From contig JAIRYN010000037.1 in assembly GCA_031267575.1 (NCBI GenBank), forward strand, positions 1 through 64,000: DNA of 64,000 nucleotides, in the 5' to 3' direction. Every line of letters starts with the position of its first letter. Position 1 is the first letter of the stretch. A program made the translations under genes and the position numbers. Source of the stretch: Synergistaceae bacterium. Its GTDB lineage: Bacteria > Synergistota > Synergistia > Synergistales > Aminobacteriaceae. Below, piece by piece: positions 1 through 64,000 of this stretch. Below the pieces are notes generated by a model. It did no database searches. It saw only the letters and a program-made list of their open reading frames with translations, and had not been told where the DNA came from.

Positions 1-2
1 AT

Positions 3-584
3 TTCATAAACCCTCTAGTCAGCATCTTGTTTGGAGTCGTAATTTTTAAGGAACGACTTGGAAAAATCCAGTGGCTGGCAATCGCCATCGCGGCATCTGG
101 AGTCTGTTGCGAAATGGTCGCGTTAGGACATTTGCCCTTTATATCGCTCAGTCTGGCTCTTACGCTCGGCGCTTATGGTCTTTTTAAAAAACTCTCGGCC
201 GTGGAATCTCTTCTTGGCCTGACCGTGGAAACGCTGTTTATAACCCCATTTTTTCTGTTGTGGCTCATTTGGCGGCAATATTTGGGTGCGGCGCATTTCC
301 CCTACGAGGCGCGGATTACCCTTTTACTGGCCGGGACTGGGGTAGTGACAGCCGTGCCACTCATCCTATTCGCGTGGGGCGTGAAAAGAAGCGCGATGAC
401 CACCGTTGGGATCGTCCAGTATGCTTCTCCCATCCTGATGTTCCTTTCCGCCACAGTGATCTATCACGAGCCCATACCTGCTGTGCGGATGTTGTCTTTC
501 GTGCTCACCTGGATCAGCATCGCTATTTTCACGACCGACTTGCTCTGGCGCGCGAAAAAAAAGACCGTCTCACAGAATGAATGA
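3..584 (+). CDS. rarD: RarD-like EamA-family permease (5' truncated by window edge)
   Basis: This is the C-terminal half of an inner-membrane drug/metabolite transporter of the EamA family. The frame is open back to base 3, so the TTG at 27 is internal: the preceding residues (INPLVSI before LFGVVIFKERLG) match the RarD pattern of an Asn-Pro-Leu segment followed by a helix and a KERL loop. Further RarD-like stretches are visible (a YGLFKK loop, a VETLFITP segment and a final helix near FVLTWISIAIF), followed by a short basic tail. Several hydrophobic helices are evident across the roughly 193 residues present. RarD proteins are EamA members of uncertain substrate. No operon partner is visible downstream; the next feature is a transposon end 130 bases later. 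Confidence 0.8.
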   Translation, partial: FINPLVSILFGVVIFKERLGKIQWLAIAIAASGVCCEMVALGHLPFISLSLALTLGAYGLFKKLSAVESLLGLTVETLFITPFFLLWLIWRQYLGAAHFPYEARITLLLAGTGVVTAVPLILFAWGVKRSAMTTVGIVQYASPILMFLSATVIYHEPIPAVRMLSFVLTWISIAIFTTDLLWRAKKKTVSQNE

Positions 585-717
585 TTAGCACATAGGTTTG
601 GCAGAACGGTGAATGACGGCAATGATGAATGACGATTAAACGCTGAAACGACCGAGAGGAAAATTCCTTGGTTATGTTTATTTCCTGTGGACTAAAATCT
701 TTCATTTAGCGCATCCT

Positions 718-757
718 TTGACATACTCCCACGACTAAAGTTGTGGGAGTATGTCAA
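718..757. repeat. Head-to-head IS608-like right-end palindrome
   Basis: A 40-bp near-perfect palindrome (18 of 20 positions pair) starts with TTGACATACTCCCAC and ends with GTGGGAGTATGTCAA. Each half equals the terminal 15 bases of the right end of the IS608-like remnants at 8081, 50390 and 53344, including the TCAA terminus. It directly abuts the kbl fragment, marking the deletion breakpoint. Confidence 0.7.
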
Positions 758-1030
758 CTGAAAACCGAGATGAAACGTCAGGGATTTGACGTGGCTCATA
801 GCGAAACATCCATTACCCCCGTCATTATTGGCGAGGCCCAGGTGGCCAAAGATTTCAGCGCAAAACTCTTCGATAAAAAGATTTTCGCGACCACTATCGT
901 GTTTCCCACGGTCCCGCAGGATACCGCCCGGATCCGCATTATGGTCAGCGCGACCCACTCCAAGGAAGACCTGGACAAGGGTATGGAGGTTTTTGTCTCC
1001 GTAGGCAGGGAAATGGGCGTGATCTCTTAA
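758..1030 (+). pseudogene. kbl: 3' fragment of glycine C-acetyltransferase (Kbl)
   Basis: About 90 residues match the C-terminal end of 2-amino-3-ketobutyrate CoA ligase, the PLP enzyme of threonine/glycine breakdown. Recognisable segments are a GFDVAHSETSITPVI stretch, a FPTVPQDTARIRIM stretch and the usual ending in a GVI-like tail. The family is about 395 residues long, so the N-terminal three quarters, including the PLP lysine, are missing. The break falls exactly at the TCAA end of a transposon palindrome (718-757), so the 5' part was most likely lost in a transposition or recombination event. An in-frame ATG inside the palindrome (743) could start a short product, but no ribosome-binding site is seen. 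Non-functional as a transferase. Confidence 0.75.
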
Positions 1031-1164
1031 GGAGCTATCGGTTGCGCTGAGGGTCTGTGTTCGTCCGGACGAGTGACAAAAAACAAAAATTGGGGTAACG
1101 TAAAGCCTTGTCTTGAACATCGACGGTCGAGTTTGGACCGACATATTTTGGAGGAGGCTTTTGA

Positions 1165-2643
1165 ATGGTTAATATTGCGACTTGGGCTAGTTCACCAAAA
1201 GAGTGGCAAGGCGATGCGCTCTTGGCGTTGTTGCACGAAGAGGACTGCAAGGAACGCCCTATTCCGTCTCCTTGGGATGGATATGGCGAATACATCGAGG
1301 CTCTGCTGGAGCGCGGGGACTTCGAGGGGAAGAAGGGCAGCCTGACGAAAATCCCTCTTTTCGAGGGCGCAAAAAACGTCAAAAACCTCTACCTGGCGGG
1401 GTTGGGTAAAATCGCAAAACGCTCGCCCGCTACATTGCGCGACGTTCTAACGGGCGCGTTGCGCAAAATTGGACGCGAACGGAACAGATCGATACTGATT
1501 TTGTCCGATCAAACGGATCCCGAAGCAGACATGATCCTGGGTGAGTCCGCTGGGCTTTGTGGCTATGTCTTCGATAAGTACAAGAAAAAAGAAGAAGAAG
1601 ACAAAAGTGGTTTTGTCCTGGAGAAAATTTTTGTCCAGAAGCTCGACACGGAGTTGGCGGCCAAGGGACAGATTTTCGCTGACTCCCAATGCTTTGCCCG
1701 CGACCTGGCCAACGAGCCGGGTAACGTCATCAACCCCGTGACCTTGGCGGAGATCGCCATAAACTTCGCAAAAGAACAGGGCCTAACCTGCGAGGTCTGG
1801 AACGAGAAAAAATTGGCGGACGAAAAAATGGGAGCCCTCCTAGCTGTGGGACAAGGATCGAAAAACCCTCCTCGATTAATTCACTTGACCTATACACCCA
1901 AGGACAATAGAAAAGAAAATAAAATCGTCTTCGTGGGTAAGGGAATCACCTTCGATAGCGGCGGTCTGGACCTAAAACCCTCCGACTTCATGAAAACCAT
2001 GAAGGGGGATAAAAGTGGGGCTTGCAACGTTCTGGGGATTATGAAGGGCGCGGCGGCTCTGGGGGTAAAGGCGGAAATCCACGGCATCATTGCCGCGGCG
2101 GAGAACATGCCGGGCGGCAACGCCTTCCGTCCAGACGACATCATCCGGGCGAGAAACGGAAAGACCATAGAGATCGACAACACCGACGCCGAGGGCCGTT
2201 TAGTTCTGGCCGACGCCCTTGCCTTTGCCAGTGAGATGAGGCCCAACGCGATCATCGACATGGCGACCTTGACCGGCGCTTGCGCCGTGGCTCTGGGTTC
2301 CTGGTCGGCGGGGCTCTTCACGATGAACGAAGGGCTGTGCGAGAGTCTTTTGGCCTCATCGGGCAGGAGGGGTGAACGTCTGTGGCGCCTGCCGATGGAC
2401 GACGAGAAGATCGGGGAAACTCTGAAGTCCAAGTTCGCGGATTTGGTCAACGGAGCCAACCGCTACGGGGGCGCCACTTTCGCCGCCATGTTCCTGAACG
2501 AATTTGTAGAAAAGGAAATCCCCTGGGCCCATATCGATATCGCCGGCGCCGACTTCATGAAAGAAAACTCCGGAGTTTACGCCAGAGGAGCTTCCGCTTG
2601 GGGCGTCCGTACTTGCTTGGACTATCTCACTAATTTGTATTGA
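1165..2643 (+). CDS. pepA: Leucyl aminopeptidase (M17, PepA)
   Basis: Cytosolic M17 metallo-aminopeptidase that releases N-terminal residues, typically Leu, from peptides; the family forms hexamers with two metal ions per active site. The diagnostic M17 signature NTDAEGRLVLADAL is present near residue 345, preceded by the metal-binding and catalytic-lysine segment GKGITFDSGGLDLKPS and by KGDKSGACNV. The length of 492 residues is normal, with the usual variable N-terminal macro-like domain. The ATG at 1165 is preceded by GGAGGAGG at good spacing. It is followed 140 bases later by oligoendopeptidase F on the same strand, consistent with a role in peptide use; the gap contains an 18-bp direct repeat. 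Confidence 0.95.
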   Translation: MVNIATWASSPKEWQGDALLALLHEEDCKERPIPSPWDGYGEYIEALLERGDFEGKKGSLTKIPLFEGAKNVKNLYLAGLGKIAKRSPATLRDVLTGALRKIGRERNRSILILSDQTDPEADMILGESAGLCGYVFDKYKKKEEEDKSGFVLEKIFVQKLDTELAAKGQIFADSQCFARDLANEPGNVINPVTLAEIAINFAKEQGLTCEVWNEKKLADEKMGALLAVGQGSKNPPRLIHLTYTPKDNRKENKIVFVGKGITFDSGGLDLKPSDFMKTMKGDKSGACNVLGIMKGAAALGVKAEIHGIIAAAENMPGGNAFRPDDIIRARNGKTIEIDNTDAEGRLVLADALAFASEMRPNAIIDMATLTGACAVALGSWSAGLFTMNEGLCESLLASSGRRGERLWRLPMDDEKIGETLKSKFADLVNGANRYGGATFAAMFLNEFVEKEIPWAHIDIAGADFMKENSGVYARGASAWGVRTCLDYLTNLY

Positions 2644-2689
2644 GTCATAAATGCTATAATTTTGGAAATTCGGACTGTTCACGTTGAGC

Positions 2690-2738
2690 TCCGTACCTCT
2701 GAATTTGTCCGTTGAATTTGTCCGTACCTCTGAATTTG
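2690..2738 (+). repeat. 18-bp direct repeat upstream of pepF
   Basis: An 18-bp unit beginning TCCGTACCTCTG occurs at 2690-2707 and again at 2721-2738, with a partial copy between. It is one of many short duplications in gene-start regions of this window. Confidence 0.85.
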
Positions 2739-2782
2739 AACGTTTACATACTTAGCAACGTAAAGGTGGATGAAGCGATAGA

Positions 2783-4648
2783 ATGCGTTACCTGATGCAA
2801 ACGGCGCCGGATCCGAAACGGAATCCATGTCTGAGTCCGAGCACAACCTCGACTCAAGGAAAAGTTCCAGAACGGGCGGAGATCGACGCAAAATATAAAT
2901 GGAACCTAGAGGACATTTACCCTTCCATCGAGGCATGGGAGGCGGCCTTTGCCTCCTTGTCCCCCAGACTCGACGCCCTGGTCGCCTTCGAGGGTAAAGC
3001 GACCTCCTCTGCCGAGGCGCTTCTGTCTTTTTTGCGCGAGGAGGAAGCGGTGGCCAAAGAACTGGGGCAACTCTACGTTTACGCCAATATGAAGAGCCAC
3101 GAGGACCTTCGCGTGACGCGCTACCAGGAGTTGACGGGTAAAATCGAGAATCTCTCGATGCGTCATGGAACCGCGACGTCCTTTTTCCGGCCAGAGGTTC
3201 TCGCCATGCCGGAGGGGCAGCTTGCCCGGTTCCTGGCCGAAAAGGAAGAGCTGAAACTTTACGACTTCTTCTTTTCGGAGATTCTGAGGGAAAAAGAGCA
3301 CGTGTTAAACCACCGCGAAGAGGAGTTGTTGGCCCGAACCCAGGAGGTTGGTGGCGTGGCTCAGAATGCCTTCACGATGCTGACCGACGCCGATATCAAA
3401 TTTCCGGTGATCCAAGACGAAAACGGCCAGGATGTGGAACTGACCGAGGAACGTTATTACAAGTTCAGCCGAAGCAAGGACCGAAACGTACGCAAAGCGG
3501 CTTTTGAGGGCATCCACGATACTTATGGCATTTACAAAAACACGATAGGAACGCTCTACGCGGGGTCGGTGAAGGGAGACATCTTTTACTCCAAAGCGCG
3601 TCGATACGCAAACAGCCTGAACAGCGCTCTTTTTTCCGACAACGTGCCAGAGAGCGTTTACGACAACGTGGTGGAGACCGCGGGGCGTTACACGCCCTTG
3701 CTGCACGAGTACATGGAGCTGCGTAAGCGGGTGCTCGGACTGGACTCCCTGCATTTTTACGACCTGAACGTCCCCCTATCGGAAGAGCCGTTAGCCGACG
3801 TGTCTTACGAAGATGCTCTGGAGATGGTGACGGAGGCTTTGGAGCCACTGGGGTCTGATTACGTATTCAACCTGAAGTGCGGTTTTTCGGAGCGATGGAT
3901 CGACGTCTATGAGAATCAAGGCAAAAGGAAAGGCGCGTACTCCTGGGGCAGTTTCGGCACACGACCTTACGTGTTGTTGAACTACAACGGGACGTTGCGC
4001 GACGTCTTCACGATCGCCCATGAGATGGGGCACTCCCTCCATTCTTGGTACTCGCACGGGACACAGCCTCAAGCCTACGCGGATTACACGATCCTGCTGG
4101 CGGAGGTCGCTTCGACGACCAACGAGTCACTGCTACTCGAACACCTGCTGCGTAAGAGCACGACGGAGGCCGATAAGAAGTGGCTTTTAGCCTACTATTT
4201 CGACATGGTGAGGACGACGTTTTTCCGTCAGGCAATGTTCGCGGAGTTCGAGCGGCAAACCCATCGTAGCGCGGAAGAAAACGAGACATTGACGCCCCAG
4301 TGGCTCAGCAAGCTGTGGGGGGAGCTTTGCGGAAAATACTACGGCCCTGCCATGACAGTGGACGGTCCCATTCGCATGGAGTGGGCACGTATTCCGCACT
4401 TTTACTCCGCCTTCTACGTTTACAAGTATGTGACAGGCTTTACGGCGGCGGGCGCTTTTGCATCGGCAATTTTAAACGAGGGCGCGCCGGCTCGGGAGCG
4501 TTACCTGACCTTTCTGAAAAGTGGCGGAAGCGATTTTTCACTCGACATCTTGAAGCGCACGGGGGTAGACCTGAAAAGCCCCGAACCCTTCGAGCGAACA
4601 ATGGGCACGTTCCGAGAAAAACTGGACGAGGCGAAGAATTTATTTTGA
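2783..4648 (+). CDS. pepF: Oligoendopeptidase F (M3 family)
   Basis: Cytoplasmic zinc endopeptidase of family M3B that cuts oligopeptides of roughly 7-17 residues. The zinc motif HEMGHSLHSW lies near residue 413 and the third ligand Glu follows in the LLAEVASTTNE segment about 25 residues later. The N-terminal family motif KYKWNLEDIYPS begins around residue 40, and the C-terminal RIPHFYSAFYVYKY segment contributes the conserved His/Tyr pair of this family. The length of 621 residues is about 20 more than usual. The first 35 residues look unlike the family, so the start may be the ATG at 2795 or later; no strong Shine-Dalgarno decides it. Together with pepA it makes a peptide-degradation pair. 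Confidence 0.93.
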   Translation: MRYLMQTAPDPKRNPCLSPSTTSTQGKVPERAEIDAKYKWNLEDIYPSIEAWEAAFASLSPRLDALVAFEGKATSSAEALLSFLREEEAVAKELGQLYVYANMKSHEDLRVTRYQELTGKIENLSMRHGTATSFFRPEVLAMPEGQLARFLAEKEELKLYDFFFSEILREKEHVLNHREEELLARTQEVGGVAQNAFTMLTDADIKFPVIQDENGQDVELTEERYYKFSRSKDRNVRKAAFEGIHDTYGIYKNTIGTLYAGSVKGDIFYSKARRYANSLNSALFSDNVPESVYDNVVETAGRYTPLLHEYMELRKRVLGLDSLHFYDLNVPLSEEPLADVSYEDALEMVTEALEPLGSDYVFNLKCGFSERWIDVYENQGKRKGAYSWGSFGTRPYVLLNYNGTLRDVFTIAHEMGHSLHSWYSHGTQPQAYADYTILLAEVASTTNESLLLEHLLRKSTTEADKKWLLAYYFDMVRTTFFRQAMFAEFERQTHRSAEENETLTPQWLSKLWGELCGKYYGPAMTVDGPIRMEWARIPHFYSAFYVYKYVTGFTAAGAFASAILNEGAPARERYLTFLKSGGSDFSLDILKRTGVDLKSPEPFERTMGTFREKLDEAKNLF

Positions 4649-4670
4649 GCATGGGCAGGGAGGCGGAGGC

Positions 4671-4725
4671 ACTTCCTTCGCTTCTTCCTCTCTTCTCTTT
4701 TTCTCTTCTTCTCTTCCTTTTGGAT
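4671..4725 (+). repeat. Polypyrimidine tract downstream of pepF
   Basis: About 55 bases are almost entirely C and T with irregular CTTCT and CTCTT repeats. No hairpin is evident. It lies between pepF and the MerR gene. Confidence 0.6.
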
Positions 4726-4766
4726 TTCGCGAAAGTTGGCGTTGAGACATGAAAAAGAGTTGAGAC

Positions 4767-5588
4767 ATGGAAAAAAAGGGATTGCTTTCCATCAGCGAAT
4801 TGGCGGATTTCGCTCGGATTACGCGTACCGCTCTGATTCACTACGACAAAATGGGGCTACTGTCTCCCGTTGAACGAGGAGAAAATAACTATCGTTATTA
4901 TTCTCACCGTCAAATCGCCTCGATCAACTTGATCGTCACACTTCAAAAACTGGGAGTGCCGCTTGGCGACATCGCGGGGCTTTTGCGGTCGCGCACGCCG
5001 GAGAGCATTATGCGTCTTTTCTCGGAACAGAGCCATCAGATTGACCAAAAAATTAAGAGACTGTCGCAGGCTCAAAAATTATTGGTGACCCTAAAGAACA
5101 TCATCGGCGGAGGTGTAGCTGTCAGCGTCGACGGCGAGGAGAAGATTGAGGTCCATTGGTCCGAGCCCGAATCCATCTTCCTCGGCCCTCAAAACGACTA
5201 CTCGGACGGGATGTCGATCGAAGAAGCTACGCTGAATTTTTACCGGTATTGCAGCGCGAAGGAACCAAACATGGAGCTGTATTATCCGGTGTGGGGCCTC
5301 TTTTCTGAGAAGCGAATAAAACGCGGAGACTGGGTTGGCCCAGACAGGTTTTATTTCAAAATGCCGGACGCTCCCGATAAAAAACCGGAGGGCCTGTACA
5401 TCACAGGCTACATACGGGGAAACTACGGTCAAAGTGACGCTCTATACAAGAGGCTGTTGGCGTACATCGACCAACATCACCTCGAAATTTGCGGCCCCGC
5501 CTACGAAACATATCCCCTCAATGAGATTTCGATCCCTGATCCAAATCAATACCTGATGAGGATCTCCATAACTATAAAGCAACGTTAA
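4767..5588 (+). CDS. MerR-family transcriptional regulator with GyrI-like effector domain
   Basis: DNA-binding regulator. The N-terminal winged helix-turn-helix (about residues 6-75) shows the MerR pattern: ISELADFARITRTALIHYD, then a YYSHRQI segment and a GVPLGDIAGLL dimerisation entry. Residues 120-270 resemble the GyrI/effector-binding beta domain of BmrR and related MerR proteins, which sense small hydrophobic molecules. No metal-binding cysteines of the MerR/CueR kind are seen, so it is not the copper sensor for the cluster at 27 kb. A GTTGAGACATG unit is duplicated across the start: the upstream ATG reads only four codons before TGA, and the second is the true start. The nearest candidate target is the MATE exporter at 6126-7493, which is inference. 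Confidence 0.85.
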   Translation: MEKKGLLSISELADFARITRTALIHYDKMGLLSPVERGENNYRYYSHRQIASINLIVTLQKLGVPLGDIAGLLRSRTPESIMRLFSEQSHQIDQKIKRLSQAQKLLVTLKNIIGGGVAVSVDGEEKIEVHWSEPESIFLGPQNDYSDGMSIEEATLNFYRYCSAKEPNMELYYPVWGLFSEKRIKRGDWVGPDRFYFKMPDAPDKKPEGLYITGYIRGNYGQSDALYKRLLAYIDQHHLEICGPAYETYPLNEISIPDPNQYLMRISITIKQR

Positions 5589-5699
5589 GGATTTTTGATA
5601 AATTTCAGAACATTCTATTTGGTTTTTATGAACTCATAATACATAAATCAAGTTATGACAATAATTTAATCGATTTTATCTTATTCACGATCCCCCCTC

Positions 5700-5730
5700 T
5701 TGACATTGATGTGGCTTTATAGTGTATACT
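5700..5730 (+). promoter_or_regulatory. Sigma-70-like promoter of a short transcription unit
   Basis: TTGACA at 5700-5705 and TATACT at 5725-5730 with a 19-base spacer. It is followed at 5742 by a GGAG...CTCC mini-hairpin that would mask a Shine-Dalgarno-like AGGAGG, and about 360 bases later by a strong terminator in the same direction. Confidence 0.5.
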
Positions 5731-5780
5731 ACCAGCCGTTTTAGGAGGATAACTCCACCAAAGAGACAAGAATAATTAAT

Positions 5781-6062
5781 ATGAGGAATCCGAGTGAGTT
5801 TTATGGGGTTGGAGTTAGGTTTTTCTTTAGTTTTACACCGTATTGGGAGCGTAAGAGAGAAACGCTATCTGAAAATAGTTTTCGAGAGACGAGTAACGGA
5901 GAGATTGAGAGACGAGTAACGGAGAAAGAGACGGAGACGAGAGAACAAGAGAGGCAACAAAAGCAGGCGTTTGTTGAAAGCAATTTTGTTGAAAGCAATA
6001 TCGACAATTTAGGCTCCGGCAAAATCCAAGCAATATTAGGATCGAATCGGGTCAATGCTTAA
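5781..6062 (+). CDS. Possible 93-aa charged protein (or non-coding RNA)
   Basis: An open frame of 93 codons lies between a plausible promoter (5700-5730) and a terminator (6089-6137). The translation has an aromatic N-terminus, a central Glu/Arg/Thr-rich stretch produced by tandem copies of a GACGAGTAACGGAG unit, and a more ordinary C-terminus (SNIDNLGSGKIQAIL). The AGGAGG at 5743 is 32 bases from the ATG, too far to serve it, so translation is doubtful. No family is recognised. The whole unit may instead be a roughly 350-nt RNA. Confidence 0.25.
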   Translation: MRNPSEFYGVGVRFFFSFTPYWERKRETLSENSFRETSNGEIERRVTEKETETREQERQQKQAFVESNFVESNIDNLGSGKIQAILGSNRVNA

Positions 6063-6088
6063 GTTGTCGATGTTGCGTTTCTACTGGC

Positions 6089-6137
6089 GTAAACGTTTAA
6101 GTTCTGTCTCCCTGAGCTTGAACGTTTACGTTTTTTG
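6089..6137 (+). terminator. Rho-independent terminator overlapping the MATE stop codon
   Basis: The arms GTAAACGTTTAAGTTC (6089-6104) and GAGCTTGAACGTTTAC (6114-6129) form a 16-bp stem with one G-T type mismatch and a 9-base loop, followed by GTTTTTTG. The T-tract is on the plus strand, so it ends a plus-strand transcript, although the stem can also serve the convergent MATE gene. Confidence 0.7.
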
Positions 6138-7493
6138 TATCCTTTTCATCATATAGACGAAACACAACCAGCTCACGGTTCCTCCTGCCACAAAAGAAAA
6201 AGGCTGAAACCACCAAATGCCCCGTTCCCCCAACCACCAAGCGAAAAAATAGGCTGCGGGAACACGGGAAAACACTGATCGCGTCAATTGAGTCGCCGTA
6301 CCAAAAATAGAATAACCCGTTGCCACGAAAGCCGATCCCAGAGTAAACTGCATGACCACGATGGGGTAGGCCAGCATACTGATGCGGATGGACTGGGTGG
6401 CGAGGTCCATCACCCGCTCAGAGGGGTGGAACAACCCCAAAAACAGATGGGGGAAAATAAAGATGATGGCTCCGATAACCGTCATTAATCCACCCGCGAT
6501 CCACGCGGCAGTCTTGATCCCCTCCATCATGCGAGGAATGTTTCTACGACCGTAGTTGAAGGCCAGAAAGGGGGTCAACGCCGACCCCACTCCCATCGCG
6601 ATGGTGAAATAAAAATCCTCGACTCGAATGCCCAGCATCCAGGCGGCGATGGCATGAGTCCCAAAGGTCGCGAGAACACGGTTTACTGCTCCAAAGCCCA
6701 GAGCGATGCTGCCCGTGGAGAGTGTCACAGGAAAACCCACAGCCACAATTGATTTCCAGTGAGCCATCAAAGACCTGCTCAGAGGCAAAAGGAAAGACAA
6801 AGAAATGTCCGCGTTACGCTTCATTTTGCGGTAGATATACACGGCGGCGCACACACGCCCCACGAAAGTGGCCGCGGCAGCCCCTCCCACACCCCAACCA
6901 AATGTGAAGATGAAAATGGGATCAAGGACACCATTGACCAGATTCGCGGTTGCCATGCAGATCAGAGGAGTCACCGTGTCCCCTTGACATCGGAAGACGT
7001 TGTTGGCGAGGAACGTGTAGGTGATGAACGGCGCCATCAACGGCAGCCACATGTTATAGGCGTAGGTCAATGCCAGCATCTCGTCTCCCGACGCGCCAAG
7101 CCGATTGAAGATCGCGCCCGATACCGTGGGAATGAGCATGGGAAAAACCAAAACGGTAAGGATATATCCCAAGGCTAAACCAGAAAAAGCCACTTTCCGC
7201 GCGACCGGCAAATTGCCACGCCCCAAGTTTTGCCCGATCAGCGCGGTTACGCCTCCTCCCAGTCCCTCCAGCAGGGCGAAGAACGCGATGTTGACGGGAA
7301 AGGTCAAAGACACAGACGCCGTGGACAGTTCCCCCAACCAGGAGATGAAGATCGTGTCCACCATAAAAAAAAGCGTGTTTAAAAGCATCATACCAATGGC
7401 GGGCATGGACATCTGCAAAAGCGTAAGCCATACCGGCCCCTCGCCCAAGTCGGCCGGTTTGGAAAAAGAACGGATAAAGTTTGTAAAGCTCAT
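6126..7493 (-). CDS. MATE-family multidrug efflux transporter
   Basis: Inner-membrane antiporter of the MATE/NorM-DinF superfamily, exporting cationic compounds in exchange for Na+ or H+. The 455 residues hold about twelve hydrophobic segments in two homologous halves, with typical signatures such as an N-terminal PAIGMMLLNTLFFMVDTIFI helix, a GLGGGVTALIGQNLG segment and a matching second-half GVGSALTPFLAFNYG. The ATG at 7493 follows GGAGGT. The stop codon lies inside the terminator hairpin of the convergent unit at 5700-6137. The cluster neighbour upstream on the same strand is a small ABM protein, 130 bases away, with a palindromic repeat and a tandem duplication between them. Substrate unknown. 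Confidence 0.92.
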   Translation of the reverse strand: MSFTNFIRSFSKPADLGEGPVWLTLLQMSMPAIGMMLLNTLFFMVDTIFISWLGELSTASVSLTFPVNIAFFALLEGLGGGVTALIGQNLGRGNLPVARKVAFSGLALGYILTVLVFPMLIPTVSGAIFNRLGASGDEMLALTYAYNMWLPLMAPFITYTFLANNVFRCQGDTVTPLICMATANLVNGVLDPIFIFTFGWGVGGAAAATFVGRVCAAVYIYRKMKRNADISLSFLLPLSRSLMAHWKSIVAVGFPVTLSTGSIALGFGAVNRVLATFGTHAIAAWMLGIRVEDFYFTIAMGVGSALTPFLAFNYGRRNIPRMMEGIKTAAWIAGGLMTVIGAIIFIFPHLFLGLFHPSERVMDLATQSIRISMLAYPIVVMQFTLGSAFVATGYSIFGTATQLTRSVFSRVPAAYFFAWWLGERGIWWFQPFSFVAGGTVSWLCFVYMMKRIQKT

Positions 7494-7517
7494 CGAAATT
7501 AACCTCCGAAGACATTA

Positions 7518-7543
7518 TAGAGACGCACGACCGCGCGTCTCTA
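7518..7543. repeat. REP-like palindrome, copy 1
   Basis: A 26-bp inverted repeat with arms TAGAGACGC and GCGTCTCTA. Related copies lie at 13449, 50565 and 62129, always between genes. Confidence 0.7.
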
Positions 7544-7564
7544 CATCCATCCACCCTTGTTGCC

Positions 7565-7606
7565 TTGTTGGAAACTTCTCAATTCTTGTTGGAAACTTCT
7601 CAATAA
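7565..7606 (+). repeat. Tandem 20-bp duplication
   Basis: The unit TTGTTGGAAACTTCTCAA occurs twice, back to back with a short spacer, between the MATE and ABM genes. Confidence 0.75.
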
Positions 7607-7625
7607 AAATAGCGAGAGCCGTTTA

Positions 7626-7934
7626 TTAACTCAAAGATAACTCCTTGGCCTCGAAGATCTTCAATGTTCCGCCTTTTCCAAGGAGCCCCTCCCGGCGCTC
7701 CTTGAAGGTCTTCAGATGCGGGGATTTCAAATGATCGCGTAGAGAATCCAGATCCGTCCACTCCTCGACGAACTGTAACGTCACATCATCCTCGCTGGAC
7801 ACAAACAACTCATAATGAACGCATCCTTTTTCCTTACGGGTCGTCTCGATACAAGGTCGAGCCAATTCCACAACCTCCGCTCTTTTTCCCGGAAGACTCT
7901 CGAATTTGGAAGTAACGACAATCATTTTATTCAC
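7626..7934 (-). CDS. Antibiotic biosynthesis monooxygenase (ABM/YgiN-like) protein
   Basis: Small cytoplasmic protein of the dimeric alpha/beta-barrel ABM fold, a cofactor-free monooxygenase or quinol-modifying family. Visible features are the opening strand MIVVTSKFESLPGKRAEV, the central CVHYELFVSSEDDVTLQFVEEW segment, in which the E-x-W ending is characteristic, and the H-L-K-S-PHLKTF helix. The length of about 100 residues is normal. Three starts are possible: GTG 7940, GTG 7934 and ATG 7925. The AAAGG at 7942-7946 sits seven bases from the GTG at 7934, which I prefer. The role is uncertain; such proteins often protect against reactive quinones or oxygen. Confidence 0.85.
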   Translation of the reverse strand: MNKMIVVTSKFESLPGKRAEVVELARPCIETTRKEKGCVHYELFVSSEDDVTLQFVEEWTDLDSLRDHLKSPHLKTFKERREGLLGKGGTLKIFEAKELSLS

Positions 7935-7979
7935 ATTCACACCTTTCTACTTCAGCTTCTGCTTTGTTTATTGTATCAT

Positions 7980-8032
7980 TACTTCACATCTTATCTATTT
8001 CTATCTATTTATCTATTTCTATCTATTTCCGC
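7980..8032 (+). repeat. TATCTATTTC short tandem repeats
   Basis: Five or more imperfect copies of TCTATTTATC/TATCTATTTC form an AT-rich stretch in the region upstream of the ABM gene. Confidence 0.6.
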
Positions 8033-8080
8033 TTCGTCAACTAAAACTAGCTCCACCTCACTATCGTCTGCCCGATTTAC

Positions 8081-8446
8081 GATAAAGCGATGAGAAAGTC
8101 AACGGCTTCAGCCGTTGTTGGATGAGATTGGATGAGATTGGATGAGAATTGCAACGCCGCCATTGGCAGCGTTTGTTTTGTATTTGGTTTCTTGCCATAT
8201 ATCTACTTTCATGTTAAACTCCTTTTATGGCTTATCAACGCGAGGTGCGGGGCGGAACACGACCGGGATATCAATCGGGATTATTGATGATTATTGATGC
8301 GGCTGTAAATATTCTCAGAGTGGGGGCATCCACTCTTAAAAAATAAAAAATTAAAAAATAAAAAAGAAGAAGACTTAAGACCGGTTTCAGTCGGCTGTCT
8401 TTGTCGATCTTAGAATCCCACAACTTTAGTCGTGGGAGTATGTCAA
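8081..8446 (+). mobile_element. IS608-like (IS200/IS605) deletion derivative, copy A
   Basis: A 366-bp remnant bounded by the IS608-type target TTAC (8077-8080) on the left and TCAA (8443-8446) on the right. The left end carries a GGCTTCAGCC hairpin and then an AACGCCGCC-containing inverted repeat. The right end carries the subterminal hairpin CCCACAACTTTAGTCGTGGG. Between them no tnpA is left, and only the 3' edge of tnpB remains (a DAAVNILRVG peptide and an RPVSVGCLCRS tail). The right-end region matches copies B and C closely and is where TnpB elements encode their omega (guide) RNA. The TGA stop of xdhC is formed by its right end. It cannot move without trans-acting TnpA. Confidence 0.85.
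8227..8346 (+). pseudogene. tnpB: Fused mini-ORF from a collapsed tnpB
   Basis: A 39-codon frame begins with an ATG at the usual distance from the left end and ends with TAA. The C-terminal half (IIDAAVNILRVGASTL) is the conserved end of TnpB after its zinc finger; the first half (MAYQREVRGG) does not identify itself. It arises from an in-frame internal deletion of more than 1 kb. A poly-A/T slippage tract after the stop separates it from the last TnpB residues. No function is expected. Confidence 0.55.
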
Positions 8447-9477
8447 AGGGCTTCCATCAGGACTTCCATTTTTCCGCCACAGGCCATTCCATCCTCTTCC
8501 GCCAAGTCCTCCATATCGATGGTCTTCAAACGGTACCCGCCTTCCAGGATGACTTGCCTCGCGTCCCTCGCCACGTCCGCTTCGGCGCAGCCGCCACCGA
8601 TGCTGCCGACGGTTCTTCCGTCGTAAAAAACCGCCATCTTCGCGCCCGCTTCTCGGGGCGTCGATCCTTTGGCGGACACGACCGTTATCACCGCTATACG
8701 CTCTTCTGTCCCTTCCTTCGCCGTGCCACCGAGCAACTGCATCAGCTCCATATTGGCGTGACACTCTCGTTTTCGCGATATGCCGCCGCGTTTTTCCCGC
8801 ACGATTTCCGCCAGAATGGACAGAGCGATTTCCTCAGGGCTCACCGCGCCGATGTCCAGCCCGATTGGCGCGTGCAACCGCTCCAGGCGCTCTGGTGAAA
8901 AACCCTCTTCTTTCATCTGCCGCCGCACGAGGGCGACCCGACGACGCGAGCCGATCATCCCCACATACAAAGGAAAAGTTTCACTCGACAGAACGCTTCG
9001 CAGGCACTCTATGTCGTGTCTGTGCCCCCTCGTCATGATCGCCACGTAGTCGTTGCCCCAAAACGTCAAACGCTGGGATACCCTTTCGAAGCTCTCGCAG
9101 ATTACCTCACTGGCGTTGGGAAAGCGCGTTCTGTCGGCAAAAAAAGGTCTGTCGTCAAAGACGGTCACTTTGAACTTTAGGAGACTCGCCATTTCGGACA
9201 AGGGCATCGCAATGTGACCCCCGCCAAAAACAATCAAACGTTGAGAAGGGAGAAAATGTTCCACAACCACAATCTCTCCTTTACTTTCTTTAGCATACAA
9301 CGAGTAGCTATTATCCCATTTATTCGTCCAGTAGGCGACGGACGCTCCAGTATGCAGGGTTTTTTCCAGACCGGAAGGCTCAATCACCGTGACCAAAACC
9401 GTGTCTTGCCCCTCTTGCAAGTTCTGAAACAGTTCACAGTACACTCTTTTCATATTTTCCATTTTCATATTTTCCAT
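8443..9477 (-). CDS. XdhC/CoxI-family molybdenum hydroxylase accessory protein
   Basis: Cytoplasmic protein expected to help insert or sulfurate the molybdenum cofactor of xanthine dehydrogenase or CO dehydrogenase-like hydroxylases. Of 344 residues, about 75-200 form a Rossmann domain (RLIVFGGGHIAMPLSEM, then a MIGSRRR segment) and about 240-344 form a CoxI domain with GSTPREAGAKM, GGGCAEADV and GMACGG signatures. The usual XdhC order is CoxI domain first, so the order here is reversed, with a Cys-less degenerate domain in front. The start is the ATG at 9477 behind GGGAGG; upstream in-frame codons are low-complexity repeat. The first 15 bases are tandemly duplicated (MENMK twice). The stop codon is contributed by the transposon end at 8443. 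No hydroxylase gene is nearby. Confidence 0.85.
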   Translation of the reverse strand: MENMKMENMKRVYCELFQNLQEGQDTVLVTVIEPSGLEKTLHTGASVAYWTNKWDNSYSLYAKESKGEIVVVEHFLPSQRLIVFGGGHIAMPLSEMASLLKFKVTVFDDRPFFADRTRFPNASEVICESFERVSQRLTFWGNDYVAIMTRGHRHDIECLRSVLSSETFPLYVGMIGSRRRVALVRRQMKEEGFSPERLERLHAPIGLDIGAVSPEEIALSILAEIVREKRGGISRKRECHANMELMQLLGGTAKEGTEERIAVITVVSAKGSTPREAGAKMAVFYDGRTVGSIGGGCAEADVARDARQVILEGGYRLKTIDMEDLAEEDGMACGGKMEVLMEAL

Positions 9478-9602
9478 AAGACGCCTCCCGCGACGTATCT
9501 GCTTGTATGGGCTATTATTATTAAAACATATCAGACAAACAAACAAAACCGGGGGTGATAATTTTGTTGTTGAAAACGAAAAAGGAGCGCGCCGAAAAAT
9601 TT

Positions 9603-9660
9603 TCAAATCTAATTCCAAATCTAATTCCAAATCTAATTTTGAATCTAATTTTGAATTTAA
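9603..9660 (+). repeat. 12-bp tandem array between xdhC-like gene and nifJ
   Basis: About five copies of CCAAATCTAATT and its variant TTGAATCTAATT stand head to tail in the divergent intergenic region. Confidence 0.85.
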
Positions 9661-9687
9661 TGTGGGCGTGGGTCGCAAAAAAGGTCG

Positions 9688-9711
9688 AAAGTTTTGGAGA
9701 AAGTTTTGGAG
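9688..9711 (+). repeat. Duplicated Shine-Dalgarno of nifJ
   Basis: AAAGTTTTGGAG occurs twice in perfect tandem; the second copy, extended to TTTTGGAGG, is the ribosome-binding site of the ATG at 9721. Confidence 0.85.
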
Positions 9712-9720
9712 GCTATAATC

Positions 9721-12700
9721 ATGGCTAAACGCGAGACGCGGATGATGGACGGCAACACGGCCGCGGCTTATGTTTCCTATGCCTTCAGCGAGGTAGCGGC
9801 CATTTTCCCAATCACCCCGTCCTCTCCTATGGCGGAGTTAGCGGACGAGTGGTCGGCAAACGGCAGAAAAAATCTCTTCGACAGAACGATGCGCGTGGTG
9901 GAGATGCAGTCGGAAGGAGGCGCGGCCGGGGCGCTCCACGGCTCGTTGCAAGGGGGAGCTCTGACTACGACCTATACATCGGCTCAAGGGCTCTTGCTGA
10001 TGATTCCCAACATGTACCGCATCGCGGGGGAGCTTCTGCCCGCCGTGTTTCACGTCAGCGCCCGTGCCCTGGCCAACAATTCCTGGAGTGTCTTCGGCGA
10101 CCACCAGGACGTCATGGCAACTCGCCAAACGGGATTCGCCATGTTGGCCTCCAGCAACGTGCAGGACGCCATGAACCTGGCGGCTGTGGCGCATTTGACC
10201 GCTATCAAGTCCAGAATCCCTTTCCTGCACTTCTTCGACGGTTTTCGTACCTCTCACGAGGTCCAGAAAATCGAGGTACTAGAGTACGAAGAGCTGGAAA
10301 AGCTCCTGGACAAGGACGCTCTCAAGAGCTTCCGCGACCACGCTTTGAGCCCTGACCACCCCGTTCACAGAGGGATGACCCAGAACCCCGACGTGTTTTT
10401 TCAGATGCGGGAGGCGGTCAACCCCTGGTACCGGGATTTGCCAGCGATCCTCGATCATTATTTTCAGGAGATCAACACGTTGACAGAACGCGATGGCAAA
10501 GAAGGCCGTCAGCCTTACGCTTTTTTCAACTATTACGGGGCCTCGGACGCTGAACGCCTAGTGATCGCGATGGGTTCGGCCTGCACAACCATCGAGGAAA
10601 CGGTGGATTGGATGAACGCCCGGGGGGAGAAAGTGGGACTGATTAACGTCCGCGTGTACCGTCCTTTCTGTCCCGAACGCCTGGTCGCGGCATTGCCGAG
10701 AACGGTGAAAAAAATCGCCGTCCTGGACCGTACCAAAGAACCTGGGGCCGCAGGGGAACCTCTTTACACAGATGTGCGCAGCGCCTTCTATGAGCTCGCC
10801 CTGGCAGGAGCCTCGGAGGCGGGGTTTGCTGCTTTACCTCTGGTTGTAGGGGGGCGCTATGGTCTAGGAGGCAAGAACTTTGGTCCGTCGGACGTTCTAG
10901 CCGTTTTCGAGAACCTGGCGCTGAGCGAGTCCAAGAACGGCTTCACCGTGGGCATCGACGACGACGTCACAATGACCTCCCTGCCACGCCCCAAGGAGGA
11001 TTTCGACCCTTCCCACGCAGGAACAACAGCTTGCAAATTCTGGGGTCTTGGATCCGACGGAACGGTTAGCGCCAACAAAAGCGCTGTCAAGATCATCGGA
11101 GACTACACGGACCTCTACGCCCAGGCTTATTTCGCCTACGATTCCAAGAAGTCAGGAGGCATCACGATCTCTCATCTGCGGTTCGGGAAAACACCCATCA
11201 AGTCTTCCTATTACATCAGCAAAGCGGATTTTGTCGCCTGCCATAACCCCGCTTACGTGGGAAAATACGACCTCCTGAGCGATTTGAAGCCGGGAGGGTG
11301 TTTTCTCCTAAACGCCCAGTGGAGTCTCGATGAAATCGAAAAAAATCTCCCCGGTGACATGAAACGCGCCCTTGCCCGAAAGGGAGCGGCGTTTTACGTC
11401 ATCGACGCCGTGAAGATCGCTCAGGAACTCGGCCTTGGAAGCCGCATCAATATGATTATGCAAGCGGCGTTTTTCAAACTCGTAAACATCATTTCCGTCG
11501 AGGACGCCACCAAATATCTGAAGGAGGCGGCCGCCGAGTCCTATGGCAAGCAGGGAGAGGAAGTTGTCGAGAAAAACTTCACCTCTATCGACCGAGGCAT
11601 CTCCGACGTGATTTCCGTCCCCGTTCCGGCGGAATGGAAAGAAAAATGGAAAGAAAAATGGGAAGAGGCTTCCGACGCGCCCCGCGACGAAAATCTTTCT
11701 GTCCCAGAGTTCATTGCGAAATTCGTGAATCCCATCAACCGTCAAGAGGGCGACCAGTTGCCCGTCAGTGTCCTGAAGGGCTGCGAAGACGGAACGTTTC
11801 CTCTGGGGTCCAGCGCTTTTGAAAAGCGGGGGATTGCCGTGTTCGCGCCGGTGTGGAAATCGGAAAACTGCGTTCAGTGCAACCAGTGCGCTTTCGTGTG
11901 CTCTCACGCCGCCATTCGCCCGCTTCTAGCGGATGAAGAAGAGTTGACCGGTGCGCCGGAAAAGTTCCAGACAAAACCCGCGTCGGGCTTTTTCGACAGA
12001 CCTGGCAGGCGATTCCACTTGTCCATTTCGCCTTTGGATTGCGCCGGCTGCGGCAACTGCGTTGACGTGTGCCCCGCCAAAGAAAAAGCCCTCGAAATGA
12101 CACCTCTGGCCTCGCAATTGCCTTGGGGCACGGAATTGTGGAATTTCGCGGCTTCTCACGTTTCTTACAAAGCTCTTCCAGAGGAACAGTTACGTACCGT
12201 CAAGGGAAGTCAGTTTGCCCAACCTCTGCTGGAGTTCAGCGGGGCTTGCGCCGGCTGCGGGGAGACGCCCTACGTGAAACTTCTAACCCAGCTCTTCGGG
12301 GACCGGCTTTACATCCAGAACCCCTCCGGCTGCACCACCGTCTGGGGCGGAAGCTGTCCTGCTATTCCCTACACCGTCAATGCTCAGGGACACGGGCCCA
12401 CGTTTGCTTATTCCTTGTTTGAGGACTGTGGAGAGTACGGATTTGGGATCCACATTGGGACCACTCAAGTGCGCGATCTCGTGGCTAATAAAGTAGCCCA
12501 AGTCCTCAAAGAGAATTTGCCTCACGAACTTAGGAACGCCATGAAAGAGTGGTATGAAGAGAGGGAGTCGGGTCTCGCGACCCGTGAGCGTGCCTCTCGC
12601 CTCACAGCGATTTTGGAGTTTTATAAAAACAAAAACAACGATCCTTTGCTCAATAAAATTCTCAATGAGATTTATGATCGCCGCGACTTTTTCGTTCGTA

Positions 12701-13380
12701 AAGCGCAGTGGATCGTGGGCGGGGATGGCTGGGCTTACGATATTGGCTATGGCGGCCTGGACCACGTGGCGGCGTCCGGCGAGAACGTCAACATTCTGAT
12801 CCTGGACACAGAGGTTTACTCTAACACCGGAGGACAATCCTCCAAAGCCACGCCCGCCGCGGCCATTGCGGGTTTTGCTGCCAGTGGCAAAAAAACCCGC
12901 AAAAAAGACCTAGGCATGATGATGATTCCCTATGGAAACATCTACGTTGCCCAGGTCGCTATGGGGGCGGACAAAAACCAGACATTGAAGGCGTTCGTGG
13001 AGGCAGAGGCGTATCCTGGGGTGTCGGTCGTCATCGCCTACTGTCCCTGCATCAACCACGGGATCTCTTTGGGTATGGGCAAGTCTCAAGAGCAGGAAAA
13101 ACGCGCTGTCGATGCGGGTTACTGGGGTCTTTATCGCTACAACCCCTTGTTAAAGAATCAAGGAAAAATCCCCTTCATCCTGGACTCAAAAACTCCCCAT
13201 GCGAGCTTTCAGGAGTTTTTGAAAAGCGAGGTCCGCTACGCGGCACTATTCCGTCAGTTCCCCGACCTGGCTCAGGACCTTTTCAACCAGTGCGAGCGCG
13301 ACGCCATGGATCGCCTGACGGCTTACCAGCGTCTGGCAAAACCGCTGGACTTTACACTCACCCCCATCGAAGCGAGATAA
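9721..13380 (+). CDS. nifJ: Pyruvate:ferredoxin (flavodoxin) oxidoreductase
   Basis: Central fermentative enzyme converting pyruvate and CoA to acetyl-CoA and CO2 with reduction of ferredoxin. The 1219-residue single chain has the homodimeric PFOR order: N-terminal domain with the ITPSSPMAELADEW pyruvate-site segment, domain II transketolase-like, gamma domain, a 2x[4Fe-4S] ferredoxin domain (CVQCNQCAFVC and CAGCGNCVDVCP), then the TPP domain with ACAGCGETPY, GGDGWAYDIGYGG and NTGGQSSKATP. The four ligands of the proximal cluster are also present. The start at 9721 has a duplicated GGAGG site; an upstream in-frame TTG at 9694 is less likely. It stands alone as a transcription unit. Confidence 0.97.
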   Translation: MAKRETRMMDGNTAAAYVSYAFSEVAAIFPITPSSPMAELADEWSANGRKNLFDRTMRVVEMQSEGGAAGALHGSLQGGALTTTYTSAQGLLLMIPNMYRIAGELLPAVFHVSARALANNSWSVFGDHQDVMATRQTGFAMLASSNVQDAMNLAAVAHLTAIKSRIPFLHFFDGFRTSHEVQKIEVLEYEELEKLLDKDALKSFRDHALSPDHPVHRGMTQNPDVFFQMREAVNPWYRDLPAILDHYFQEINTLTERDGKEGRQPYAFFNYYGASDAERLVIAMGSACTTIEETVDWMNARGEKVGLINVRVYRPFCPERLVAALPRTVKKIAVLDRTKEPGAAGEPLYTDVRSAFYELALAGASEAGFAALPLVVGGRYGLGGKNFGPSDVLAVFENLALSESKNGFTVGIDDDVTMTSLPRPKEDFDPSHAGTTACKFWGLGSDGTVSANKSAVKIIGDYTDLYAQAYFAYDSKKSGGITISHLRFGKTPIKSSYYISKADFVACHNPAYVGKYDLLSDLKPGGCFLLNAQWSLDEIEKNLPGDMKRALARKGAAFYVIDAVKIAQELGLGSRINMIMQAAFFKLVNIISVEDATKYLKEAAAESYGKQGEEVVEKNFTSIDRGISDVISVPVPAEWKEKWKEKWEEASDAPRDENLSVPEFIAKFVNPINRQEGDQLPVSVLKGCEDGTFPLGSSAFEKRGIAVFAPVWKSENCVQCNQCAFVCSHAAIRPLLADEEELTGAPEKFQTKPASGFFDRPGRRFHLSISPLDCAGCGNCVDVCPAKEKALEMTPLASQLPWGTELWNFAASHVSYKALPEEQLRTVKGSQFAQPLLEFSGACAGCGETPYVKLLTQLFGDRLYIQNPSGCTTVWGGSCPAIPYTVNAQGHGPTFAYSLFEDCGEYGFGIHIGTTQVRDLVANKVAQVLKENLPHELRNAMKEWYEERESGLATRERASRLTAILEFYKNKNNDPLLNKILNEIYDRRDFFVRKAQWIVGGDGWAYDIGYGGLDHVAASGENVNILILDTEVYSNTGGQSSKATPAAAIAGFAASGKKTRKKDLGMMMIPYGNIYVAQVAMGADKNQTLKAFVEAEAYPGVSVVIAYCPCINHGISLGMGKSQEQEKRAVDAGYWGLYRYNPLLKNQGKIPFILDSKTPHASFQEFLKSEVRYAALFRQFPDLAQDLFNQCERDAMDRLTAYQRLAKPLDFTLTPIEAR

Positions 13381-13448
13381 ACACATTGGGTTACCCTCGC
13401 ACTTTGTAGATGGTATCTTTGATATTATCTTTAGTAGACGCTATCGAG

Positions 13449-13476
13449 GCAGAGACGCACGGACGTGCGTCTCTGC
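13449..13476. repeat. REP-like palindrome, copy 2
   Basis: A perfect 13-bp inverted repeat (arms GCAGAGACGCACG and CGTGCGTCTCTGC, 2-base centre). It stands between nifJ and citF, which converge, and may act as a bidirectional terminator. It is flanked by two copies of a citF 3'-end sequence (TCGCACTTTGTA at 13396, CGCGCACTTTGTA at 13494), as if a duplication accompanied its insertion. Confidence 0.75.
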
Positions 13477-13486
13477 TCTTGCGCTG

Positions 13487-15058
13487 TTACCCGCGCACTT
13501 TGTACACGCTGTCGAGAAGTGTCCCGTCCCTATTCTCCACCACCGCTACCACGCGACTCCGGTCAAATTCAGGAAGGTCGGGAACGCCGGTCATCTTCTC
13601 CACCTCGGCTTTGAGGTCCCGTATGTCCTTGACCGGCAGACGCGCGTCTCTGGCGAGCTTCAAGAGATCCTCTCTTCTGGGGTTGATACAAATTCCCCGC
13701 TCCGTGACGAAAGCGTCCACCGTCTCACCCGGCGTGCAAACAGTGGTCACGCTTTCCTTGATGGTGGGAACCCCGCCGCGGAAGGAGGGCGCCACAATCA
13801 CGGCCAGCTTCGCCCCCGCCGCGGTGTCTTGGTGTCCACCGATGGCCCCCCTTAGAACGCCGTCGTGTCCTGTCTGAACGTTGACGTGGAAGTTCACGTC
13901 GATATCCAACGCCGCCAACACCACGGTATCCAAGTTGTGGGCGACGCATCCCTTATTGAAGGGGTTCGCGTAGCAAGAGGCGTCGATCTCGATGTGGTTG
14001 GGGTTACGCGTCATGGAGTCCGTCACGGCCTTGTCAAAGCTCTGGGTGTCCAGCATGGCCTCAAAGTAACCCTGCTCCAGCATCTCGATCATGTACCCGG
14101 ACATTCCCCCCAGGCCGAAAGCGCCCTTGATTTTTTTTGCTGCCATGTATTCCTTGACATAAACTGCCACGGCGAGGCTGGCCCCGCCGGCTCCAACCTG
14201 GAAGGAACATCCATTGATCAGGAGTCCGGAGGCCGCGATCAGGTCGAAAGCGTTGCGGGCGACGCGCAGGTCCACAGGGTTACGGCTGATGCGGGCCGCG
14301 CCAGTGGCAATTTTCGAGGGGTCTCCGATACTGTCGATCACTAGAACTTGATCTACCAAATATTGAGGTATGGAGATCCGGGGTCGCAAGGGATAATCTT
14401 GAAGGTTGTCAGTTACGGCAATGACGTGGCGGGCGTGGCGGGCGTCCACTTGAGCGTATCCCAGGGAACCGCAGGCCGAGCGGCCGGAGCTGCCCGTCAT
14501 GTTGCCGTACTTGTCGCAGGCCGGCGCCGCCAGAAAAGCCACGTCGATGGGAATATCTCCTTGCTCCACTGCCCGAGCTCTACCTCCGTGGCTCCGGAGA
14601 ACCACGGGAATATCGAGTTCTCCCGCGGAAATGGCTTTACCCACCTCGCCCCGCGCTCCCGATGAAAAAAGCCGGGAGACCAGGCCGTTGCGCAGGTAGC
14701 CGGCGACCATATCGTGGCTATCAGGAAGGGAGCTGGGGGCCAATGTCAGATTCTTGAAGCCCATCTCGTCCAGGGTCTTCAAAATCGTCGGAATGACCGC
14801 GTCTCCGTTGCGCAGGTGATGATGGAAGGAAATCGTCATGCCGTCTTCCAATCCCGACCGCTCCACAGCTTTTTTTATGTCGTCCGTCACCTTGTCGTGT
14901 CGGGGTTCTCTGGGATTGAGTGGAAAATTTTTCCGCGTCGGGGTCAATTGGCGTTGAAGATAGGCAAAGGGAGAAACGTAGGGTTCATATTTCCCCAATC
15001 CCGGAATTTCCACGGGTACGGCCCGCGAGATCGCGTTTTCAACCATTTCGAGATTCAT
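13487..15058 (-). CDS. citF: Citrate lyase alpha subunit (citrate CoA-transferase)
   Basis: The alpha subunit swaps the acetyl group on the acyl carrier protein for citrate, forming citryl-ACP in citrate fermentation. About 523 residues, the family length, with typical segments: an N-terminal GKYEPYVSPFAYL, a TISFHHHLRNGDAV stretch, FLAAPACDKYGNMTGS, and a C-terminal FVTERGICINPRREDL. Two ATGs compete: 15076, overlapping the citE stop as ATGA, and 15058, which has GGAGG at ideal spacing. I prefer 15058. The bases GGGCTTATGAAT occur at both starts as an 18-bp tandem duplication, so the second start looks like a copy of the first. Last gene of citDEF. The ligase and prosthetic-group genes (citC, citX, citG) are not in this window. 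Confidence 0.95.
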   Translation of the reverse strand: MNLEMVENAISRAVPVEIPGLGKYEPYVSPFAYLQRQLTPTRKNFPLNPREPRHDKVTDDIKKAVERSGLEDGMTISFHHHLRNGDAVIPTILKTLDEMGFKNLTLAPSSLPDSHDMVAGYLRNGLVSRLFSSGARGEVGKAISAGELDIPVVLRSHGGRARAVEQGDIPIDVAFLAAPACDKYGNMTGSSGRSACGSLGYAQVDARHARHVIAVTDNLQDYPLRPRISIPQYLVDQVLVIDSIGDPSKIATGAARISRNPVDLRVARNAFDLIAASGLLINGCSFQVGAGGASLAVAVYVKEYMAAKKIKGAFGLGGMSGYMIEMLEQGYFEAMLDTQSFDKAVTDSMTRNPNHIEIDASCYANPFNKGCVAHNLDTVVLAALDIDVNFHVNVQTGHDGVLRGAIGGHQDTAAGAKLAVIVAPSFRGGVPTIKESVTTVCTPGETVDAFVTERGICINPRREDLLKLARDARLPVKDIRDLKAEVEKMTGVPDLPEFDRSRVVAVVENRDGTLLDSVYKVRG

Positions 15059-15072
15059 AAGCCCGCCTCCAT

Positions 15073-15978
15073 TCATAAGCCCACTTCCTCGTCGATGCCG
15101 TACAGGTGTCCCAGTTCAATGAGGGAGAACGCCCGCACGACGATAGGACCGTCCACCATACGTCCGTCCACGGATATGACCCCTTTGCCCTCCCGTTCGG
15201 CCTGTTCCGCCGCGTCCACGATACGAAAGGCTCGGCGCAGCTCCCGTGGATCGGGCCGGTAGGCCTCGTGAATGGCGTCGATCTGCATGGGGTGAATGGC
15301 CGCCTTGCCCGTAAAACCCATTTGAGCCGCCAGCTTCGCCTCGTTTTTTAAACCCTCCGTGTCCTCGATGTCCGTCCAAACCGTGTCAAAGGCCATCAGG
15401 CCCGCGGCTTTTGCCGCCATCACCACACGACCCCTGGCGTAAAAAAGCTCCACGCCGTCGCGGGTTTTCTGAACTCCCATATCGGCGGTCAGATCCTGTC
15501 CGCCCAAGGTGAGGGCTTCCACTCGCTCCGAGGCCCGGGCGATGTCGAAAGCGTGTTCAATGCCGTGGGCCGTTTCCAGCATCGCGTGGATGCGGACTTC
15601 GCCCAAGGGCATTCCATGATCCTTTTCAATACGGGATATGATCGCGTCGGCGTGCTTCACGTCCTCTGGAGAATGACATTTAGGGACGCGCACCGCCACG
15701 GGCCTAGCGGGAATAATCTCCTCCAGATCGTCCTCGAAATAAGGCGTATCGGCCCCATTGACCCGCACGGTCACAATAACGCCTCCGAAATCGATCTCCT
15801 TGACAAAGTGGGACACCAGGCGCCGCGCCGCGTCTTTCTCGCGTTCGGCCACGGCGTCCTCCAAGTCAAGCAACACGCTGTCTGCCCCAAACGCCGGCAC
15901 ATGCTGCATCATTCCCGGATTGTTTCCAGGCATGTAGAGCATAGAGCGGCAGGGACGTCTTTTCTTGCGTTCTCTCAT
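15073..15978 (-). CDS. citE: Citrate lyase beta subunit (citryl-ACP lyase)
   Basis: Cleaves citryl-ACP to oxaloacetate and acetyl-ACP. It belongs to the HpcH/HpaI aldolase-citrate lyase TIM-barrel family. Seen: RSMLYMPGNNPGM at the start, DSVLLDLEDAV, VRVNGADTPYFEDDL, the Mg-binding ETAHGIEHAFDIA region and GFTGKAAIHPMQID. The length of 301 residues is normal. The ATG at 15978 follows GAGGGGG with eight bases between, preferred over the TTG two codons upstream. Its stop is four bases into the first possible citF start, so translation of the two is coupled. Confidence 0.95.
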   Translation of the reverse strand: MRERKKRRPCRSMLYMPGNNPGMMQHVPAFGADSVLLDLEDAVAEREKDAARRLVSHFVKEIDFGGVIVTVRVNGADTPYFEDDLEEIIPARPVAVRVPKCHSPEDVKHADAIISRIEKDHGMPLGEVRIHAMLETAHGIEHAFDIARASERVEALTLGGQDLTADMGVQKTRDGVELFYARGRVVMAAKAAGLMAFDTVWTDIEDTEGLKNEAKLAAQMGFTGKAAIHPMQIDAIHEAYRPDPRELRRAFRIVDAAEQAEREGKGVISVDGRMVDGPIVVRAFSLIELGHLYGIDEEVGL

Positions 15979-15991
15979 CGACAATTCCCCC

Positions 15992-16249
15992 TCAGTCCGC
16001 CTTTACAGCGCGCTCGAAGGCCGTTTCGATTCGGGCTCGCAGCGTCGCCTCCAGGGCTCCTCGGTCCTGTATCTGGACCACGGCCGGAGCGTAACGCCGC
16101 GCGATTTCTCCCGCGATACGCTCGGTCCTTTCCTTGAAGATCGCCTCGTTTTGTCCGCCATACTCCAGAACATAAGAATCCGCGGGCGAAACCACCACCA
16201 TACAATCAGACGACTCCAATGTTCCCGCCTGAGCTTTTTTGAGCAACAC
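15992..16249 (-). CDS. citD: Citrate lyase acyl carrier protein (gamma subunit)
   Basis: Small acyl carrier subunit that bears the phosphoribosyl-dephospho-CoA arm on a serine. The 85 residues contain the family motif QAGTLESSDCMV near the N-terminus, with the modified Ser in the SSD group, followed by VQIQDRGAL and a C-terminal helix. The start is GTG at 16249 (a TTG follows at once). The upstream AAAGGA, 11 bases away, lies inside a 27-bp repeat that also stands before the CitMHS transporter and before the ABC ATPase gene at 62332. First gene of the citDEF operon; 13 bases separate it from citE. Confidence 0.93.
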   Translation of the reverse strand: MLLKKAQAGTLESSDCMVVVSPADSYVLEYGGQNEAIFKERTERIAGEIARRYAPAVVQIQDRGALEATLRARIETAFERAVKAD

Positions 16250-16255
16250 GCAATC

Positions 16256-16836
16256 ACCGATCCTTTCAGCGTACTAATACCTAAACACATTTTAGCGTTT
16301 TACAATAGCGTATCAAGTAGCAATATTGATGAATTATAGCTTATTTAGATACTATGTGTTGCCTACATATTTAAAAAGCATATACAAAACTTCATAGGTA
16401 CCTTCTTTAGAATTTGTCCAGATCATTCTCTAGATCATTCTTGAACGCAACTCTATCATAAAATACGTATTTTTTGCAGCTTGATTCTCATATAGAATAC
16501 TGTACTCTGTATGTAGAGTCAAGAATGATGGAAAAAGAACCGATGAGGAATCAGTAATTGCCACAAAAAAATTTTATTTTGTGGTAAATTTGTAGTAAAA
16601 TTTTATTTTGTAGTAAAATTTTAAATTTGTAATGAAGTTTAGTAATGAAGTTTGGGATTTTGAAGAGGGGTGAGCTCACTCAGAAGAGAATATTTTTCGG
16701 CGCTAAAGCGGTGCTCGTGGGATATTTCTTCGAGCTTTGTGAGACTTAGCTTTTTCTTTGGCTTTATAGTCGAAGAAATACTATGCGGAATGTATCTACT
16801 CATTATAAGTAGGTATTAGTACGCTGAAAGGATCGG
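16256..16836. mobile_element. Candidate inverted-repeat (MITE-like) element between citD and the citrate transporter
   Basis: The 598-base divergent intergenic region is bounded almost exactly by a 27-bp inverted repeat: the plus-strand copy at 16810-16836 contains GTACGCTGAAAGGATCGG, and its reverse complement lies at 16256-16284. Between are AT-rich sequence and TTTTATTTTGTGGTAAA-like repeats (16559-16650), with no gene. The 130 bases at the right side (16707-16836) recur at 62185-62322. The repeat supplies the Shine-Dalgarno AAAGGA to both flanking genes. It may be a mobile element that now provides leaders, or a conserved regulatory leader used twice; I favour the first because of the inverted arrangement and the solo end inside another operon. 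Confidence 0.5.
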
Positions 16837-16847
16837 ACCGGTATTTA

Positions 16848-18203
16848 ATGATGAATATTACAATCATTGCTTACGCGATGCTCATTGTTTTCATGTATGT
16901 CATTATGACGAAGAAAATGTCTCCGCTTACCACTCTTGTGTTTATTCCACTTGTCTTTTCGGTTATCGCCGTGCTTGCCGGAGTCGCTATCAGTGAGCGG
17001 GGAAACCCGGTCTCTATCGCCGAACTGGGAAAATTTGCCATTGATGGCATCAGAACGACCTCAGTTACGGGTATCATGTTGCTTTTCGCCATCTTGTATT
17101 TCGCGTTGATGTTGAACGCCGGATTGTTTGACCCAGTCACAAAGAGCATGATCCGTTTTGCCAAGGGAGACCCTGCCAGGATATTGGTGGCCACGGCCAT
17201 CGTCGCGGCCGCGGTTTCTTTGAACGGCGACGGTACCACGACGACTATGATCTGCTGCGCCGCTTTCATTCCCATCTATAAAAAACTCGGACTCAAAATG
17301 ATGAACCTGGGCGTCTTGCTGATCCTGCAAAACACGATCATGAACTTGCTGCCTTGGGGAGGCCCCACTGCCCGGGCTCTCAGCGTTCTCCATATCGAGG
17401 AGAACATCCTTCCCTACATCTGGCCTGGAATGCTCGCCGCCGCCCTCTATATGATTGGGGTTGGTTATTACCTCGGCCGTCAAGAACGAAAACGCCTCGG
17501 TATCACCACCCTCACGAACGAGGCCATCGACCAGCTCACCCAGGTCTCCGACCCGGAGGTCCTCGAATTGCGTCGCCCCAAAAACATCTGGATTAACTCG
17601 ATCATGACTATCGTTTTGCTGGGCCTTTTGGTCAAGGATTTTTTCCCGCCGGTGTTCCTCTTTATGACGGGTACAGTGCTGGCGCTCCTGATTAACTACC
17701 CCAACCTTAAGGAGCAGAGCCGTCGCATCGCCGATAACGCAGGTGACGCGGTGCAGGTAGTTATTTTGGTGTTCGCGGCCGGCCTCTTCATGGGGCTTTT
17801 CACGGGAACTGGCATGGCTACCGCTATAACCAAGAGTCTTGCTACCATCATTCCGGCCAGCTGGGGAGGATACTGGGGGCTCGTGGTGGCCGCTTTGTCC
17901 GCTCCGGGGACATTCTTCCTCTCCAACGACGCCTTCTACTATGGGGTGTTGCCGGTGCTCGCCGAGGCGGGGTATTCTTACGGCTTCACGCCCATGCAGA
18001 TGGCTGTAGCCTCTCTGATGGGGCAAGCGTTCCATTTGTTGAGTCCTCTAGTGGCGTTCATCTATCTTCTGCTCAAGTTAACCGACCTGGATATGGGGCA
18101 GTGGCAGAGAGAGTCTGCCAAATGGGCAATCGGGATATTCGTCATTTTCGTCGCCATTCTCATCCTGACCGGGGCAATGCCCTATCACATTCCTCAAGGC
18201 TAA
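16848..18203 (+). CDS. CitMHS-family citrate transporter
   Basis: Inner-membrane secondary transporter of citrate as a divalent metal complex or with protons. The 451 residues form about twelve helices with the family signatures: an N-terminal MTKKMSPLTTLVFIPLVF, the glycine-rich NGDGTTTTMICC re-entrant segment, LPWGGPTARA, and a second-half GTFFLSNDAFYYGVLP. It is divergent from citDEF, so uptake and cleavage of citrate are paired. Start at the first of two adjacent ATGs (16848/16851); the AAAGGA is 15 bases upstream within the 27-bp repeat. Substrate cation not predictable from the sequence. Confidence 0.92.
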   Translation: MMNITIIAYAMLIVFMYVIMTKKMSPLTTLVFIPLVFSVIAVLAGVAISERGNPVSIAELGKFAIDGIRTTSVTGIMLLFAILYFALMLNAGLFDPVTKSMIRFAKGDPARILVATAIVAAAVSLNGDGTTTTMICCAAFIPIYKKLGLKMMNLGVLLILQNTIMNLLPWGGPTARALSVLHIEENILPYIWPGMLAAALYMIGVGYYLGRQERKRLGITTLTNEAIDQLTQVSDPEVLELRRPKNIWINSIMTIVLLGLLVKDFFPPVFLFMTGTVLALLINYPNLKEQSRRIADNAGDAVQVVILVFAAGLFMGLFTGTGMATAITKSLATIIPASWGGYWGLVVAALSAPGTFFLSNDAFYYGVLPVLAEAGYSYGFTPMQMAVASLMGQAFHLLSPLVAFIYLLLKLTDLDMGQWQRESAKWAIGIFVIFVAILILTGAMPYHIPQG

Positions 18204-18228
18204 TGGTAAAGTCTATATAATTGCTTTT

Positions 18229-18262
18229 GCGCCCTCCCATTTTATCGGGAGGGCGTGTTATT
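18229..18262 (+). terminator. Terminator after the citrate transporter
   Basis: GCGCCCTCCC (18229-18238) pairs with GGGAGGGCGT (18247-18256) around an 8-base loop, followed by GTTATTT. Confidence 0.7.
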
Positions 18263-18424
18263 TCAAAATCTATTTCAAAATATTAGTGAGTTCCATCACG
18301 ATTACAGCTCAATATGGATTGCCCTCAGTATAATAAGAGGCGCACGCGAAGTTATGAATTTAAAAAATCCAAGAGAAATTTTCAGAGATTTTTAATGAGG
18401 AAAGGTTCGGTTGTGTGAGTCGTA

Positions 18425-18476
18425 ATGAGTGACAAAAATGGATGATCAAAATGGATAATCAAAATGGATGACAAAG
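18425..18476 (+). repeat. Four 13-bp units, each starting with ATG
   Basis: ATGAGTGACAAAA, ATGGATGATCAAA, ATGGATAATCAAA and ATGGATGACAAAG begin at 18425, 18438, 18451 and 18464. Because 13 is not a multiple of three, each ATG opens a different frame; the first three read short peptides that stop after six codons (MSDKNG, MDDQNG, MDNQNG), the third overlapping the gene start at 18464. Confidence 0.9.
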
Positions 18477-19645
18477 GAGAAATTATCAGCTCTTACGAGG
18501 TAGACGAAAACCTGGTCCTGCAAATTTGGACGAAAGGCCTTTCTCCTAGGCTGGTAATTTTTAACAAAACCCAGAACAAGAAAAAGTTCATACGACTCAA
18601 TTGGCTGGAAAACCTCGACCGTACCCTTTCTATCAAGGGGAAAAAAAGGGGATCGATCATCAATTATACGTTATCAAATTTGTTGTCGCCTCTACAGCGT
18701 ATTTTATCGGAATACGCCGTGTACACTCCTTTTAAAACGTACCTTTGGAGGTTCTCCGTGACCCTCGAAAGGGTGTTGCACGCTCCGGCTATCGTTTTCG
18801 ATAAAAGCGAATTTTCTCTCTTGCCGGAGGAAAAACGCTCTCGCATTTGGATCTCGGATCTTACGGGAGAGGAAAAGGGGAGCGGTTTTTTCCGTCCTTT
18901 TTTCCCACTGAACGAAAGGGAAAACAAGACAGTTTCTGAGAAAGGGCTGCTCTTCGTCGAAAACCGATGCGGTATTGACGACCTGGTAAGAACCGGCGCG
19001 CTTCGCAAGTTGAACGGGGCAAACATCGCCAGGTGGTATCGGCCAGTGCGTATCATGGCTGCGGCGATATTACTGGGCTTCTCCTACTGCGGAGAGGATG
19101 GTGCGGAGTTCACCGACGAAATTTGGCGCGCCGGGCAACTGGAAAAACCCTTAAGCTTCAAAATCGGTGATCCTCGCCTGAAATCCCTGGGACGCAAGTT
19201 CGTGGGGTACGTGCGGCATATGGAGAAGTTGAGCGATATAACAGTATGGGCGTCTTTAGACAGCGACAAAGATCTGCTGGGTGATGGATATACTCGAAAG
19301 CGGCGTGTGGACTTTCCTGCCGGCCTTTTGGGGAATATAGACACCGTCGTGACCTTCTTTGAACGCGAAGACGGCATGATGGCGTTGGGATATAAACCCA
19401 AGCTGAAACGATCAATGGGAAGTGGAGCGGGGTTTTATTATGCCTCACCTCCGCAAAAATCTCAGGAAAAGCAGGAATTAATCTACACTCTACCGATATT
19501 TTTGTATAAAAAAGCTCTTCTCGACGACTCTCTTGGAGGAGCCGCAGATGACTATTTTACCGTGGGACAGTTGACCTCGGCAAAGATGTTCGAGGCATGG
19601 TGCGATAGCCTGATTCCCTATATTGCCTATTTTGTGAGTATGTGA
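18464..19645 (+). CDS. Uncharacterised 393-aa protein
   Basis: I do not recognise a family. The protein is soluble, with basic and acidic stretches and no signal peptide or membrane segment beyond one moderately hydrophobic helix (IMAAAILLGFSYCG, near residue 205). Residues 1-60 begin with strand-like segments, the middle is aromatic and charged, and the C-terminus (YIAYFVSM) is hydrophobic. Base composition and codon use look like the neighbours, arguing for a real gene. The ATG is the last of four in a 13-bp tandem array; no Shine-Dalgarno is close to it, the nearest being AGGAAAGG at 18399. It lies between a transporter terminator and the convergent pgi. Confidence 0.65.
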   Translation: MDDKGEIISSYEVDENLVLQIWTKGLSPRLVIFNKTQNKKKFIRLNWLENLDRTLSIKGKKRGSIINYTLSNLLSPLQRILSEYAVYTPFKTYLWRFSVTLERVLHAPAIVFDKSEFSLLPEEKRSRIWISDLTGEEKGSGFFRPFFPLNERENKTVSEKGLLFVENRCGIDDLVRTGALRKLNGANIARWYRPVRIMAAAILLGFSYCGEDGAEFTDEIWRAGQLEKPLSFKIGDPRLKSLGRKFVGYVRHMEKLSDITVWASLDSDKDLLGDGYTRKRRVDFPAGLLGNIDTVVTFFEREDGMMALGYKPKLKRSMGSGAGFYYASPPQKSQEKQELIYTLPIFLYKKALLDDSLGGAADDYFTVGQLTSAKMFEAWCDSLIPYIAYFVSM

Positions 19646-19744
19646 TTCGAGAGGTGCTTCTCCTCGTTAAGCCCAAACTCCAAAAGATATCCGAAATTGT
19701 GAACTATAATTGTGAACTATAACCACAATAGAAAAGTAGAAAAT

Positions 19745-19788
19745 GAACCGCAGCTCCTAAAAGCTTCCGCGTCTTAGAACCGCGGTTC
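19745..19788 (-). terminator. Hairpin between convergent genes
   Basis: GAACCGC (19745-19751) and GCGGTTC (19782-19788) enclose 30 bases. On the minus strand the stem is followed by ATTTTCTACTTTTC, compatible with termination of pgi. Confidence 0.4.
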
Positions 19789-19799
19789 ACTCATTCTCC

Positions 19800-19841
19800 T
19801 CTTATATCATCTCACATCTATCATCTCACATCTCACATCGT
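19800..19841 (+). repeat. ATCATCTCACATCT tandem copies
   Basis: Three imperfect head-to-tail copies of TATCATCTCACATC stand downstream of pgi. Confidence 0.7.
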
Positions 19842-19872
19842 TTTACGCTTTGGGAGAATTTCCCTTTAGAAT

Positions 19873-21258
19873 TCAGAGAGTTGCCACCCGCTCTGCTATC
19901 TTGGCGGAGAGATTTCGCACTTCCTGCGCCTGAGTCTCGTACCCTCCGCGACCCATAAGTCCGTAGGTGTAGTTCTTGCCCTGCTCCACGCCGGGCTGGT
20001 CGAAGGGGTCGATCCGCATCAGCCACCCCGTCATGGCCGTCATGTATTCGTAGAACTGAATCAGTCCTCCCAGATGGTACGCGTCCAACAGGGGAACTGA
20101 GAGCGTAACCACGGGACGGCCCACTTTCGCCAAAGCTGCGACCGTGGCGGAGGCCTCGAAGTTGCGCAGCTCGTCCATAGACTTTCCGTAAAGATAGGAA
20201 AGTTTCTCGAACGCTTTCTCTGGGACCGCGGGTAGGGCGATATCTTTGTGCCCCTGGTTCACGGTGAGGACCGTGTAGAATTTATCGTCCGGCCCCGATG
20301 TGTAAAGCTGGATCTGAGAATGCTGGTCGATGGCCCCCAGGGCCCGCGCCGGCGTCGAGCCGTGCCCTCCCTTGCCCAGGGACTCGCCCCAAAGCTGGGC
20401 AAACCACTCGCAGAACTTCTCCAACGCGTCGAGGTAGGGCATCAGAACGTCGATGTTACGACCTTCGTTCATGTGGAGGTAAGAAAGCCCCGAAAGGATC
20501 CACGCGGGATTCTCCAAAACCGTCTCGGCCTTGGCGAGCGCCTCGTCCATAGCAGCCGCCCCAGCAAGAAGGGCCTTGCAGTCGATGCCCAACGCCCATG
20601 CCGAAAGCAACCCCACGCAAGAGAGAACGGAAAAACGGCCCCCCACGTCTTCGGGAAGAATCAGGCTCTTGCAGCCCGTCTCATCAATGAAGGGACGCAG
20701 AATACCCTTTTCCTTGTCCGTCACCACGATCACTCGCTCGCAGGCCGCCGCCTCGCCCAAGGTATCCCGGAGTTTTTCCCAAAAGAACAAAAAGTTCGAA
20801 GCGGTCTCCGCCGTGCTGCCTGACTTGCTGACGACGATAACGGCGGTACTTTCGGGATCGATCAGCTCCCAGATTGCCCGGTTGTCCACGGGATCCACGT
20901 TGTCGGACATAAAAAAACGGGGATGCCCTCGCTTGGCTTTGGAGAGCTCGTTCCAGTAAGGCGGCAAAAGCGCGCCGTGGAGCATCAAGTTACCTAAGGC
21001 GGAGCCCCCGATCCCCACTTGAACGATGGAGTCTCGCGTACCTAGCCAGCGCGACAAAGTCAGAACGTCGTCCACATTACGCTTGGGTAGGTTGAGCCAC
21101 CCGAATCCCGCTTTCCCTTCCAAAGCGTTTTTGCGCAGCCACGCGTCACCTTCTTTGAACCCCGGCGTCAGGCTCTCCAAGTCGGAGAAGGCCACCGCGC
21201 GCTCACCACTCGTGAAAGCGGCTCCATACGCGAGCGATAAAAATAATTTTTCGTTCAC
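19873..21258 (-). CDS. pgi: Glucose-6-phosphate isomerase
   Basis: Cytosolic glycolytic/gluconeogenic enzyme interconverting glucose-6-phosphate and fructose-6-phosphate. The 461-residue length matches the shorter bacterial type. Family features: VQVGIGGSALGN, the SIS-domain phosphate-binding VVVSKSGSTAETASNF, the catalytic Glu region in DVGGRFSVLSCVG, and the C-terminal FDQPGVEQGKNYTYG with the active lysine. The start is GTG at 21258 with GGAGGTTTTTCGG before it. The gene stands alone. Confidence 0.96.
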   Translation of the reverse strand: MNEKLFLSLAYGAAFTSGERAVAFSDLESLTPGFKEGDAWLRKNALEGKAGFGWLNLPKRNVDDVLTLSRWLGTRDSIVQVGIGGSALGNLMLHGALLPPYWNELSKAKRGHPRFFMSDNVDPVDNRAIWELIDPESTAVIVVSKSGSTAETASNFLFFWEKLRDTLGEAAACERVIVVTDKEKGILRPFIDETGCKSLILPEDVGGRFSVLSCVGLLSAWALGIDCKALLAGAAAMDEALAKAETVLENPAWILSGLSYLHMNEGRNIDVLMPYLDALEKFCEWFAQLWGESLGKGGHGSTPARALGAIDQHSQIQLYTSGPDDKFYTVLTVNQGHKDIALPAVPEKAFEKLSYLYGKSMDELRNFEASATVAALAKVGRPVVTLSVPLLDAYHLGGLIQFYEYMTAMTGWLMRIDPFDQPGVEQGKNYTYGLMGRGGYETQAQEVRNLSAKIAERVATL

Positions 21259-21539
21259 CCGAAAAACCTCCTCTCGAAAATCTCAGGCTTCTGAATCTCG
21301 GATTTTAACCGAGGATGGTTCTTTTGAATCTACAGACTCGATCTCCATTAGCCCAATAATCGATTTCACGAACATTGTACTTCTTGCCGGCATAAGCCTC
21401 CTCCGTTGGTCCACTCACAATAGCTTGATAAATTGAAAAAACCGTCTTGCGTTCATGTCTCCATGACGATACACTAAATAATGCTTATTCCAACATCTCA
21501 AATAATATCACAAGAGAAGGTAGAGGAGCTGATGTTTTA

Positions 21540-22031
21540 ATGACTGCGGCTATTGCGGGAACCATCTCGAACCTGGAGACTCGACTCACCCCGATCATCG
21601 AGAGGTATCGCGGTAAGGTGGGCGTGGCTATACCGCTGTTGGCGGATGTACAAAAGGAGATCGGCTACGTGGCCGAGGAGGCCGTGGAGTACGTGGGCAC
21701 CGAGCTGGGGATTTCGGCGGCGGAGCTTTTCGGGGTCGCGACGTTTTACGCCATGTTTCGCTTCCAGCCCCAGGGAAAATACGTCGTCCGCCTGTGCCGA
21801 GGAACGGCCTGCCACGTTCAAGGATCCGGACGGGTGGCGGAACAACTGGAAAGATCGCTGGGGATTCACGACGGCGAAACCACGGAGGACCTGATGTTCA
21901 CCCTCCAATACGTGGCGTGTTTGGGATGTTGCAGCTTGGCTCCGGTGATGTTGGTGGGTAACGATGTTCACGGTCGCCTGACGCCTGAAAAAGCTGTCGC
22001 TGTGTTGGAAGATCTGCGGAAAGCGCAATAG
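21540..22031 (+). CDS. NuoE/HndA-like [2Fe-2S] subunit
   Basis: Electron-transfer subunit with a thioredoxin-like fold holding one [2Fe-2S] cluster. The ligands appear as LCRGTACHVQG (two Cys, four residues apart) and VACLGCCSLAPV. The N-terminal helical part (IPLLADVQKEIGYV, GVATFYAMF) is typical of the NADH dehydrogenase 24-kDa/HndA family. Of 163 residues; the ATG at 21540 follows GAGGAG. An in-frame extension to 21447 is unlikely to be translated. First gene of a three-gene operon with a NuoF-like subunit and the NuoG/GltD chimera. The operon lacks complex I membrane subunits and lacks an H-cluster hydrogenase. Confidence 0.92.
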   Translation: MTAAIAGTISNLETRLTPIIERYRGKVGVAIPLLADVQKEIGYVAEEAVEYVGTELGISAAELFGVATFYAMFRFQPQGKYVVRLCRGTACHVQGSGRVAEQLERSLGIHDGETTEDLMFTLQYVACLGCCSLAPVMLVGNDVHGRLTPEKAVAVLEDLRKAQ

Positions 22032-22045
22032 AGCTGTTAATACGC

Positions 22046-22132
22046 GCTTTAGAAGTCATATTAGAAGTCATATTAGAAGCCATATTTGAAAAAGCTTTAT
22101 TTGAAAGAGTCATAATTTGAAAGAGTCATATC
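22046..22132 (+). repeat. Tandem 13-17 bp duplications in front of the NuoF-like gene
   Basis: TTAGAAGTCATA appears three times (the third as TTAGAAGCCATA), and TTTGAAAGAGTCATA twice, filling most of the 114-base intergenic space. Confidence 0.85.
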
Positions 22133-22145
22133 TGGGGGTGTCGCG

Positions 22146-24008
22146 TTGAACAAATTGAGCAAGACGACGGTAACAATTGGGCTGGCTAGCTGCGGAGTGG
22201 CCTCCGGCGCGCTTCCCGTTGCCGAGGAACTCGAAAGGCTTTTGGCCGGCCGCGAGGATGTGGAGATCAAGAAAGTGGGCTGCATTGGCTATTGCTACAT
22301 GGAGCCTCTGGTGGGTGTAGAACGCGACGGGAAAAACTACACCTACGGCAAGGTGAACGTGGAGATTCTCCGCCGGATCGTGGATGAGCACGTCAATGGG
22401 AACAAAATTGTGAAAGAACACCTGATCCTAACCGACGGAACGGGAAAGCAAGACAGCGATAGCGGTAGCGAAAACTCTCGCATGGAGAAGCAGGTACGCA
22501 TCGTCCTGCGCAATAGCGGGCTCATCGACCCTAAAAACGTGGATGAGTATATCGCCCGAGAGGGCTACCAGGGTCTCGCCAAGGCCGTTCAGAAAATGTC
22601 CCGGGACGAGGTCATCAAAGAAGTGCTGAACAGCGGTCTTCGAGGTAGAGGCGGGGCGGGATTTCCCACGGGGATGAAGTGGCGCTTTGCCCGCGACGCT
22701 AAGGGTACGCAAGCCAATGCGTCGAACCCCAACGGAACCGACAAATACATGGTCTGTAACGCGGACGAGGGCGATCCCGGCGCGTTTATGGACCGCTCCG
22801 TTCTGGAAAGCGACCCCCACAGCGTCATTGAGGGCATGACCATCGGAGCTTACGCTGTGGGAGCGTCTCATGGGGTCATCTACTGCCGCGCGGAGTATCC
22901 TATGGCAATTCAGCATCTGGATATCGCCCTAGGACAAGCTCGGGAGTGGGGTTTTTTGGGGAAGGGTATTCTGGGGGACCCGGACTTCGATTTCGACATT
23001 TATGTCAAAGAAGGGGCCGGCGCCTTCGTCTGCGGCGAGGAGACGGCGCTGATCGCCTCCATCGAGGGACAGCGGGGTATGCCCCGTCCTCGTCCACCCT
23101 TTCCAGCCAACAGCGGGGTCTGGAAAAAGCCTACGAACATCAACAACGTGGAGACCTACGCCAATGTGCCCTGGATTCTGCTCCACGGGGCCGAGGCCTT
23201 CAATCGCTACGGGCACGGCCGCAGCAAGGGGACGAAGGTCTTCGCCCTAGCTGGTAAGATCAAAAAAGGTGGACTGGCTGAGGTCCCCATGGGTATGCCC
23301 CTACGGGAGGTCATTTACGACATCGCCGGGGGCATAGAAAACGACCGAAAGTTCAAGGCCGTGCAATTGGGCGGCCCCTCCGGCGGTTGTGTGCCGGAGC
23401 ATTTGTTGGATACCCCGGTGGACTACGAGTCCATCAACGCTACGGGAGCCATCATGGGGTCCGGCGGCATGGTGGTCATGGATGAAGACACCTGCGTAGT
23501 GGACGTGGCGCGCTTTTTCCTGGCCTTCGTGCAAAAGGAGTCCTGCGGAAAATGCCCATTCTGCCGAGTGGGCACCAAACGGATGTTGGAGATCCTCGAA
23601 AGAATTACGCGAGGCGAGGGTGTGCTGGAGGACATCGATAAACTTCTGAGCCTGGCAGAGCAAATCAAAGACGGCTCTCTGTGCGGCCTGGGCCAGACCG
23701 CGCCTAACCCCGTGCAGACGACGCTGAAGTACTTCCGGGACGAGTACATCGCCCACATCGTCGAAAAAAAGTGCCCGGCCAAGGTATGCGCGGCATTGAT
23801 CCGCTACTCTATCGACCCGTCGCGCTGTATCGGTTGCGCACGCTGCTCGAAGGTCTGTCCGGTCAAGGCCATTTCAGGAGAGGTGAAGAACCCGCACCAC
23901 ATCGACGAAGAGGTCTGCGTGCGCTGTGGGCTCTGCAAAAAGACCTGCCCGGTCTCCTGCATAGAACTGAGTTCGGGGGACACCGATCCCAAGGCGTCGG
24001 TGGCGTAG
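22146..24008 (+). CDS. NuoF/HndC-like flavoprotein subunit
   Basis: NAD(P)H-binding subunit with FMN and several Fe-S clusters. Domains in order: thioredoxin-like [2Fe-2S] domain (residues 1-90, ASCGVASGA and GCIGYC), FMN/NADH domain (about 170-400; RGRGGAGFPTGMKW, NADEGDPGAFMDRS), SLBB domain, [4Fe-4S] site ESCGKCPFCRVGTKRM, and a C-terminal two-cluster ferredoxin (CIGCARCSKVCP, CVRCGLCKKTCP). The length of 620 residues equals that of HndC/HydB-type subunits of bifurcating enzymes. The start is a TTG at 22146 behind GGGGGTG. It is 18 bases from the next gene, so the products very likely form a complex. Confidence 0.93.
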   Translation: MNKLSKTTVTIGLASCGVASGALPVAEELERLLAGREDVEIKKVGCIGYCYMEPLVGVERDGKNYTYGKVNVEILRRIVDEHVNGNKIVKEHLILTDGTGKQDSDSGSENSRMEKQVRIVLRNSGLIDPKNVDEYIAREGYQGLAKAVQKMSRDEVIKEVLNSGLRGRGGAGFPTGMKWRFARDAKGTQANASNPNGTDKYMVCNADEGDPGAFMDRSVLESDPHSVIEGMTIGAYAVGASHGVIYCRAEYPMAIQHLDIALGQAREWGFLGKGILGDPDFDFDIYVKEGAGAFVCGEETALIASIEGQRGMPRPRPPFPANSGVWKKPTNINNVETYANVPWILLHGAEAFNRYGHGRSKGTKVFALAGKIKKGGLAEVPMGMPLREVIYDIAGGIENDRKFKAVQLGGPSGGCVPEHLLDTPVDYESINATGAIMGSGGMVVMDEDTCVVDVARFFLAFVQKESCGKCPFCRVGTKRMLEILERITRGEGVLEDIDKLLSLAEQIKDGSLCGLGQTAPNPVQTTLKYFRDEYIAHIVEKKCPAKVCAALIRYSIDPSRCIGCARCSKVCPVKAISGEVKNPHHIDEEVCVRCGLCKKTCPVSCIELSSGDTDPKASVA

Positions 24009-24026
24009 GGAGGAAGATGAGAGACG

Positions 24027-27000
24027 ATGAACAGAATCGATAGAACGGTAAAAGTCACCATCGACGGGAAAGATGTCTATGGGTATCCGGGACAGAAGGT
24101 GTTGGAGCTGTGCGGCGAGGCGGGTATAGAGATCCCGACGCTCTGTTATGACCCCCATCTGTCCGTCCACGGCGGTTGCTCCGTCTGTTTGGTGGAGATT
24201 GAGGGCGCGCGCGCTCTAATGCGCGCCTGCACTAACGCCATTGCTCCGGATATGGTGGTCCGCACGGGTACGAACCGTGTATTGGCGGCCCGCCGTCTGG
24301 CCCTGGAATTGATGTTGTCCGACCATGTAGGAGATTGTCGCCCGCCCTGCAACCTGGCCTGCCCGGCTCAGGGGAAGGTTCAGTCCTATGTCAACCTAAC
24401 AGCCCAGGGAAAGTTTCGAGAGGCTCTGGACGAGCTACACGATCACATCACGATGCCCGCCTCCATCGGGCGTGTTTGCCCCGCTCCATGCCAGACGAAA
24501 TGCCGCAGAAACTTCGTGGACGAGACGGTCTCCATCCGGGAGATCAAGCGTTTCGTGGCGGACTGGGCCCGAGAGCAAGGCTCCCTAGGCGACGTTCTCA
24601 AAGTTGCTGAGAACGGAAAAAGCATAGCCGTCGTGGGAGGTGGACCCGCTGGGCTTTCTTTCGCCTACTTTGCGCGGCGTTTAGGCTACAGCGTGACGGT
24701 CTACGAGAAAGAACAGGCCCTGGGAGGCATGATGCGTTACGGGATTCCGGATTATCGCTTGCCTCCGTCGGTGGTGGAAGAGGAAGCGCGGTGGATTCTG
24801 GATCACGGCGTGAGAGTTGAGACGGGAAAAGCTCTGGGGAAGGACGTGACCTTGTCCGGCCTGCGCTCCCGTTATGACGCTGTTGTGCTGGCTATGGGAT
24901 GCTGGAAGTCCTCCTCCATGCGAGTGAAAGGCGAGGATTTGCCCGGCGTCGTGGGGGGCATTGACTTCCTCTATACGGTCAACACCCATGACCCGATGAA
25001 GATTGGCAGCCGCGTGGCCGTCGTGGGTGGGGGTAATACTGCTATGGACGCCTGCCGCAGCGCTCGGCGTCTTGGGGCGGAAAAAGTCTACGTGGTCTAT
25101 CGCCGCACCCGGGAGGAAATGCCCGCTGAGGATGTGGAAATCCGCGAGGCCACGGAAGAAGGCGTGGAGTTCGTCTATCTGGCGGCCCCAAAATCCATCG
25201 AGGGCGCGGGGAAGGTCGAACGCTTGGTGTGCGAGCGCATGAAGCTGGGGGAACCCGACGCCTCTGGCCGGCGCAGCCCCGTCCCCACGGGGGAGGAGTT
25301 TGTCCTCAATGTGGACAACGTTATCGCCGCCATCGGACAAGGGGTGGATTTTGCCGACGTGCCCGCGGAACTCCACGACGGACGCCGCATGAAGGTGGAC
25401 GAGCACTACGCCACTCCTCTGCCCGGAGTGTTCGTTTGCGGCGATCAGCAGACCGGGGCGAAAATTGCCATTGAGGCCATCGGTAACGGACATTGGTGCG
25501 CGGAGTCCGTGGACCGATATTTCAAGCTCGGAGCGCCGAAAAAGCCTTTCGTGTACGACGTAACTAACCCCGATCTGGGACCGAAGGATTTCACTCATGT
25601 GGAGAAAATCCCCCAAAACCACCCTCGGGAGGAACCGGCGGAGACGCGTTTAAAGGCCCCAGACGTCGAGTATAACTACGGCTTCACGCGGGAACAGGCG
25701 CTTTGCGAGTCCACCCGTTGCATGGAGTGCGGCTGTCCCGACGTTCACGAGTGCAAGCTGAGAGAGTACGCCATAAATCTGGAAGTTCACCCCGAGAGGG
25801 TTGCCGGGGCTCACATCGCCAAACAAGAGGCTGTCAACCGCTACTACGTCCGCAACATGGATAAGTGTATCCTCTGCGGGCGTTGTGTCCGGGTTTGCGA
25901 CGAGGTGGCCGGAGTTCACGCCATTGATTTCGCCAAACGCGGGTTCGAGTCGATTCTGTCTCCACAGTTCTACAAGGACATGGAGCATTCCGACTGCACG
26001 TTCTGCGGCTTGTGCGCCCAGCTTTGCCCCGTGGGGGCGTTATTGGAGCGGCGAGTGGAGCGTCTGCCTCACCAGGACACGTTGACGACGGTGAAAACCA
26101 CCTGTCCTCATTGCCCTCTGGGTTGTGAATTGGCGCTAAATATGGACAAAGAACGCACACGCATTGCCCGAATCGCCACGGACATGGACGCGGTGAACAC
26201 CCCCAATCGAGGTTTAACCTGCCTGCGCGGTCGTTACCATTTCCAAGACGTGGCGAAAGACAGACTGACGGAACCCAGGATCGGAACGAAGACTATCGAT
26301 TGGATTCAAGGGATAGAAAAATTGTCGGAGATTTTGAAAGGCAAAGTAGCGATATTTCTTGGGTCATCCCTGACGGATCAGGAAATCGCGGCTGTCAAGT
26401 CGGTTATAGAATTCCAACAAGAAGCTATTGTCGCGGCAAAAGACTTTGCCCAAGAACCGGGAGCGATTTCTGAGCTTCTGGCCTCCTTCGAGACGGAGAC
26501 GCTAAGGGGCAAGGCGAAACCGGACGTGGCCGCTTTGGTGCAGAAGATGACGGTTTTGTCCAAGGCGATAGAGTTTAATACCCAACTGGCGGCCTGCGCC
26601 GAAAATCTGAAGAGCCTTTACGGATTGGGGGCCAACGTGGCCGGGCTTCTCGCCTCTGGCTTGATCCCTCAAGGGGCGAGCGCGGCAGCCCACGCGGTCC
26701 AAGCAATTAAAGACGACGCGGTGAGCGCGGCGCTTTTCGTGGATTGCTCGCCTCTTGACTTTGGCCTTTCCGGGAGTGATGGGAAGGGTGTGAAAAGAGT
26801 GCTCTTGACTTCCCATCTCTGTGGAAACCCCCGTGAAAGCGATTTGAGTCTGCCTATCACGGCTTGGGCGGAGCGGGAAGGCACCTATACGGGCTTGTTC
26901 GGCGGCGCGAAGTTGGCGGCGCACATGGGTCCTCTTCCACCTAATGGCGTGCGGAATCTGCGCTGGATTTTTGCCGAGGCCCTTCGCGCTTTGGGTCTGG

Positions 27001-27029
27001 AGATAGCGGCCTCCGAGATGGCCGTATAA
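24027..27029 (+). CDS. NuoG-like/GltD-like chimeric iron-sulfur flavoprotein
   Basis: A 1000-residue soluble redox protein combining modules. Residues 1-90: [2Fe-2S] ferredoxin with Cys 40, 51, 54 and 68. Residues 100-560: glutamate-synthase-beta (GltD)/NfnB-like FAD and NAD(P)H domains, with HVGDCRPPCNLACPAQ cluster ligands, GGGPAG at 204-209 and GGGNTAMDA at 334-342. Residues 600-690: two [4Fe-4S] ferredoxin motifs (CILCGRCVRVC, CTFCGLCAQLCP). From about 690: an [4Fe-4S] entry motif (CPHCPLGC, later GLTCLRGRYHF) of molybdopterin oxidoreductases, then a shortened, degenerate molybdopterin-like domain with no clear cofactor ligand. No H-cluster motif. With the two preceding genes this looks like a non-hydrogenase NAD(P)H/ferredoxin redox or bifurcating complex (inference). 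Confidence 0.88.
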   Translation: MNRIDRTVKVTIDGKDVYGYPGQKVLELCGEAGIEIPTLCYDPHLSVHGGCSVCLVEIEGARALMRACTNAIAPDMVVRTGTNRVLAARRLALELMLSDHVGDCRPPCNLACPAQGKVQSYVNLTAQGKFREALDELHDHITMPASIGRVCPAPCQTKCRRNFVDETVSIREIKRFVADWAREQGSLGDVLKVAENGKSIAVVGGGPAGLSFAYFARRLGYSVTVYEKEQALGGMMRYGIPDYRLPPSVVEEEARWILDHGVRVETGKALGKDVTLSGLRSRYDAVVLAMGCWKSSSMRVKGEDLPGVVGGIDFLYTVNTHDPMKIGSRVAVVGGGNTAMDACRSARRLGAEKVYVVYRRTREEMPAEDVEIREATEEGVEFVYLAAPKSIEGAGKVERLVCERMKLGEPDASGRRSPVPTGEEFVLNVDNVIAAIGQGVDFADVPAELHDGRRMKVDEHYATPLPGVFVCGDQQTGAKIAIEAIGNGHWCAESVDRYFKLGAPKKPFVYDVTNPDLGPKDFTHVEKIPQNHPREEPAETRLKAPDVEYNYGFTREQALCESTRCMECGCPDVHECKLREYAINLEVHPERVAGAHIAKQEAVNRYYVRNMDKCILCGRCVRVCDEVAGVHAIDFAKRGFESILSPQFYKDMEHSDCTFCGLCAQLCPVGALLERRVERLPHQDTLTTVKTTCPHCPLGCELALNMDKERTRIARIATDMDAVNTPNRGLTCLRGRYHFQDVAKDRLTEPRIGTKTIDWIQGIEKLSEILKGKVAIFLGSSLTDQEIAAVKSVIEFQQEAIVAAKDFAQEPGAISELLASFETETLRGKAKPDVAALVQKMTVLSKAIEFNTQLAACAENLKSLYGLGANVAGLLASGLIPQGASAAAHAVQAIKDDAVSAALFVDCSPLDFGLSGSDGKGVKRVLLTSHLCGNPRESDLSLPITAWAEREGTYTGLFGGAKLAAHMGPLPPNGVRNLRWIFAEALRALGLEIAASEMAV

Positions 27030-27114
27030 CCGCCTCATAAATTTCGTTGAGCGCGTGGCGCGGGATTCGGTGAAAGCCGACTTCCGCGCCGTAATTTTTT
27101 CGACGATCAGGGCA

Positions 27115-27168
27115 TCGGAAAAACTTCTTGGATACTTCGATTCGGAAAAACTTCTTGGATACTTCGAT
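27115..27168 (+). repeat. Exact 27-bp tandem duplication
   Basis: A unit beginning TCGGAAAAACTTCTTGG occupies 27115-27141 and is repeated without change at 27142-27168. The exact identity suggests a recent event. Confidence 0.95.
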
Positions 27169-27240
27169 GCCGCGAGATTCGTTCCGCGTGATAAGAGTCT
27201 ACACAAACTCTACAAAAGTTTTTGATACTATCTCCACCGC

Positions 27241-27372
27241 GGAGGAAAGAATGGCGGAGGAAAGAATGAAAGAATGTCTGTTCATGACTTCTCCAGGCAG
27301 AGTTTCAGAGTTTGTGTTTAAGATTACATTTAAATAAGATTATATTTAATAAGATTATATTTAAATTTGAAA
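27241..27372 (+). repeat. Further tandem repeats upstream of the copper operon
   Basis: GGAGGAAAGAATGGC (27241) is repeated at 27256, and AATAAGATTATATTTA copies fill 27333-27366. With the 27-bp duplication, most of the 358-base gap between the redox chimera and the copper operon is repeat DNA; no gene is seen in it. Confidence 0.8.
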
Positions 27373-27387
27373 GGAACTGTTTGGAAT

Positions 27388-29010
27388 ATGCCGCAGAATT
27401 TGAAAACGAAAACTCTTCACGTCGCCAATATGACCTGTGTGAGCTGCGAAAGCCGAATCGAGCGAAAACTGAAGAGCGTGGAAGGAGTCGCGGACGTCAA
27501 AGCGAGCTTCGCTCAGAGCAACGTCCAGGTGACTTACGACACGGATAAAGTCGGGATGGAAACAATCGAACGGCATATCGAAGCACTGGAGTACCGCGTC
27601 GTGAAGCCGGAAAACTCAAAAGAGCACGCGCCCAAAACGGACCTTCTGAAAGTCCTATGGGTCATGATCGCCCTCTACGAACTCTATACTCTCTTCGACC
27701 GGTTCGGCCTCCTCGACGTCTTCTACGCGTTCCCGGAGGCAAAGGCGGAGATGGGGTACGGAATGTTGTTCCTGATCGGGGTTCTCACCTCGGTCCACTG
27801 CGTCGCCATGTGCGGTGGCATTAATCTCTCACAATCCTTCGCCCCTCGGTCTCCCCTGCCGCGCGCTCTAGAGGAAACACTAGGAGCGCGGTTGGCGGCG
27901 CTCCAATCCGGCGCGCTCTATAACCTGGGCCGGGTTGTTTCCTATACGTTTCTGGGGGGGGTCGTGGGGGCACTGGGGTCAGCCGTCAGCTTTTCTGGAA
28001 ACGCGCGGGGCTGGGTGCAGCTCGTGGTCGGGGTCTTCATGGTCGTCATGGGCCTCAACATGCTGAACGTCTTCCCCTGGCTTCGGAAGCTAAACCCTCG
28101 TCTGCCGAAATTTTTCGCGGACAAAATCCACAGCGGCGACCGCAAACGCGCGCCCCTTTACGTGGGGTTGCTCAATGGCCTAATGCCCTGCGGTCCCCTT
28201 CAATCTATGCAATTGTACGCCCTTTCCACGGGCAATTTTACCGAGGGCGCGCTTTCCATGTTCCTTTTCAGCCTGGGAACCCTCCCTCTCATGTTGGGTC
28301 TGAGCGTCCTGAGTTCCCTTTTGAGCAAAAAATTCACCCACGGAATGATAACCGTGGGCGCTACCCTGGTGGTGGTCCTAGGCGTCGCCATGTTCGGAAA
28401 CGGAATGAATCTGTCGGGTCTGTCCCTGCCAGGTTTTGCCCCCAGCGCCGCACAGGCGACCCGCGCTCAAGTCGAAGGAGACGTTCAGGTCGTCAGGACC
28501 GAGTTGGCATCGGGACGCTATGAGCCCATCGCCGTTCAAGTCGGTATTCCCGTCCGTTGGATCATTCACGCGGAACCCGATACCCTCAACGGGTGCAACA
28601 ACCGGATCATCATCCCCGAATACGGAAAAATGCAGAAAACCCTCGAAGCCGGTGACAACGTTCTGGAGTTCACCCCCACTCGGAGCGGGTCCTTTGTCTA
28701 CACGTGTTGGATGGGAATGATTCGGGGTAGAATCACGGTTCTCGATGAGGCGGGCAATGGTGATTTCGACGACGGAATTCTTGCCGTCGAATTGCCGCCA
28801 GACGTCCTGACCGACATCGCCGCTGCCACCTCGGAGGATTTCGACATCTTCGAGCTGCTCGACGCCGCAAACGAAAGCGACAAAGTCGAGGAGAATGCCC
28901 AGTACTCCAGCTTCGTCATGGCAAATAGGAGATCCTGTTGTACCACCGGTCCCGTCACGTTAGTGACCAGAGGGGCACGTCGCGTTCAAACCCAGCGCAG
29001 TTGTCACTGA
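27388..29010 (+). CDS. HMA - SafE/UreH-like membrane - cupredoxin fusion protein
   Basis: A 540-residue metal-handling membrane protein. Residues 8-72 are a heavy-metal-associated domain with the Cu-binding motif MTCVSCES. Residues 85-350 are a TauE/SafE (UreH-like) membrane domain of six or more helices with VHCVAMCGGINLS and MPCGPLQSMQLYAL motifs, paired Cys sites resembling DsbD-type transmembrane domains. Residues 370-470 form a cupredoxin-like domain ending in a YTCWMGMIRG Cu-site segment. The tail is Cys/His-bearing (SCCTTG...RSCH). ATG 27388 is chosen over TTG 27367. First gene of a five-gene operon with CopA; a periplasmic/extracytoplasmic copper-transfer or export function is inferred. 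Alternative: thiol-disulfide rather than metal transfer. Confidence 0.85.
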   Translation: MPQNLKTKTLHVANMTCVSCESRIERKLKSVEGVADVKASFAQSNVQVTYDTDKVGMETIERHIEALEYRVVKPENSKEHAPKTDLLKVLWVMIALYELYTLFDRFGLLDVFYAFPEAKAEMGYGMLFLIGVLTSVHCVAMCGGINLSQSFAPRSPLPRALEETLGARLAALQSGALYNLGRVVSYTFLGGVVGALGSAVSFSGNARGWVQLVVGVFMVVMGLNMLNVFPWLRKLNPRLPKFFADKIHSGDRKRAPLYVGLLNGLMPCGPLQSMQLYALSTGNFTEGALSMFLFSLGTLPLMLGLSVLSSLLSKKFTHGMITVGATLVVVLGVAMFGNGMNLSGLSLPGFAPSAAQATRAQVEGDVQVVRTELASGRYEPIAVQVGIPVRWIIHAEPDTLNGCNNRIIIPEYGKMQKTLEAGDNVLEFTPTRSGSFVYTCWMGMIRGRITVLDEAGNGDFDDGILAVELPPDVLTDIAAATSEDFDIFELLDAANESDKVEENAQYSSFVMANRRSCCTTGPVTLVTRGARRVQTQRSCH

Positions 29011-29044
29011 TTTTTAAAATGTCATATGAGAGAGGTGAAAGAAC

Positions 29045-29206
29045 ATGGAGTTTTTGTCGAGTCACTGGCACTGCGTATTGCCGCTCATCGGCCTCGTGGC
29101 GTATCTGTTGTGCGCGAGGCGAGATGCCAGCGCAAAGGCACAAAAGGAAGGCCAAAAAGAAGATAAAGAAGATGAAGATAAAGAAGATAAAGAAGATCAG
29201 GAATAG
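29045..29206 (+). CDS. Small (53-aa) membrane peptide of the copper operon
   Basis: A short gene between the HMA-SafE protein and the DUF2318 gene, with ATG at 29045 behind GAGAGGTGAAAG. The peptide begins MEFLSSHWHCVLPLIGL, containing a potential metal-binding H-W-H-C group, then one hydrophobic helix (LPLIGLVAYLLC), then a strongly charged tail of Lys, Glu and Asp made of tandem GAAGATAAA codon repeats. Spacing of 34 and 49 bases to its neighbours supports membership of the operon. The family is not recognised; small membrane peptides of this design accompany metal ATPases in some operons (inference). Confidence 0.6.
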   Translation: MEFLSSHWHCVLPLIGLVAYLLCARRDASAKAQKEGQKEDKEDEDKEDKEDQE

Positions 29207-29255
29207 AAACGTACAGATTACATGAAACAGATTACACGAAAAGGAGCGGATTATA

Positions 29256-29714
29256 ATGATCATGATTCGGAAAGGATGTCAAAGGGCGATAATGGCGGCG
29301 GCGGTGGTTTTGCTCATGAGTTTTTTGGGACACGCGGGTGAGCTGGAAAACGGGGACCTGTTCATCCCTGCTGAGGAGGTTACGGAGACGGCGAAATTTT
29401 ATCCGATCAACGTGGACGGCACAAACATAGAAATTTTCGCGGTCAGGGCCCTTGATGGCACCATCCGCACGGCTTTCAATACCTGTCAGGTCTGTTATGG
29501 ATCCGGTAGGGGCTACTACAAACAGCAGGGCAACTTTTTGGTGTGCCAGAACTGCGGCAATCGCTTTGGAACCTCTGATATCGAGGTGGTTCACGGTGGA
29601 TGCAACCCCGTCCCCATCACCGAGAAATACAAAACCACCGATGAAAAGGGCGTCACCATCCCCAGAGAGTTTTTGGTCCGGGCAAAGGCCATTTTCACCA
29701 ACTGGAAACGATAA
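29256..29714 (+). CDS. DUF2318 family exported Fe-S/metal protein
   Basis: A 152-residue protein with an N-terminal signal or anchor (basic MIMIRKGCQR then AIMAAAVVLLMSFLG), followed by a DUF2318 domain: FYPINVDGTNIEIFAVRALDG, the paired Cys motifs NTCQVCYGSGRGYY and FLVCQNCGNRF, and the GGCNPVP loop. DUF2318 proteins occur with iron or copper transport systems and are thought to bind metal or pass electrons outside the cytoplasm. The ATG at 29256 has AAAAGGAG before it. It sits 48 bases before copA. The substrate metal cannot be told from the sequence. Confidence 0.85.
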   Translation: MIMIRKGCQRAIMAAAVVLLMSFLGHAGELENGDLFIPAEEVTETAKFYPINVDGTNIEIFAVRALDGTIRTAFNTCQVCYGSGRGYYKQQGNFLVCQNCGNRFGTSDIEVVHGGCNPVPITEKYKTTDEKGVTIPREFLVRAKAIFTNWKR

Positions 29715-29762
29715 ACGGGGGAATAGGGCCTCATACTTCACAAACGGGAAAGGAAGTTTAGC

Positions 29763-32249
29763 ATGACAAAACAAACCGTAGCGATCGGCGGCATGACTTG
29801 CGCCGCCTGCGCAAAACGAATCGAACGAGCGGTCGGCAAACTCCAGGGTATCGCCAGCGCCACCGTCAACTTCGCCACGGAAAAGCTGTCAGTGGAGTTC
29901 GACGAGCAACAATTGAAAATAGGAGATATCGAACAAAAAATCGTGGACACGGGTTATAACGTCTTAAAGGAAAGCGCTAAAAATAGCGCGACAATCCCCA
30001 TCGGCGGCATGACTTACGCCGCCTGCGCGAAACGTATTGAAAAAGCGGTGGGCAAGGTGGAGGGGGTACTCTCCGTGTCGGTGAACCTCGCCACGGAGAA
30101 GGCCACAGTTTCCTATGACCCGCGACTGGCAAAACTCTCCGCCATACGGAGCGCCATCGAGGGGGCCGGATATCAGGCCTTGGAGTTGGAAAAAAGCGGC
30201 GCGGTGGACGAAGATAAGTTGAGAAAAGAGAGGGAGATCCGCACGTTAAAGAGAAAGTTCATCGTCGCCGCCGTGTTTGGCGCGCCTCTTCTTTATCTAG
30301 CTATGACCTCTATGATTTGGTGGCTGTGGTGGCTCCCCTACCCCAAGCTCCTTAGGCCGATGCAATATCCCCTGAATTACGTGATCGTGCAGATCGTCCT
30401 CACCCTCCCTATTCTCATCGTGGGGCGCAATTTCTACACCGTGGGGTTCAGGACCTTTTTCCAGGGCAGCCCCAACATGGATTCCCTCATCGCCGTCGGA
30501 ACGTCGGCCGCGGTGCTGTATAGCTTTTACTCCAGCTACGAGATTGTCACCGGCAACTTCGGGGCGGTGGAGAACCTGTACTACGAATCCGCGGGGGTCA
30601 TCATCACGCTGATCCTTCTGGGTAAAACTCTCGAAGCCATTTCCAAAGGAAAAACCTCAGAGGCCATCAAGAAGCTGATGGGACTCGCGCCCAAAACCGC
30701 CACCGTGATCCAGAACGGAAAAGAAACCGAGATCCCCATTGATGAGGTGGAGATCGGCCACGTGATCCTGGTCAGGCCCGGCGGAAAAATCCCCGTGGAC
30801 GGGGTCATCACGGAGGGGCACTCTGCCGTGGACGAATCGATGCTTACAGGGGAGAGCATCCCCCTGGACAAGAAACCGGGAGATAAGGTGTACGCCGCCA
30901 CCCTCAACAAAAACGGCGTGATCTGCTTTGAGGCCACCAAGGTGGGGAGCGATACGGCCTTGGCGCAGATTATCAAGCTGGTGGAGGACGCCCAGGGCTC
31001 CAAAGCCCCCATCGCGCAAATGGCTGACGTGGTTTCCGGGGTTTTTGTTCCCGTTGTGTGCGTCCTAGCCGTCGCCGCAGCCGTAGCCTGGTACGTGTAC
31101 ACCCAGAACGCCAGTTTCGCGCTGACCATCTTCATCTCCGTCCTCATCATCGCCTGCCCCTGCGCCCTGGGGCTTGCCACCCCCACCGCCATCATGGTGG
31201 GAACGGGCAAGGGCGCGGAGTACGGCATTCTCTTCAAAAGCGGAGAGGCGCTGGAGACCACCCATAAAATCGACACCATCGTTTTCGACAAGACTGGGAC
31301 AATTACGGAGGGCAACCCCGAAGTCACGGATGTCGTCGCGGCTCAGGGGATGGAGCGCGACCGGTTACTTCAGTTGGCGGCCTCCGCCGAAAAAGGTTCT
31401 GAACACCCCTTGGGCGAGGCTATTGTCCGAAAGGCCGAAACAGAAAATCTGGAGTTTCTTCGGGCGGAAAAATTCCAAGCTCTCACCGGCCTGGGGATCG
31501 AGGCCGACATTGAAGGGTCCCACCTCTACGCGGGGAACCGGAAGCTGATGACTGAGCGGGACATCTCTCTGGGCGATCTGGAAACCGAGTCCGACCGCCT
31601 GGCGGAGGAGGGGAAAACCCCCATGTACGTGGTTCTGGACGGTCAACTCGCGGGGATCGTGGCCGTGGCGGACGTGGTGAAGAAAAGCAGTGCGGACGCT
31701 ATCCGGGTTTTGCGCGACATGGGCCTCGGCGTGGCGATGATCACCGGCGACAACCTTAAAACCGCCAGCGCTATTGCCAGGCAGGTGGGTATCGACAGGG
31801 TTCTGGCGGAGGTTTTGCCCCAGGACAAATCCAATGAGGTGAAGAAGCTCCAGGCGGAGGGCCGCAAAATCGCTATGGTGGGTGACGGGATCAACGATGC
31901 CCCCGCGCTGGTCCAAGCGGATATTGGGATAGCTATTGGTTCGGGCACCGATGTTGCAATGGAGTCGGCGGATATCGTCTTGATGAGGAGCGACCTGATG
32001 GACGTGCCCACTGCGATCCAACTCAGCAAGAGCACCATCCGCAACATCAAGCAAAACCTGTTCTGGGCTTTCGCGTATAATACAGCGGGCATCCCCATCG
32101 CCGCCGGAGTGCTCTATCTTTTCGGCGGCCCTCTGCTCAACCCGATTCTGGCCGCAGCGGCTATGTCGCTCAGCTCGGTCTCCGTTCTCTCCAACGCGCT
32201 GAGGCTGAAGCGCTTTAGGCCGCAGCGCGGTAGAGCGTTCCACAGTTAA
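29763..32249 (+). CDS. copA: Cu(I)-translocating P1B-type ATPase
   Basis: Inner-membrane copper exporter. The 828 residues comprise two N-terminal HMA domains (1-70 and 76-142), eight helices with the CPC metal site in [14 protein letters not shown], the A-domain, the phosphorylation motif DKTGTITEG, the HP motif (EHPLGEAI) and the hinge [11 protein letters not shown]-terminal helices hold YN and MSLSSVSV, typical of Cu(I) class 1B-1. The second HMA domain reads GGMTYAAC where the first has GGMTCAAC (Tyr85 for Cys), so it should not bind Cu(I) normally. The ATG at 29763 follows GGAAAGGAAG. Fourth gene of the copper operon. Confidence 0.95.
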
Positions 32250-32275
32250 AAATAAAAATATAGGAGGAACATAGC

Positions 32276-33010
32276 ATGATAAAGAAATTTTTGGTTTTAG
32301 TTTTTTTAGTGGGCTTGTTGGCTATGCTGGCCGGAGGTGTGGAAGCGGCATTCTTCAATACGGACATTGTCGGACAGAGCGCAGTCACGTCGTTTTCGGC
32401 GATGCTGGAGGCGCTGCCCTCACCAGCGGAGGTCGACGAGGGCAACGAAGTGTGGATACTGACCGCCCCGGACGGTTCCGCGCGCTTCGCCTGGCGGCGG
32501 GACGCGGAAGACATTCATGCCCATAACGCGAGTATCCATGACCCTCGTATTTGCGACACCCGTGCTTACGACGCCTATATCTGGTTCGACGCGAAGCCCT
32601 TCGTGGACGCCGGGCTGGACCTGAGCAAGCTGCCGGAGGGGCTCGTGTCCGGCGACGAGATCGTGTTGGGAAGAAAGCTGTCTCTGGAGCCCTTGGTCTA
32701 CGAAAGAGAGGTAACGCCCGCCGCGTCTTTCGAGCAGATCGTGAAGCTCGACCGGGATTCCATCGGCTATCACGCGGCGCTGGACCACTACGGCATCACC
32801 TTCTCCGAGGGCACTCTTTTCGAGTGGGCCAAGGACGTGAGCAAGAATGACAAAGATATCGTGTTTGTCCTCAACCCGGATATTTTTCTTGAAGCTGGAG
32901 CCGACCCGTCCAAGGTGGAAGGTTGGACCTTTGCCAAGGTTCCGGTAGAGGATGCCCGTGGCAGAAAAATCGAAGCTGATAAATTTTTAAAGCCCTTTAA
33001 CTTAAAGTGA
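32276..33010 (+). CDS. Secreted protein of unknown function, last gene of the copper operon
   Basis: A 244-residue protein with a clear signal peptide (MIKKFLVLVFLVGLLAMLAG...VEA) and a soluble acidic body. It has two similar DAGLDLSKL / EAGADPSKV segments that suggest an internal duplication of about 100 residues, each followed by strand-rich sequence; one His-rich patch (DIHAHNASIHD) could bind metal. No family is recognised. The gene follows copA by 26 bases with a strong AGGAGG, so it is co-transcribed, and a terminator follows it. A periplasmic copper-linked function is only an inference from position. Confidence 0.75.
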   Translation: MIKKFLVLVFLVGLLAMLAGGVEAAFFNTDIVGQSAVTSFSAMLEALPSPAEVDEGNEVWILTAPDGSARFAWRRDAEDIHAHNASIHDPRICDTRAYDAYIWFDAKPFVDAGLDLSKLPEGLVSGDEIVLGRKLSLEPLVYEREVTPAASFEQIVKLDRDSIGYHAALDHYGITFSEGTLFEWAKDVSKNDKDIVFVLNPDIFLEAGADPSKVEGWTFAKVPVEDARGRKIEADKFLKPFNLK

Positions 33011-33060
33011 TTTAACTTAAAGTGACTTGAGGCAAAGCGGCTCAAAAGTTATCGAAGTAC

Positions 33061-33113
33061 TCCGTCCATTCAGGAGACTGCCTATTGGAAGCACTCTTGA
33101 AGGGACGGATTTT
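33061..33113 (+). terminator. Terminator of the copper operon
   Basis: TCCGTCC at 33061 pairs with GGACGGA at 33103 with further TTCA/TGAA pairing inside, and TTTT follows. Confidence 0.6.
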
Positions 33114-33139
33114 AAGGGTACGCACACGAAAAACCTTCT

Positions 33140-33586
33140 TCAAAAATTGCCATGCAGCCGCTTAGACTTGATGGCGTCGTTGGCGTAACCTAATGCTAAT
33201 TTCAGATGGATTGCCAGAAATTTCCAATCCTTATCCGTCAAATCCTTGGATTCTTTGACGAAACTGCGCAGGTACAGCCCGAACTGAGGATCGCTTTCCA
33301 TCGTCTTCAAAACGAAGGTCTTTGCTTCGTTGTCTAAACCCTGCACCAGACGTTCACTCGTCTCCACACCTAGAAGCTCGCGAACGTCGCAGCCCAGAGC
33401 CTCGGCCACGGCTAACAGAGCCTCCGCGCTAGGTCCTTTGGTGCGGGATTCGACCCGGCTTACGTTCGCTTGGGTCCAACCTAATTTGTTTGCCAGGTCT
33501 TCTTGCTTCAAACCCAGGGCACGGCGTTTGGCTTTGATGTTCGCGCCTATCGACTGTCCCGCCGAACTACCCATTGAATTGTCCAT
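33140..33586 (-). CDS. XRE-family helix-turn-helix regulator
   Basis: Cytoplasmic DNA-binding protein of 148 residues. The XRE (Cro/CI-type) domain covers about residues 12-72: IGANIKAKRRALGLKQEDLANKL, WTQANVSRVESRTKGPSAE and LGCDVRELLG. The C-terminal 70 residues are helical and unassigned. The start at 33586 is the last of three ATGs repeated every 13 bases (ATGGATAATTCAA units); the upstream ones read only MDNSNG and MDNSNGQFNG before stops. It may regulate the adjacent restriction-modification pair or itself, as controller proteins do, although it lies 330 bases downstream of the methylase gene rather than before the restriction gene. Confidence 0.85.
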   Translation of the reverse strand: MDNSMGSSAGQSIGANIKAKRRALGLKQEDLANKLGWTQANVSRVESRTKGPSAEALLAVAEALGCDVRELLGVETSERLVQGLDNEAKTFVLKTMESDPQFGLYLRSFVKESKDLTDKDWKFLAIHLKLALGYANDAIKSKRLHGNF

Positions 33587-33618
33587 TTGAATTATCCATT
33601 TGAATTATCCATTCAAGT
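33584..33618 (-). repeat. 13-bp tandem units with repeated start codons
   Basis: Read on the minus strand, ATGGATAATTCAA occurs at 33612 and 33599, then ATGGACAATTCAA at 33586, the gene start. The unit resembles that before the gene at 18464 (ATGGATAATCAAA) in both length and sequence. Confidence 0.85.
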
Positions 33619-33916
33619 CAAGACGCTCCCTCAGTGTCGTAAATTAAATATAGTAATACCATTATATGAATTTTTCGCATAATCACAAGAGGAAAGAAGC
33701 AACAAATACGCGTCTCTAACCAAAATCGAATAGCTCCTGAAAAGTATTTGTATCATTGCTGTATCTCTGGATTGAATACGAGAGAGGCAAGCTGATACTT
33801 GCTGCTGCGTCCACGCGCGTCTCACCGTCCTTTGCGGGTAAGATGAAATCTATTAAATCTCTCGGCGGGCATCAATGAAGGAGGCGGATATCCTGGAGTC
33901 TCAACGTATTCTCAAA
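33619..33916. other. Intergenic stretch with no recognised gene
   Basis: About 300 AT-rich bases between the XRE and methylase genes. A 64-codon minus-strand frame (33631-33825) exists but has no Shine-Dalgarno or family resemblance. A lone half of the REP-like palindrome (ACGCGTCTCTAA at 33708) is present. Confidence 0.4.
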
Positions 33917-35464
33917 TCATTTTTCCCAAATAGTTATGCTTTTCCTTAAGGGAACCCGGCCGAACTTTGCCATTTGTTGACTGCTATTACCCTTTTGTTG
34001 TTTAAGTGTATAGATTTTAATTGGCCTGAAGCCAATACGTTCGGCTATTGCAGTCGATAAAAAATCAACAGGAATAACTTCACCCGCGTATCTTACATTA
34101 TCGTTCACGAATGCTACCTGTGCCCCCTTTCTACATATTCTGAACAACTCGTAGAAGATAAAGGTCAATTCTTCAAAATATCCTTTGACCATAGGCAGAA
34201 CACCTTTATTGTTAATGTCGCCGCGCTCGTTTCTTTTCGTGAGCGCATAAAGAACTTCGTTCAGAACCTCGTTAGAGTTGATGATTGACATTATCTCGTC
34301 ATAATCATATTGTTTGCCGATTGAGCGATAGTATTCGGAAAGAAACTCTATTTTAGGCTTGCTTTCTACCGTGCAAGAAAGCAAGTCTTGCCGTATCTTC
34401 CTAATCTCTATTTCGCCAACTCCAAGATAAGCTAATTCCAAAGCGTAGATACGCGTATAGTCGTAACGGTTACAGTAAGGGGGCGAAGTAATAACCCCGT
34501 GGATTGTATTATTATCCAATCGGGGTAATTCGAGAAGCGAGCTTCCTTGTGTGAACGAGATCTTTGCTTTGCTTAAAAGCGGCGACGAATTATTTTGAAG
34601 ATAGTGAACATCGTCTATCGCTTGTTTTAGTTGTTCAATGATTGCGTCTTTCAATTGGGGCAATTCGCCTTTATTCAGAATAATCTTGAAAGGAGGTCTG
34701 CCTGCCGCTTGTCGGGTGATATTCGCTTCGATGATTTTAGTTGAACGCTCATCCCATCTTAAATATTGCCCGTCCTTGGCAGTAAAACTAACATGTTCTA
34801 AAGAGTTTAGCACACACAAGATACCGAGGGTTTTCGCATGTTCGGAAAAATGCGAGTCGTTAATGGCGTCAGTAAAAAAAGCAATATCCATTTCGGTTTC
34901 AATAGCATACGCATTTTTTGTAACGTAGACAGAGTTTACTCTTTTATTATAGCCGGAAGGTCTTTTTATTGAGATAATATAATGCAAGAAACTTGAGAGT
35001 TCGCGTAAATCGTAGTTTGCCACATTTGCCTTAGCTTTAATAGCTATGTTTAACATCGGCATAATATCAAAGCCAATGCTATTTATGCCGCGCATCTGTG
35101 CTACTAACGACGTAGTGCCAGAACCCAAAAATGGGTCGAGTATCGTATCTCCTTGCTTGATGCCCATCTCGTCCAAGAGCTGTTCCACCAAGTCGGCGGA
35201 AAATCCTTCTTTATATTTCAGCCAACGATGAAGACAATCTTTTTTACTCATCTGATAACTGACAGATTGACGGTTGAAGTCACTAGTTATTTGAGTTAGG
35301 GGGAGGAATTTTCGCTCCAATGATTGGCGTTCTGCTTCGGGGCATAGCCCTTCCGCGGAAAATTGATTGATACTCCACTTTCCGTTATTTGAGGCGATAG
35401 CATCGCTATCGGAAAATCTGTCTATGTTAAACAGACGTAGTTGCTTCGTTGTAGGGGCAGGCAT
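33917..35464 (-). CDS. Type II DNA methyltransferase (amino-methylating), partner of AvaI-like enzyme
   Basis: A 515-residue N4-cytosine/N6-adenine type DNA methyltransferase protecting against the neighbouring endonuclease. The SAM-binding motif DPFLGSGTT (residues 110-118) precedes the catalytic TSPPY (326-330) by about 210 residues, so the target-recognition region probably lies between, the alpha-class order; a VAFVNDNVRYAGE segment follows. The start ATG 35464 has AAGGAG ten bases before, chosen over 35497, which lies inside the restriction gene. It follows the endonuclease by 14 bases and is co-transcribed. The DNA is more AT-rich than its surroundings, pointing to horizontal acquisition. 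If the pair follows AvaI/BsoBI, the sequence protected is CYCGRG. Confidence 0.88.
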   Translation of the reverse strand: MPAPTTKQLRLFNIDRFSDSDAIASNNGKWSINQFSAEGLCPEAERQSLERKFLPLTQITSDFNRQSVSYQMSKKDCLHRWLKYKEGFSADLVEQLLDEMGIKQGDTILDPFLGSGTTSLVAQMRGINSIGFDIMPMLNIAIKAKANVANYDLRELSSFLHYIISIKRPSGYNKRVNSVYVTKNAYAIETEMDIAFFTDAINDSHFSEHAKTLGILCVLNSLEHVSFTAKDGQYLRWDERSTKIIEANITRQAAGRPPFKIILNKGELPQLKDAIIEQLKQAIDDVHYLQNNSSPLLSKAKISFTQGSSLLELPRLDNNTIHGVITSPPYCNRYDYTRIYALELAYLGVGEIEIRKIRQDLLSCTVESKPKIEFLSEYYRSIGKQYDYDEIMSIINSNEVLNEVLYALTKRNERGDINNKGVLPMVKGYFEELTFIFYELFRICRKGAQVAFVNDNVRYAGEVIPVDFLSTAIAERIGFRPIKIYTLKQQKGNSSQQMAKFGRVPLRKSITIWEK

Positions 35465-35478
35465 AATCGTGACTCCTT

Positions 35479-36417
35479 TTATAAAAAAAGTAACCATTTG
35501 CAGTATTCGTATATTTGTTCCGTCTTAGTAAGATTTGCCGCATATGACAGCGTTTCGTCTTGAAGTTGAGTAAATATTTCCGAAGCCATACTTTGTTCGA
35601 TTGCCGCTCCAATAAAAGAAGTCAGCAAACTGTTTCTTCGGTTTGAAAATGAAGCTCTAATACGGTTTAGAGCTGTGTTTGCAGTTTTCCAATGCTCATC
35701 AGCGCCAGCAGGATCAATGCCGCCTTTTAATTCTCCAAACATAATTGGAGCGTTTGCATTTGTTACTATCCTACCAAGTGCGTATTCTTCCGTTGAACAC
35801 GAAAATAGGCACAGATCAATGTTCTTGCTGACAACTGGAATAGTGAGATTGAAAGCAAACGTGCGAAACCCGCTGAGATTTCTCCAAGAAATCGCTTTCA
35901 TCTTGTTTTCAATCTCATAATCATCTTTCGGTTTTGTTTTCCATATTTTACTCCCACTGGAAAGCCACTTGTAATCCATATCGTTCAACGACATGACAGA
36001 TAACAATGAACGTATCAGCTTTTGCTGTGCCAACGCACCTATTACATTACGCATACTACCACCCAAAGTATCGCCTTTGATAAGCAAGTAGCGATACACT
36101 ACTTCATCAATAAAGTCATCTCCCGCCGGTTCGAGAAAATTCTTTATCAAGGCGTTTATCGCGTTGTCTTTGTCGGCTTCGGTGAAATAACGCAATGACT
36201 TATCCGATAACCCCGAAGCCGTTAATAATGGCTCGCGGATTTCTGCAATCGTAAGTAACGCGGCAGGTGTTCTGGCTTTTGAAGCAAAATACCGAAACGC
36301 TTTCGCGCTTTCAATAAACGATTTAGAACGCCTGTTTTTCTCCAGAGCAAATTCTATGAATCCAGTTCTCGTTTCCTGCCATGAGGTAATGAGGTCGTTT
36401 GCAGTATTAATAAGCAT
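35479..36417 (-). CDS. AvaI/BsoBI-family type II restriction endonuclease
   Basis: A 312-residue endonuclease of the AvaI/BsoBI family, whose members recognise CYCGRG. Recognisable family stretches: ITSWQETRTGFIEFALEKNR, FIDEVVYRYLLIKGDTLGG, and GELKGGIDPAGADEHWKTA. A PD-(D/E)xK active site is seen as Asp201 (NIDLCLF), Glu229 and Lys231 (GELKGG); the 28 and 30-residue spacing equals that I recall for BsoBI (Asp212, Glu240, Lys242). Start at 36417 behind GTGGGAG. It stands first in the operon, before its methylase, an order that usually needs timing control. Confidence 0.85.
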   Translation of the reverse strand: MLINTANDLITSWQETRTGFIEFALEKNRRSKSFIESAKAFRYFASKARTPAALLTIAEIREPLLTASGLSDKSLRYFTEADKDNAINALIKNFLEPAGDDFIDEVVYRYLLIKGDTLGGSMRNVIGALAQQKLIRSLLSVMSLNDMDYKWLSSGSKIWKTKPKDDYEIENKMKAISWRNLSGFRTFAFNLTIPVVSKNIDLCLFSCSTEEYALGRIVTNANAPIMFGELKGGIDPAGADEHWKTANTALNRIRASFSNRRNSLLTSFIGAAIEQSMASEIFTQLQDETLSYAANLTKTEQIYEYCKWLLFL

Positions 36418-36595
36418 ATTCTAAATTCTCCCACAAATTTGGAGCTATCCAATGCCCATACAGTCGACTTAGGCCCACAATATTAGGGCACCACAATGAG
36501 CGCCACGATATTAGATAGAGGCGCTTTTTACTGTGCTAACTTTATAAGCAGACAACTAACCAACAGACGAAGCGATCAACGCGATTCGCTTCGTT

Positions 36596-36632
36596 TCTTC
36601 ATCAGACCTTTCTTCATCAGACCTTTTACTTT
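36596..36632 (+). repeat. TTCTTCATCAGACC tandem pair
   Basis: CTTCATCAGACCTTT is repeated in direct tandem in the gap between the restriction gene and plsY. Confidence 0.75.
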
Positions 36633-36649
36633 AATTCACTACAAAACGC

Positions 36650-37246
36650 TCAGACCTTGTTTTCGCGCCCCTGACTCAGGCGCGTGATGTTCTCGCTGTG
36701 GCGGTAGAGAGCGAAAACGGCCAGGGCGAACGAAACCAAAATAAAAGGAACGGGAACGTCCAGCATCCAGAAAAATACGGGCAAGGCCAACAAGGAGATG
36801 ATCGACGCTAGGGATACGTAACGCGTCGTTGTCATGACGGCGTACCAAATCGCCCCGCTCATCAGTGTGACGGCGAAAGATTCGTAGGGTTGTAAGAAAA
36901 ACACCACGCCGTAAGTTGTCGACACACCCTTGCCTCCTTTAAACTTTAGCCAAAGGGGATAGTTATGGCCCATCACCGCGGCGAATCCGGCCAAGGAGAG
37001 AAGCGTGGGGGACATGGTCGCCGTGGTCGCCGTGACAAGAAGAGCCAAAGAACCTTTCAGCATATCGACAATGGACACAAAAACGGCCCATCCATGCCCC
37101 ATAACGCGCCGCACGTTTGTGGCCCCGATGCTTCCCGATCCGACTTTGCGAATATCCACGCCCTTTATCAACCGTACTACAAGATACCCTGTCGGGATAG
37201 ACCCGATGAAATAGGAAACGGTCATCCAAAGTATTGCACTCCTCAT
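36650..37246 (-). CDS. plsY: Acyl-phosphate:glycerol-3-phosphate acyltransferase
   Basis: Inner-membrane enzyme that transfers an acyl group from acyl phosphate to glycerol-3-phosphate, the first step of phospholipid synthesis in most bacteria. The 198 residues carry about five helices and the three family motifs: SGSIGATNV (motif 1), the KFKGGKGVSTTYG segment (motif 2), and the C-terminal HSENITRL (motif 3). The ATG at 37246 follows AGGAGGGG, so the in-frame sequence up to 37363 is excluded. Stands alone. Confidence 0.95.
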   Translation of the reverse strand: MRSAILWMTVSYFIGSIPTGYLVVRLIKGVDIRKVGSGSIGATNVRRVMGHGWAVFVSIVDMLKGSLALLVTATTATMSPTLLSLAGFAAVMGHNYPLWLKFKGGKGVSTTYGVVFFLQPYESFAVTLMSGAIWYAVMTTTRYVSLASIISLLALPVFFWMLDVPVPFILVSFALAVFALYRHSENITRLSQGRENKV

Positions 37247-37383
37247 AATGCACCCCTCCTGAAATGGTCGGATCGAATCGAAAATCATTACCCACCAACA
37301 AGCAATAGTTCTAAAACAAGTAATAGTTCTAATTGAAATGTCGCGGAAAAGCGACGTCTCCATTTTACTATAACGCGACGCAT

Positions 37384-37412
37384 AAAAAAGGAGAGCCTAA
37401 GCTCCCCTCTTC
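37384..37412 (-). terminator. Terminator of the RelA/SpoT-like gene
   Basis: On the minus strand GGGGAGC - TTA - GGCTCTCC is followed by TTTTTTATG. Confidence 0.6.
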
Positions 37413-37468
37413 GATTGCGCACTACGCTCTCGACTTCACATTCTCTCACAATCTCTAAAGCGGGTGGC

Positions 37469-38575
37469 TTAATGCTCTAAACCGCTGATGCGGTCGGAGC
37501 CGCGCTTGATCTCCAACTGCACGAGATCTTTCCCTTTCAACACATCCCACTTCAAGTTCAAAACTAAAAGGAACAACGCGGAAAAAGCGTCCACCCGCCA
37601 CGCACCGCTTTCTTTTTCAAAAGCTCCATGAATCGCCCGTAACTGCAAAAGCCCACGGTCTTCTTCTTCCAATTCCGCCAGAAATTTCTCCACCTCGGAG
37701 ATGGTATCGATGCCCGCCGCGCGAAATACCCTGTACAGAAACTGGAAACTTTCCTTGAGGTAGTTGGGAGACGGCACAAAGATCGGGAATCCCGCCTTGA
37801 TAGCCGTAGAACCCCATTTACTGAGAGTGTTGTCGCTCTCGTTGAAAAATATGTAAAGTTCATCCTCCGAATAAATGCGCTCCGCAGACACCATCCCGTC
37901 CCTGGAGATTTCCGGCTCTGAAGTGGGGGGGACCAGAACGGCCACATCTCTCACTTCTTCCCATAACGATAAGAATCCCTCGTCCGCCTCCTCGAGAAGA
38001 GCCGCCAATCGAACCAGCTTTCGTTTGAGCTTTTTCTCGGAAACGGAATCCACGTTCATATTAACCCGGGGAGAAATAGTAGCCCATGCCTCCTGCAACA
38101 CTGTGCGAAGTTCCAGTCGAAAAGAAAGACCCTCATATTTACGCCATTCCCGCAATGACGTCCGGCTCCCCGAAAGAGCCAAGGTGTAGAGTACGGCGGG
38201 ATAACCAAACCGGAAAGGGTCCTCCAAGCCACTGGAAGGAATGGAGTGTTCGAGATCCACCTCGAACTCTGAGCAAACGATCTCCTCCACTTTGTGAACG
38301 TCCTCCGGGAACCGTAAAAGCACCCGCACCGTCACCAAATCCGATATCGAATCGAGTCCTGACGCTTCATTTCCCTCATAATGGGCATTCAGCGACTTCA
38401 CTAACTCGGCAGGAGCCTTGGCCCAACCGTCGATACTGCATATTTCGATATCCTCCCGCTCTACCAAATCTTGAACCAAATTACGAATACGCGAGGAATA
38501 CTCCTCGTAAAGCGAGAGCTTTTCTACATAACTGATGCCTAACTCGTCGATCCGGTGCCTGTCCAACGCAATCAC
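37469..38575 (-). CDS. RelA/SpoT-like nucleotidyltransferase-domain protein (probably degenerate)
   Basis: A 368-residue cytosolic protein. Residues 15-190 follow the (p)ppGpp synthetase-domain outline: an N-terminal helix with YSSRIRNLV, SISDLVTVRVLLRF in the position of the D-I-A-G-I-R-V motif, FGYPAVLYTLAL in place of the G-Y-R-S-x-H motif, and LELRTVLQEAWATISP for the E-x-Q-I-R-T...WAE-H motif. Several catalytic residues (the R-x-K-D and YRSxH groups) are not conserved, so synthesis of ppGpp is doubtful. Residues 190-368 are acidic and unassigned. The start is a GTG at 38575 with only a weak AGGCGG nearby. No TGS, ACT or hydrolase domain. Confidence 0.6.
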   Translation of the reverse strand: MIALDRHRIDELGISYVEKLSLYEEYSSRIRNLVQDLVEREDIEICSIDGWAKAPAELVKSLNAHYEGNEASGLDSISDLVTVRVLLRFPEDVHKVEEIVCSEFEVDLEHSIPSSGLEDPFRFGYPAVLYTLALSGSRTSLREWRKYEGLSFRLELRTVLQEAWATISPRVNMNVDSVSEKKLKRKLVRLAALLEEADEGFLSLWEEVRDVAVLVPPTSEPEISRDGMVSAERIYSEDELYIFFNESDNTLSKWGSTAIKAGFPIFVPSPNYLKESFQFLYRVFRAAGIDTISEVEKFLAELEEEDRGLLQLRAIHGAFEKESGAWRVDAFSALFLLVLNLKWDVLKGKDLVQLEIKRGSDRISGLEH

Positions 38576-38955
38576 CGCCTAAGGATTAAATACACAGATA
38601 AAAATAAACCATACACTACCACGCAGTATAACGCAAGAAACAAACCTTGACTAGACGCATAGATTTTTCCACCTTCTTATCGATCACTATAATGATATAC
38701 TTTACAAAACTTGTTTTGATTTTTCAAGCCCATAAAATTTTTTCTGCAAAAGTTTTTCTCGATTTTCTTTCGACAAACCTTTCATCCATTGCCCACATTG
38801 CCCACTCCACCATTGCCCACTCCTGCCCACTCCACTGCGGCAATGAGTATTTATGACCGGCTTACGAGACTACGTGAATTTTCCTCCGCTCGTTTCATCG
38901 GGGTTTTTAAGGTTATAATAAAAATATTATTCACTGAGAGGAGTAAGAAGGGAAG
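38576..38955. other. Divergent intergenic region with CCCACTCC/ATTGCCC repeats
   Basis: No gene is seen in 380 bases. Repeats of ATTGCCCA and CCCACTCC occupy 38787-38836. A TATAAT at 38915-38920 and AGAGGAG at 38937 are likely start signals of the AAA gene at 38956. Confidence 0.5.
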
Positions 38956-40569
38956 ATGAGGCATTTCAATATCGCGGGTCCCAATAGAGAATCGGAGAAC
39001 TTCAGCTTGGATCCATTGAAACGGATAGAGTATCAATCAATCGAAACCCTCATTACTAGAGGGCAAAATTTTTCTGTCTGCTCATCTCGTCAATCCGGAA
39101 AAACCACTTTTTTACTGGCTCTCAAAAAAAAGCTCAACCAAGAAGGGAAATACCGCTGCCTTTACTGCAACGTGGAGGCGGCGCAGGTGGCGGGTAACAA
39201 CACGGAGCGCGGCATAAGATTGGTGTTGAGCCGGATCGCTCAAGAAGTGGAATTTGAATTCCAAGACTTTTGGCCGTATCAGAACTTCGCGTCTATACTG
39301 GAACATACGGGAGCGGACGGCGCGTTGGTCACTCTTTTCGAGCGATGGCTATACAAAGAACAACCTCCCAAGCCTCCTATCGTATTGTTATTGGACGGTA
39401 TCGACCTTTTGCGCGGCGAAACCCTGACCTCCGTCTTGCGGCAACTCCGTACGGGGCAGATCACCAGCCCGCGTTTGTTTCCTCAATCCGTGATTTTGAG
39501 CGGCGTTCGAGACGTTCGGGACATCGACATTGATATCGGCAACAACGAGACTCTCCTTGGTAGAAGCGGATCGGATATCCGCGAACGTTCCATTGTCCTT
39601 AACAATTTTACCCAGAACGAAATCAAAGAGTTGTGCGAGCAATACACGGCGGAATCGCGGCAGGTTTTTCAAGAAAATGCCTATCCGCGGCTTTTCGCTT
39701 TGACTGGAGGACGCCCCTGGTTGGTGAACGCGATCCTTGGCGAGGCGATTTACGAGATGGGGTTCGGCAGGGATGTTTCGAGGCCCATCACCTTCGGCAT
39801 GATTGACGCAGCAAAAGATCACTTCATCGCCCGGCAGGAAATCTACATGAACCAATTGACAGTAAAGCTCACCCCCCCCAGTGTTCGCGAGACGCTGTTC
39901 CCTATTCTGGTCGGAGGCGGATGGAAGAAAAAACCTTCACAAGAAGACCTGGACTACTTGGAAGACCTGGAGCTGATCAAGAGATCCGCCACGGGTTGGG
40001 GCATTCCCAATGCCATTTACCGAGAGATTATTCCTAAAGTGATGGGAATGAGCCTGAAAGACGAACTGGTGCACATCGTTGATCGTAACCAATTTCTCAA
40101 GCCTGACAGACGGCTCGATTTTCAGAACATTATCCACGTTTACCAGAAGCTTTACTGCGACCATTTTCTGGCGTGGGGACGCCGATACGAGCTGGAGGGC
40201 ATTTTAGCTCAGATTTTGTTACATACGTTTCTACACTATGTTCTAGGTGACCGCGGGCGCATGGAATGCGACTACGCCCTTTCGACCGGGCGAGTGGATA
40301 TCAGCGTGGGGTGGGGCTATGCTTTGGAAAGCGGGGAACGACGCGAAGAGCGGTTCGTAGTTGAAATTTGCCTCTTCGACGTTACTAAATCCCACGCGGC
40401 CATCGTTCACAACGGAGTTGTCCGAGTGACTTCTTACGCGAAACCGCGCCAAGCTCACGAGGTTTATCTCATCATCCTGGATGAGGACGACAGCAAGACA
40501 TGGTATGACCGGCTGTTTCAGGAAGAACATACTCACGATGGAATGCTGGTCCACGTGTACGGATTGTAA
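38956..40569 (+). CDS. AAA-like ATPase with nuclease-like C-terminal domain
   Basis: A 537-residue cytosolic protein. Residues 25-290 form a STAND/AAA-like ATPase with Walker A SSRQSGKTT (43-51) and Walker B IVLLLDGID (142-150). Residues 300-370 look like a winged helix. Residues 385-535 resemble the PD-(D/E)xK fold of the DUF1703-type domains that accompany such ATPases: GRVDISV with Asp448 and FVVEICLF with Glu470, but Cys472 replaces the catalytic Lys, so cleavage is unlikely. Related proteins are abundant in Bacteroidetes and Synergistota as stand-alone genes without known function. RBS AGAGGAG. Followed by a bidirectional terminator. Confidence 0.75.
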   Translation: MRHFNIAGPNRESENFSLDPLKRIEYQSIETLITRGQNFSVCSSRQSGKTTFLLALKKKLNQEGKYRCLYCNVEAAQVAGNNTERGIRLVLSRIAQEVEFEFQDFWPYQNFASILEHTGADGALVTLFERWLYKEQPPKPPIVLLLDGIDLLRGETLTSVLRQLRTGQITSPRLFPQSVILSGVRDVRDIDIDIGNNETLLGRSGSDIRERSIVLNNFTQNEIKELCEQYTAESRQVFQENAYPRLFALTGGRPWLVNAILGEAIYEMGFGRDVSRPITFGMIDAAKDHFIARQEIYMNQLTVKLTPPSVRETLFPILVGGGWKKKPSQEDLDYLEDLELIKRSATGWGIPNAIYREIIPKVMGMSLKDELVHIVDRNQFLKPDRRLDFQNIIHVYQKLYCDHFLAWGRRYELEGILAQILLHTFLHYVLGDRGRMECDYALSTGRVDISVGWGYALESGERREERFVVEICLFDVTKSHAAIVHNGVVRVTSYAKPRQAHEVYLIILDEDDSKTWYDRLFQEEHTHDGMLVHVYGL

Positions 40570-40572
40570 AAA

Positions 40573-40594
40573 CAGGAAGGGTTCCCCCTTCCTG
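40573..40594. terminator. Bidirectional terminator between the AAA and foldase genes
   Basis: CAGGAAGGG pairs with CCCTTCCTG around four bases; TTTTT follows on the minus strand and ACTTTCT on the plus strand. Confidence 0.7.
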
Positions 40595-40656
40595 ACTTTC
40601 TCTTCCTGACTTTCTGACTGCCTGACTTGATCCAGTTGGTTTTTAGTTATTTTTAG

Positions 40657-41559
40657 CTATTGAGGCTCCGGCTCCGTGCCGAAGAGTTCCACTTTGTACT
40701 CTTTTTTGAGCGTCTCCAATACCTCTTGGTATTTCTGAGTCCTCTTTTCATTGGATAGGTACTGGAGGATCTGCGGTTTTATTTCGTCATAGCTCATCAG
40801 CGTAGATGGTTGTTTCTCCTCGATCTTGATAATGTGCCAGCCAAAGGGGCTTTTCACGGGTTCGGAGATATCGCCCGGCTCCTTCAGCGCGAAGGCCGCT
40901 TCCTCAAATTCGGGCACCATGTCGCCTCGGGCGAAAAATCCCAAATCTCCGCCTCCCTGGGCCGCGGAAGGATCGATTGAATATTGTACCGCCAACACGT
41001 CGAAGGACGTTCCTTTTTTCAGTTCTTCTTGAATCGACGAAACCGTGTCCGCGCTGATCACGTCGTCGCTGACCAAAATATGACGAGCGTGAATCGTATC
41101 GGGTGTCATGAACTGATCGGGGTTTTCGTCGTAAAATTTCTTACTTTCCTCGTCCGAGACGATAAAGTCGCTCAAAGACTTATCAATGGCGGCCCGAGCC
41201 AAAGCCTGAGTGGTGAAGTTCGCCAGAGCGTTTTGAAATTCGGGTGTTTTATCGAGTCCCTGCTTCTCTCCAGAAAGCGCGAAAAGGCGCATAGTCACCA
41301 GTTCGTCCAAGATAGCTTTCCTGCCCTGCTCGTTGTCGTATACCGCGCCTTGAGGTCCCGCCATCTGAATAATCTGATCCACGTCTTTCTCTTTGATTTC
41401 GTAATTGTCAACCTTGGCTAAAACCTTATCGGGATTTTTCTCCAGCTGGGGCGCAGCCTCCTGAAGCGTAGTTCCCTGTTCCGCAGGAGCGGCGACCGCG
41501 ATCGGCGTGGCAAGAATGAACATACCTAAAACAACGCTGCCCCAAAGATTTTTTCTCAC
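40657..41559 (-). CDS. Parvulin-type peptidylprolyl isomerase (PrsA/SurA-like foldase)
   Basis: A 300-residue extracytoplasmic folding helper. The signal peptide (MRKNLWGSVVLGMFILATPIAVAA) is followed by a helical SurA_N-like region (residues 40-165) and one parvulin domain (about 168-262) with TIHARHILVSDD, GGDLGFFARGDMVPEFEEAAFAL and SPFGWHIIKIEE, all typical. No lipobox Cys, so it is periplasmic rather than a lipoprotein. The ATG at 41559 is preceded by GGAAGGAATTGATTC. It lies 29 bases downstream of the TorD-DmsA gene on the same strand, so the two may be co-transcribed. Confidence 0.92.
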   Translation of the reverse strand: MRKNLWGSVVLGMFILATPIAVAAPAEQGTTLQEAAPQLEKNPDKVLAKVDNYEIKEKDVDQIIQMAGPQGAVYDNEQGRKAILDELVTMRLFALSGEKQGLDKTPEFQNALANFTTQALARAAIDKSLSDFIVSDEESKKFYDENPDQFMTPDTIHARHILVSDDVISADTVSSIQEELKKGTSFDVLAVQYSIDPSAAQGGGDLGFFARGDMVPEFEEAAFALKEPGDISEPVKSPFGWHIIKIEEKQPSTLMSYDEIKPQILQYLSNEKRTQKYQEVLETLKKEYKVELFGTEPEPQ

Positions 41560-41588
41560 AATGAATCAATTCCTTCCAGTAAATTTTC

Positions 41589-44558
41589 CTAACAAGTTTT
41601 CGACTTTGCTTCAGTGCAACTCACTTCAGCTCGGCTCATTTTAGCATAACCGTCGGCCTTCGATAAAGCCACGAGGTTGCTGTGCTGTGGATTCCCTTTG
41701 GCGAGGGGCGTCGGGCGCGAGGTGGAGATGGTGTTGACGCAGCCGCGAAGGTCGATTCCCTTTTCGTCCGGCGTGTACCAGCCTCCCTGGGAAATGGCTA
41801 GGACGCCGGAAACAATCCGGTCTGTAACATGAGCCTGTATTCGGATGTGGCCTCTGTCGTTCCACACATTCACCCAATCGTTTTCCTGGACGCCGGCCTT
41901 CTCGGCATCCTGATGGTTTATCCAGACGCAATGGGGGTCGTAGCGGTCCATGTGGGGATTGTTGTCGTGGGTGGAGTGGGTTCTTCTTTTTGTGTGCCAG
42001 CCCATCAACTGAAAAGGATACGTTTCGATTCTGGGGTCTTCTGGCCCCTCGAAGCTGGGGACGTACTTCGGAATGGCCGGAATTTGCAGTGGATCGTTTT
42101 TCTCGTGGAGGCGAGGAGAAAAAATTTCGATCTTTCCGCTGGGTGTGGGGAAAGGGTGACGCTCGGGATCGCGGACATTTTCCTCAAAAGCGATGAAATG
42201 CGGTTTCTTCCTATAGCGATAGATCCCGTTTTCACGAAACCTCTCGAAATCCGGCATGTCCGGCTCGTTGCCCAGGATGGCGTTGTAACTCTCCTCCAAA
42301 AGCTCGCGCACGCTCTTACCGCCGTGGGTGAAGGCGTCGTAATACCCCAGCTTGCGGGCGACGTCTGACAGCCAGTCGTATTCAAACCGGCACTCGAACA
42401 AGGGCTCCACCGACTGATTGCAGTACAAGATATAGTCGCCTTCGAGCCACGGGCGGCCGAGGTTTTCGCCCTCGAATAGGGATGTTCCGGGAAGAAGAAT
42501 GTCGGCGAACTTTGCGCTGGGCGTCAAAAAGAGGTCCGAGCAAACGATAAATTCGCACATTGTGGTGTCGTGGAGTATCCTCGCGCTGCGGTTGACGTTG
42601 GAATGTTGGTTGATTAGGGTATCTCCCGCTAAATTGAAGATCATTTTGATATTAGCGTCCAGTTTTCCCACGCCCATCACGCCGTCATGCCGCGCGGTCA
42701 TCTCCGTTCCCCTTATAATCGCGTCTGTCCATAGGAAGGCGGGTATCTTTCCATTGTAAGGGTTGGGGATCTCCGGAATGGCGGGTTGTCTGTGCAGCCT
42801 CATATAGCCGCTGCCGCTGGCCCAACCTCCCGGCACGCCCACATTTCCCGTAAGGCAGGCGAGCAAGGTTCCACCACGGGCTATTTGTTCTCCGTTGCCG
42901 TTTCGTTGCGGTCCGTAGCCTTGTATGAGGGCCGCCGGCTTTACGGTGGCGTACTCCCTCGCCAGCCATCGGATCGTCTCCTCGCCGACGCTGGTGATTT
43001 TCGACGCCCACAGAGGGGTTTTGGGCGTTCCGCCGTGCTTTCCGAAGACGTAATCCCTGTAGTTTTCGCAGTGTTCCATCCCGGCCGGCATGTGCGCTTC
43101 GTCGAAGCCCAAGCAGAACCGGTTCATAAAATACTGATCCTGCAAACCCTCGTCCAAGATGACGTAGGCCATGGCGTCCATCAAAGCGCCGTCCGTGGTG
43201 GGCCTGAGCCCGATCCAACGGCTGGCCAGTTCGGAGGCGGTATCACTGAAACGCGGGTCGACCACGATAATAGGGATTCCCTTCTTTTTGGCCTCTCTCA
43301 GGTAAAATTTTTGAGAAGACCCGAAAACACTCTCCATAGGGTTGTGCCCCCAGAGAATAATCAGCCGGGAATTGAGCAAGTCCTCCGCGCAGTTTCCCGT
43401 TTCGCTGGTACCATAGGTGAAAGGAGTGGCGAAGGTCGTGCAGGCCGTGCTGTAAGAGTTGTATCTGCCCAAGAAACCTCCGTCCAGTGCCAGCAGGTTC
43501 TTCGCAAACAGATCTCCCCTGGCCGCGCCAGCCACTCCGGTGGAGTAGTTCACATAGCGCGACTGGGGTCCATAGCGCTTTCCGATGCGCTCGGTCTCTT
43601 GCGCGATGGTCTCCGTGGCCTCGTCCCAGGTGACGCGCTTGAATTTGGCCTCGCCCCGTTCCCCGGCGCGTTTTAGGGGGTAACGCAATCGGGCCCCACT
43701 CAAAAATGTCTGGTGGTACGACATGCCTCTGATGCATACTTGGATTCCAGGCGGCTTCGTGGCGTCTGGGTGGCGCGATGGATGGATCGCCAGGACACAG
43801 TTGTCGGACACGTCGACGGTCAAAGGGCACTTTCCGCCACAGTTGTTGATACCGCAGATGGGAATTTGGAGCTTAGGGGCTTCGCCGCGCGGCTCCTCGG
43901 TTCTCTCTTCAGTTCTCAAGAAGCGAAGGCCCATAGGCAGGCCAGCTTCCGTGAGGTCATCCCCCTGGCCCCCCCCAAGAGGCGAAGCGGGTGTGTCGGC
44001 GAGCCATTCGTTTCCCGCCATTTTCTCCGCCATCTTCTCCACGGATTCTCGCAGCAAGCGCGCCAAGTCTTTGTAAATGGGGGAGCGGGTTTTTTCCTCC
44101 AGGGCGTTGGCGAACTCCACCGCGAAAGGGCGCAGGTGCCGATCAAGGAAAGCGTGGCCCAGGGATTGCGCTTGGTCGCCCTTGCCGCAGAGGTAAGCGA
44201 AAAAAGCGCACTCCACGCCGATATGGTCGGAGGGTTGCCTCAACTTTTCGTCGACATGGATGCCGGCCTCCCGATACGAAGCCGCGACGTCGAGGGTTAC
44301 GCTGTTCGATAACCGTCTGTCCTCTCCACGATAGCAGGATTCCCACAGCTCCAGAGATGGAAAACGGGTCCCGGAGAACAAGGCGTGATATTCTTCCTCA
44401 TCTTCCTCATTATTTTTCTTATTGAAGGGGTTGGAGAGATTGGAGAGATTGGTGGGGGAGGTGAGAAAACTCCGCGCCAAGAACGCAAAAACAGAATCCG
44501 CTTCCGACAGTCGTCTAAAGCGATACCATGAGGGCCTTTCCGTTAAAAACTGGCTCAA
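41589..44558 (-). CDS. TorD-like chaperone fused to a DMSO-reductase-family molybdoenzyme
   Basis: A 989-residue fusion. Residues 20-190 resemble the TorD/DmsD chaperone family (VAASYREAGIHVDEKLRQPS, DHIGVECAFFAYLCGKGD). From 232 a complete DMSO-reductase-type catalytic chain follows: [4Fe-4S] ligands Cys235, 240, 244 and 275, then molybdopterin domains with WGHNPMES, VVDPRFSDTA, GNVGVPGGWASGSGY and a C-terminal dinucleotide-binding PFQLMGWHTKRRTHST region. No Tat signal is present, since the chaperone occupies the N-terminus, so the enzyme should act in the cytoplasm. No DmsB or DmsC gene is nearby. The substrate is unknown; polysulfide, DMSO or TMAO-like oxides are possible. The linker contains tandem NLSN and Glu/Asp-rich repeats. 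Confidence 0.88.
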   Translation of the reverse strand: MSQFLTERPSWYRFRRLSEADSVFAFLARSFLTSPTNLSNLSNPFNKKNNEEDEEEYHALFSGTRFPSLELWESCYRGEDRRLSNSVTLDVAASYREAGIHVDEKLRQPSDHIGVECAFFAYLCGKGDQAQSLGHAFLDRHLRPFAVEFANALEEKTRSPIYKDLARLLRESVEKMAEKMAGNEWLADTPASPLGGGQGDDLTEAGLPMGLRFLRTEERTEEPRGEAPKLQIPICGINNCGGKCPLTVDVSDNCVLAIHPSRHPDATKPPGIQVCIRGMSYHQTFLSGARLRYPLKRAGERGEAKFKRVTWDEATETIAQETERIGKRYGPQSRYVNYSTGVAGAARGDLFAKNLLALDGGFLGRYNSYSTACTTFATPFTYGTSETGNCAEDLLNSRLIILWGHNPMESVFGSSQKFYLREAKKKGIPIIVVDPRFSDTASELASRWIGLRPTTDGALMDAMAYVILDEGLQDQYFMNRFCLGFDEAHMPAGMEHCENYRDYVFGKHGGTPKTPLWASKITSVGEETIRWLAREYATVKPAALIQGYGPQRNGNGEQIARGGTLLACLTGNVGVPGGWASGSGYMRLHRQPAIPEIPNPYNGKIPAFLWTDAIIRGTEMTARHDGVMGVGKLDANIKMIFNLAGDTLINQHSNVNRSARILHDTTMCEFIVCSDLFLTPSAKFADILLPGTSLFEGENLGRPWLEGDYILYCNQSVEPLFECRFEYDWLSDVARKLGYYDAFTHGGKSVRELLEESYNAILGNEPDMPDFERFRENGIYRYRKKPHFIAFEENVRDPERHPFPTPSGKIEIFSPRLHEKNDPLQIPAIPKYVPSFEGPEDPRIETYPFQLMGWHTKRRTHSTHDNNPHMDRYDPHCVWINHQDAEKAGVQENDWVNVWNDRGHIRIQAHVTDRIVSGVLAISQGGWYTPDEKGIDLRGCVNTISTSRPTPLAKGNPQHSNLVALSKADGYAKMSRAEVSCTEAKSKTC

Positions 44559-44576
44559 GAGCGCACTCCCCTTTCT

Positions 44577-44625
44577 ATATTATCTATAATTATTTATATA
44601 TTGTTTATATTATCTATATATGGAA
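44577..44625 (+). repeat. AT-rich TATATTATCTATAT repeats
   Basis: TTATATTATCTATA occurs twice with a partial third copy in the divergent gap before dppA. Confidence 0.65.
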
Positions 44626-44645
44626 ATACAGACGCGCAACGACTC

Positions 44646-44675
44646 GGACAATTCATCCGTAAAGTATGCTATACT
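44646..44675 (+). promoter_or_regulatory. Weak candidate promoter of the dpp operon
   Basis: GGACAA (44646-44651) and TATACT (44670-44675) with an 18-base spacer; about 200 bases of leader follow, containing a tandem TCAACAAGGGTTACAA duplication (44811 and 44816-44831). Confidence 0.35.
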
Positions 44676-44877
44676 TGATTATAGCTTATTTTACCTACAA
44701 GTAAGAGAGGCAAGGGAAATAGAATCCGCGGCGCAAACGGAACCACAAGGCTGGGAAGCTATCGCTTAAGTGGTAATTTATGTGGTAACTTATATAGTGT
44801 CAACAAGGGTTACAATCAACAAGGGTTACAATATATTCAAGATTTTCGTTCAATACTTTATTAAGGAGAGGATAGTT

Positions 44878-46380
44878 GTGAAGAAGTGCAGTTTGCTATT
44901 GTTGGTTTTCGCGCTTGTTGTCGGTCTGTGTGGCGTTGCCGGCGCGGCGGCAAAAGACACGTTAGTCGTGATCGATCAGTACGACGCCACTACTATGGAC
45001 CCCATCGGACACAATGACGTTCCCAGCTCTCGCGCCTGCTTCGAGGTTTATGACACACTGATCTTCCTGGACGAGGAAGGCAACGTCCTGCCCGGTCTCG
45101 CGGAAAAGTGGGAAAACCTCTCTCCGACGGAGATCAAATTTTACCTCCGTAAGGGCGTGAAATTCCACAACGGCGACGAGATGAAGGCCGAAGACGTCCA
45201 ATTCACGATTATGCGCGCCACGACGGACGCGGGCGCCAAGATCAAGGTTTTCTCCCAAAACGTTGACGGTGTGGATATCGTGGACGACTACACGGTCGTC
45301 CTTCGACTGAAGGAGCCCGACTATTACTTCTTCGCGTCCCTGTCTCACTCCTGGGGTTCCATCACCAGCAAGAAATACGTCGAATCGGCGGGCGAGAGTT
45401 TTGGTATGAACCCAATGGGAACGGGACCCTTCAAGCTCGTGAGCTGGCAGAAGGGCAGCGAGTACGTTCTCGAACGCTTTGAGGATTACTGGGGACCCAA
45501 ACCTAAGTTCAAGACCCTTAGGGTCCGTTCCGTTCCCGAACCGACGAGCCGCACGATTGAGTTGGAGTCTGGCGGTGCCGACATTGCCTATCCCATCCCG
45601 CACAATGATCTGAAGCGCATCGAGGAGAACGAGAGACTGGTGCTTCACCGGAGACCTCAGCTTTCGACCACTTACATGGGCTTCAACATGACGAAGAAAC
45701 CTTTCGACGACGTTCGTGTCCGCCACGCGATTTCCGCAGCCTTGGATATCGTTGCTATTCAGGCGGCTGCTTACCGAGGCGTGGGTAAGGTCCCTGGTTC
45801 GTTGGTTCCCGACGGAATTCCATACTCCATCAACAGCAAGGTCCCTCTTCATGTTCAGAACGTCGAACTGGCCAAGCAACTTTTGGAAGAGGCTGGAGTG
45901 AAAGACCTTAAATTAGAGATCTGGACCAATGAGCGCAAAGAGCGCGTCGACAGCTCCACAATCGTTCAGGCCCAGCTCGAAGAAATCGGCATCCAAGCCG
46001 AGATCAAAGTATTGGAATGGGGCGCGTATTTGGATGGTCTTATGGAGAAAAAGCACGATGTGTTCTTCTTGGGTTGGGTCACGTCGATTCCTCACCCCAA
46101 CGGGCCAATTTCCGGGCTGCTTGAATCCAACTCCGGCAGTAACTACACTTTCACGAACGACCCAAAGATTGACGAACTGTTGGTTAAGGGACGTGGCACG
46201 CCCTACGGAGAGGAGTGCGAAAAAATTTATACGGAGTTACAGGAGTACATTAACGAGCTGACGCCCATGATTTACTTCCACAATGACGAGTCGATCGCGG
46301 GCACGCAGAAAAACGTGAAGGGCTTCATTCCTCGCGCTACTGAAATCCATTCTTTCCGCGAAGTTTACTTCGAAGAATAA
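44878..46380 (+). CDS. dppA: Dipeptide/oligopeptide ABC transporter substrate-binding protein
   Basis: Extracytoplasmic solute-binding protein of family 5 (SBP_bac_5). A signal peptide (VKKCSLLLLVFALVVGLCGVAGAA) precedes the mature protein of about 475 residues. Family markers: LVVIDQYDATTMDPIG, PGLAEKWE, FYLRKGVKFHNGDEMKAEDV, MGTGPFKLVSW and the KKPFDDVRVRHAISAALD segment. No lipobox Cys at the expected place, so a free periplasmic protein. GTG 44878, with GGAGAGGATA before it, is preferred to the ATG at 44770. A terminator-like hairpin follows, which probably lowers expression of the downstream permease genes relative to the binding protein. First gene of dppABCDF. Confidence 0.95.
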   Translation: MKKCSLLLLVFALVVGLCGVAGAAAKDTLVVIDQYDATTMDPIGHNDVPSSRACFEVYDTLIFLDEEGNVLPGLAEKWENLSPTEIKFYLRKGVKFHNGDEMKAEDVQFTIMRATTDAGAKIKVFSQNVDGVDIVDDYTVVLRLKEPDYYFFASLSHSWGSITSKKYVESAGESFGMNPMGTGPFKLVSWQKGSEYVLERFEDYWGPKPKFKTLRVRSVPEPTSRTIELESGGADIAYPIPHNDLKRIEENERLVLHRRPQLSTTYMGFNMTKKPFDDVRVRHAISAALDIVAIQAAAYRGVGKVPGSLVPDGIPYSINSKVPLHVQNVELAKQLLEEAGVKDLKLEIWTNERKERVDSSTIVQAQLEEIGIQAEIKVLEWGAYLDGLMEKKHDVFFLGWVTSIPHPNGPISGLLESNSGSNYTFTNDPKIDELLVKGRGTPYGEECEKIYTELQEYINELTPMIYFHNDESIAGTQKNVKGFIPRATEIHSFREVYFEE

Positions 46381-46434
46381 GAGGAGTGTCGCAAAGCAAA
46401 ACGGAATAATAAAATGCCTCGTTGGTCGCGAAAT

Positions 46435-46463
46435 GGCAGGGGTAGAGATCCCCTGCCGTTTTC
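46435..46463 (+). terminator. Intercistronic hairpin after dppA
   Basis: GGCAGGGG (46435-46442) pairs with CCCCTGCC (46450-46457), loop of seven, then GTTTTCT. Partial termination or mRNA stabilisation is likely. Confidence 0.65.
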
Positions 46464-46511
46464 TATACAGTGTCGCTCAATTTTTATGAAGTATCGCTCA
46501 ATTTTTGTGAA
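46464..46511 (+). repeat. ATCGCTCAATTTTTGTGAA tandem pair upstream of dppB
   Basis: GTCGCTCAATTTTTATGAA and ATCGCTCAATTTTTGTGAA stand in direct tandem, just before GGGAGG and the dppB start. Confidence 0.85.
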
Positions 46512-46525
46512 AGGGAGGATAGACG

Positions 46526-47455
46526 ATGATTCGCTATGTCATTCGCCGAGTCCTGTTTTTGATTCCTGTGCTTATTGGCGTGGCCTTCTGCGTTTTCACT
46601 CTCCTTTATCTGACGCCGGGCGACCCGGCTAGGATGATCCTGGGGGATATGGCTACAGAGGGGGCAATACAGGAATTTAGGGCTAAAGAAGGGTTGGACA
46701 AACCCTTTCTGCTTCAGTTCGGGAACTACATTTACAAAGCCGTCACCCAAGGGGACATTGGACGCTCCTACATCACCAAACGCCCCGTCATGCACGAGAT
46801 TCTGACGGTTTTTCCGGCCACGTTGAAACTCTCCGCGTTCGCCATCGTCATCGCGATCCTTATCGGCTTGCCCTGCGGAATCCTGTCCGCTATCAAGCAA
46901 TACTCGATTTTCGATACCATCACGATGATTTTCGCCATGGTGGGGCTTTCCATGCCGGTCTTCTGGCTGGGTCTTTTGCTGATTCTCTATTTCTCGGTCT
47001 ATCTGCGATGGCTGCCTTCCTCCGGCTTCGACACATTCAAAGCGATGATATTGCCATCGTTGGCCTTGTCCGCGCAGTCTATCTCGATGATCACCCGCAT
47101 GACGCGCTCGTCGATGCTGGAGGTCGTTCGTGCCGACTACATCCGAACCGCCCGCTCCAAGGGACAAAAAGAGTCCGTCGTCATTTGGGTTCACGCTCTT
47201 CACAACGCGTTGATTCCCGTCGTGACCCTTTGCGGACTCCAATTTGGACACCTTTTGGCCGGCGCGATCTTGACGGAGTCGATTTTCGCCATTCCCGGCG
47301 TCGGGCGTCTGATGGTGGAGTCCATCAAGATGCGCGATTATCCTGTTGTGCAGGGCGGGGTGCTTTTCGTCGCCGTGGCGTTCAGTGTGGTCAACCTCCT
47401 CGTCGATTTGGTGTATGCCTATATCGATCCGCGCATCAAGGCACAGTACAAGTAA
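46526..47455 (+). CDS. dppB: Dipeptide ABC transporter permease (DppB)
   Basis: Inner-membrane permease of the dipeptide importer. The 309 residues include the N-terminal MIRYVIRRVLFLIPVLIGV helix, the family DPARMILGDMAT loop, about six helices, and the EAA loop YIRTARSKGQKESVVIWVHALHNALIPV that contacts the ATPases. Ends with the AYIDPRIKAQYK tail typical of DppB/OppB. The ATG at 46526 follows GGGAGGATAGACG; 15 bases separate it from dppC. Confidence 0.96.
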   Translation: MIRYVIRRVLFLIPVLIGVAFCVFTLLYLTPGDPARMILGDMATEGAIQEFRAKEGLDKPFLLQFGNYIYKAVTQGDIGRSYITKRPVMHEILTVFPATLKLSAFAIVIAILIGLPCGILSAIKQYSIFDTITMIFAMVGLSMPVFWLGLLLILYFSVYLRWLPSSGFDTFKAMILPSLALSAQSISMITRMTRSSMLEVVRADYIRTARSKGQKESVVIWVHALHNALIPVVTLCGLQFGHLLAGAILTESIFAIPGVGRLMVESIKMRDYPVVQGGVLFVAVAFSVVNLLVDLVYAYIDPRIKAQYK

Positions 47456-47470
47456 GGAGGAGAGAAAACC

Positions 47471-48364
47471 ATGAACAACTCGACAGACGCGATTCAAAAT
47501 ACTGTCTACGTCCGAAGGAAAAAGCGGAGCGCCCTGGGAGAGGTCTTCTTCCGCCTTCGTAAGAGCCCTTTGGCCATGTTTGGGCTCGCTATCATTTTAT
47601 TGTTGGTCTTTCTGTCCATCTTCGCCGACCAGTTGGCACCTTATCCTTATCGAAAACAGAACTTGTCTCACATGTTCGAGACGCCGTCGAAGGACTTCCT
47701 GCTGGGAACGGACGAGTTCGGCCGCGACATTCTGAGCCGCCTGATTTACGGGGCGCGCATCTCGCTTCAGGTTGGGTTTATCGCCGTGGGCATCGCCCTG
47801 GTCGTGGGGGGGTTGCTAGGCGCGACGGCCGGTTACTACGGAGGGTGGATCGACAACGGGATCATGCGGTTCATGGATGTGCTGCTCTCGATTCCTCAAA
47901 CTTTGTTGGCCATCGCCATCGCGGCTGCCTTGGGGCCGGGGCTTTTTAACCTGATGATTGCTGTGGGGATCTCGGCCGTGCCCAACTACGCCCGCATCGT
48001 GCGGGGCTCGGTGCTCTCCATCCGGGAAATGGAGTTTATCGAAGCGGCCCGGGCTGTGGGTAGCTCCGACCTACGTATCATTTTGAAGCACATCATCCCC
48101 AACAGCATGGCCCCCATCATCGTCCAGTCTACTCTGGGCGTCGCCTCCGCCATTCTCAACGCGGCTGGGCTCTCCTTCATCGGACTTGGCATCCAGCCTC
48201 CGTACCCGGAGTGGGGCGCGATGCTATCGGGCGGACGTCAGTACATCCGAGACTACCCTCACCTGACCCTCTACCCCGGCCTAGCCATCATGTTCACTAT
48301 CCTTGCGCTGAACTTCCTGGGCGACGGACTTCGGGACGCGCTCGACCCGAAGCTGAAGCGATAG
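47471..48364 (+). CDS. dppC: Dipeptide ABC transporter permease (DppC)
   Basis: Second permease subunit, 297 residues. After a cytoplasmic N-terminus comes the KSPLAMFGLAIILLLVFLSIFADQLAP helix, here split in writing but continuous in the protein, then LLGTDEFGRDILSRLIYGARISL, diagnostic for DppC/OppC, and the EAA loop FIEAARAVGSSDLRIILKHI. Ends LNFLGDGLRDALDPKLKR, the standard C-terminus. RBS AAGGAGGAGA before 47471; 24 bases to dppD. Confidence 0.96.
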   Translation: MNNSTDAIQNTVYVRRKKRSALGEVFFRLRKSPLAMFGLAIILLLVFLSIFADQLAPYPYRKQNLSHMFETPSKDFLLGTDEFGRDILSRLIYGARISLQVGFIAVGIALVVGGLLGATAGYYGGWIDNGIMRFMDVLLSIPQTLLAIAIAAALGPGLFNLMIAVGISAVPNYARIVRGSVLSIREMEFIEAARAVGSSDLRIILKHIIPNSMAPIIVQSTLGVASAILNAAGLSFIGLGIQPPYPEWGAMLSGGRQYIRDYPHLTLYPGLAIMFTILALNFLGDGLRDALDPKLKR

Positions 48365-48388
48365 CGCGTTATTAGGAGGTGTTCAAAG

Positions 48389-49393
48389 ATGGGCGTAAAT
48401 AAAAATCTTCTTTTGGATATTCAGGATTTGACGATTCAGTACGTCACTGACAACGGTACGGTGCACGCTGTCGAGAATCTGAACCTGCAACTGGGACATG
48501 GCGAGACTCTGGGCTTCGTGGGGGAAACCGGAGCAGGCAAAACCACCACGGCGCTGGGCATCACGCGGCTCATCCCTTCTCCCCCCGGCGTCATCAGGTC
48601 AGGAAAAATTTTCTTTGAGGGCGAGAACCTACTGGAAAAAAGTGAAACGGAGATGCGCTCAATTCGCGGCGGCAAAATCGCCATGATCTTTCAAGACCCT
48701 ATGACGAGTCTGAACCCTGTGATGACCGTGGACAAGCAAATCGCGGAAATGATCAAACTTCACAGAAACGTGGACGACGCCGAGTCCCTGAAACTTGCCG
48801 GAGACATGCTGGAGCTGGTGGGTATCCGGCGCGAGCGTATGCACGACTACCCACACCAGTTTTCGGGAGGGATGAAACAGCGCGTCGTGATCGCCATCGC
48901 TCTGGCCTGCGATCCGGGGCTTCTGATCGCCGACGAGCCGACGACGGCCCTCGACGTGACGATCCAGGCCCAGGTTCTTGAGCTGATGAAAAAACTGAAA
49001 CAGCAATTCGACGCTTCCATGATCCTCATCACCCATGACTTGGGCATTGTAGCGGATATCTGCGACAAAGTGGCGATCATGTACGCCGGGCGCGTGGTGG
49101 AGTACGCGGATAAACGCGCACTTTACACAAACCCTGTGCACCCGTACACTATAGGGCTTTTCAACTCCGTACCCGACCTAGACGAGGACCGGGAGTCTCT
49201 GAACGTGATCCCTGGCTTGATGCCGGACCCCATGGATCTACCCACCGGCTGCACGTTCCACCCGCGCTGTACCTACGCGGTGGAGGAGTGCTCACGATCG
49301 AAGCCCACCATGATCGAGGTCGAAAAAGACCATTTCGCGGCCTGCCCTATTCGAGGCAAGGCAGGCATGCCTGCCTTAGTAGAGGGACGGTGA
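48389..49393 (+). CDS. dppD: Dipeptide ABC transporter ATPase (DppD)
   Basis: Cytoplasmic ATPase, 334 residues. Walker [11 protein letters not shown]-loop [13 protein letters not shown], an intact signature [11 protein letters not shown], Walker [13 protein letters not shown] and H-loop LITHDL are all present. The C-terminal oligopeptide extension carries the cysteine motif [14 protein letters not shown]...CPIRG that, in this family, can bind a [4Fe-4S] cluster. AGGAGG precedes the start by seven bases. Stop overlaps the leader of dppF by five bases. Confidence 0.96.
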
Positions 49394-49398
49394 AAATA

Positions 49399-50394
49399 AT
49401 GAGCGACATAATGAACGACAATGTTCCGTATCTCCGAGTAGACAAGTTAAAGAAATATTTCCACACGAAACGCGGGCTTCTTCACGCGGTGGACGACGTG
49501 AGCTTCGCGGTCCAAAAGGGGGAAACTTTAGGGCTGGTGGGAGAATCCGGCTGCGGCAAATCGACGCTGGGCCGTTGCCTGATTCGCCTACTGGACGCCA
49601 CGGCAGGGAGCGTGCTTCTTCACAACGAGAAGACCGGTTTGGACGTTGATATCACAAAGGTCTCCAACGCCGCGATGAAGGAACTGCGCAAAAAAGTCCA
49701 GATCGTCTTTCAGGATCCCTATTCCTGCTTGAATCCCCGCTTGTCCGTATGGGAACTAATCGCGGAGCCTCTGATCGTGAACAGCGTTTTTTCCGCCAAA
49801 AACGCCATGAAAAAACGTGTCCGCGAGCTGATGAACACCGTGGGCCTGGCGGAGCGCCTGGAGAATAACTACCCTCACGAGTTGGACGGCGGCCGTCGCC
49901 AACGCATCGGAATCGCCCGCTCTCTCGCCTTGAATCCGGAGTTCATTGTCCTGGACGAGCCCGTTTCGGCTCTGGACGTCTGCATACAGGCCCAGATTCT
50001 GAACCTGCTGAACGATCTGCAAAAGGAATTTCATTACACCTACGTCTTCATCTCCCATAACCTGAGTGTGGTGAAGCACGTGTCGGATCGGATCGCGGTG
50101 ATGTATTTGGGTAAGATCGTGGAGCTCTCGAACTATAAGGAGCTGTTCGTGAAGCCATTGCACCCGTACACGCAGGCACTTTTATCGGCCATTCCCGTGG
50201 CGAAGCTGGACGTCAAGAAGGAGCGAATCATCCTGGAGGGCGATGTACCTTCGCCGATCACGCCGCCGGAGGGCTGTCGCTTCATGGGTCGATGCCGTTA
50301 CTGCCAAGATCTTTGCAAAGAAAAGACACCGGAGCTGAAGGAAACCTTGCCAAATCACTTCGTCGCCTGTCATTTCACGGAGGAATTACGATAA
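49399..50394 (+). CDS. dppF: Dipeptide ABC transporter ATPase (DppF) with altered signature motif
   Basis: Second ATPase, 331 residues from ATG 49399 (an upstream frame to 49288 overlaps dppD). Walker [10 protein letters not shown] (48-56), Q-loop [11 protein letters not shown], Walker [13 protein letters not shown] and H-loop FISHNLSVV are normal. The ABC signature, usually FSGGQRQR, reads ELDGGRRQR (161-169): Asp replaces the signature Ser, a residue that contacts ATP gamma-phosphate. The start is a 12-bp in-frame tandem duplication (MSDI/MNDN). The C-terminal cysteine motif ([14 protein letters not shown]) is kept. The last codon and TAA stop are built from the left end of an IS608-like remnant (TTAC target at 50386). 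Confidence 0.93.
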
Positions 50395-50560
50395 AATGAT
50401 TCTCATCCAACAGCTTCAGCCATTAGATGAGAATCGCAACGCCGCCGTTGGCGGCGTTTGTTTTATATTTGGTTTCTTGCCATATGTCTATTTTCATATT
50501 TCAGTCGGCTGTCTTTGTCGATCTTAGAATCCCACAACTTTAGTCGTGGGAGTATGTCAA
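50390..50560 (+). mobile_element. IS608-like deletion derivative, copy B
   Basis: 171 bp, bounded by TTAC (50386-50389) and TCAA (50557-50560). Left-end hairpin (CAGCTTCAGCCATT), the AACGCCGCCGTTGGCGGCG inverted repeat, then directly the right-end 60 bases shared with copies A and C (CAGTCGGCTGTCTTTGTCG onward, hairpin CCCACAACTTTAGTCGTGGG). No tnpA or tnpB coding sequence survives beyond the last residues. It sits between dppF and pepT and forms the dppF stop codon. Confidence 0.85.
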
Positions 50561-50564
50561 AAAA

Positions 50565-50592
50565 GTAGAGACACACGGCCGTGCGCCTCTAC
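50565..50592. repeat. REP-like palindrome, copy 3
   Basis: A 28-bp inverted repeat with arms GTAGAGACACACGG and CCGTGCGCCTCTAC, placed five bases after copy B of the IS608-like element. Confidence 0.75.
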
Positions 50593-50615
50593 ACCACAAA
50601 GGGGGACAATGTCTG

Positions 50616-51872
50616 ATGTACGCCATTCTCGACCGTTTTTTAAAATATGTGACTTACGACACCCAATCCGTGGATGGGGCGACGATTGTTCCCTCCACTT
50701 CGGGACAGTTGACGCTGGCCAAGGTCCTGGGCGAAGAACTGAAGGTCTTGGGGCTCCATGACGTGGAGGTCACCGAGCACGCCTACGTCACGGCGACCCT
50801 TCCGTCCAATGTCACAGACTCGGAAAAGAAAAAGAAAATCCCCGCCATCGGCTTCGTCGCCCACATGGACACAGCCACGGAGGTGACGGGCAAAGACGTG
50901 AACCCCCGGGTGGTGAAAAATTACGATGGAGGCGATATTGTTTTGAGGTCCGCCTCCAATGGCGCGGACGAGGTTGTCCTATCACCGAAAGATTTTCCCT
51001 ACCTGGCAGACTACAAAGAACAGGATCTAGTGGTGACGGACGGCAACACACTTCTGGGCGCGGACAACAAGGCGGGTATCGCGGAGATTATGGCCGGGGT
51101 GGACTATCTGTTACGGCATCCTGAGATCAAACACGGTGACGTCAAGATCGCTTTTACTCCCGACGAAGAGGTGGGGCACCTGGCGAAGTTCCTGGACATC
51201 AAAAAATTTGGCGCGGACTTCGCTTATACCTTCGACGGCGGTCCCGTGGGGGATGTGTGCTACGAAAATTTCAATGCCGCGAAGGCGAGCGTGAGCATCA
51301 AAGGGCGCGCGGTGCATCCCGGCACGGCCAAAAATCTGATGCTGAATGCCATTACCTTAGGGCAAGAGCTGAACCGACTCTTCCCCCCAGCGGAGGTTCC
51401 CGAATACACCGAGGGTTACGAGGGTTACTATCACTGCCTCAGTTTTCAGGGGACCACGGAGTCCGCAACTCTAAAGTATATTATCCGCGACCATGACACG
51501 CCCCACTTCGAGGCCCGAAAAAAGTTCATGGAGAAGGCTGTCCAGTGGATGAAGGACAAATACGGGGAAAACCGTTTCACCCTGACGTTACAAGACCAAT
51601 ACCGCAATATGTCCGACAAGCTCCAAGGACACGATCATATCGTGAATACGATCCTGGAGGCGATGGGCGAGCTGGGGATCAAACCCAAGATCACCCCTAT
51701 GCGGGGCGGCACGGACGGAGCGGCTCTTTCCTGGCGGGGACTCCTCACCCCGAACATTTTCACCGGCGGGCACAACTATCACGGGCGCTTCGAGTTTATC
51801 TCCGTCCAAGCGATGGAAAAGGCCACAGCGACAATGCTTAAAATCCTGGAGCTTTACGCTCGCGAGGCGTGA
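50616..51872 (+). CDS. pepT: Peptidase T (tripeptide aminopeptidase)
   Basis: Cytosolic dizinc M20B peptidase that removes the N-terminal residue of tripeptides; 418 residues, normal length. Seen: the DTQSVDGATIVPSTSGQ substrate region, metal-binding GFVAHMDTATEV, the bridging LLGADNKAGIAEIM, catalytic Glu in FTPDEEVG, the AYTFDGGPVGD Asp ligand, and the C-terminal MRGGTDGAALSWRG plus FTGGHNYHGRFEF. ATG 50616 is behind AAAGGGGG. Follows the dpp operon, fitting uptake and hydrolysis of small peptides, though the intervening IS remnant and palindrome may separate transcription. Confidence 0.95.
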   Translation: MYAILDRFLKYVTYDTQSVDGATIVPSTSGQLTLAKVLGEELKVLGLHDVEVTEHAYVTATLPSNVTDSEKKKKIPAIGFVAHMDTATEVTGKDVNPRVVKNYDGGDIVLRSASNGADEVVLSPKDFPYLADYKEQDLVVTDGNTLLGADNKAGIAEIMAGVDYLLRHPEIKHGDVKIAFTPDEEVGHLAKFLDIKKFGADFAYTFDGGPVGDVCYENFNAAKASVSIKGRAVHPGTAKNLMLNAITLGQELNRLFPPAEVPEYTEGYEGYYHCLSFQGTTESATLKYIIRDHDTPHFEARKKFMEKAVQWMKDKYGENRFTLTLQDQYRNMSDKLQGHDHIVNTILEAMGELGIKPKITPMRGGTDGAALSWRGLLTPNIFTGGHNYHGRFEFISVQAMEKATATMLKILELYAREA

Positions 51873-51936
51873 AGTTTCACGAATTTCGGCTTGTGAATTG
51901 TCAGAAAAAATATTTAGTTGAATTATCGGGCAATTT

Positions 51937-51970
51937 CCGGCGTGGCGTTCAACGCGCGCCGGTTATTTGT
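51937..51970 (+). terminator. Terminator after pepT
   Basis: CCGGCG (51937-51942) pairs with CGCCGG (51957-51962) with inner pairing, then TTATTTGTT. Confidence 0.55.
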
Positions 51971-52057
51971 TCCTATTCATATGGCGGCAGTATGCTGTTT
52001 AGATCTTTTTTCTATTTTCTATTTACGAATGAACCTGAAATCTCCATACAGTAGACA

Positions 52058-52145
52058 CTGCCCGCACTCCCTTGAGAAGAATCTCCTTTGAGCCCTAAAC
52101 GCGCTAGGCTCATGCTCCCACTTTCGGGAAAGGCAAGCCGGGCAG
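52058..52145 (-). ncRNA. Candidate structured RNA with four-way junction
   Basis: A perfect 7-bp stem, CTGCCCG (52058-52064) with CGGGCAG (52139-52145), encloses three hairpins: GAGA/TCTC (52074-52085), TGAGCC/GGCTCA (52089-52112) and TCCC/GGGA inside TGC/GCA (52113-52135). The layout is cloverleaf-like but has no tRNA T-loop or anticodon arm consensus. It lies 12 bases after the alcohol dehydrogenase stop on that gene's strand, so it may be its 3' UTR or a processed small RNA. The strand is not certain. Confidence 0.35.
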
Positions 52146-52156
52146 GGCACCTACTT

Positions 52157-53320
52157 TCAATACGCCTTCTTGTAGAGTTCGATGATTTTTTCCTCCGTAA
52201 CAAAACGAGGATTGTTGCCGGGACTTCCGCTGACTAGCGCGTCATGAGCCATTTTCCCGAGATGCTTTTCAAACTCCGCACGGTCAGGAATCAGAGTGCG
52301 GATCGGAGGGATTTCCACATCCCCGCAAAGAGCCACGATGGCATCGACCGCCTTCCGGGCCGCCTGGAGAGTCGACAGTCCATTCACGTTTTCGCCCATA
52401 ACCGCGGCCACTTCGGCAAATTTTTCCGGCTTCGCGACATAAGTAAATTCCGCCCACACCGGTAGCAGCACCGCGTTGGATATTCCATGGGCGATATGGA
52501 AAAGAGCGCCTATGGGTCTGGACATGCCATGAATTAAAGTTACCGAGGAGTTATTGAAGGCGATTCCTCCAAGGGTAGCAGCGAGCGTCATATTCGCCCG
52601 CGCCTCCATATCATCCCCGTCGCACCAAGCCTTACGCAAGTTTTCCGAGATGAGCCGGATTGCCTTTAGGGCGACGACATCCGTTATCGGTTGCTCTCGT
52701 TTGGAAACAAACGCCTCAATAGCATGGCAGAAGGCATCCAGCCCCGTAGCGGCGGTGACGCCGGGAGGCATCGAGCGGGTAAGTTCCGGATCGGCTACGG
52801 CAATCGTCGGGATGATCCAGGGAGAACTGATCAGCATTTTGACGTCATTGGCGGTGTCATTGATAATAGTGACCTTCGTCATTTCCGAACCAGTTCCTGC
52901 GGTCGTAGCTATGGCAATCAGGGGCAGCGTCGGCTTTTGAACCTTGCCGGCTCCCATATAGTCGGTTATTTTCCCGCCATTCGTTTCAAGGATCCCGATG
53001 GCCTTGGCGGCGTCAATCGGGCTTCCTCCACCAAGCGCCACCAAAAATTCGCAACCGTTCTTTCTGTACGCTTCCAGCCCGGCCACGACGTCTTTATCTC
53101 CCGGTTCGCCTCCAATATCGCTGAACACCGAAAACGAACAGCCAGCTTCCTCCAAAATTTTTCCGACTTTCTCGGCGTAACCGGCTTTTTCCATGAATTT
53201 ATCCGTAACCAGAAGAGCCTTGTTCTTTCCCAGCCTTTTAAGCTCTTTTCCCAACAAAGACAAACATTTCGGTCCCTGAAGAAGAACCTCAGGCATATAA
53301 AATTCCGTGGCTTTCATCAT
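52157..53320 (-). CDS. Iron-containing alcohol dehydrogenase
   Basis: Cytosolic group III NAD(P)-dependent alcohol dehydrogenase, 387 residues. Seen: the GGGSPIDAAKAIG nucleotide-binding motif, PLIAIATTAGTGSEMT, and the iron ligands in GLDAFCHAIEAF (Asp, His), LIHGMSRPIG (His) and AHGISNAVLLP (His). It converts aldehydes from fermentation to alcohols or the reverse; the substrate cannot be told. Start ATG 53320 behind AAGGAAGG; the second ATG follows at once. Codons further upstream belong to the IS608-like element C, whose right end lies 24 bases before the start. Confidence 0.93.
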   Translation of the reverse strand: MMKATEFYMPEVLLQGPKCLSLLGKELKRLGKNKALLVTDKFMEKAGYAEKVGKILEEAGCSFSVFSDIGGEPGDKDVVAGLEAYRKNGCEFLVALGGGSPIDAAKAIGILETNGGKITDYMGAGKVQKPTLPLIAIATTAGTGSEMTKVTIINDTANDVKMLISSPWIIPTIAVADPELTRSMPPGVTAATGLDAFCHAIEAFVSKREQPITDVVALKAIRLISENLRKAWCDGDDMEARANMTLAATLGGIAFNNSSVTLIHGMSRPIGALFHIAHGISNAVLLPVWAEFTYVAKPEKFAEVAAVMGENVNGLSTLQAARKAVDAIVALCGDVEIPPIRTLIPDRAEFEKHLGKMAHDALVSGSPGNNPRFVTEEKIIELYKKAY

Positions 53321-53343
53321 CGATGATCCTTCCTTTCGCTTCG

Positions 53344-53623
53344 TTGACATACTCCCACAACTAAAGTCGTGTGATTCTAGGATCGACAAAGACAGCCAAC
53401 CGAAGTGGGTCTTACGTCTTCTCCCTTAAGAGTCGATACCCCGACTCTGCGGATATTCAGCGCCGCATTGATAGCGCCGCATTGATATCGTAATCATGAA
53501 AGAAGTCTAACATGAATTTAGAGACACGATAAGAAACAAAAACGAACACCGCTCGTTGGTGGCGTTGCGATTTTCATCTAACGGCTCAACGGCTGAAGCC
53601 CTTGGCTTTCTCATCGCTTTATC
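53344..53623 (-). mobile_element. IS608-like deletion derivative, copy C
   Basis: 280 bp on the minus strand between TTAC (its complement at 53624-53627) and TCAA (complement at 53344-53347). It keeps the left-end hairpin and, at the right, the TnpB C-terminus: INAALNIRRVG, then STLKGEDVRPTSVGC, then LCRS and TAG. A 14-bp tandem duplication (AGCGCCGCATTGAT at 53459 and 53473) shifts the frame of this remnant. It lies between the iolC stop (four bases from the TTAC) and the alcohol dehydrogenase leader. Confidence 0.85.
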
Positions 53624-53630
53624 GTAAATA

Positions 53631-54638
53631 TTACGCCCTGGCGATCATTTCACCATACTGCCTTTTGCAATCGCCGATATAATCCGTTATCTGCTTCAGC
53701 GTGGGCATGTTCGGCGCGCATCCGTGGCTTGCCACCAGCAGCGACGCCGACGCGCTGCCCAGTTCCAGGCAGTCGATTATCTCCATACCATTCAATATGC
53801 CGTAGAGAAATGCCGAGGCGTATCCATCTCCCCCACCAAAACCCTTCAACATCTTGACTGGAAACGGTTTGATCGAATATTTGTTTCCATCGTTCGTATA
53901 GGCCGTCGAACCTGCCTTGCCGTGTTTGATCACCACCAGACGAGCCTTTTTGGAATGCCAAAAGGCGGCCGAGGCCGCGTCATCCATTCCAGGGCATAAC
54001 ATTCGCTCGGTCAGGTCATATTCCTCTCGGCTGCCCAGGATGATCGACGCCTCCGACGCGGCCAGTGAGCAGTAGATGCCAAGCTCGTCAAAGTTCTTCC
54101 AGTTATAGGCTCGGTAGTCGATATCGAATATGATCGGGGTCGATGACCACTTCGCGAGTATCATGGCCTTCAACGCGGCCTCCCTGCTCGGACTCTGAGC
54201 AAGCGCAGTACCCGATATGAGCAGGCATTTCGCGCCTTCTATGTATCCCGCGTCAATGTCCTCGACCGAGAGGCTGAGGTCTGACGCCTGGTTGCGATAC
54301 ATCAGAATGCTGCTCTCTTCGGGACTCAAAATCTCGGTGAAGGTGAGTCCGAGTTTTTCACCGTTCGTGCAACGGCGAATACGAGATACATCCACACCCT
54401 CGGACTCGAAAGTCTCTATCACGAAATCGCCGAACTGATCGTCTGAGACCCGCGTAAAGAACCCGCACTTCTTTCCAAGGCGCGATAATCCCACGGCTAT
54501 ATTGGCGGGCGAGCCGCCGAGGTATTTCTTGAAGGTCGCGCTTTTGCTGAGAGGTTTGTAATAATCCTCAGGATTGAGGTCTATCGCGGCCCTGCCCAGG
54601 AGTACCATGTCCATTGGCCTGCTCTCGTCAAATTTCAC
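53631..54638 (-). CDS. iolC: 5-Dehydro-2-deoxygluconokinase
   Basis: Sugar kinase of the PfkB/ribokinase family that phosphorylates 5-keto-2-deoxygluconate (DKG) in inositol breakdown. Seen: VLLGRAAIDLNPED at the start, the KYLGGSPANIAVGLSRLG substrate motif, and the ATP/anion-hole motif GFGGGDGYASAFLYG, where most kinases have GAGD and this one has G-G-G-D. About 335 residues. GTG 54638 is preferred, with GGGGGAG nine bases before; a TTG at 54656 would overlap that site. Last gene of iolDBC; its stop lies four bases from the target of IS remnant C. Confidence 0.92.
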   Translation of the reverse strand: MKFDESRPMDMVLLGRAAIDLNPEDYYKPLSKSATFKKYLGGSPANIAVGLSRLGKKCGFFTRVSDDQFGDFVIETFESEGVDVSRIRRCTNGEKLGLTFTEILSPEESSILMYRNQASDLSLSVEDIDAGYIEGAKCLLISGTALAQSPSREAALKAMILAKWSSTPIIFDIDYRAYNWKNFDELGIYCSLAASEASIILGSREEYDLTERMLCPGMDDAASAAFWHSKKARLVVIKHGKAGSTAYTNDGNKYSIKPFPVKMLKGFGGGDGYASAFLYGILNGMEIIDCLELGSASASLLVASHGCAPNMPTLKQITDYIGDCKRQYGEMIARA

Positions 54639-54691
54639 GTAACTCAACTCCCCCAACTCCTTAGTCGCGCCCTTTTAATCCTACTCTACTG

Positions 54692-55483
54692 TCACGCGCG
54701 CGCCGGGCCGTTCCAGATTATCGCGTCCTTATCGTGCAGCCATACATGTTTGGGGTCGTCAATGCGGTCAGTCCAGGGATTACCATCGAGATGGCGTATC
54801 ATCCAAGTGTAATACATGGCGTATCCCGGGGCGGCCGCCTGGGGATGACACTCTCCGCCGGGTATTACGCATATGTGGTTATGTTTAATGACGGTCGCGT
54901 CATCTCCCACGATCGTGACCCCGAATCCCTGAGGCTTGTCGAATCTGTAGTAGTATACCTCCGGCTGGGGATGATGGTGTGGCGGGTAGCTGCTCCATCT
55001 CCCAGGCAGGTGCAGATCCTCGCCAAGCACCATGTTGGAATAAGAAGCGTTGCCGTAGTTGAAGATATCCCGCAGAACACGTTTGGCGCAACCTTGCATG
55101 TTGTCGGCACCGAGAAATACGTTTTTGATCGAAGAAGAAGGGTAAAACACGGGCTCAAAGGCGCGAGGGTTATCGGTTTTCTGTATCAGGACCTCGGCGG
55201 ACGATTTGGCTGTGATCGCCACATCCACGTGGGACGAAACGTGAAGAGCCGTCGGCGGCGCGTCGAAAACGCTGTGACGAGACGCGCTCTCCGAGAGTCC
55301 ATTCCATTCAAACGATACTTCCCCATCCAGCAAAAGGAACGCCGACTCGTCGCGTTCGGCTCGAAACGTGAATTTCTCTCCGGGAGAGAACACGTACACC
55401 CCTATATCCATAAGGGATTCAGGATGAATCCCCCGCCTGTCCGTCAGGGCATTATAACCCTGCACAAATATCCTTGGCTGCAT
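54692..55483 (-). CDS. iolB: 5-Deoxy-glucuronate isomerase
   Basis: Cupin-type isomerase turning 5-deoxy-glucuronate into 5-keto-2-deoxygluconate. 263 residues, with metal-binding cupin motifs: PPHHHPQPEVYYYRF (His cluster and Glu) and IPGGECHPQAAAPGYAMYY. The start at 55483 has AGGAGGAG before it. Middle gene of iolDBC, 35 bases before iolC in transcription order and separated from iolD by an intercistronic hairpin. Confidence 0.95.
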   Translation of the reverse strand: MQPRIFVQGYNALTDRRGIHPESLMDIGVYVFSPGEKFTFRAERDESAFLLLDGEVSFEWNGLSESASRHSVFDAPPTALHVSSHVDVAITAKSSAEVLIQKTDNPRAFEPVFYPSSSIKNVFLGADNMQGCAKRVLRDIFNYGNASYSNMVLGEDLHLPGRWSSYPPHHHPQPEVYYYRFDKPQGFGVTIVGDDATVIKHNHICVIPGGECHPQAAAPGYAMYYTWMIRHLDGNPWTDRIDDPKHVWLHDKDAIIWNGPARA

Positions 55484-55508
55484 ATCGCACTCCTCCTAAA
55501 ATACGCAA

Positions 55509-55530
55509 AGGGGCAGAATACGCTGCCCCT
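55509..55530 (-). terminator. Intercistronic hairpin between iolD and iolB
   Basis: AGGGGCAG (55509-55516) pairs with CTGCCCCT (55523-55530), loop of six. On the minus strand it is followed by TTTGCGTATTTT; probably a partial terminator or mRNA stabiliser. Confidence 0.5.
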
Positions 55531-55543
55531 CGAAAAATCTCCA

Positions 55544-57400
55544 TCAATACTTCCAGGCTTTGATGATCTCGTCGTCTTGCTCTTTTCGGGCTTCGAGCAC
55601 TTTGGGATTCTCCGAAACCTGCGGCGTGCCAACGCGCCACCATCCCTCATAGCGGCCGCCCATCGTCTTCGGCAGCACTTTCACGTCTATGACGCAAACG
55701 CCCGGTTCGTTCTTTGCGGACGCTAACGCTTCCGCCAGCTCTTGTGGGGTTGATGCCCTGAAGCCCTTCGCCCCGTATCCTTCGGCGACCTTCGCGTAGT
55801 CGATTTCGAGCGGTGAGCCATCCAGACGGCCTGTTTTCTCGTTTCGCGCGGCGATCCTGGTGCAGAAAGAGTCAATCCCCTGGCTGTTTTGTAGGTTTTC
55901 GATGCAGCCGAATCCCTGGTTGTCGAATACGACCACGGTGATCTTGAGATTTTCCTGGACGGCCGTCAGCAGTTCCGAGTGTAACATCTGCCATGTGCCG
56001 TCTCCGACCACCGCGTACACACCCCTGCTCGGCTCTGCCAATTTGACCCCGACAGCCGCGTTGACCTCGTATCCCATGCAACTGAATCCGTACTCGACGT
56101 GATAGGATTTGTACGCGCGCGTCTTCCAGAATTTGCGGACGTCGTCGGGCAGGCTCCCGGCGGCGGAAATGATGATGTCGTCCGCTTCCATAGCCTTCCA
56201 CATCTCGCCCAGCGCTCTGGTCTGAGCAATCCCACGCTCCGTCTCCAGCGACAATACGCGGTCAACCTCGACAAACCACTCATCTCTGAGGCGCTTGACT
56301 TCGTCGCCCCAAGACGCCTTGTATCCGCCTATCGCGTTGTCCAACGCGTACAGCGACAGTTGCGCGTCGGCCACAACTTGGCGGGCGTTCATTTTATAGG
56401 CATCGAACCCACTGACGTTGATTGATAGGATATCGACGTCCGGGTTCTGGAACTGCCACCGGGATGACGTGGTGAAGTCTCCCAGCCTTGTTCCCACGGC
56501 GATGACGAGATCCGCTTCTTTAGCTATTTTGTTGCCAGCTGTCGAACCCGAAACGCCGACGCCCGAAAGGTTTAGCGGATGATCCCACAGTATGGCTCCT
56601 TTGCCCGCCTGCGTTTCGGCAAACGGCACGCCGTGTCTTTCCGCGAAGGCGCGAAGCGCCTCCCCCGCTTCGGAATACAGAACCCCGCCTCCACATATCA
56701 ACATAGGTTTTTTCTTCCCAGCGATGAGTTCCGCGGCTCGCTTTATCTCTCCGTTAGTGGGGACTCGGCGTTCGATGTGGTGTATCCGTCTCTCAAAGAA
56801 GTTTTCGGGATAATCGTAGGCTTCCGCCTCGGAGTCCTGCGGCAAACAGATTGTCACCGCGCCGGTCTCCACCGGGTCCGTCAGCACGCGGAATGCGTTG
56901 AGCAACGCGCTCATCACCTGTTCGGGGCGCGTCACCCTATCCCAATATTTCGATAAGGGTTTCAGGGAGTCGGCGACCGTCACGCTGTAGTTCGCGGGTT
57001 GTTCGAGCTGTTGAAGGACCGGGTCCGGCTGGCGAGTAGCATAAGTGTCTCCGCAGAACAACAGCAACGGAATACGGTTCACCGTCGCCGTTCCCGCCGC
57101 TGTCGCGAAGTTGGTGGTGCCGGGCCCGATGCTGGCCGCGCAAGCTATTATCTCTCGGCGGTTCTTCTGTTTAGCGTAGCCTATCGCGGTGTGCGCCATT
57201 CCTTGCTCATTCTTGCCCATATAAAAGCGCATGTCTCCGTTGTACGATGCCATCGCTTCGCCAATGCCAAGGACTATTCCATGCCCGAATACCGTTATGA
57301 CGCCTTTCACAAACTTGCTTTCGACCCCGTCAAATTCCACGTACTGGCTGTCGAGAAAACGAACTATCGCCTGCCCTACAGTTAAGCGGATGGTTTTCAC
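55544..57400 (-). CDS. iolD: 3D-trihydroxycyclohexane-1,2-dione hydrolase
   Basis: ThDP-dependent ring-opening enzyme of inositol catabolism, producing 5-deoxy-glucuronate. About 618 residues in the acetolactate-synthase fold: the N-terminal domain with the catalytic Glu region (FGHGIVLGIGEAMA), central domain (CGGGVLYSEAGEAL), and C-terminal ThDP motif VVGDGTWQMLHSELLTAVQ ... VFDNQGFG. A GGGAGG lies one base before ATG 57409 but ten before GTG 57400 (MKTIRLTVGQAI), which I prefer. First gene of iolDBC, transcribed from 57507-57534. Confidence 0.94.
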   Translation of the reverse strand: MKTIRLTVGQAIVRFLDSQYVEFDGVESKFVKGVITVFGHGIVLGIGEAMASYNGDMRFYMGKNEQGMAHTAIGYAKQKNRREIIACAASIGPGTTNFATAAGTATVNRIPLLLFCGDTYATRQPDPVLQQLEQPANYSVTVADSLKPLSKYWDRVTRPEQVMSALLNAFRVLTDPVETGAVTICLPQDSEAEAYDYPENFFERRIHHIERRVPTNGEIKRAAELIAGKKKPMLICGGGVLYSEAGEALRAFAERHGVPFAETQAGKGAILWDHPLNLSGVGVSGSTAGNKIAKEADLVIAVGTRLGDFTTSSRWQFQNPDVDILSINVSGFDAYKMNARQVVADAQLSLYALDNAIGGYKASWGDEVKRLRDEWFVEVDRVLSLETERGIAQTRALGEMWKAMEADDIIISAAGSLPDDVRKFWKTRAYKSYHVEYGFSCMGYEVNAAVGVKLAEPSRGVYAVVGDGTWQMLHSELLTAVQENLKITVVVFDNQGFGCIENLQNSQGIDSFCTRIAARNEKTGRLDGSPLEIDYAKVAEGYGAKGFRASTPQELAEALASAKNEPGVCVIDVKVLPKTMGGRYEGWWRVGTPQVSENPKVLEARKEQDDEIIKAWKY

Positions 57401-57490
57401 GTTCTCCATGCCTCCCTCGATATCTGCCGTGACGAACCAGTCGTCTCCGTAAATATATTATTTGGGTAACTTTTGAGAAATTTCTTGCGC

Positions 57491-57500
57491 AACGCTTCTT
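57491..57500. promoter_or_regulatory. Candidate operator shared with the iolG promoter
   Basis: AACGCTTCTT occurs here just downstream of the iolD -10 element, and again at 58655-58664 overlapping the iolG -35 element. On the iolD strand both extend to AAGAAGCGTT(T)GC. Confidence 0.4.
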
Positions 57501-57506
57501 TCTACC

Positions 57507-57534
57507 AGCATATTACCATTTTTTGAATAGTCAA
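57507..57534 (-). promoter_or_regulatory. iolD promoter
   Basis: On the minus strand TTGACT (57534-57529) and TATGCT (57512-57507), 16-base spacer. Confidence 0.55.
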
Positions 57535-57639
57535 TAGGCATTTTTGTGTTTTGAGATTTTAAGTAATCGGGACCCCCGACAGGATTCCTTCCGTTCGCCT
57601 TTATTATCTCCCCCAACGCCTCCGCCCCAGATTTTCATA

Positions 57640-57672
57640 TATTATCGCTCATCTATTATCGCTCATCATTCA
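57640..57672 (+). repeat. TATTATCGCTCATC tandem pair
   Basis: A 14-bp unit is duplicated exactly in the divergent iolD/deoR region. Apart from this and the iolD promoter, the 400 bases hold no gene. Confidence 0.85.
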
Positions 57673-57809
57673 CGCTGAAACAACCAGGTTGTAACTTACT
57701 CACGATACGTTGTACACTTATATTGAATCATCAAGCGTCATACTGCAAACGCTGTGTACGTTTTGCGCGAATCGCGAATATGGAAAAATACGGGAGAGAG
57801 GTTTGGATC

Positions 57810-58583
57810 ATGCTACGTCCACAACGCATCGACGCCATAGAAAATTATTTGATTCAGCACAGGGTCGTCAATCTCGACGAACTGTGCAAGGTATTCTCCG
57901 TCTCGAAAAACACCATCCGCAGGGATATCGATGAAATCCACAAGCGAGGGTGCATAAGGAAGATCTACGGCGGAGTCCGAGTCGTGGAAAAAGACGAACT
58001 CATGCCTTTCACGGAACGCAATAAGAGAGCGTTGGACGCAAAAAAACGTGTCGCGAAATGCGCGGCCGAATTCGTCGAAGACGGCGATATTATATTTGTA
58101 GACTCCGGAACCACCACTTGTCACATGGTCGACCATCTCAAGGATAAAACGGACCTGACGGTCATCACGAACAATCTGGACTTTATCGTGTCAGCTCTGC
58201 CCCACGAAAATATCAACATCATATCCCTGTCCGGCGCCCTCAACAGGAAGACGCTCTCTTTCACCGGAGCGAGCGCCGCAAACTCGCTCGAATCGTTCAA
58301 CATCAGCAAGGCGTTCATGGCCTCAACGGGAATCACGGTCGAGAAAGGCGCCACTAACTATTTCGCCGACGAATACGACGTCAAACAAGCGGCGATCAGA
58401 AGAAGCCAGAAAAGGTTCTTGCTGGTGGATCACTCCAAGCAGGGCGTGATCTCTTTGCGGACATTCGCCGATCTAAGTGATTTTGATTGCCTAGTCACAG
58501 AAGCGCCTCTCCCGGAAACATTCCGTAACTATCTGGAACGCAATGCCTGCAAAGTGGTCTTAGTTAAAGGTGATATGGGTTAA
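57810..58583 (+). CDS. DeoR-family repressor of the inositol regulon (IolR-like)
   Basis: A 257-residue regulator. The N-terminal helix-turn-helix (5-60) reads RIDAIENYLIQHRVVNLDELC, then SVSKNTIRRDIDEI and a GCIRKIYGGV wing, as in DeoR/GlpR. Residues 75-240 are the sugar-phosphate-sensing domain with DSGTTTCHMV and SLSGALNRKTLSFTG. ATG 57810 after GAGAGAGG is preferred to the ATG at 57723. It is divergent from iolDBC and directly ahead of iolG-iolE, so it most likely controls both, with a phosphorylated intermediate such as DKG-phosphate as inducer (known for B. subtilis IolR; inferred here). Confidence 0.9.
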   Translation: MLRPQRIDAIENYLIQHRVVNLDELCKVFSVSKNTIRRDIDEIHKRGCIRKIYGGVRVVEKDELMPFTERNKRALDAKKRVAKCAAEFVEDGDIIFVDSGTTTCHMVDHLKDKTDLTVITNNLDFIVSALPHENINIISLSGALNRKTLSFTGASAANSLESFNISKAFMASTGITVEKGATNYFADEYDVKQAAIRRSQKRFLLVDHSKQGVISLRTFADLSDFDCLVTEAPLPETFRNYLERNACKVVLVKGDMG

Positions 58584-58632
58584 AAGGATATTGGGTTAAA
58601 AGGATATAAGAGTGATATTGGTTAAGAGTTGA
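58574..58632 (+). repeat. TTGGGTTAAAAGGATAT tandem copies after the regulator
   Basis: GGGTTAAAAGGATAT occurs twice, followed by a diverged third GATATTGGTTAAGAG. Confidence 0.75.
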
Positions 58633-58662
58633 TAAACTTTCCAAGAAATTAGCAAACGCTTC

Positions 58663-58691
58663 TTGACTTTTAAAAAAAAGCTAATTATACT
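58663..58691 (+). promoter_or_regulatory. Promoter of the iolG-iolE-ABC operon
   Basis: TTGACT (58663-58668), 17-base spacer, TATACT (58686-58691). The candidate operator AACGCTTCTT (58655-58664) overlaps the -35 box. Confidence 0.65.
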
Positions 58692-58701
58692 AATCTAAGC
58701 T

Positions 58702-58793
58702 TAGTTAAGTTAGTTAGGTTAGGTTAGTTAAGTTAAGCTAGTTAAGTTAAAAACGCTTTAATCTGTTAAAAATGCTTTAATCTTTTCGCTTTT
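58702..58793 (+). repeat. GTTAAGTTA and AACGCTTTAATC tandem arrays in the iolG leader
   Basis: Seven or so GTTAAGTTAG-like units (58702-58750) are followed by AAAAACGCTTTAATCTGTT and AAAAATGCTTTAATCTTTT. A second TTGACA (58805) lies after them. No gene is present in the 354-base gap. Confidence 0.75.
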
Positions 58794-58937
58794 CGAAAAA
58801 AATTTTGACATAAATAATATAATTTAAAATAAGCTACTTTTCTCATATCCGCGTTGCCGGTTGAACGACGTTCTGTCGGCAGCGCGGCAAAACAGCAAAC
58901 CGTATACCTTATCTCACTTTAGAAAGGAGAAATCCTG

Positions 58938-59954
58938 GTGCCTTTGAAGATAGGAGTTGTCGGGGTTGGAGCGATAGGAAGAGAGCACGCGCACAGGTGC
59001 GCCAAGGTATTGCCTGGTAGTACGGTTACGGCTTTGAGTGACGTTGACGAAGAAGCGGTCAGAAAGTTTATGGCTGAGGAAAAATTTGACGCGTCTTTTT
59101 TCGCGAATGGGCATGAACTGATCCAATCTCCCAACGTAGACGCCGTGTTGGTTACTTGCTGGGGGGCAAAACACGAGGAGTTCGTCATCTCGGCAATCGA
59201 GGCGGGCAAACCGGTGTTTTGCGAGAAGCCCCTGGCTGAGACCGCCGAGGCGTGTCGCAATATTGTTAACGCCGAAATAGGTCGAGGCAGGCGCCTCGTC
59301 CAGGTGGGTTTCATGCGTCCGTTCGACCGGGGTTATCAGGCTCTCAAAAAAACTTTGGACGACGGAACGATAGGTTCACCTCTTGTTGTGAACTGTCGAC
59401 ACTTCAATTACGATAACGTACCTTACTACAAAACCTCTATGGCTATCAACGACACCCTCATCCACGAACTCGACGTTCTGCGTTGGCTCCTTGATGATGA
59501 TTATCTCACGGTGCAGGTCTATTTTCCGCGTCGCAGCGCCAATGCACCAGAGGCGGTTCGCGACCCGCAGATCGTAGTGCTTCGAACTATAAAGGGAATC
59601 CACATCAACGCCGAGATATACGTCTTCAGCAAATTTGCGTATGACGTGCAGTGCGAGGTCATCGGCGAAAACGGCATAGCGTCCCTCCCGGAACCGATGG
59701 CCGTTCCTATCAGAAGGGCCGCGCGAGACGAGCGGGCGTTGTTGACGGACTGGAAAACGCGTTTTATTGACGCATATGACGTAGAGCTTCAAGCGTTCAT
59801 CGAGAACGCGAAGTCCGGGAAATTCACGTCGGGCGCTTCGGCGTGGGATGGGTATGCGGCCGCCGTGGCAGCGGATGCTTGCATAAAATCTCAGACGACT
59901 CTCGCGACTGAACCGGTAGACATGCCTCCGTGCCCGGCCTTTTATAAAAAGTAG
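58938..59954 (+). CDS. iolG: Gfo/Idh/MocA oxidoreductase, probable inositol 2-dehydrogenase
   Basis: NAD-dependent dehydrogenase of 338 residues. The Rossmann entry KIGVVGVGAIGREHA, the EKPLAE motif with the catalytic-pair Lys, and the HELDVLRWLLDDD segment with the conserved His/Asp of the family are visible. It should oxidise myo-inositol to 2-keto-myo-inositol, the first step, given iolE directly after it. The start is GTG 58938 with AGAAAGGAG before it. Gfo/Idh enzymes vary in substrate, so the scyllo-inositol dehydrogenase alternative remains. Confidence 0.88.
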   Translation: MPLKIGVVGVGAIGREHAHRCAKVLPGSTVTALSDVDEEAVRKFMAEEKFDASFFANGHELIQSPNVDAVLVTCWGAKHEEFVISAIEAGKPVFCEKPLAETAEACRNIVNAEIGRGRRLVQVGFMRPFDRGYQALKKTLDDGTIGSPLVVNCRHFNYDNVPYYKTSMAINDTLIHELDVLRWLLDDDYLTVQVYFPRRSANAPEAVRDPQIVVLRTIKGIHINAEIYVFSKFAYDVQCEVIGENGIASLPEPMAVPIRRAARDERALLTDWKTRFIDAYDVELQAFIENAKSGKFTSGASAWDGYAAAVAADACIKSQTTLATEPVDMPPCPAFYKK

Positions 59955-59986
59955 CAAAAGTAGCAGAAATATAGGAGGATTTTCAT

Positions 59987-60880
59987 ATGAATAAAAGCAA
60001 AGTCAAATTGGGCATCGCCCCAATCGGCTGGACGAACGACGACATGCCCGAACTGGGGAGCGAGAACACCTTCGAGCAATGCGTGAGCGAGATGGCTCTG
60101 GCCGGTTTCAAGGGATGCGAGGTCGGCAGTAAATTTCCGCGCCACAATCCAGAATTGCTGAAGCGGAAACTGGACGCCCGCGGATTGGTGATCTGTAACG
60201 CCTGGTTCAGCACGTTTTTCGCGGACGGAAAAAAAGCGGAGACGATCGAGAATTTCACGAAACATATGAAATTTCTGAAGTTTATGGGTGCCCTTGTGAT
60301 CGGATGTTCGGAACAGAGCGGAAGCGCGCAGGGAACCGACAAGCCGATATTCAACGCGAAAAAAGTCTTCACGGAGGTGGAATGGCAGCTTGTGGTCGCC
60401 GGTTATAACGAGATCGCGAAAATCGCCGAGGGGGAGGGAATGAAAGTGTGCCTGCACCACCACATGGGCACAGGCGTTCAGACGACTCTCGAAATCGACC
60501 GCTTCATGAGGGAAACGAACGGCAACGTCTACCTGCTCTATGACACAGGGCATGTCTACTATTCAGAAGGATCCCAGGAATCCGTCGTTAAAGTGCTTGA
60601 AGATTACCTGCCTCGTATAGTGCACGTCCACCTCAAAGACGTTCGTCCAGAAAAAGTGGAGCTTGTGCGCCGGGAGGGCAAGTCATTTCTAGATGGAGTT
60701 AAGATGGGAACTTTTACGGTTCCTGGAGATGGGGTAATTGATTTCGCGCCAGTATTCGATTTGTTGGACAAAGGTGACTACAGCGGGTGGATGGTGGTCG
60801 AGGCGGAGCAGGATCCTGCGAAAGCCGACCCGTTTGAATACGCCGTAAAGGCAATGGAGTATATCCGCAAATATTATTGA
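59987..60880 (+). CDS. iolE: myo-Inosose-2 dehydratase
   Basis: Metal-dependent dehydratase of the xylose-isomerase-like TIM-barrel group, removing water from 2-keto-myo-inositol to give the trione hydrate used by IolD. 297 residues, with [18 protein letters not shown] at the start (family hallmark), [21 protein letters not shown] and the metal ligands in [17 protein letters not shown] and [17 protein letters not shown] before 59987. It follows iolG by 32 bases. Confidence 0.95.
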
Positions 60881-60941
60881 CGTCCGACGAACCTATTTAG
60901 CGGCGAAGGGCGCATTTAAAACGAAGGAGGAACGACAGAAG

Positions 60942-61898
60942 ATGAAACAGAAGATGAAGAAGAGGATGTTTACAGTATTTTTGGCGGTTTGTTCGATATT
61001 GGCGCTGGGATTGGCGTCGGGAACAGAGGCATTCGCCGCGACGGCCAAGTTCAAAATCGGCTACAGTTGCAATAATTTCAATGACACATTCCAGACCTAT
61101 ATTGTCGATGCGGCGCGCGCGGCGGCAGTCGAGGCAGGAGTCGATCTGGAGGTTCTCGACGCGCAGGAAGACGACATTCGTCAACAGGATCAAGTCAATA
61201 ACCTGATCCAAAACGGAGTGGACGCTCTGATCGTAGTTCCGGTTAACACGGGCTCCGTTCAGCCGATCATCAAAGCGGCGGCCGACGCCAAAAAACCCTT
61301 GGTATTCGTCAACCGCAATCCATACCCCAGCGGCGGAATGCCAGAGAACGTATACTTCACCGGAGCCGATTCGATCCTCGAGGGCTCATCCCAAATGGAG
61401 TACGCGGGCAAGCTTATGGGCGGCAAGGGTAACATCTGCATCCTTATGGGCATTCTCTCGAACGAGGGCGCTCTGGGCCGCACCGCCGGAATCGAGCAGA
61501 CCGTACAGGAAAAATTCCCCGACATCAAGATACTTGCCAAGGAAACCGGCAACTGGCAGCGTGACCAAGGATTGAACATCACCGAGAACTGGCTCACAGC
61601 GTATGGCGAACAGATTAACGCCATTCTCTCCAACAATGACGAAATGGCGCTTGGCGCGATAATGGCTCTGGAAAACGCGGGCAGACAGGATGTTTTGGTG
61701 TTCGGAAACGACGCCATTCCAGACGCGCTGGCGGCGATCAAAAGCGGAAAACTTGGCGGAACAGTATTGCAAGATCCAGTTGCTCAGGGCAAAGGCAGTC
61801 TTGAGATCACGGTGAAGATTCTCAACGGCGAAAAGGTTGAGCAGCTTCAGAAACTTCCCGCCGACGTCATTAATAAGGACAATATCAACAATCAATAG
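60942..61898 (+). CDS. Sugar (probably inositol) ABC transporter substrate-binding protein
   Basis: Periplasmic-binding protein of the ribose/galactose type (peripla_BP_4), 318 residues. A signal peptide (about MFTVFLAVCSILALGLASG...AFA) precedes the mature two-lobed domain: FKIGYSCNNFNDTFQTYIV, the QVNNLIQNGVDALIVVPV hinge segment, LVFVNRNPYP and LSNNDEMALGAIMALENAG. A 12-bp unit ACAGAAGATGAA is duplicated in frame across the start (ATG 60942 and 60954), with AAGGAGG before it. The ligand is inferred to be myo-inositol from the operon. Confidence 0.92.
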   Translation: MKQKMKKRMFTVFLAVCSILALGLASGTEAFAATAKFKIGYSCNNFNDTFQTYIVDAARAAAVEAGVDLEVLDAQEDDIRQQDQVNNLIQNGVDALIVVPVNTGSVQPIIKAAADAKKPLVFVNRNPYPSGGMPENVYFTGADSILEGSSQMEYAGKLMGGKGNICILMGILSNEGALGRTAGIEQTVQEKFPDIKILAKETGNWQRDQGLNITENWLTAYGEQINAILSNNDEMALGAIMALENAGRQDVLVFGNDAIPDALAAIKSGKLGGTVLQDPVAQGKGSLEITVKILNGEKVEQLQKLPADVINKDNINNQ

Positions 61899-61903
61899 CG
61901 CCA

Positions 61904-61935
61904 TAATGGGGAGAGAGCGCGCGTTCTCCCCATTA
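61904..61935 (+). terminator. Hairpin after the binding-protein gene
   Basis: TAATGGGGAGA pairs with TCTCCCCATTA (11 bp), loop of ten. There is no T-tract, so it more likely stabilises the upstream mRNA or attenuates. Confidence 0.55.
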
Positions 61936-61990
61936 GTGCATCAGGCAGCGTAAATAAAGTTATACGTTTCCACAATAAGGAGGTGGGTCG

Positions 61991-62020
61991 ATGAAGGCAA
62001 AAATTACGATTGATTATTGA
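61991..62020 (+). pseudogene. Orphan start: strong RBS followed by nine codons
   Basis: AAGGAGGTGGGTCG precedes an ATG that reads MKAKITIDY and stops. This looks like the original start region of the ABC ATPase gene, now cut off from it by the inserted repeat sequence at 62185-62322; alternatively a leader peptide. Confidence 0.35.
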
Positions 62021-62128
62021 TTCTGGAGTCTGGTCGGTGGTTTATACGCGTTCCAATAGTTGCTGACGTTGCAGCTGAAAACCAAGACCGTATAGTGGCT
62101 ATTGCCCCGGACATCTGAACGTTTGTGT

Positions 62129-62149
62129 GTAGAGATCGTGTGTCTCTAC
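62129..62149. repeat. REP-like palindrome, copy 4 (short)
   Basis: GTAGAGA and TCTCTAC arms around TCGTGTG; a shortened relative of the copies at 7518, 13449 and 50565. Confidence 0.6.
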
Positions 62150-62184
62150 TGTGATGAAAATATTGTCGTAAATCAGGACTACAA

Positions 62185-62322
62185 CGGTGCTTGTGGAATA
62201 TTTCGGAAATATTTTTACGAGCTTTGCGAGATTCAGCTTTTCCTTTGACTTATAATTAAAGGAATACTATGCGAAATATATCTACTAGTTATGAGTAGGT
62301 ATTAGTACGCTGAAAGGATCGG
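62185..62322 (+). mobile_element. Solo end of the inverted-repeat element seen at the citrate locus
   Basis: About 130 bases align with 16707-16836 with a single gap and few substitutions, ending in the shared 27-bp repeat (62296-62322, containing GTACGCTGAAAGGATCGG). It interrupts the sugar ABC operon between the binding protein and the ATPase genes and supplies the AAAGGA used by the latter. A conserved hairpin ATCTACT/AGTAGGT precedes the repeat in both copies. Confidence 0.6.
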
Positions 62323-62331
62323 TGCGGCTGA

Positions 62332-63840
62332 ATGACCCCTGAAGACAAAGTTCCTCTTCTTCAAATGAAGGGGATAGTCAAAACTTTTCCTGGAGTTAAA
62401 GCCCTTAAGGGAGTGGATTTCGACGTAAGGGAAGGCGAAGTGCACGCGCTCATGGGTGAAAATGGCGCGGGCAAATCCACGTTGATGAAGTGCCTCATCG
62501 GCATTCACCCGCAAACGTCGGGAGAGATAATATTCAAGGGCAATCGCCTGGGACATTACAATACGTCTGACGCGCTGAAAATGGGAATTTCCATGATTCA
62601 TCAAGAACTGAGTCCCGTGCTACACCGACCCATTATGGAAAATATCTGGCTCGGACGCGAACCGCTAACAGGTCTAGGGTTGGTCGACCACGCGAAGATG
62701 GCTCAGATGACCAGGGATGTACTGAAGGTTATCGATTTGGACGTGGATCCGCGCACGCTGATGAGGGACCTCACAGTTGCCAAGATACAGATGGTCGAGA
62801 TCGCTAAAGCTATCTCGTACAACGCGGCGCTCATTATTATGGATGAACCGACGAGCGCGCTAGCGGAGAGCGAAGTGGCTCAACTTTTCAAGATAATCAA
62901 CAGGCTTCGCGACGAAGGTAAGGGCATCGTTTACATATCGCACAAGATGGACGAGATATTCAAGATAGCTGATCGCATCACGGTCCTTCGCGACGGGGAA
63001 TATGTGGGCACAGACAACGCGGCCAACACCACTATGGACCGAATGATCACTATGATGGTCGGGCGCTCTGTTTCCGACATGTTCCCCAAGATCTCCTGCG
63101 ATATCAGCGACGTGCACCTGGAGGTGAAAGGACTCCGCAATTCGCGGTTCTTTCACGATGTCTCATTCAGCGTGCGCAAGGGCGAGATATTGGGCATCGC
63201 GGGGCTTCTCGGTTCTGGAAGAACTGAGGTCATAGAGAGTATCTTCGGCATCAAGTCCCTGGACGCCGGAGAAATATTCATAGACGGACGCCGCGTCGAA
63301 ATAAAAGAACCGGCCGACGCGATAGCAAATGGGATGGCGTTTTTGACCGAGGACAGGCGGGAGACGGGCATATTTCCGATGCTCGATGTTCTGTTCAACA
63401 TGTTCATAGCGAGTATGGATCAGCACACCAACAAAGCCCAAATTCTGAATGACAGGTCGTCATTGAACGTTTGCAACGAATACATCAGCGTCATCAACGT
63501 CAAAACTCCGTCGCCTTACCAGAAGGTGGAAAATCTGTCCGGAGGTAATCAGCAAAAGGTTCTGGTCGCCCGCTGGCTTATGACGTCTCCGTCCATACTT
63601 TTTTTGGACGAGCCGACAAGGGGGATCGACGTTGGCGCGAAAGCCGAGATACACTCTATCATAAGTAAACTTGCGGGACAGGGCAAAAGTGTGATCATGG
63701 TCTCCTCGGAATTGCCGGAAGTCATTGGCATGAGCGACCGCATAATGGTCATGCACGAGGGAAGAGTGACGGGAATACTGGACAACAGTAAAAAACTGCA
63801 ACAGGAGGAGATTATGCGCTACGCCTCGGGGGTAGCATGA
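62332..63840 (+). CDS. Sugar ABC transporter ATPase (RbsA/MglA type)
   Basis: Cytoplasmic ATPase with two fused nucleotide-binding domains, 502 residues. First half: Walker A GENGAGKST, signature-like DLTVAKIQMVEIAKA, Walker B IIMDEPTSAL. Second half: degenerate Walker A GLLGSGRTEV, LSGGNQQKVLVARW, LFLDEPTRGIDVG, as usual in the ribose/galactose class. ATG 62332 is preceded by AAAGGA 13 bases away inside the 27-bp repeat. It pairs with the binding protein at 60942 and the permease that begins at 63910. Confidence 0.95.
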   Translation: MTPEDKVPLLQMKGIVKTFPGVKALKGVDFDVREGEVHALMGENGAGKSTLMKCLIGIHPQTSGEIIFKGNRLGHYNTSDALKMGISMIHQELSPVLHRPIMENIWLGREPLTGLGLVDHAKMAQMTRDVLKVIDLDVDPRTLMRDLTVAKIQMVEIAKAISYNAALIIMDEPTSALAESEVAQLFKIINRLRDEGKGIVYISHKMDEIFKIADRITVLRDGEYVGTDNAANTTMDRMITMMVGRSVSDMFPKISCDISDVHLEVKGLRNSRFFHDVSFSVRKGEILGIAGLLGSGRTEVIESIFGIKSLDAGEIFIDGRRVEIKEPADAIANGMAFLTEDRRETGIFPMLDVLFNMFIASMDQHTNKAQILNDRSSLNVCNEYISVINVKTPSPYQKVENLSGGNQQKVLVARWLMTSPSILFLDEPTRGIDVGAKAEIHSIISKLAGQGKSVIMVSSELPEVIGMSDRIMVMHEGRVTGILDNSKKLQQEEIMRYASGVA

Positions 63841-63909
63841 TCACCGAACCCAACAGGCGCGGGGATGACCTCCGGTTTTGCAAAACTTACGTAGATGGGA
63901 GGAGACACA

Positions 63910-64000
63910 ATGATTCAAGAAAATAGAATCGATTGGATCCAGTTGTTCAAAAAATATGGGATTATCGTGGTCCTTATTTTGATGGTCGCGGGCATATCTA
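63910..64000 (+). CDS. Sugar ABC transporter permease, 3' truncated by window edge
   Basis: The first 30 codons of a membrane protein: a short polar N-terminus (MIQENRIDWIQLFKKYG) and the start of a hydrophobic helix (IIVVLILMVAGIS), as in RbsC-type permeases. The ATG follows GGGAGGAG and stands 69 bases after the ATPase gene. Identity rests mainly on position. Confidence 0.75.
   Translation, partial: MIQENRIDWIQLFKKYGIIVVLILMVAGIS

Follow-up and report, generated by a model that had tools for sequence, protein, structure and literature searches.

The inverted repeat of a citrate locus in a Synergistaceae bacterium reads as two opposite insertions of an IS607-family right end with a putative replacement Shine-Dalgarno sequence

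Insertion sequences of the IS607 family integrate without target duplication, and their ends are not inverted repeats. Published work gives their target as (G)GG with no further preference (PMC6188088), and the motifs of their TnpB proteins as GGG (PMC10711439) or as AGGAG or GAGGG (PMC11061315). The element described here shares with this family (IS607, IS1535, ISC1926) the domain order of TnpA, GG at the ends and in the target, the lack of duplication and a tnpB gene downstream, but it appears to target the Shine-Dalgarno (SD) type sequence RRRGG before start codons and its right end (RE) carries a putative replacement SD, whereas PMC6188088 gives (G)GG only. ISFba1-type systems, which have an IS607 TnpB with a RAGATH-18-derived reRNA, come near in their TnpB, in their SD-like target-adjacent motif (TAM, 5'-AGGAG or GAGGG) and in their structured right-end RNA; unlike them, our RE has no RAGATH-18 match and its RNA overlaps the 3' end of tnpB. 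As far as it was searched, the report on these systems draws no link to ribosome-binding sites (PMC11061315). The closest published idea is that of the IStrons, which combine a group I intron with IS200/IS605 or IS607 (PMC4227781); they also bear TnpB and their insertions are harmless to the host gene, but they splice out of the RNA, whereas the element described here has no intron and would replace the SD that is lost. MITEs and other short non-autonomous IS derivatives resemble the short, internally deleted copies that we found (a 105-bp copy before citD and a clade of 350-bp copies without SD), which probably moved in trans; in contrast to MITEs, the two ends here lack inverted-repeat symmetry and the target is not duplicated. 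In the titles and abstracts found among non-subscription papers for IS607 or TnpB together with SD or ribosome-binding site, neither SD targeting nor SD replacement is described.

We analysed a window of 64,000 nucleotides (the whole stretch of DNA presented here), in which the gap between citD and a citrate transporter gene is framed by two 27-nt arms (16257-16283 and 16810-16836). The arms are perfect complements spaced 526 nt apart and adjoin the gene starts, just outside the GTG of citD (16249) and the ATG of the transporter (16848). The originally predicted repeat is confirmed and is exact, and it is absent from dinucleotide shuffles (0 found); a third exact copy of the 27-mer lies at 62296-62322. 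The right arm had also been said to recur near 62185; together with ~90 nt of the sequence ahead of it, it does so at 85% identity, but with a true span of 62207-62322. The gene names proposed for the locus held, with CitD recognised by PF06857 and, slightly below the cut-off, by TIGR01608, and the transporter by a CitMHS match. The inner flanks of the two arms are unrelated, being a left end on one side and the 3' end of tnpB on the other, and therefore the two 27-mers are not the termini of one 580-bp unit.

As judged from its relatives, the repeat is the RE of an IS607-family element with a serine transposase, TnpA, and an RNA-guided nuclease, TnpB. A transposon-derived origin had been proposed, and it is borne out: the sequence is repeated across the genome, and full-length relatives of ~1.79 kb in a sister genus encode the IS607 serine transposase. 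These elements run from a left end (LE), GG/TRACAACATAG (a slash marks the junction), through a 250-aa TnpA and an overlapping tnpB to the right end. TnpA scores 182.9 bits against NF033518 (IS607 transposase, cut-off 110) and carries PF00376 (MerR-type HTH, N-terminal) followed by PF00239 (serine recombinase); its relatives with a solved structure are the TnpA proteins of ISC1926 and IS1535. TnpB P0001 scores 117.4 bits against NF040570 (guided TnpB, cut-off 100); at most copies in the genome of the window only tnpB relics were located. The right arm of the relatives comprises the 3' end of tnpB and the right end of the element, with the TnpB C-terminus DRDYNGARGILLRALRDSALPCLI, a hairpin region and then GTACGCTGAAAGGATCGG. 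The two ends of the element are unrelated to each other and are not inverted repeats. GG stands at the termini and in the target as in the IS607 family (GG is the alignment point in 30 of 33 left junctions), and in the gene-linked copies the three final RE positions (CGG) are each conserved at 91%. At the citrate locus, citD is preceded by a complete element of 105 bp whose interior is deleted, and the transporter by a second, separate insertion that points the other way; a search with the LE model recovered no left end for the latter (Table 1). These comparisons identify the inverted repeat as the IS607 right end inserted twice, independently and in opposite directions, two opposite insertions being what makes it appear as an inverted repeat. 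An invertible promoter between recombination sites was considered and rejected, as the other copies are single-site and a separate insertion accounts for every copy; the left-half repeat at 16284-16357, considered as a promoter element, is the IS607 left end instead.

Table 1. Coordinates of the element-derived features and neighbouring genes in the window.
Feature	Position	Strand	Evidence or remark
Minimal IS607 deletion derivative in the citD leader, 105 bp	16257..16361	-	LE/RE pairing; LE model match G000:C37:16279-16360:-, 59.2 bits
Left end within the citD-leader derivative	16284-16361	-	Abuts the final 27 bp of the right end
Left-junction GG of the citD-leader derivative	16362-16363		
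Right-end terminus in the citD leader	16257..16283	-	Exact 27-mer
Putative replacement SD, AAAGGA, of the citD copy	16266-16261	-	11 nt ahead of GTG
citD, citrate lyase acyl carrier protein	15992..16249	-	PF06857 68.5 bits; TIGR01608 54.0 (cut-off 63.5); GTG 7 nt past RE end
IS607 right end (truncated element) in the citrate-transporter leader, ~140 bp	16697..16836	+	RE model 16720-16836, 138.1 bits; ~40 further copies by BLAST
AAAGGA of the transporter copy	16827-16832	+	15 nt ahead of ATG, longer spacing than usual
tnpB 3'-end relic, SGARGIFLRAL*DLAFSLAL*	16707..16769	+	Translation compared with DRDYNGARGILLRALRDSALPCLI of intact TnpB P0001
Citrate transporter (CitMHS)	16848..18203	+	PF03600 114 bits; ATG 11 nt past RE end
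Second right end in the window, before the ABC-transporter ATPase gene	62207..62322	+	RE model 131.1 bits; BLAST 85%
AAAGGA of the ABC-ATPase copy	62313-62318	+	
tnpB relic of the ABC-ATPase element, two stops	62008..62127	+	53% identity to TnpB residues 298-337
ABC-transporter ATPase gene	62332..63837	+	PF00005 162.6 bits; ATG 9 nt past RE end

BLAST against the bacterium's own genome gave 79 matches, ~40 of them to the right arm and nearly all terminating at the same GATCGG, and a covariance model of the RE gave 65 matches there, with ~66 unique RE 3' ends. Nearly all of these other copies carry a single 27-mer. The sequence was found in four genera of the same family, among draft and metagenome-type assemblies, with Synergistales bacteria PG1894_187 and MS502-76 as named records. 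Most own copies are decayed except for the RE, and more than 40 genes of this bacterium, including ribosomal-protein genes, start just past an RE sequence.

Some loci showed features of their own. One (L036, G000:C58) has two right ends ~1.8 kb apart, before rpmH and before a Jag/KhpB-like start, as read by eye. A right end precedes the htpG (Hsp90) gene both in our bacterium (L178) and in a different genus (L083, G028), through either an old shared insertion or independent hits at one SD. L264 (G000:C27:23900-26200) is a 1.1-kb element with a left end, a 290-aa frame containing TnpA and a right end, without an intact tnpB; it may supply the transposase that moves the short copies in trans. 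L037 and L038, in the same genome, hold C-terminal relics of a different TnpB between IS607 ends (DRDTNAAVNILRVGAS in L037), and L038 has an IS605-like hairpin, CACGACTTTAGTCGTG, in that position; their composition suggests nested or hybrid elements. In the window (61940-62322) the ABC-ATPase-side element retains a tnpA relic with AATAAGGAGGTGGGTCGATGAAGG, which codes for the RRWAD stretch of the HTH; this sequence, also present in many other relics, itself resembles a strong ribosome-binding site followed by ATG.

As counterparts of occupied loci, sister species provided empty sites, in which SD, spacer and ATG are uninterrupted and which the element splits exactly after the GG of the SD. Of the two traces of insertion that had been anticipated, empty sites were found and target duplication was absent. 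One site is empty in G022, CATCATATAGGAGG/TAAGCAAGCTATGG, and occupied in G004, with CATCATATAGGAGG to the left of the element and TAAGCAAGCTATGG to its right. Two others read ACAACTTTAAAGG/TGGGATCGTAATGG when empty and ACAACTTTAGAGG/element/TGGGATCGTAATGG when occupied, and GACAAAAAAGGGGG/TTATTACAGTATG when empty and GACAGAAAAGGGGG/element/TTATTACAGTATG when occupied; in two of these three clean cases the assembly breaks inside the element, so that the occupied locus is split over two contigs, whose ends were paired through the empty site. An acetate-kinase-like gene, identified by eye, has the empty site TTATAAGGGGG/TTTTTGTGAAGATG, compared on the right flank only, and at a permease site (L144/L051 vs L228) the right side agrees and the left side has extra bases. 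The comparison covers sister species and no same-genus relative, so the citD and transporter sites are outside it.

Aligned on GG (n = 30), the left junctions have purines at positions -5, -4 and -3 in 87, 90 and 97% of cases, followed by GG; this RRRGG logo is the core of the SD sequence. At the other border the RE finishes GAAAGGATCGG, after which come a short spacer (mode 7-10 nt) and the start codon. Among own REs with an intact AAAGGA, 44 of 54 have an ORF of at least 80 aa opening 3-20 nt downstream, compared with ~24% of random GG or RRGG sites put through the same test (p = 2e-18), a random-site value that is inflated by internal start codons; with ATG starts alone, the figures are 35 of 54 and 9%. 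In the relatives, 15 of 22 copies stand before an ORF start (p = 2e-5) and ~30% are not before an evident start. By rough gene calls in the window, a start follows only 4% of RRRGG sites and 9% of those reading AGGAG or GGAGG. Several of the copies failing the 80-aa test belong to short true genes (L34, L31, LysW). Family searches placed the true N-termini of L17, L34, L31, cysteinyl-tRNA synthetase, phosphofructokinase, Hsp90, TerD, TenA, acyl-CoA dehydrogenase, CitD and others just past the RE, so that rplQ, rpmH, rpmE and cysS are among the RE-led genes, together with a flagellar L-ring gene and transporters; overall their functions are unrelated. In our own reading of the upstream translation, the L17 copy lies behind the 3' end of rpoA.

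The AAAGGA of the RE terminus can base-pair with the UCCUUU at the end of canonical 16S rRNA, and in most copies it lies 9-14 nt ahead of the start. A leader and ribosome-binding segment shared by both citrate genes had been predicted, and the transposon-derived sequence does now form the leader of both, with an AAAGGA-bearing terminus before each of their starts. Across 54 gene-linked copies, the hexamer is off-consensus at 5 of 324 sites (1.5%) and the 16 columns preceding it at 80 of 864 (9.3%; p = 4e-7). It is also predicted to be more open than the remaining right end (mean unpaired 0.61 vs 0.38). Predicted anti-SD pairing amounts to -6.5 kcal/mol for the AAAGGA and to -9 to -11.6 kcal/mol for the original sites (five examples, two of them reconstructed); the replacement SD thus pairs more weakly than the original, and it lies 4 nt further upstream. 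A subfamily of eight copies (L166, L168, L170, L171, L173-L176), mostly ~350-bp derivatives, has right ends AAAGAATCGG or AAAAAATCGG that lack the SD, with a predicted pairing of -2.1 kcal/mol. It is monophyletic in the tree, its left flanks are similarly RRRGG, and no recognised gene was found downstream of the eight copies, where the two ORFs of any note (118 and 79 aa) gave no family match. This clade is a natural control, though one that represents a single evolutionary event, and it suggests that AAAGGA is not required for movement. Another IS607 family in genus g17 (L232, L235) has SD-like left flanks, GGAGTGGGGG and CAAAAGGAGG, and a right end, TAACGG, without SD, and serves as a comparison case for the idea of a replacement SD.

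Our main reading, to which we give a probability of roughly 85%, is that the IS607 element lands in SD sequences and replaces them, and that the RE is then kept by selection. The element identity, the junctions, the empty sites, the position and bias relative to start codons and the conservation are the observations behind it. TnpA would exchange the GG of the element circle with the GG on the 3' side of an SD, RRRGG being preferred, and the element would thereby come to sit between the SD of a gene and its start codon. The insertion (105 to ~1800 bp today) would part the gene from its own SD and the RE would supply AAAGGA instead, which would pair with the 16S rRNA end, so that translation would start from the replacement SD and the gene would remain translatable. 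Insertions before essential genes would be tolerated, with the RE preserved by selection and the remainder decaying. At the citrate locus, two such events would have taken place, before citD (now 105 bp) and before the divergent transporter. Use of the new SD by ribosomes, and survival of the insertions owing to it, are what we infer from the sequences, as are the respective shares of target choice and later selection in the position bias. Since IS607 is reported to use (G)GG and the published motifs of its TnpB are AGGAG, GAGGG or GGG, retention at SD-like sites assisted by TnpB is a plausible source of the extra target preference.

Survivorship alone, in which the element inserts at any (G)GG, copies at SDs persist since the RE became the SD, and the others are purged or decayed, is the strongest competitor, and we hold it to be unlikely, if worth serious attention. 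It accords with the published (G)GG target, with the decay of most own copies apart from the RE, and with the SD-less clade, whose flanks are RRRGG yet precede no recognised gene starts. It fits poorly with the relatives that have intact elements, where the same 15 of 22 copies already stand before an ORF start, with the RRR that the left flanks show beyond GG, and with the published IS607 TnpB motifs AGGAG, GAGGG or GGG.

Covariation supports a secondary structure in the 117-nt RE, with 97% of cells paired and 30 cells changed on both sides, compared with 7 in shuffles; no slid version approaches this. The structure overlaps the 3' end of tnpB and extends to the element border, and it is best read as the element's own putative TnpB guide-RNA (omega/reRNA) scaffold. 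Rfam gave no family at the gathering threshold in the window; for the RE, a search relaxed as far as E = 5 gave no plausible one, and within that limit the RAGATH-18 model matched neither the window nor any of four element loci. A covarying structure before more than 40 genes is also what a conserved, riboswitch-like cis-regulatory leader controlling a regulon would look like, an alternative that the original prediction had tied to co-regulated genes. The genes that follow it are, however, functionally unrelated (ribosomal proteins, CysRS, flagellar L-ring, transporters, Hsp90), no Rfam family matches it at the thresholds just given, the same RNA forms the 3' end of intact tnpA-tnpB elements and it is missing from the empty sites, which makes such a leader very improbable. 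A 580-bp MITE with 27-bp terminal inverted repeats, the form first proposed for this gap on the strength of the exact repeat flanking it, can hardly be credited against nearly all other copies carrying one 27-mer, inner sequences that are different ends of two separate IS607 insertions, a citD copy complete in 105 bp, and empty sites without target duplication.

Landing in and replacement of SDs, our preferred reading, admits a bolder extension that we regard as a long shot: a transposon lineage would have evolved the SD as landing site together with a spare SD at its right end, which would let the host survive insertions before essential genes, and any TnpB still made could bind or cut dozens of RE-led mRNA leaders as an accidental regulon. 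TnpB could act on these leaders because each RE-led mRNA would begin with a guide-RNA scaffold, with the gene start as guide.

For annotation, the results are a warning that a structured leader recurring in front of many genes may be the end of a transposon and not a riboswitch. If the main reading is true, it would explain the SD-like look of the published IS607 TnpB motifs (AGGAG, GAGGG, GGG), and these copies would be natural material on how mobile elements rewire the translation of essential genes. It would also describe a transposon strategy absent from the literature searched, in which the target is the sequence before most genes and the damage is repaired by a copy that the element carries.
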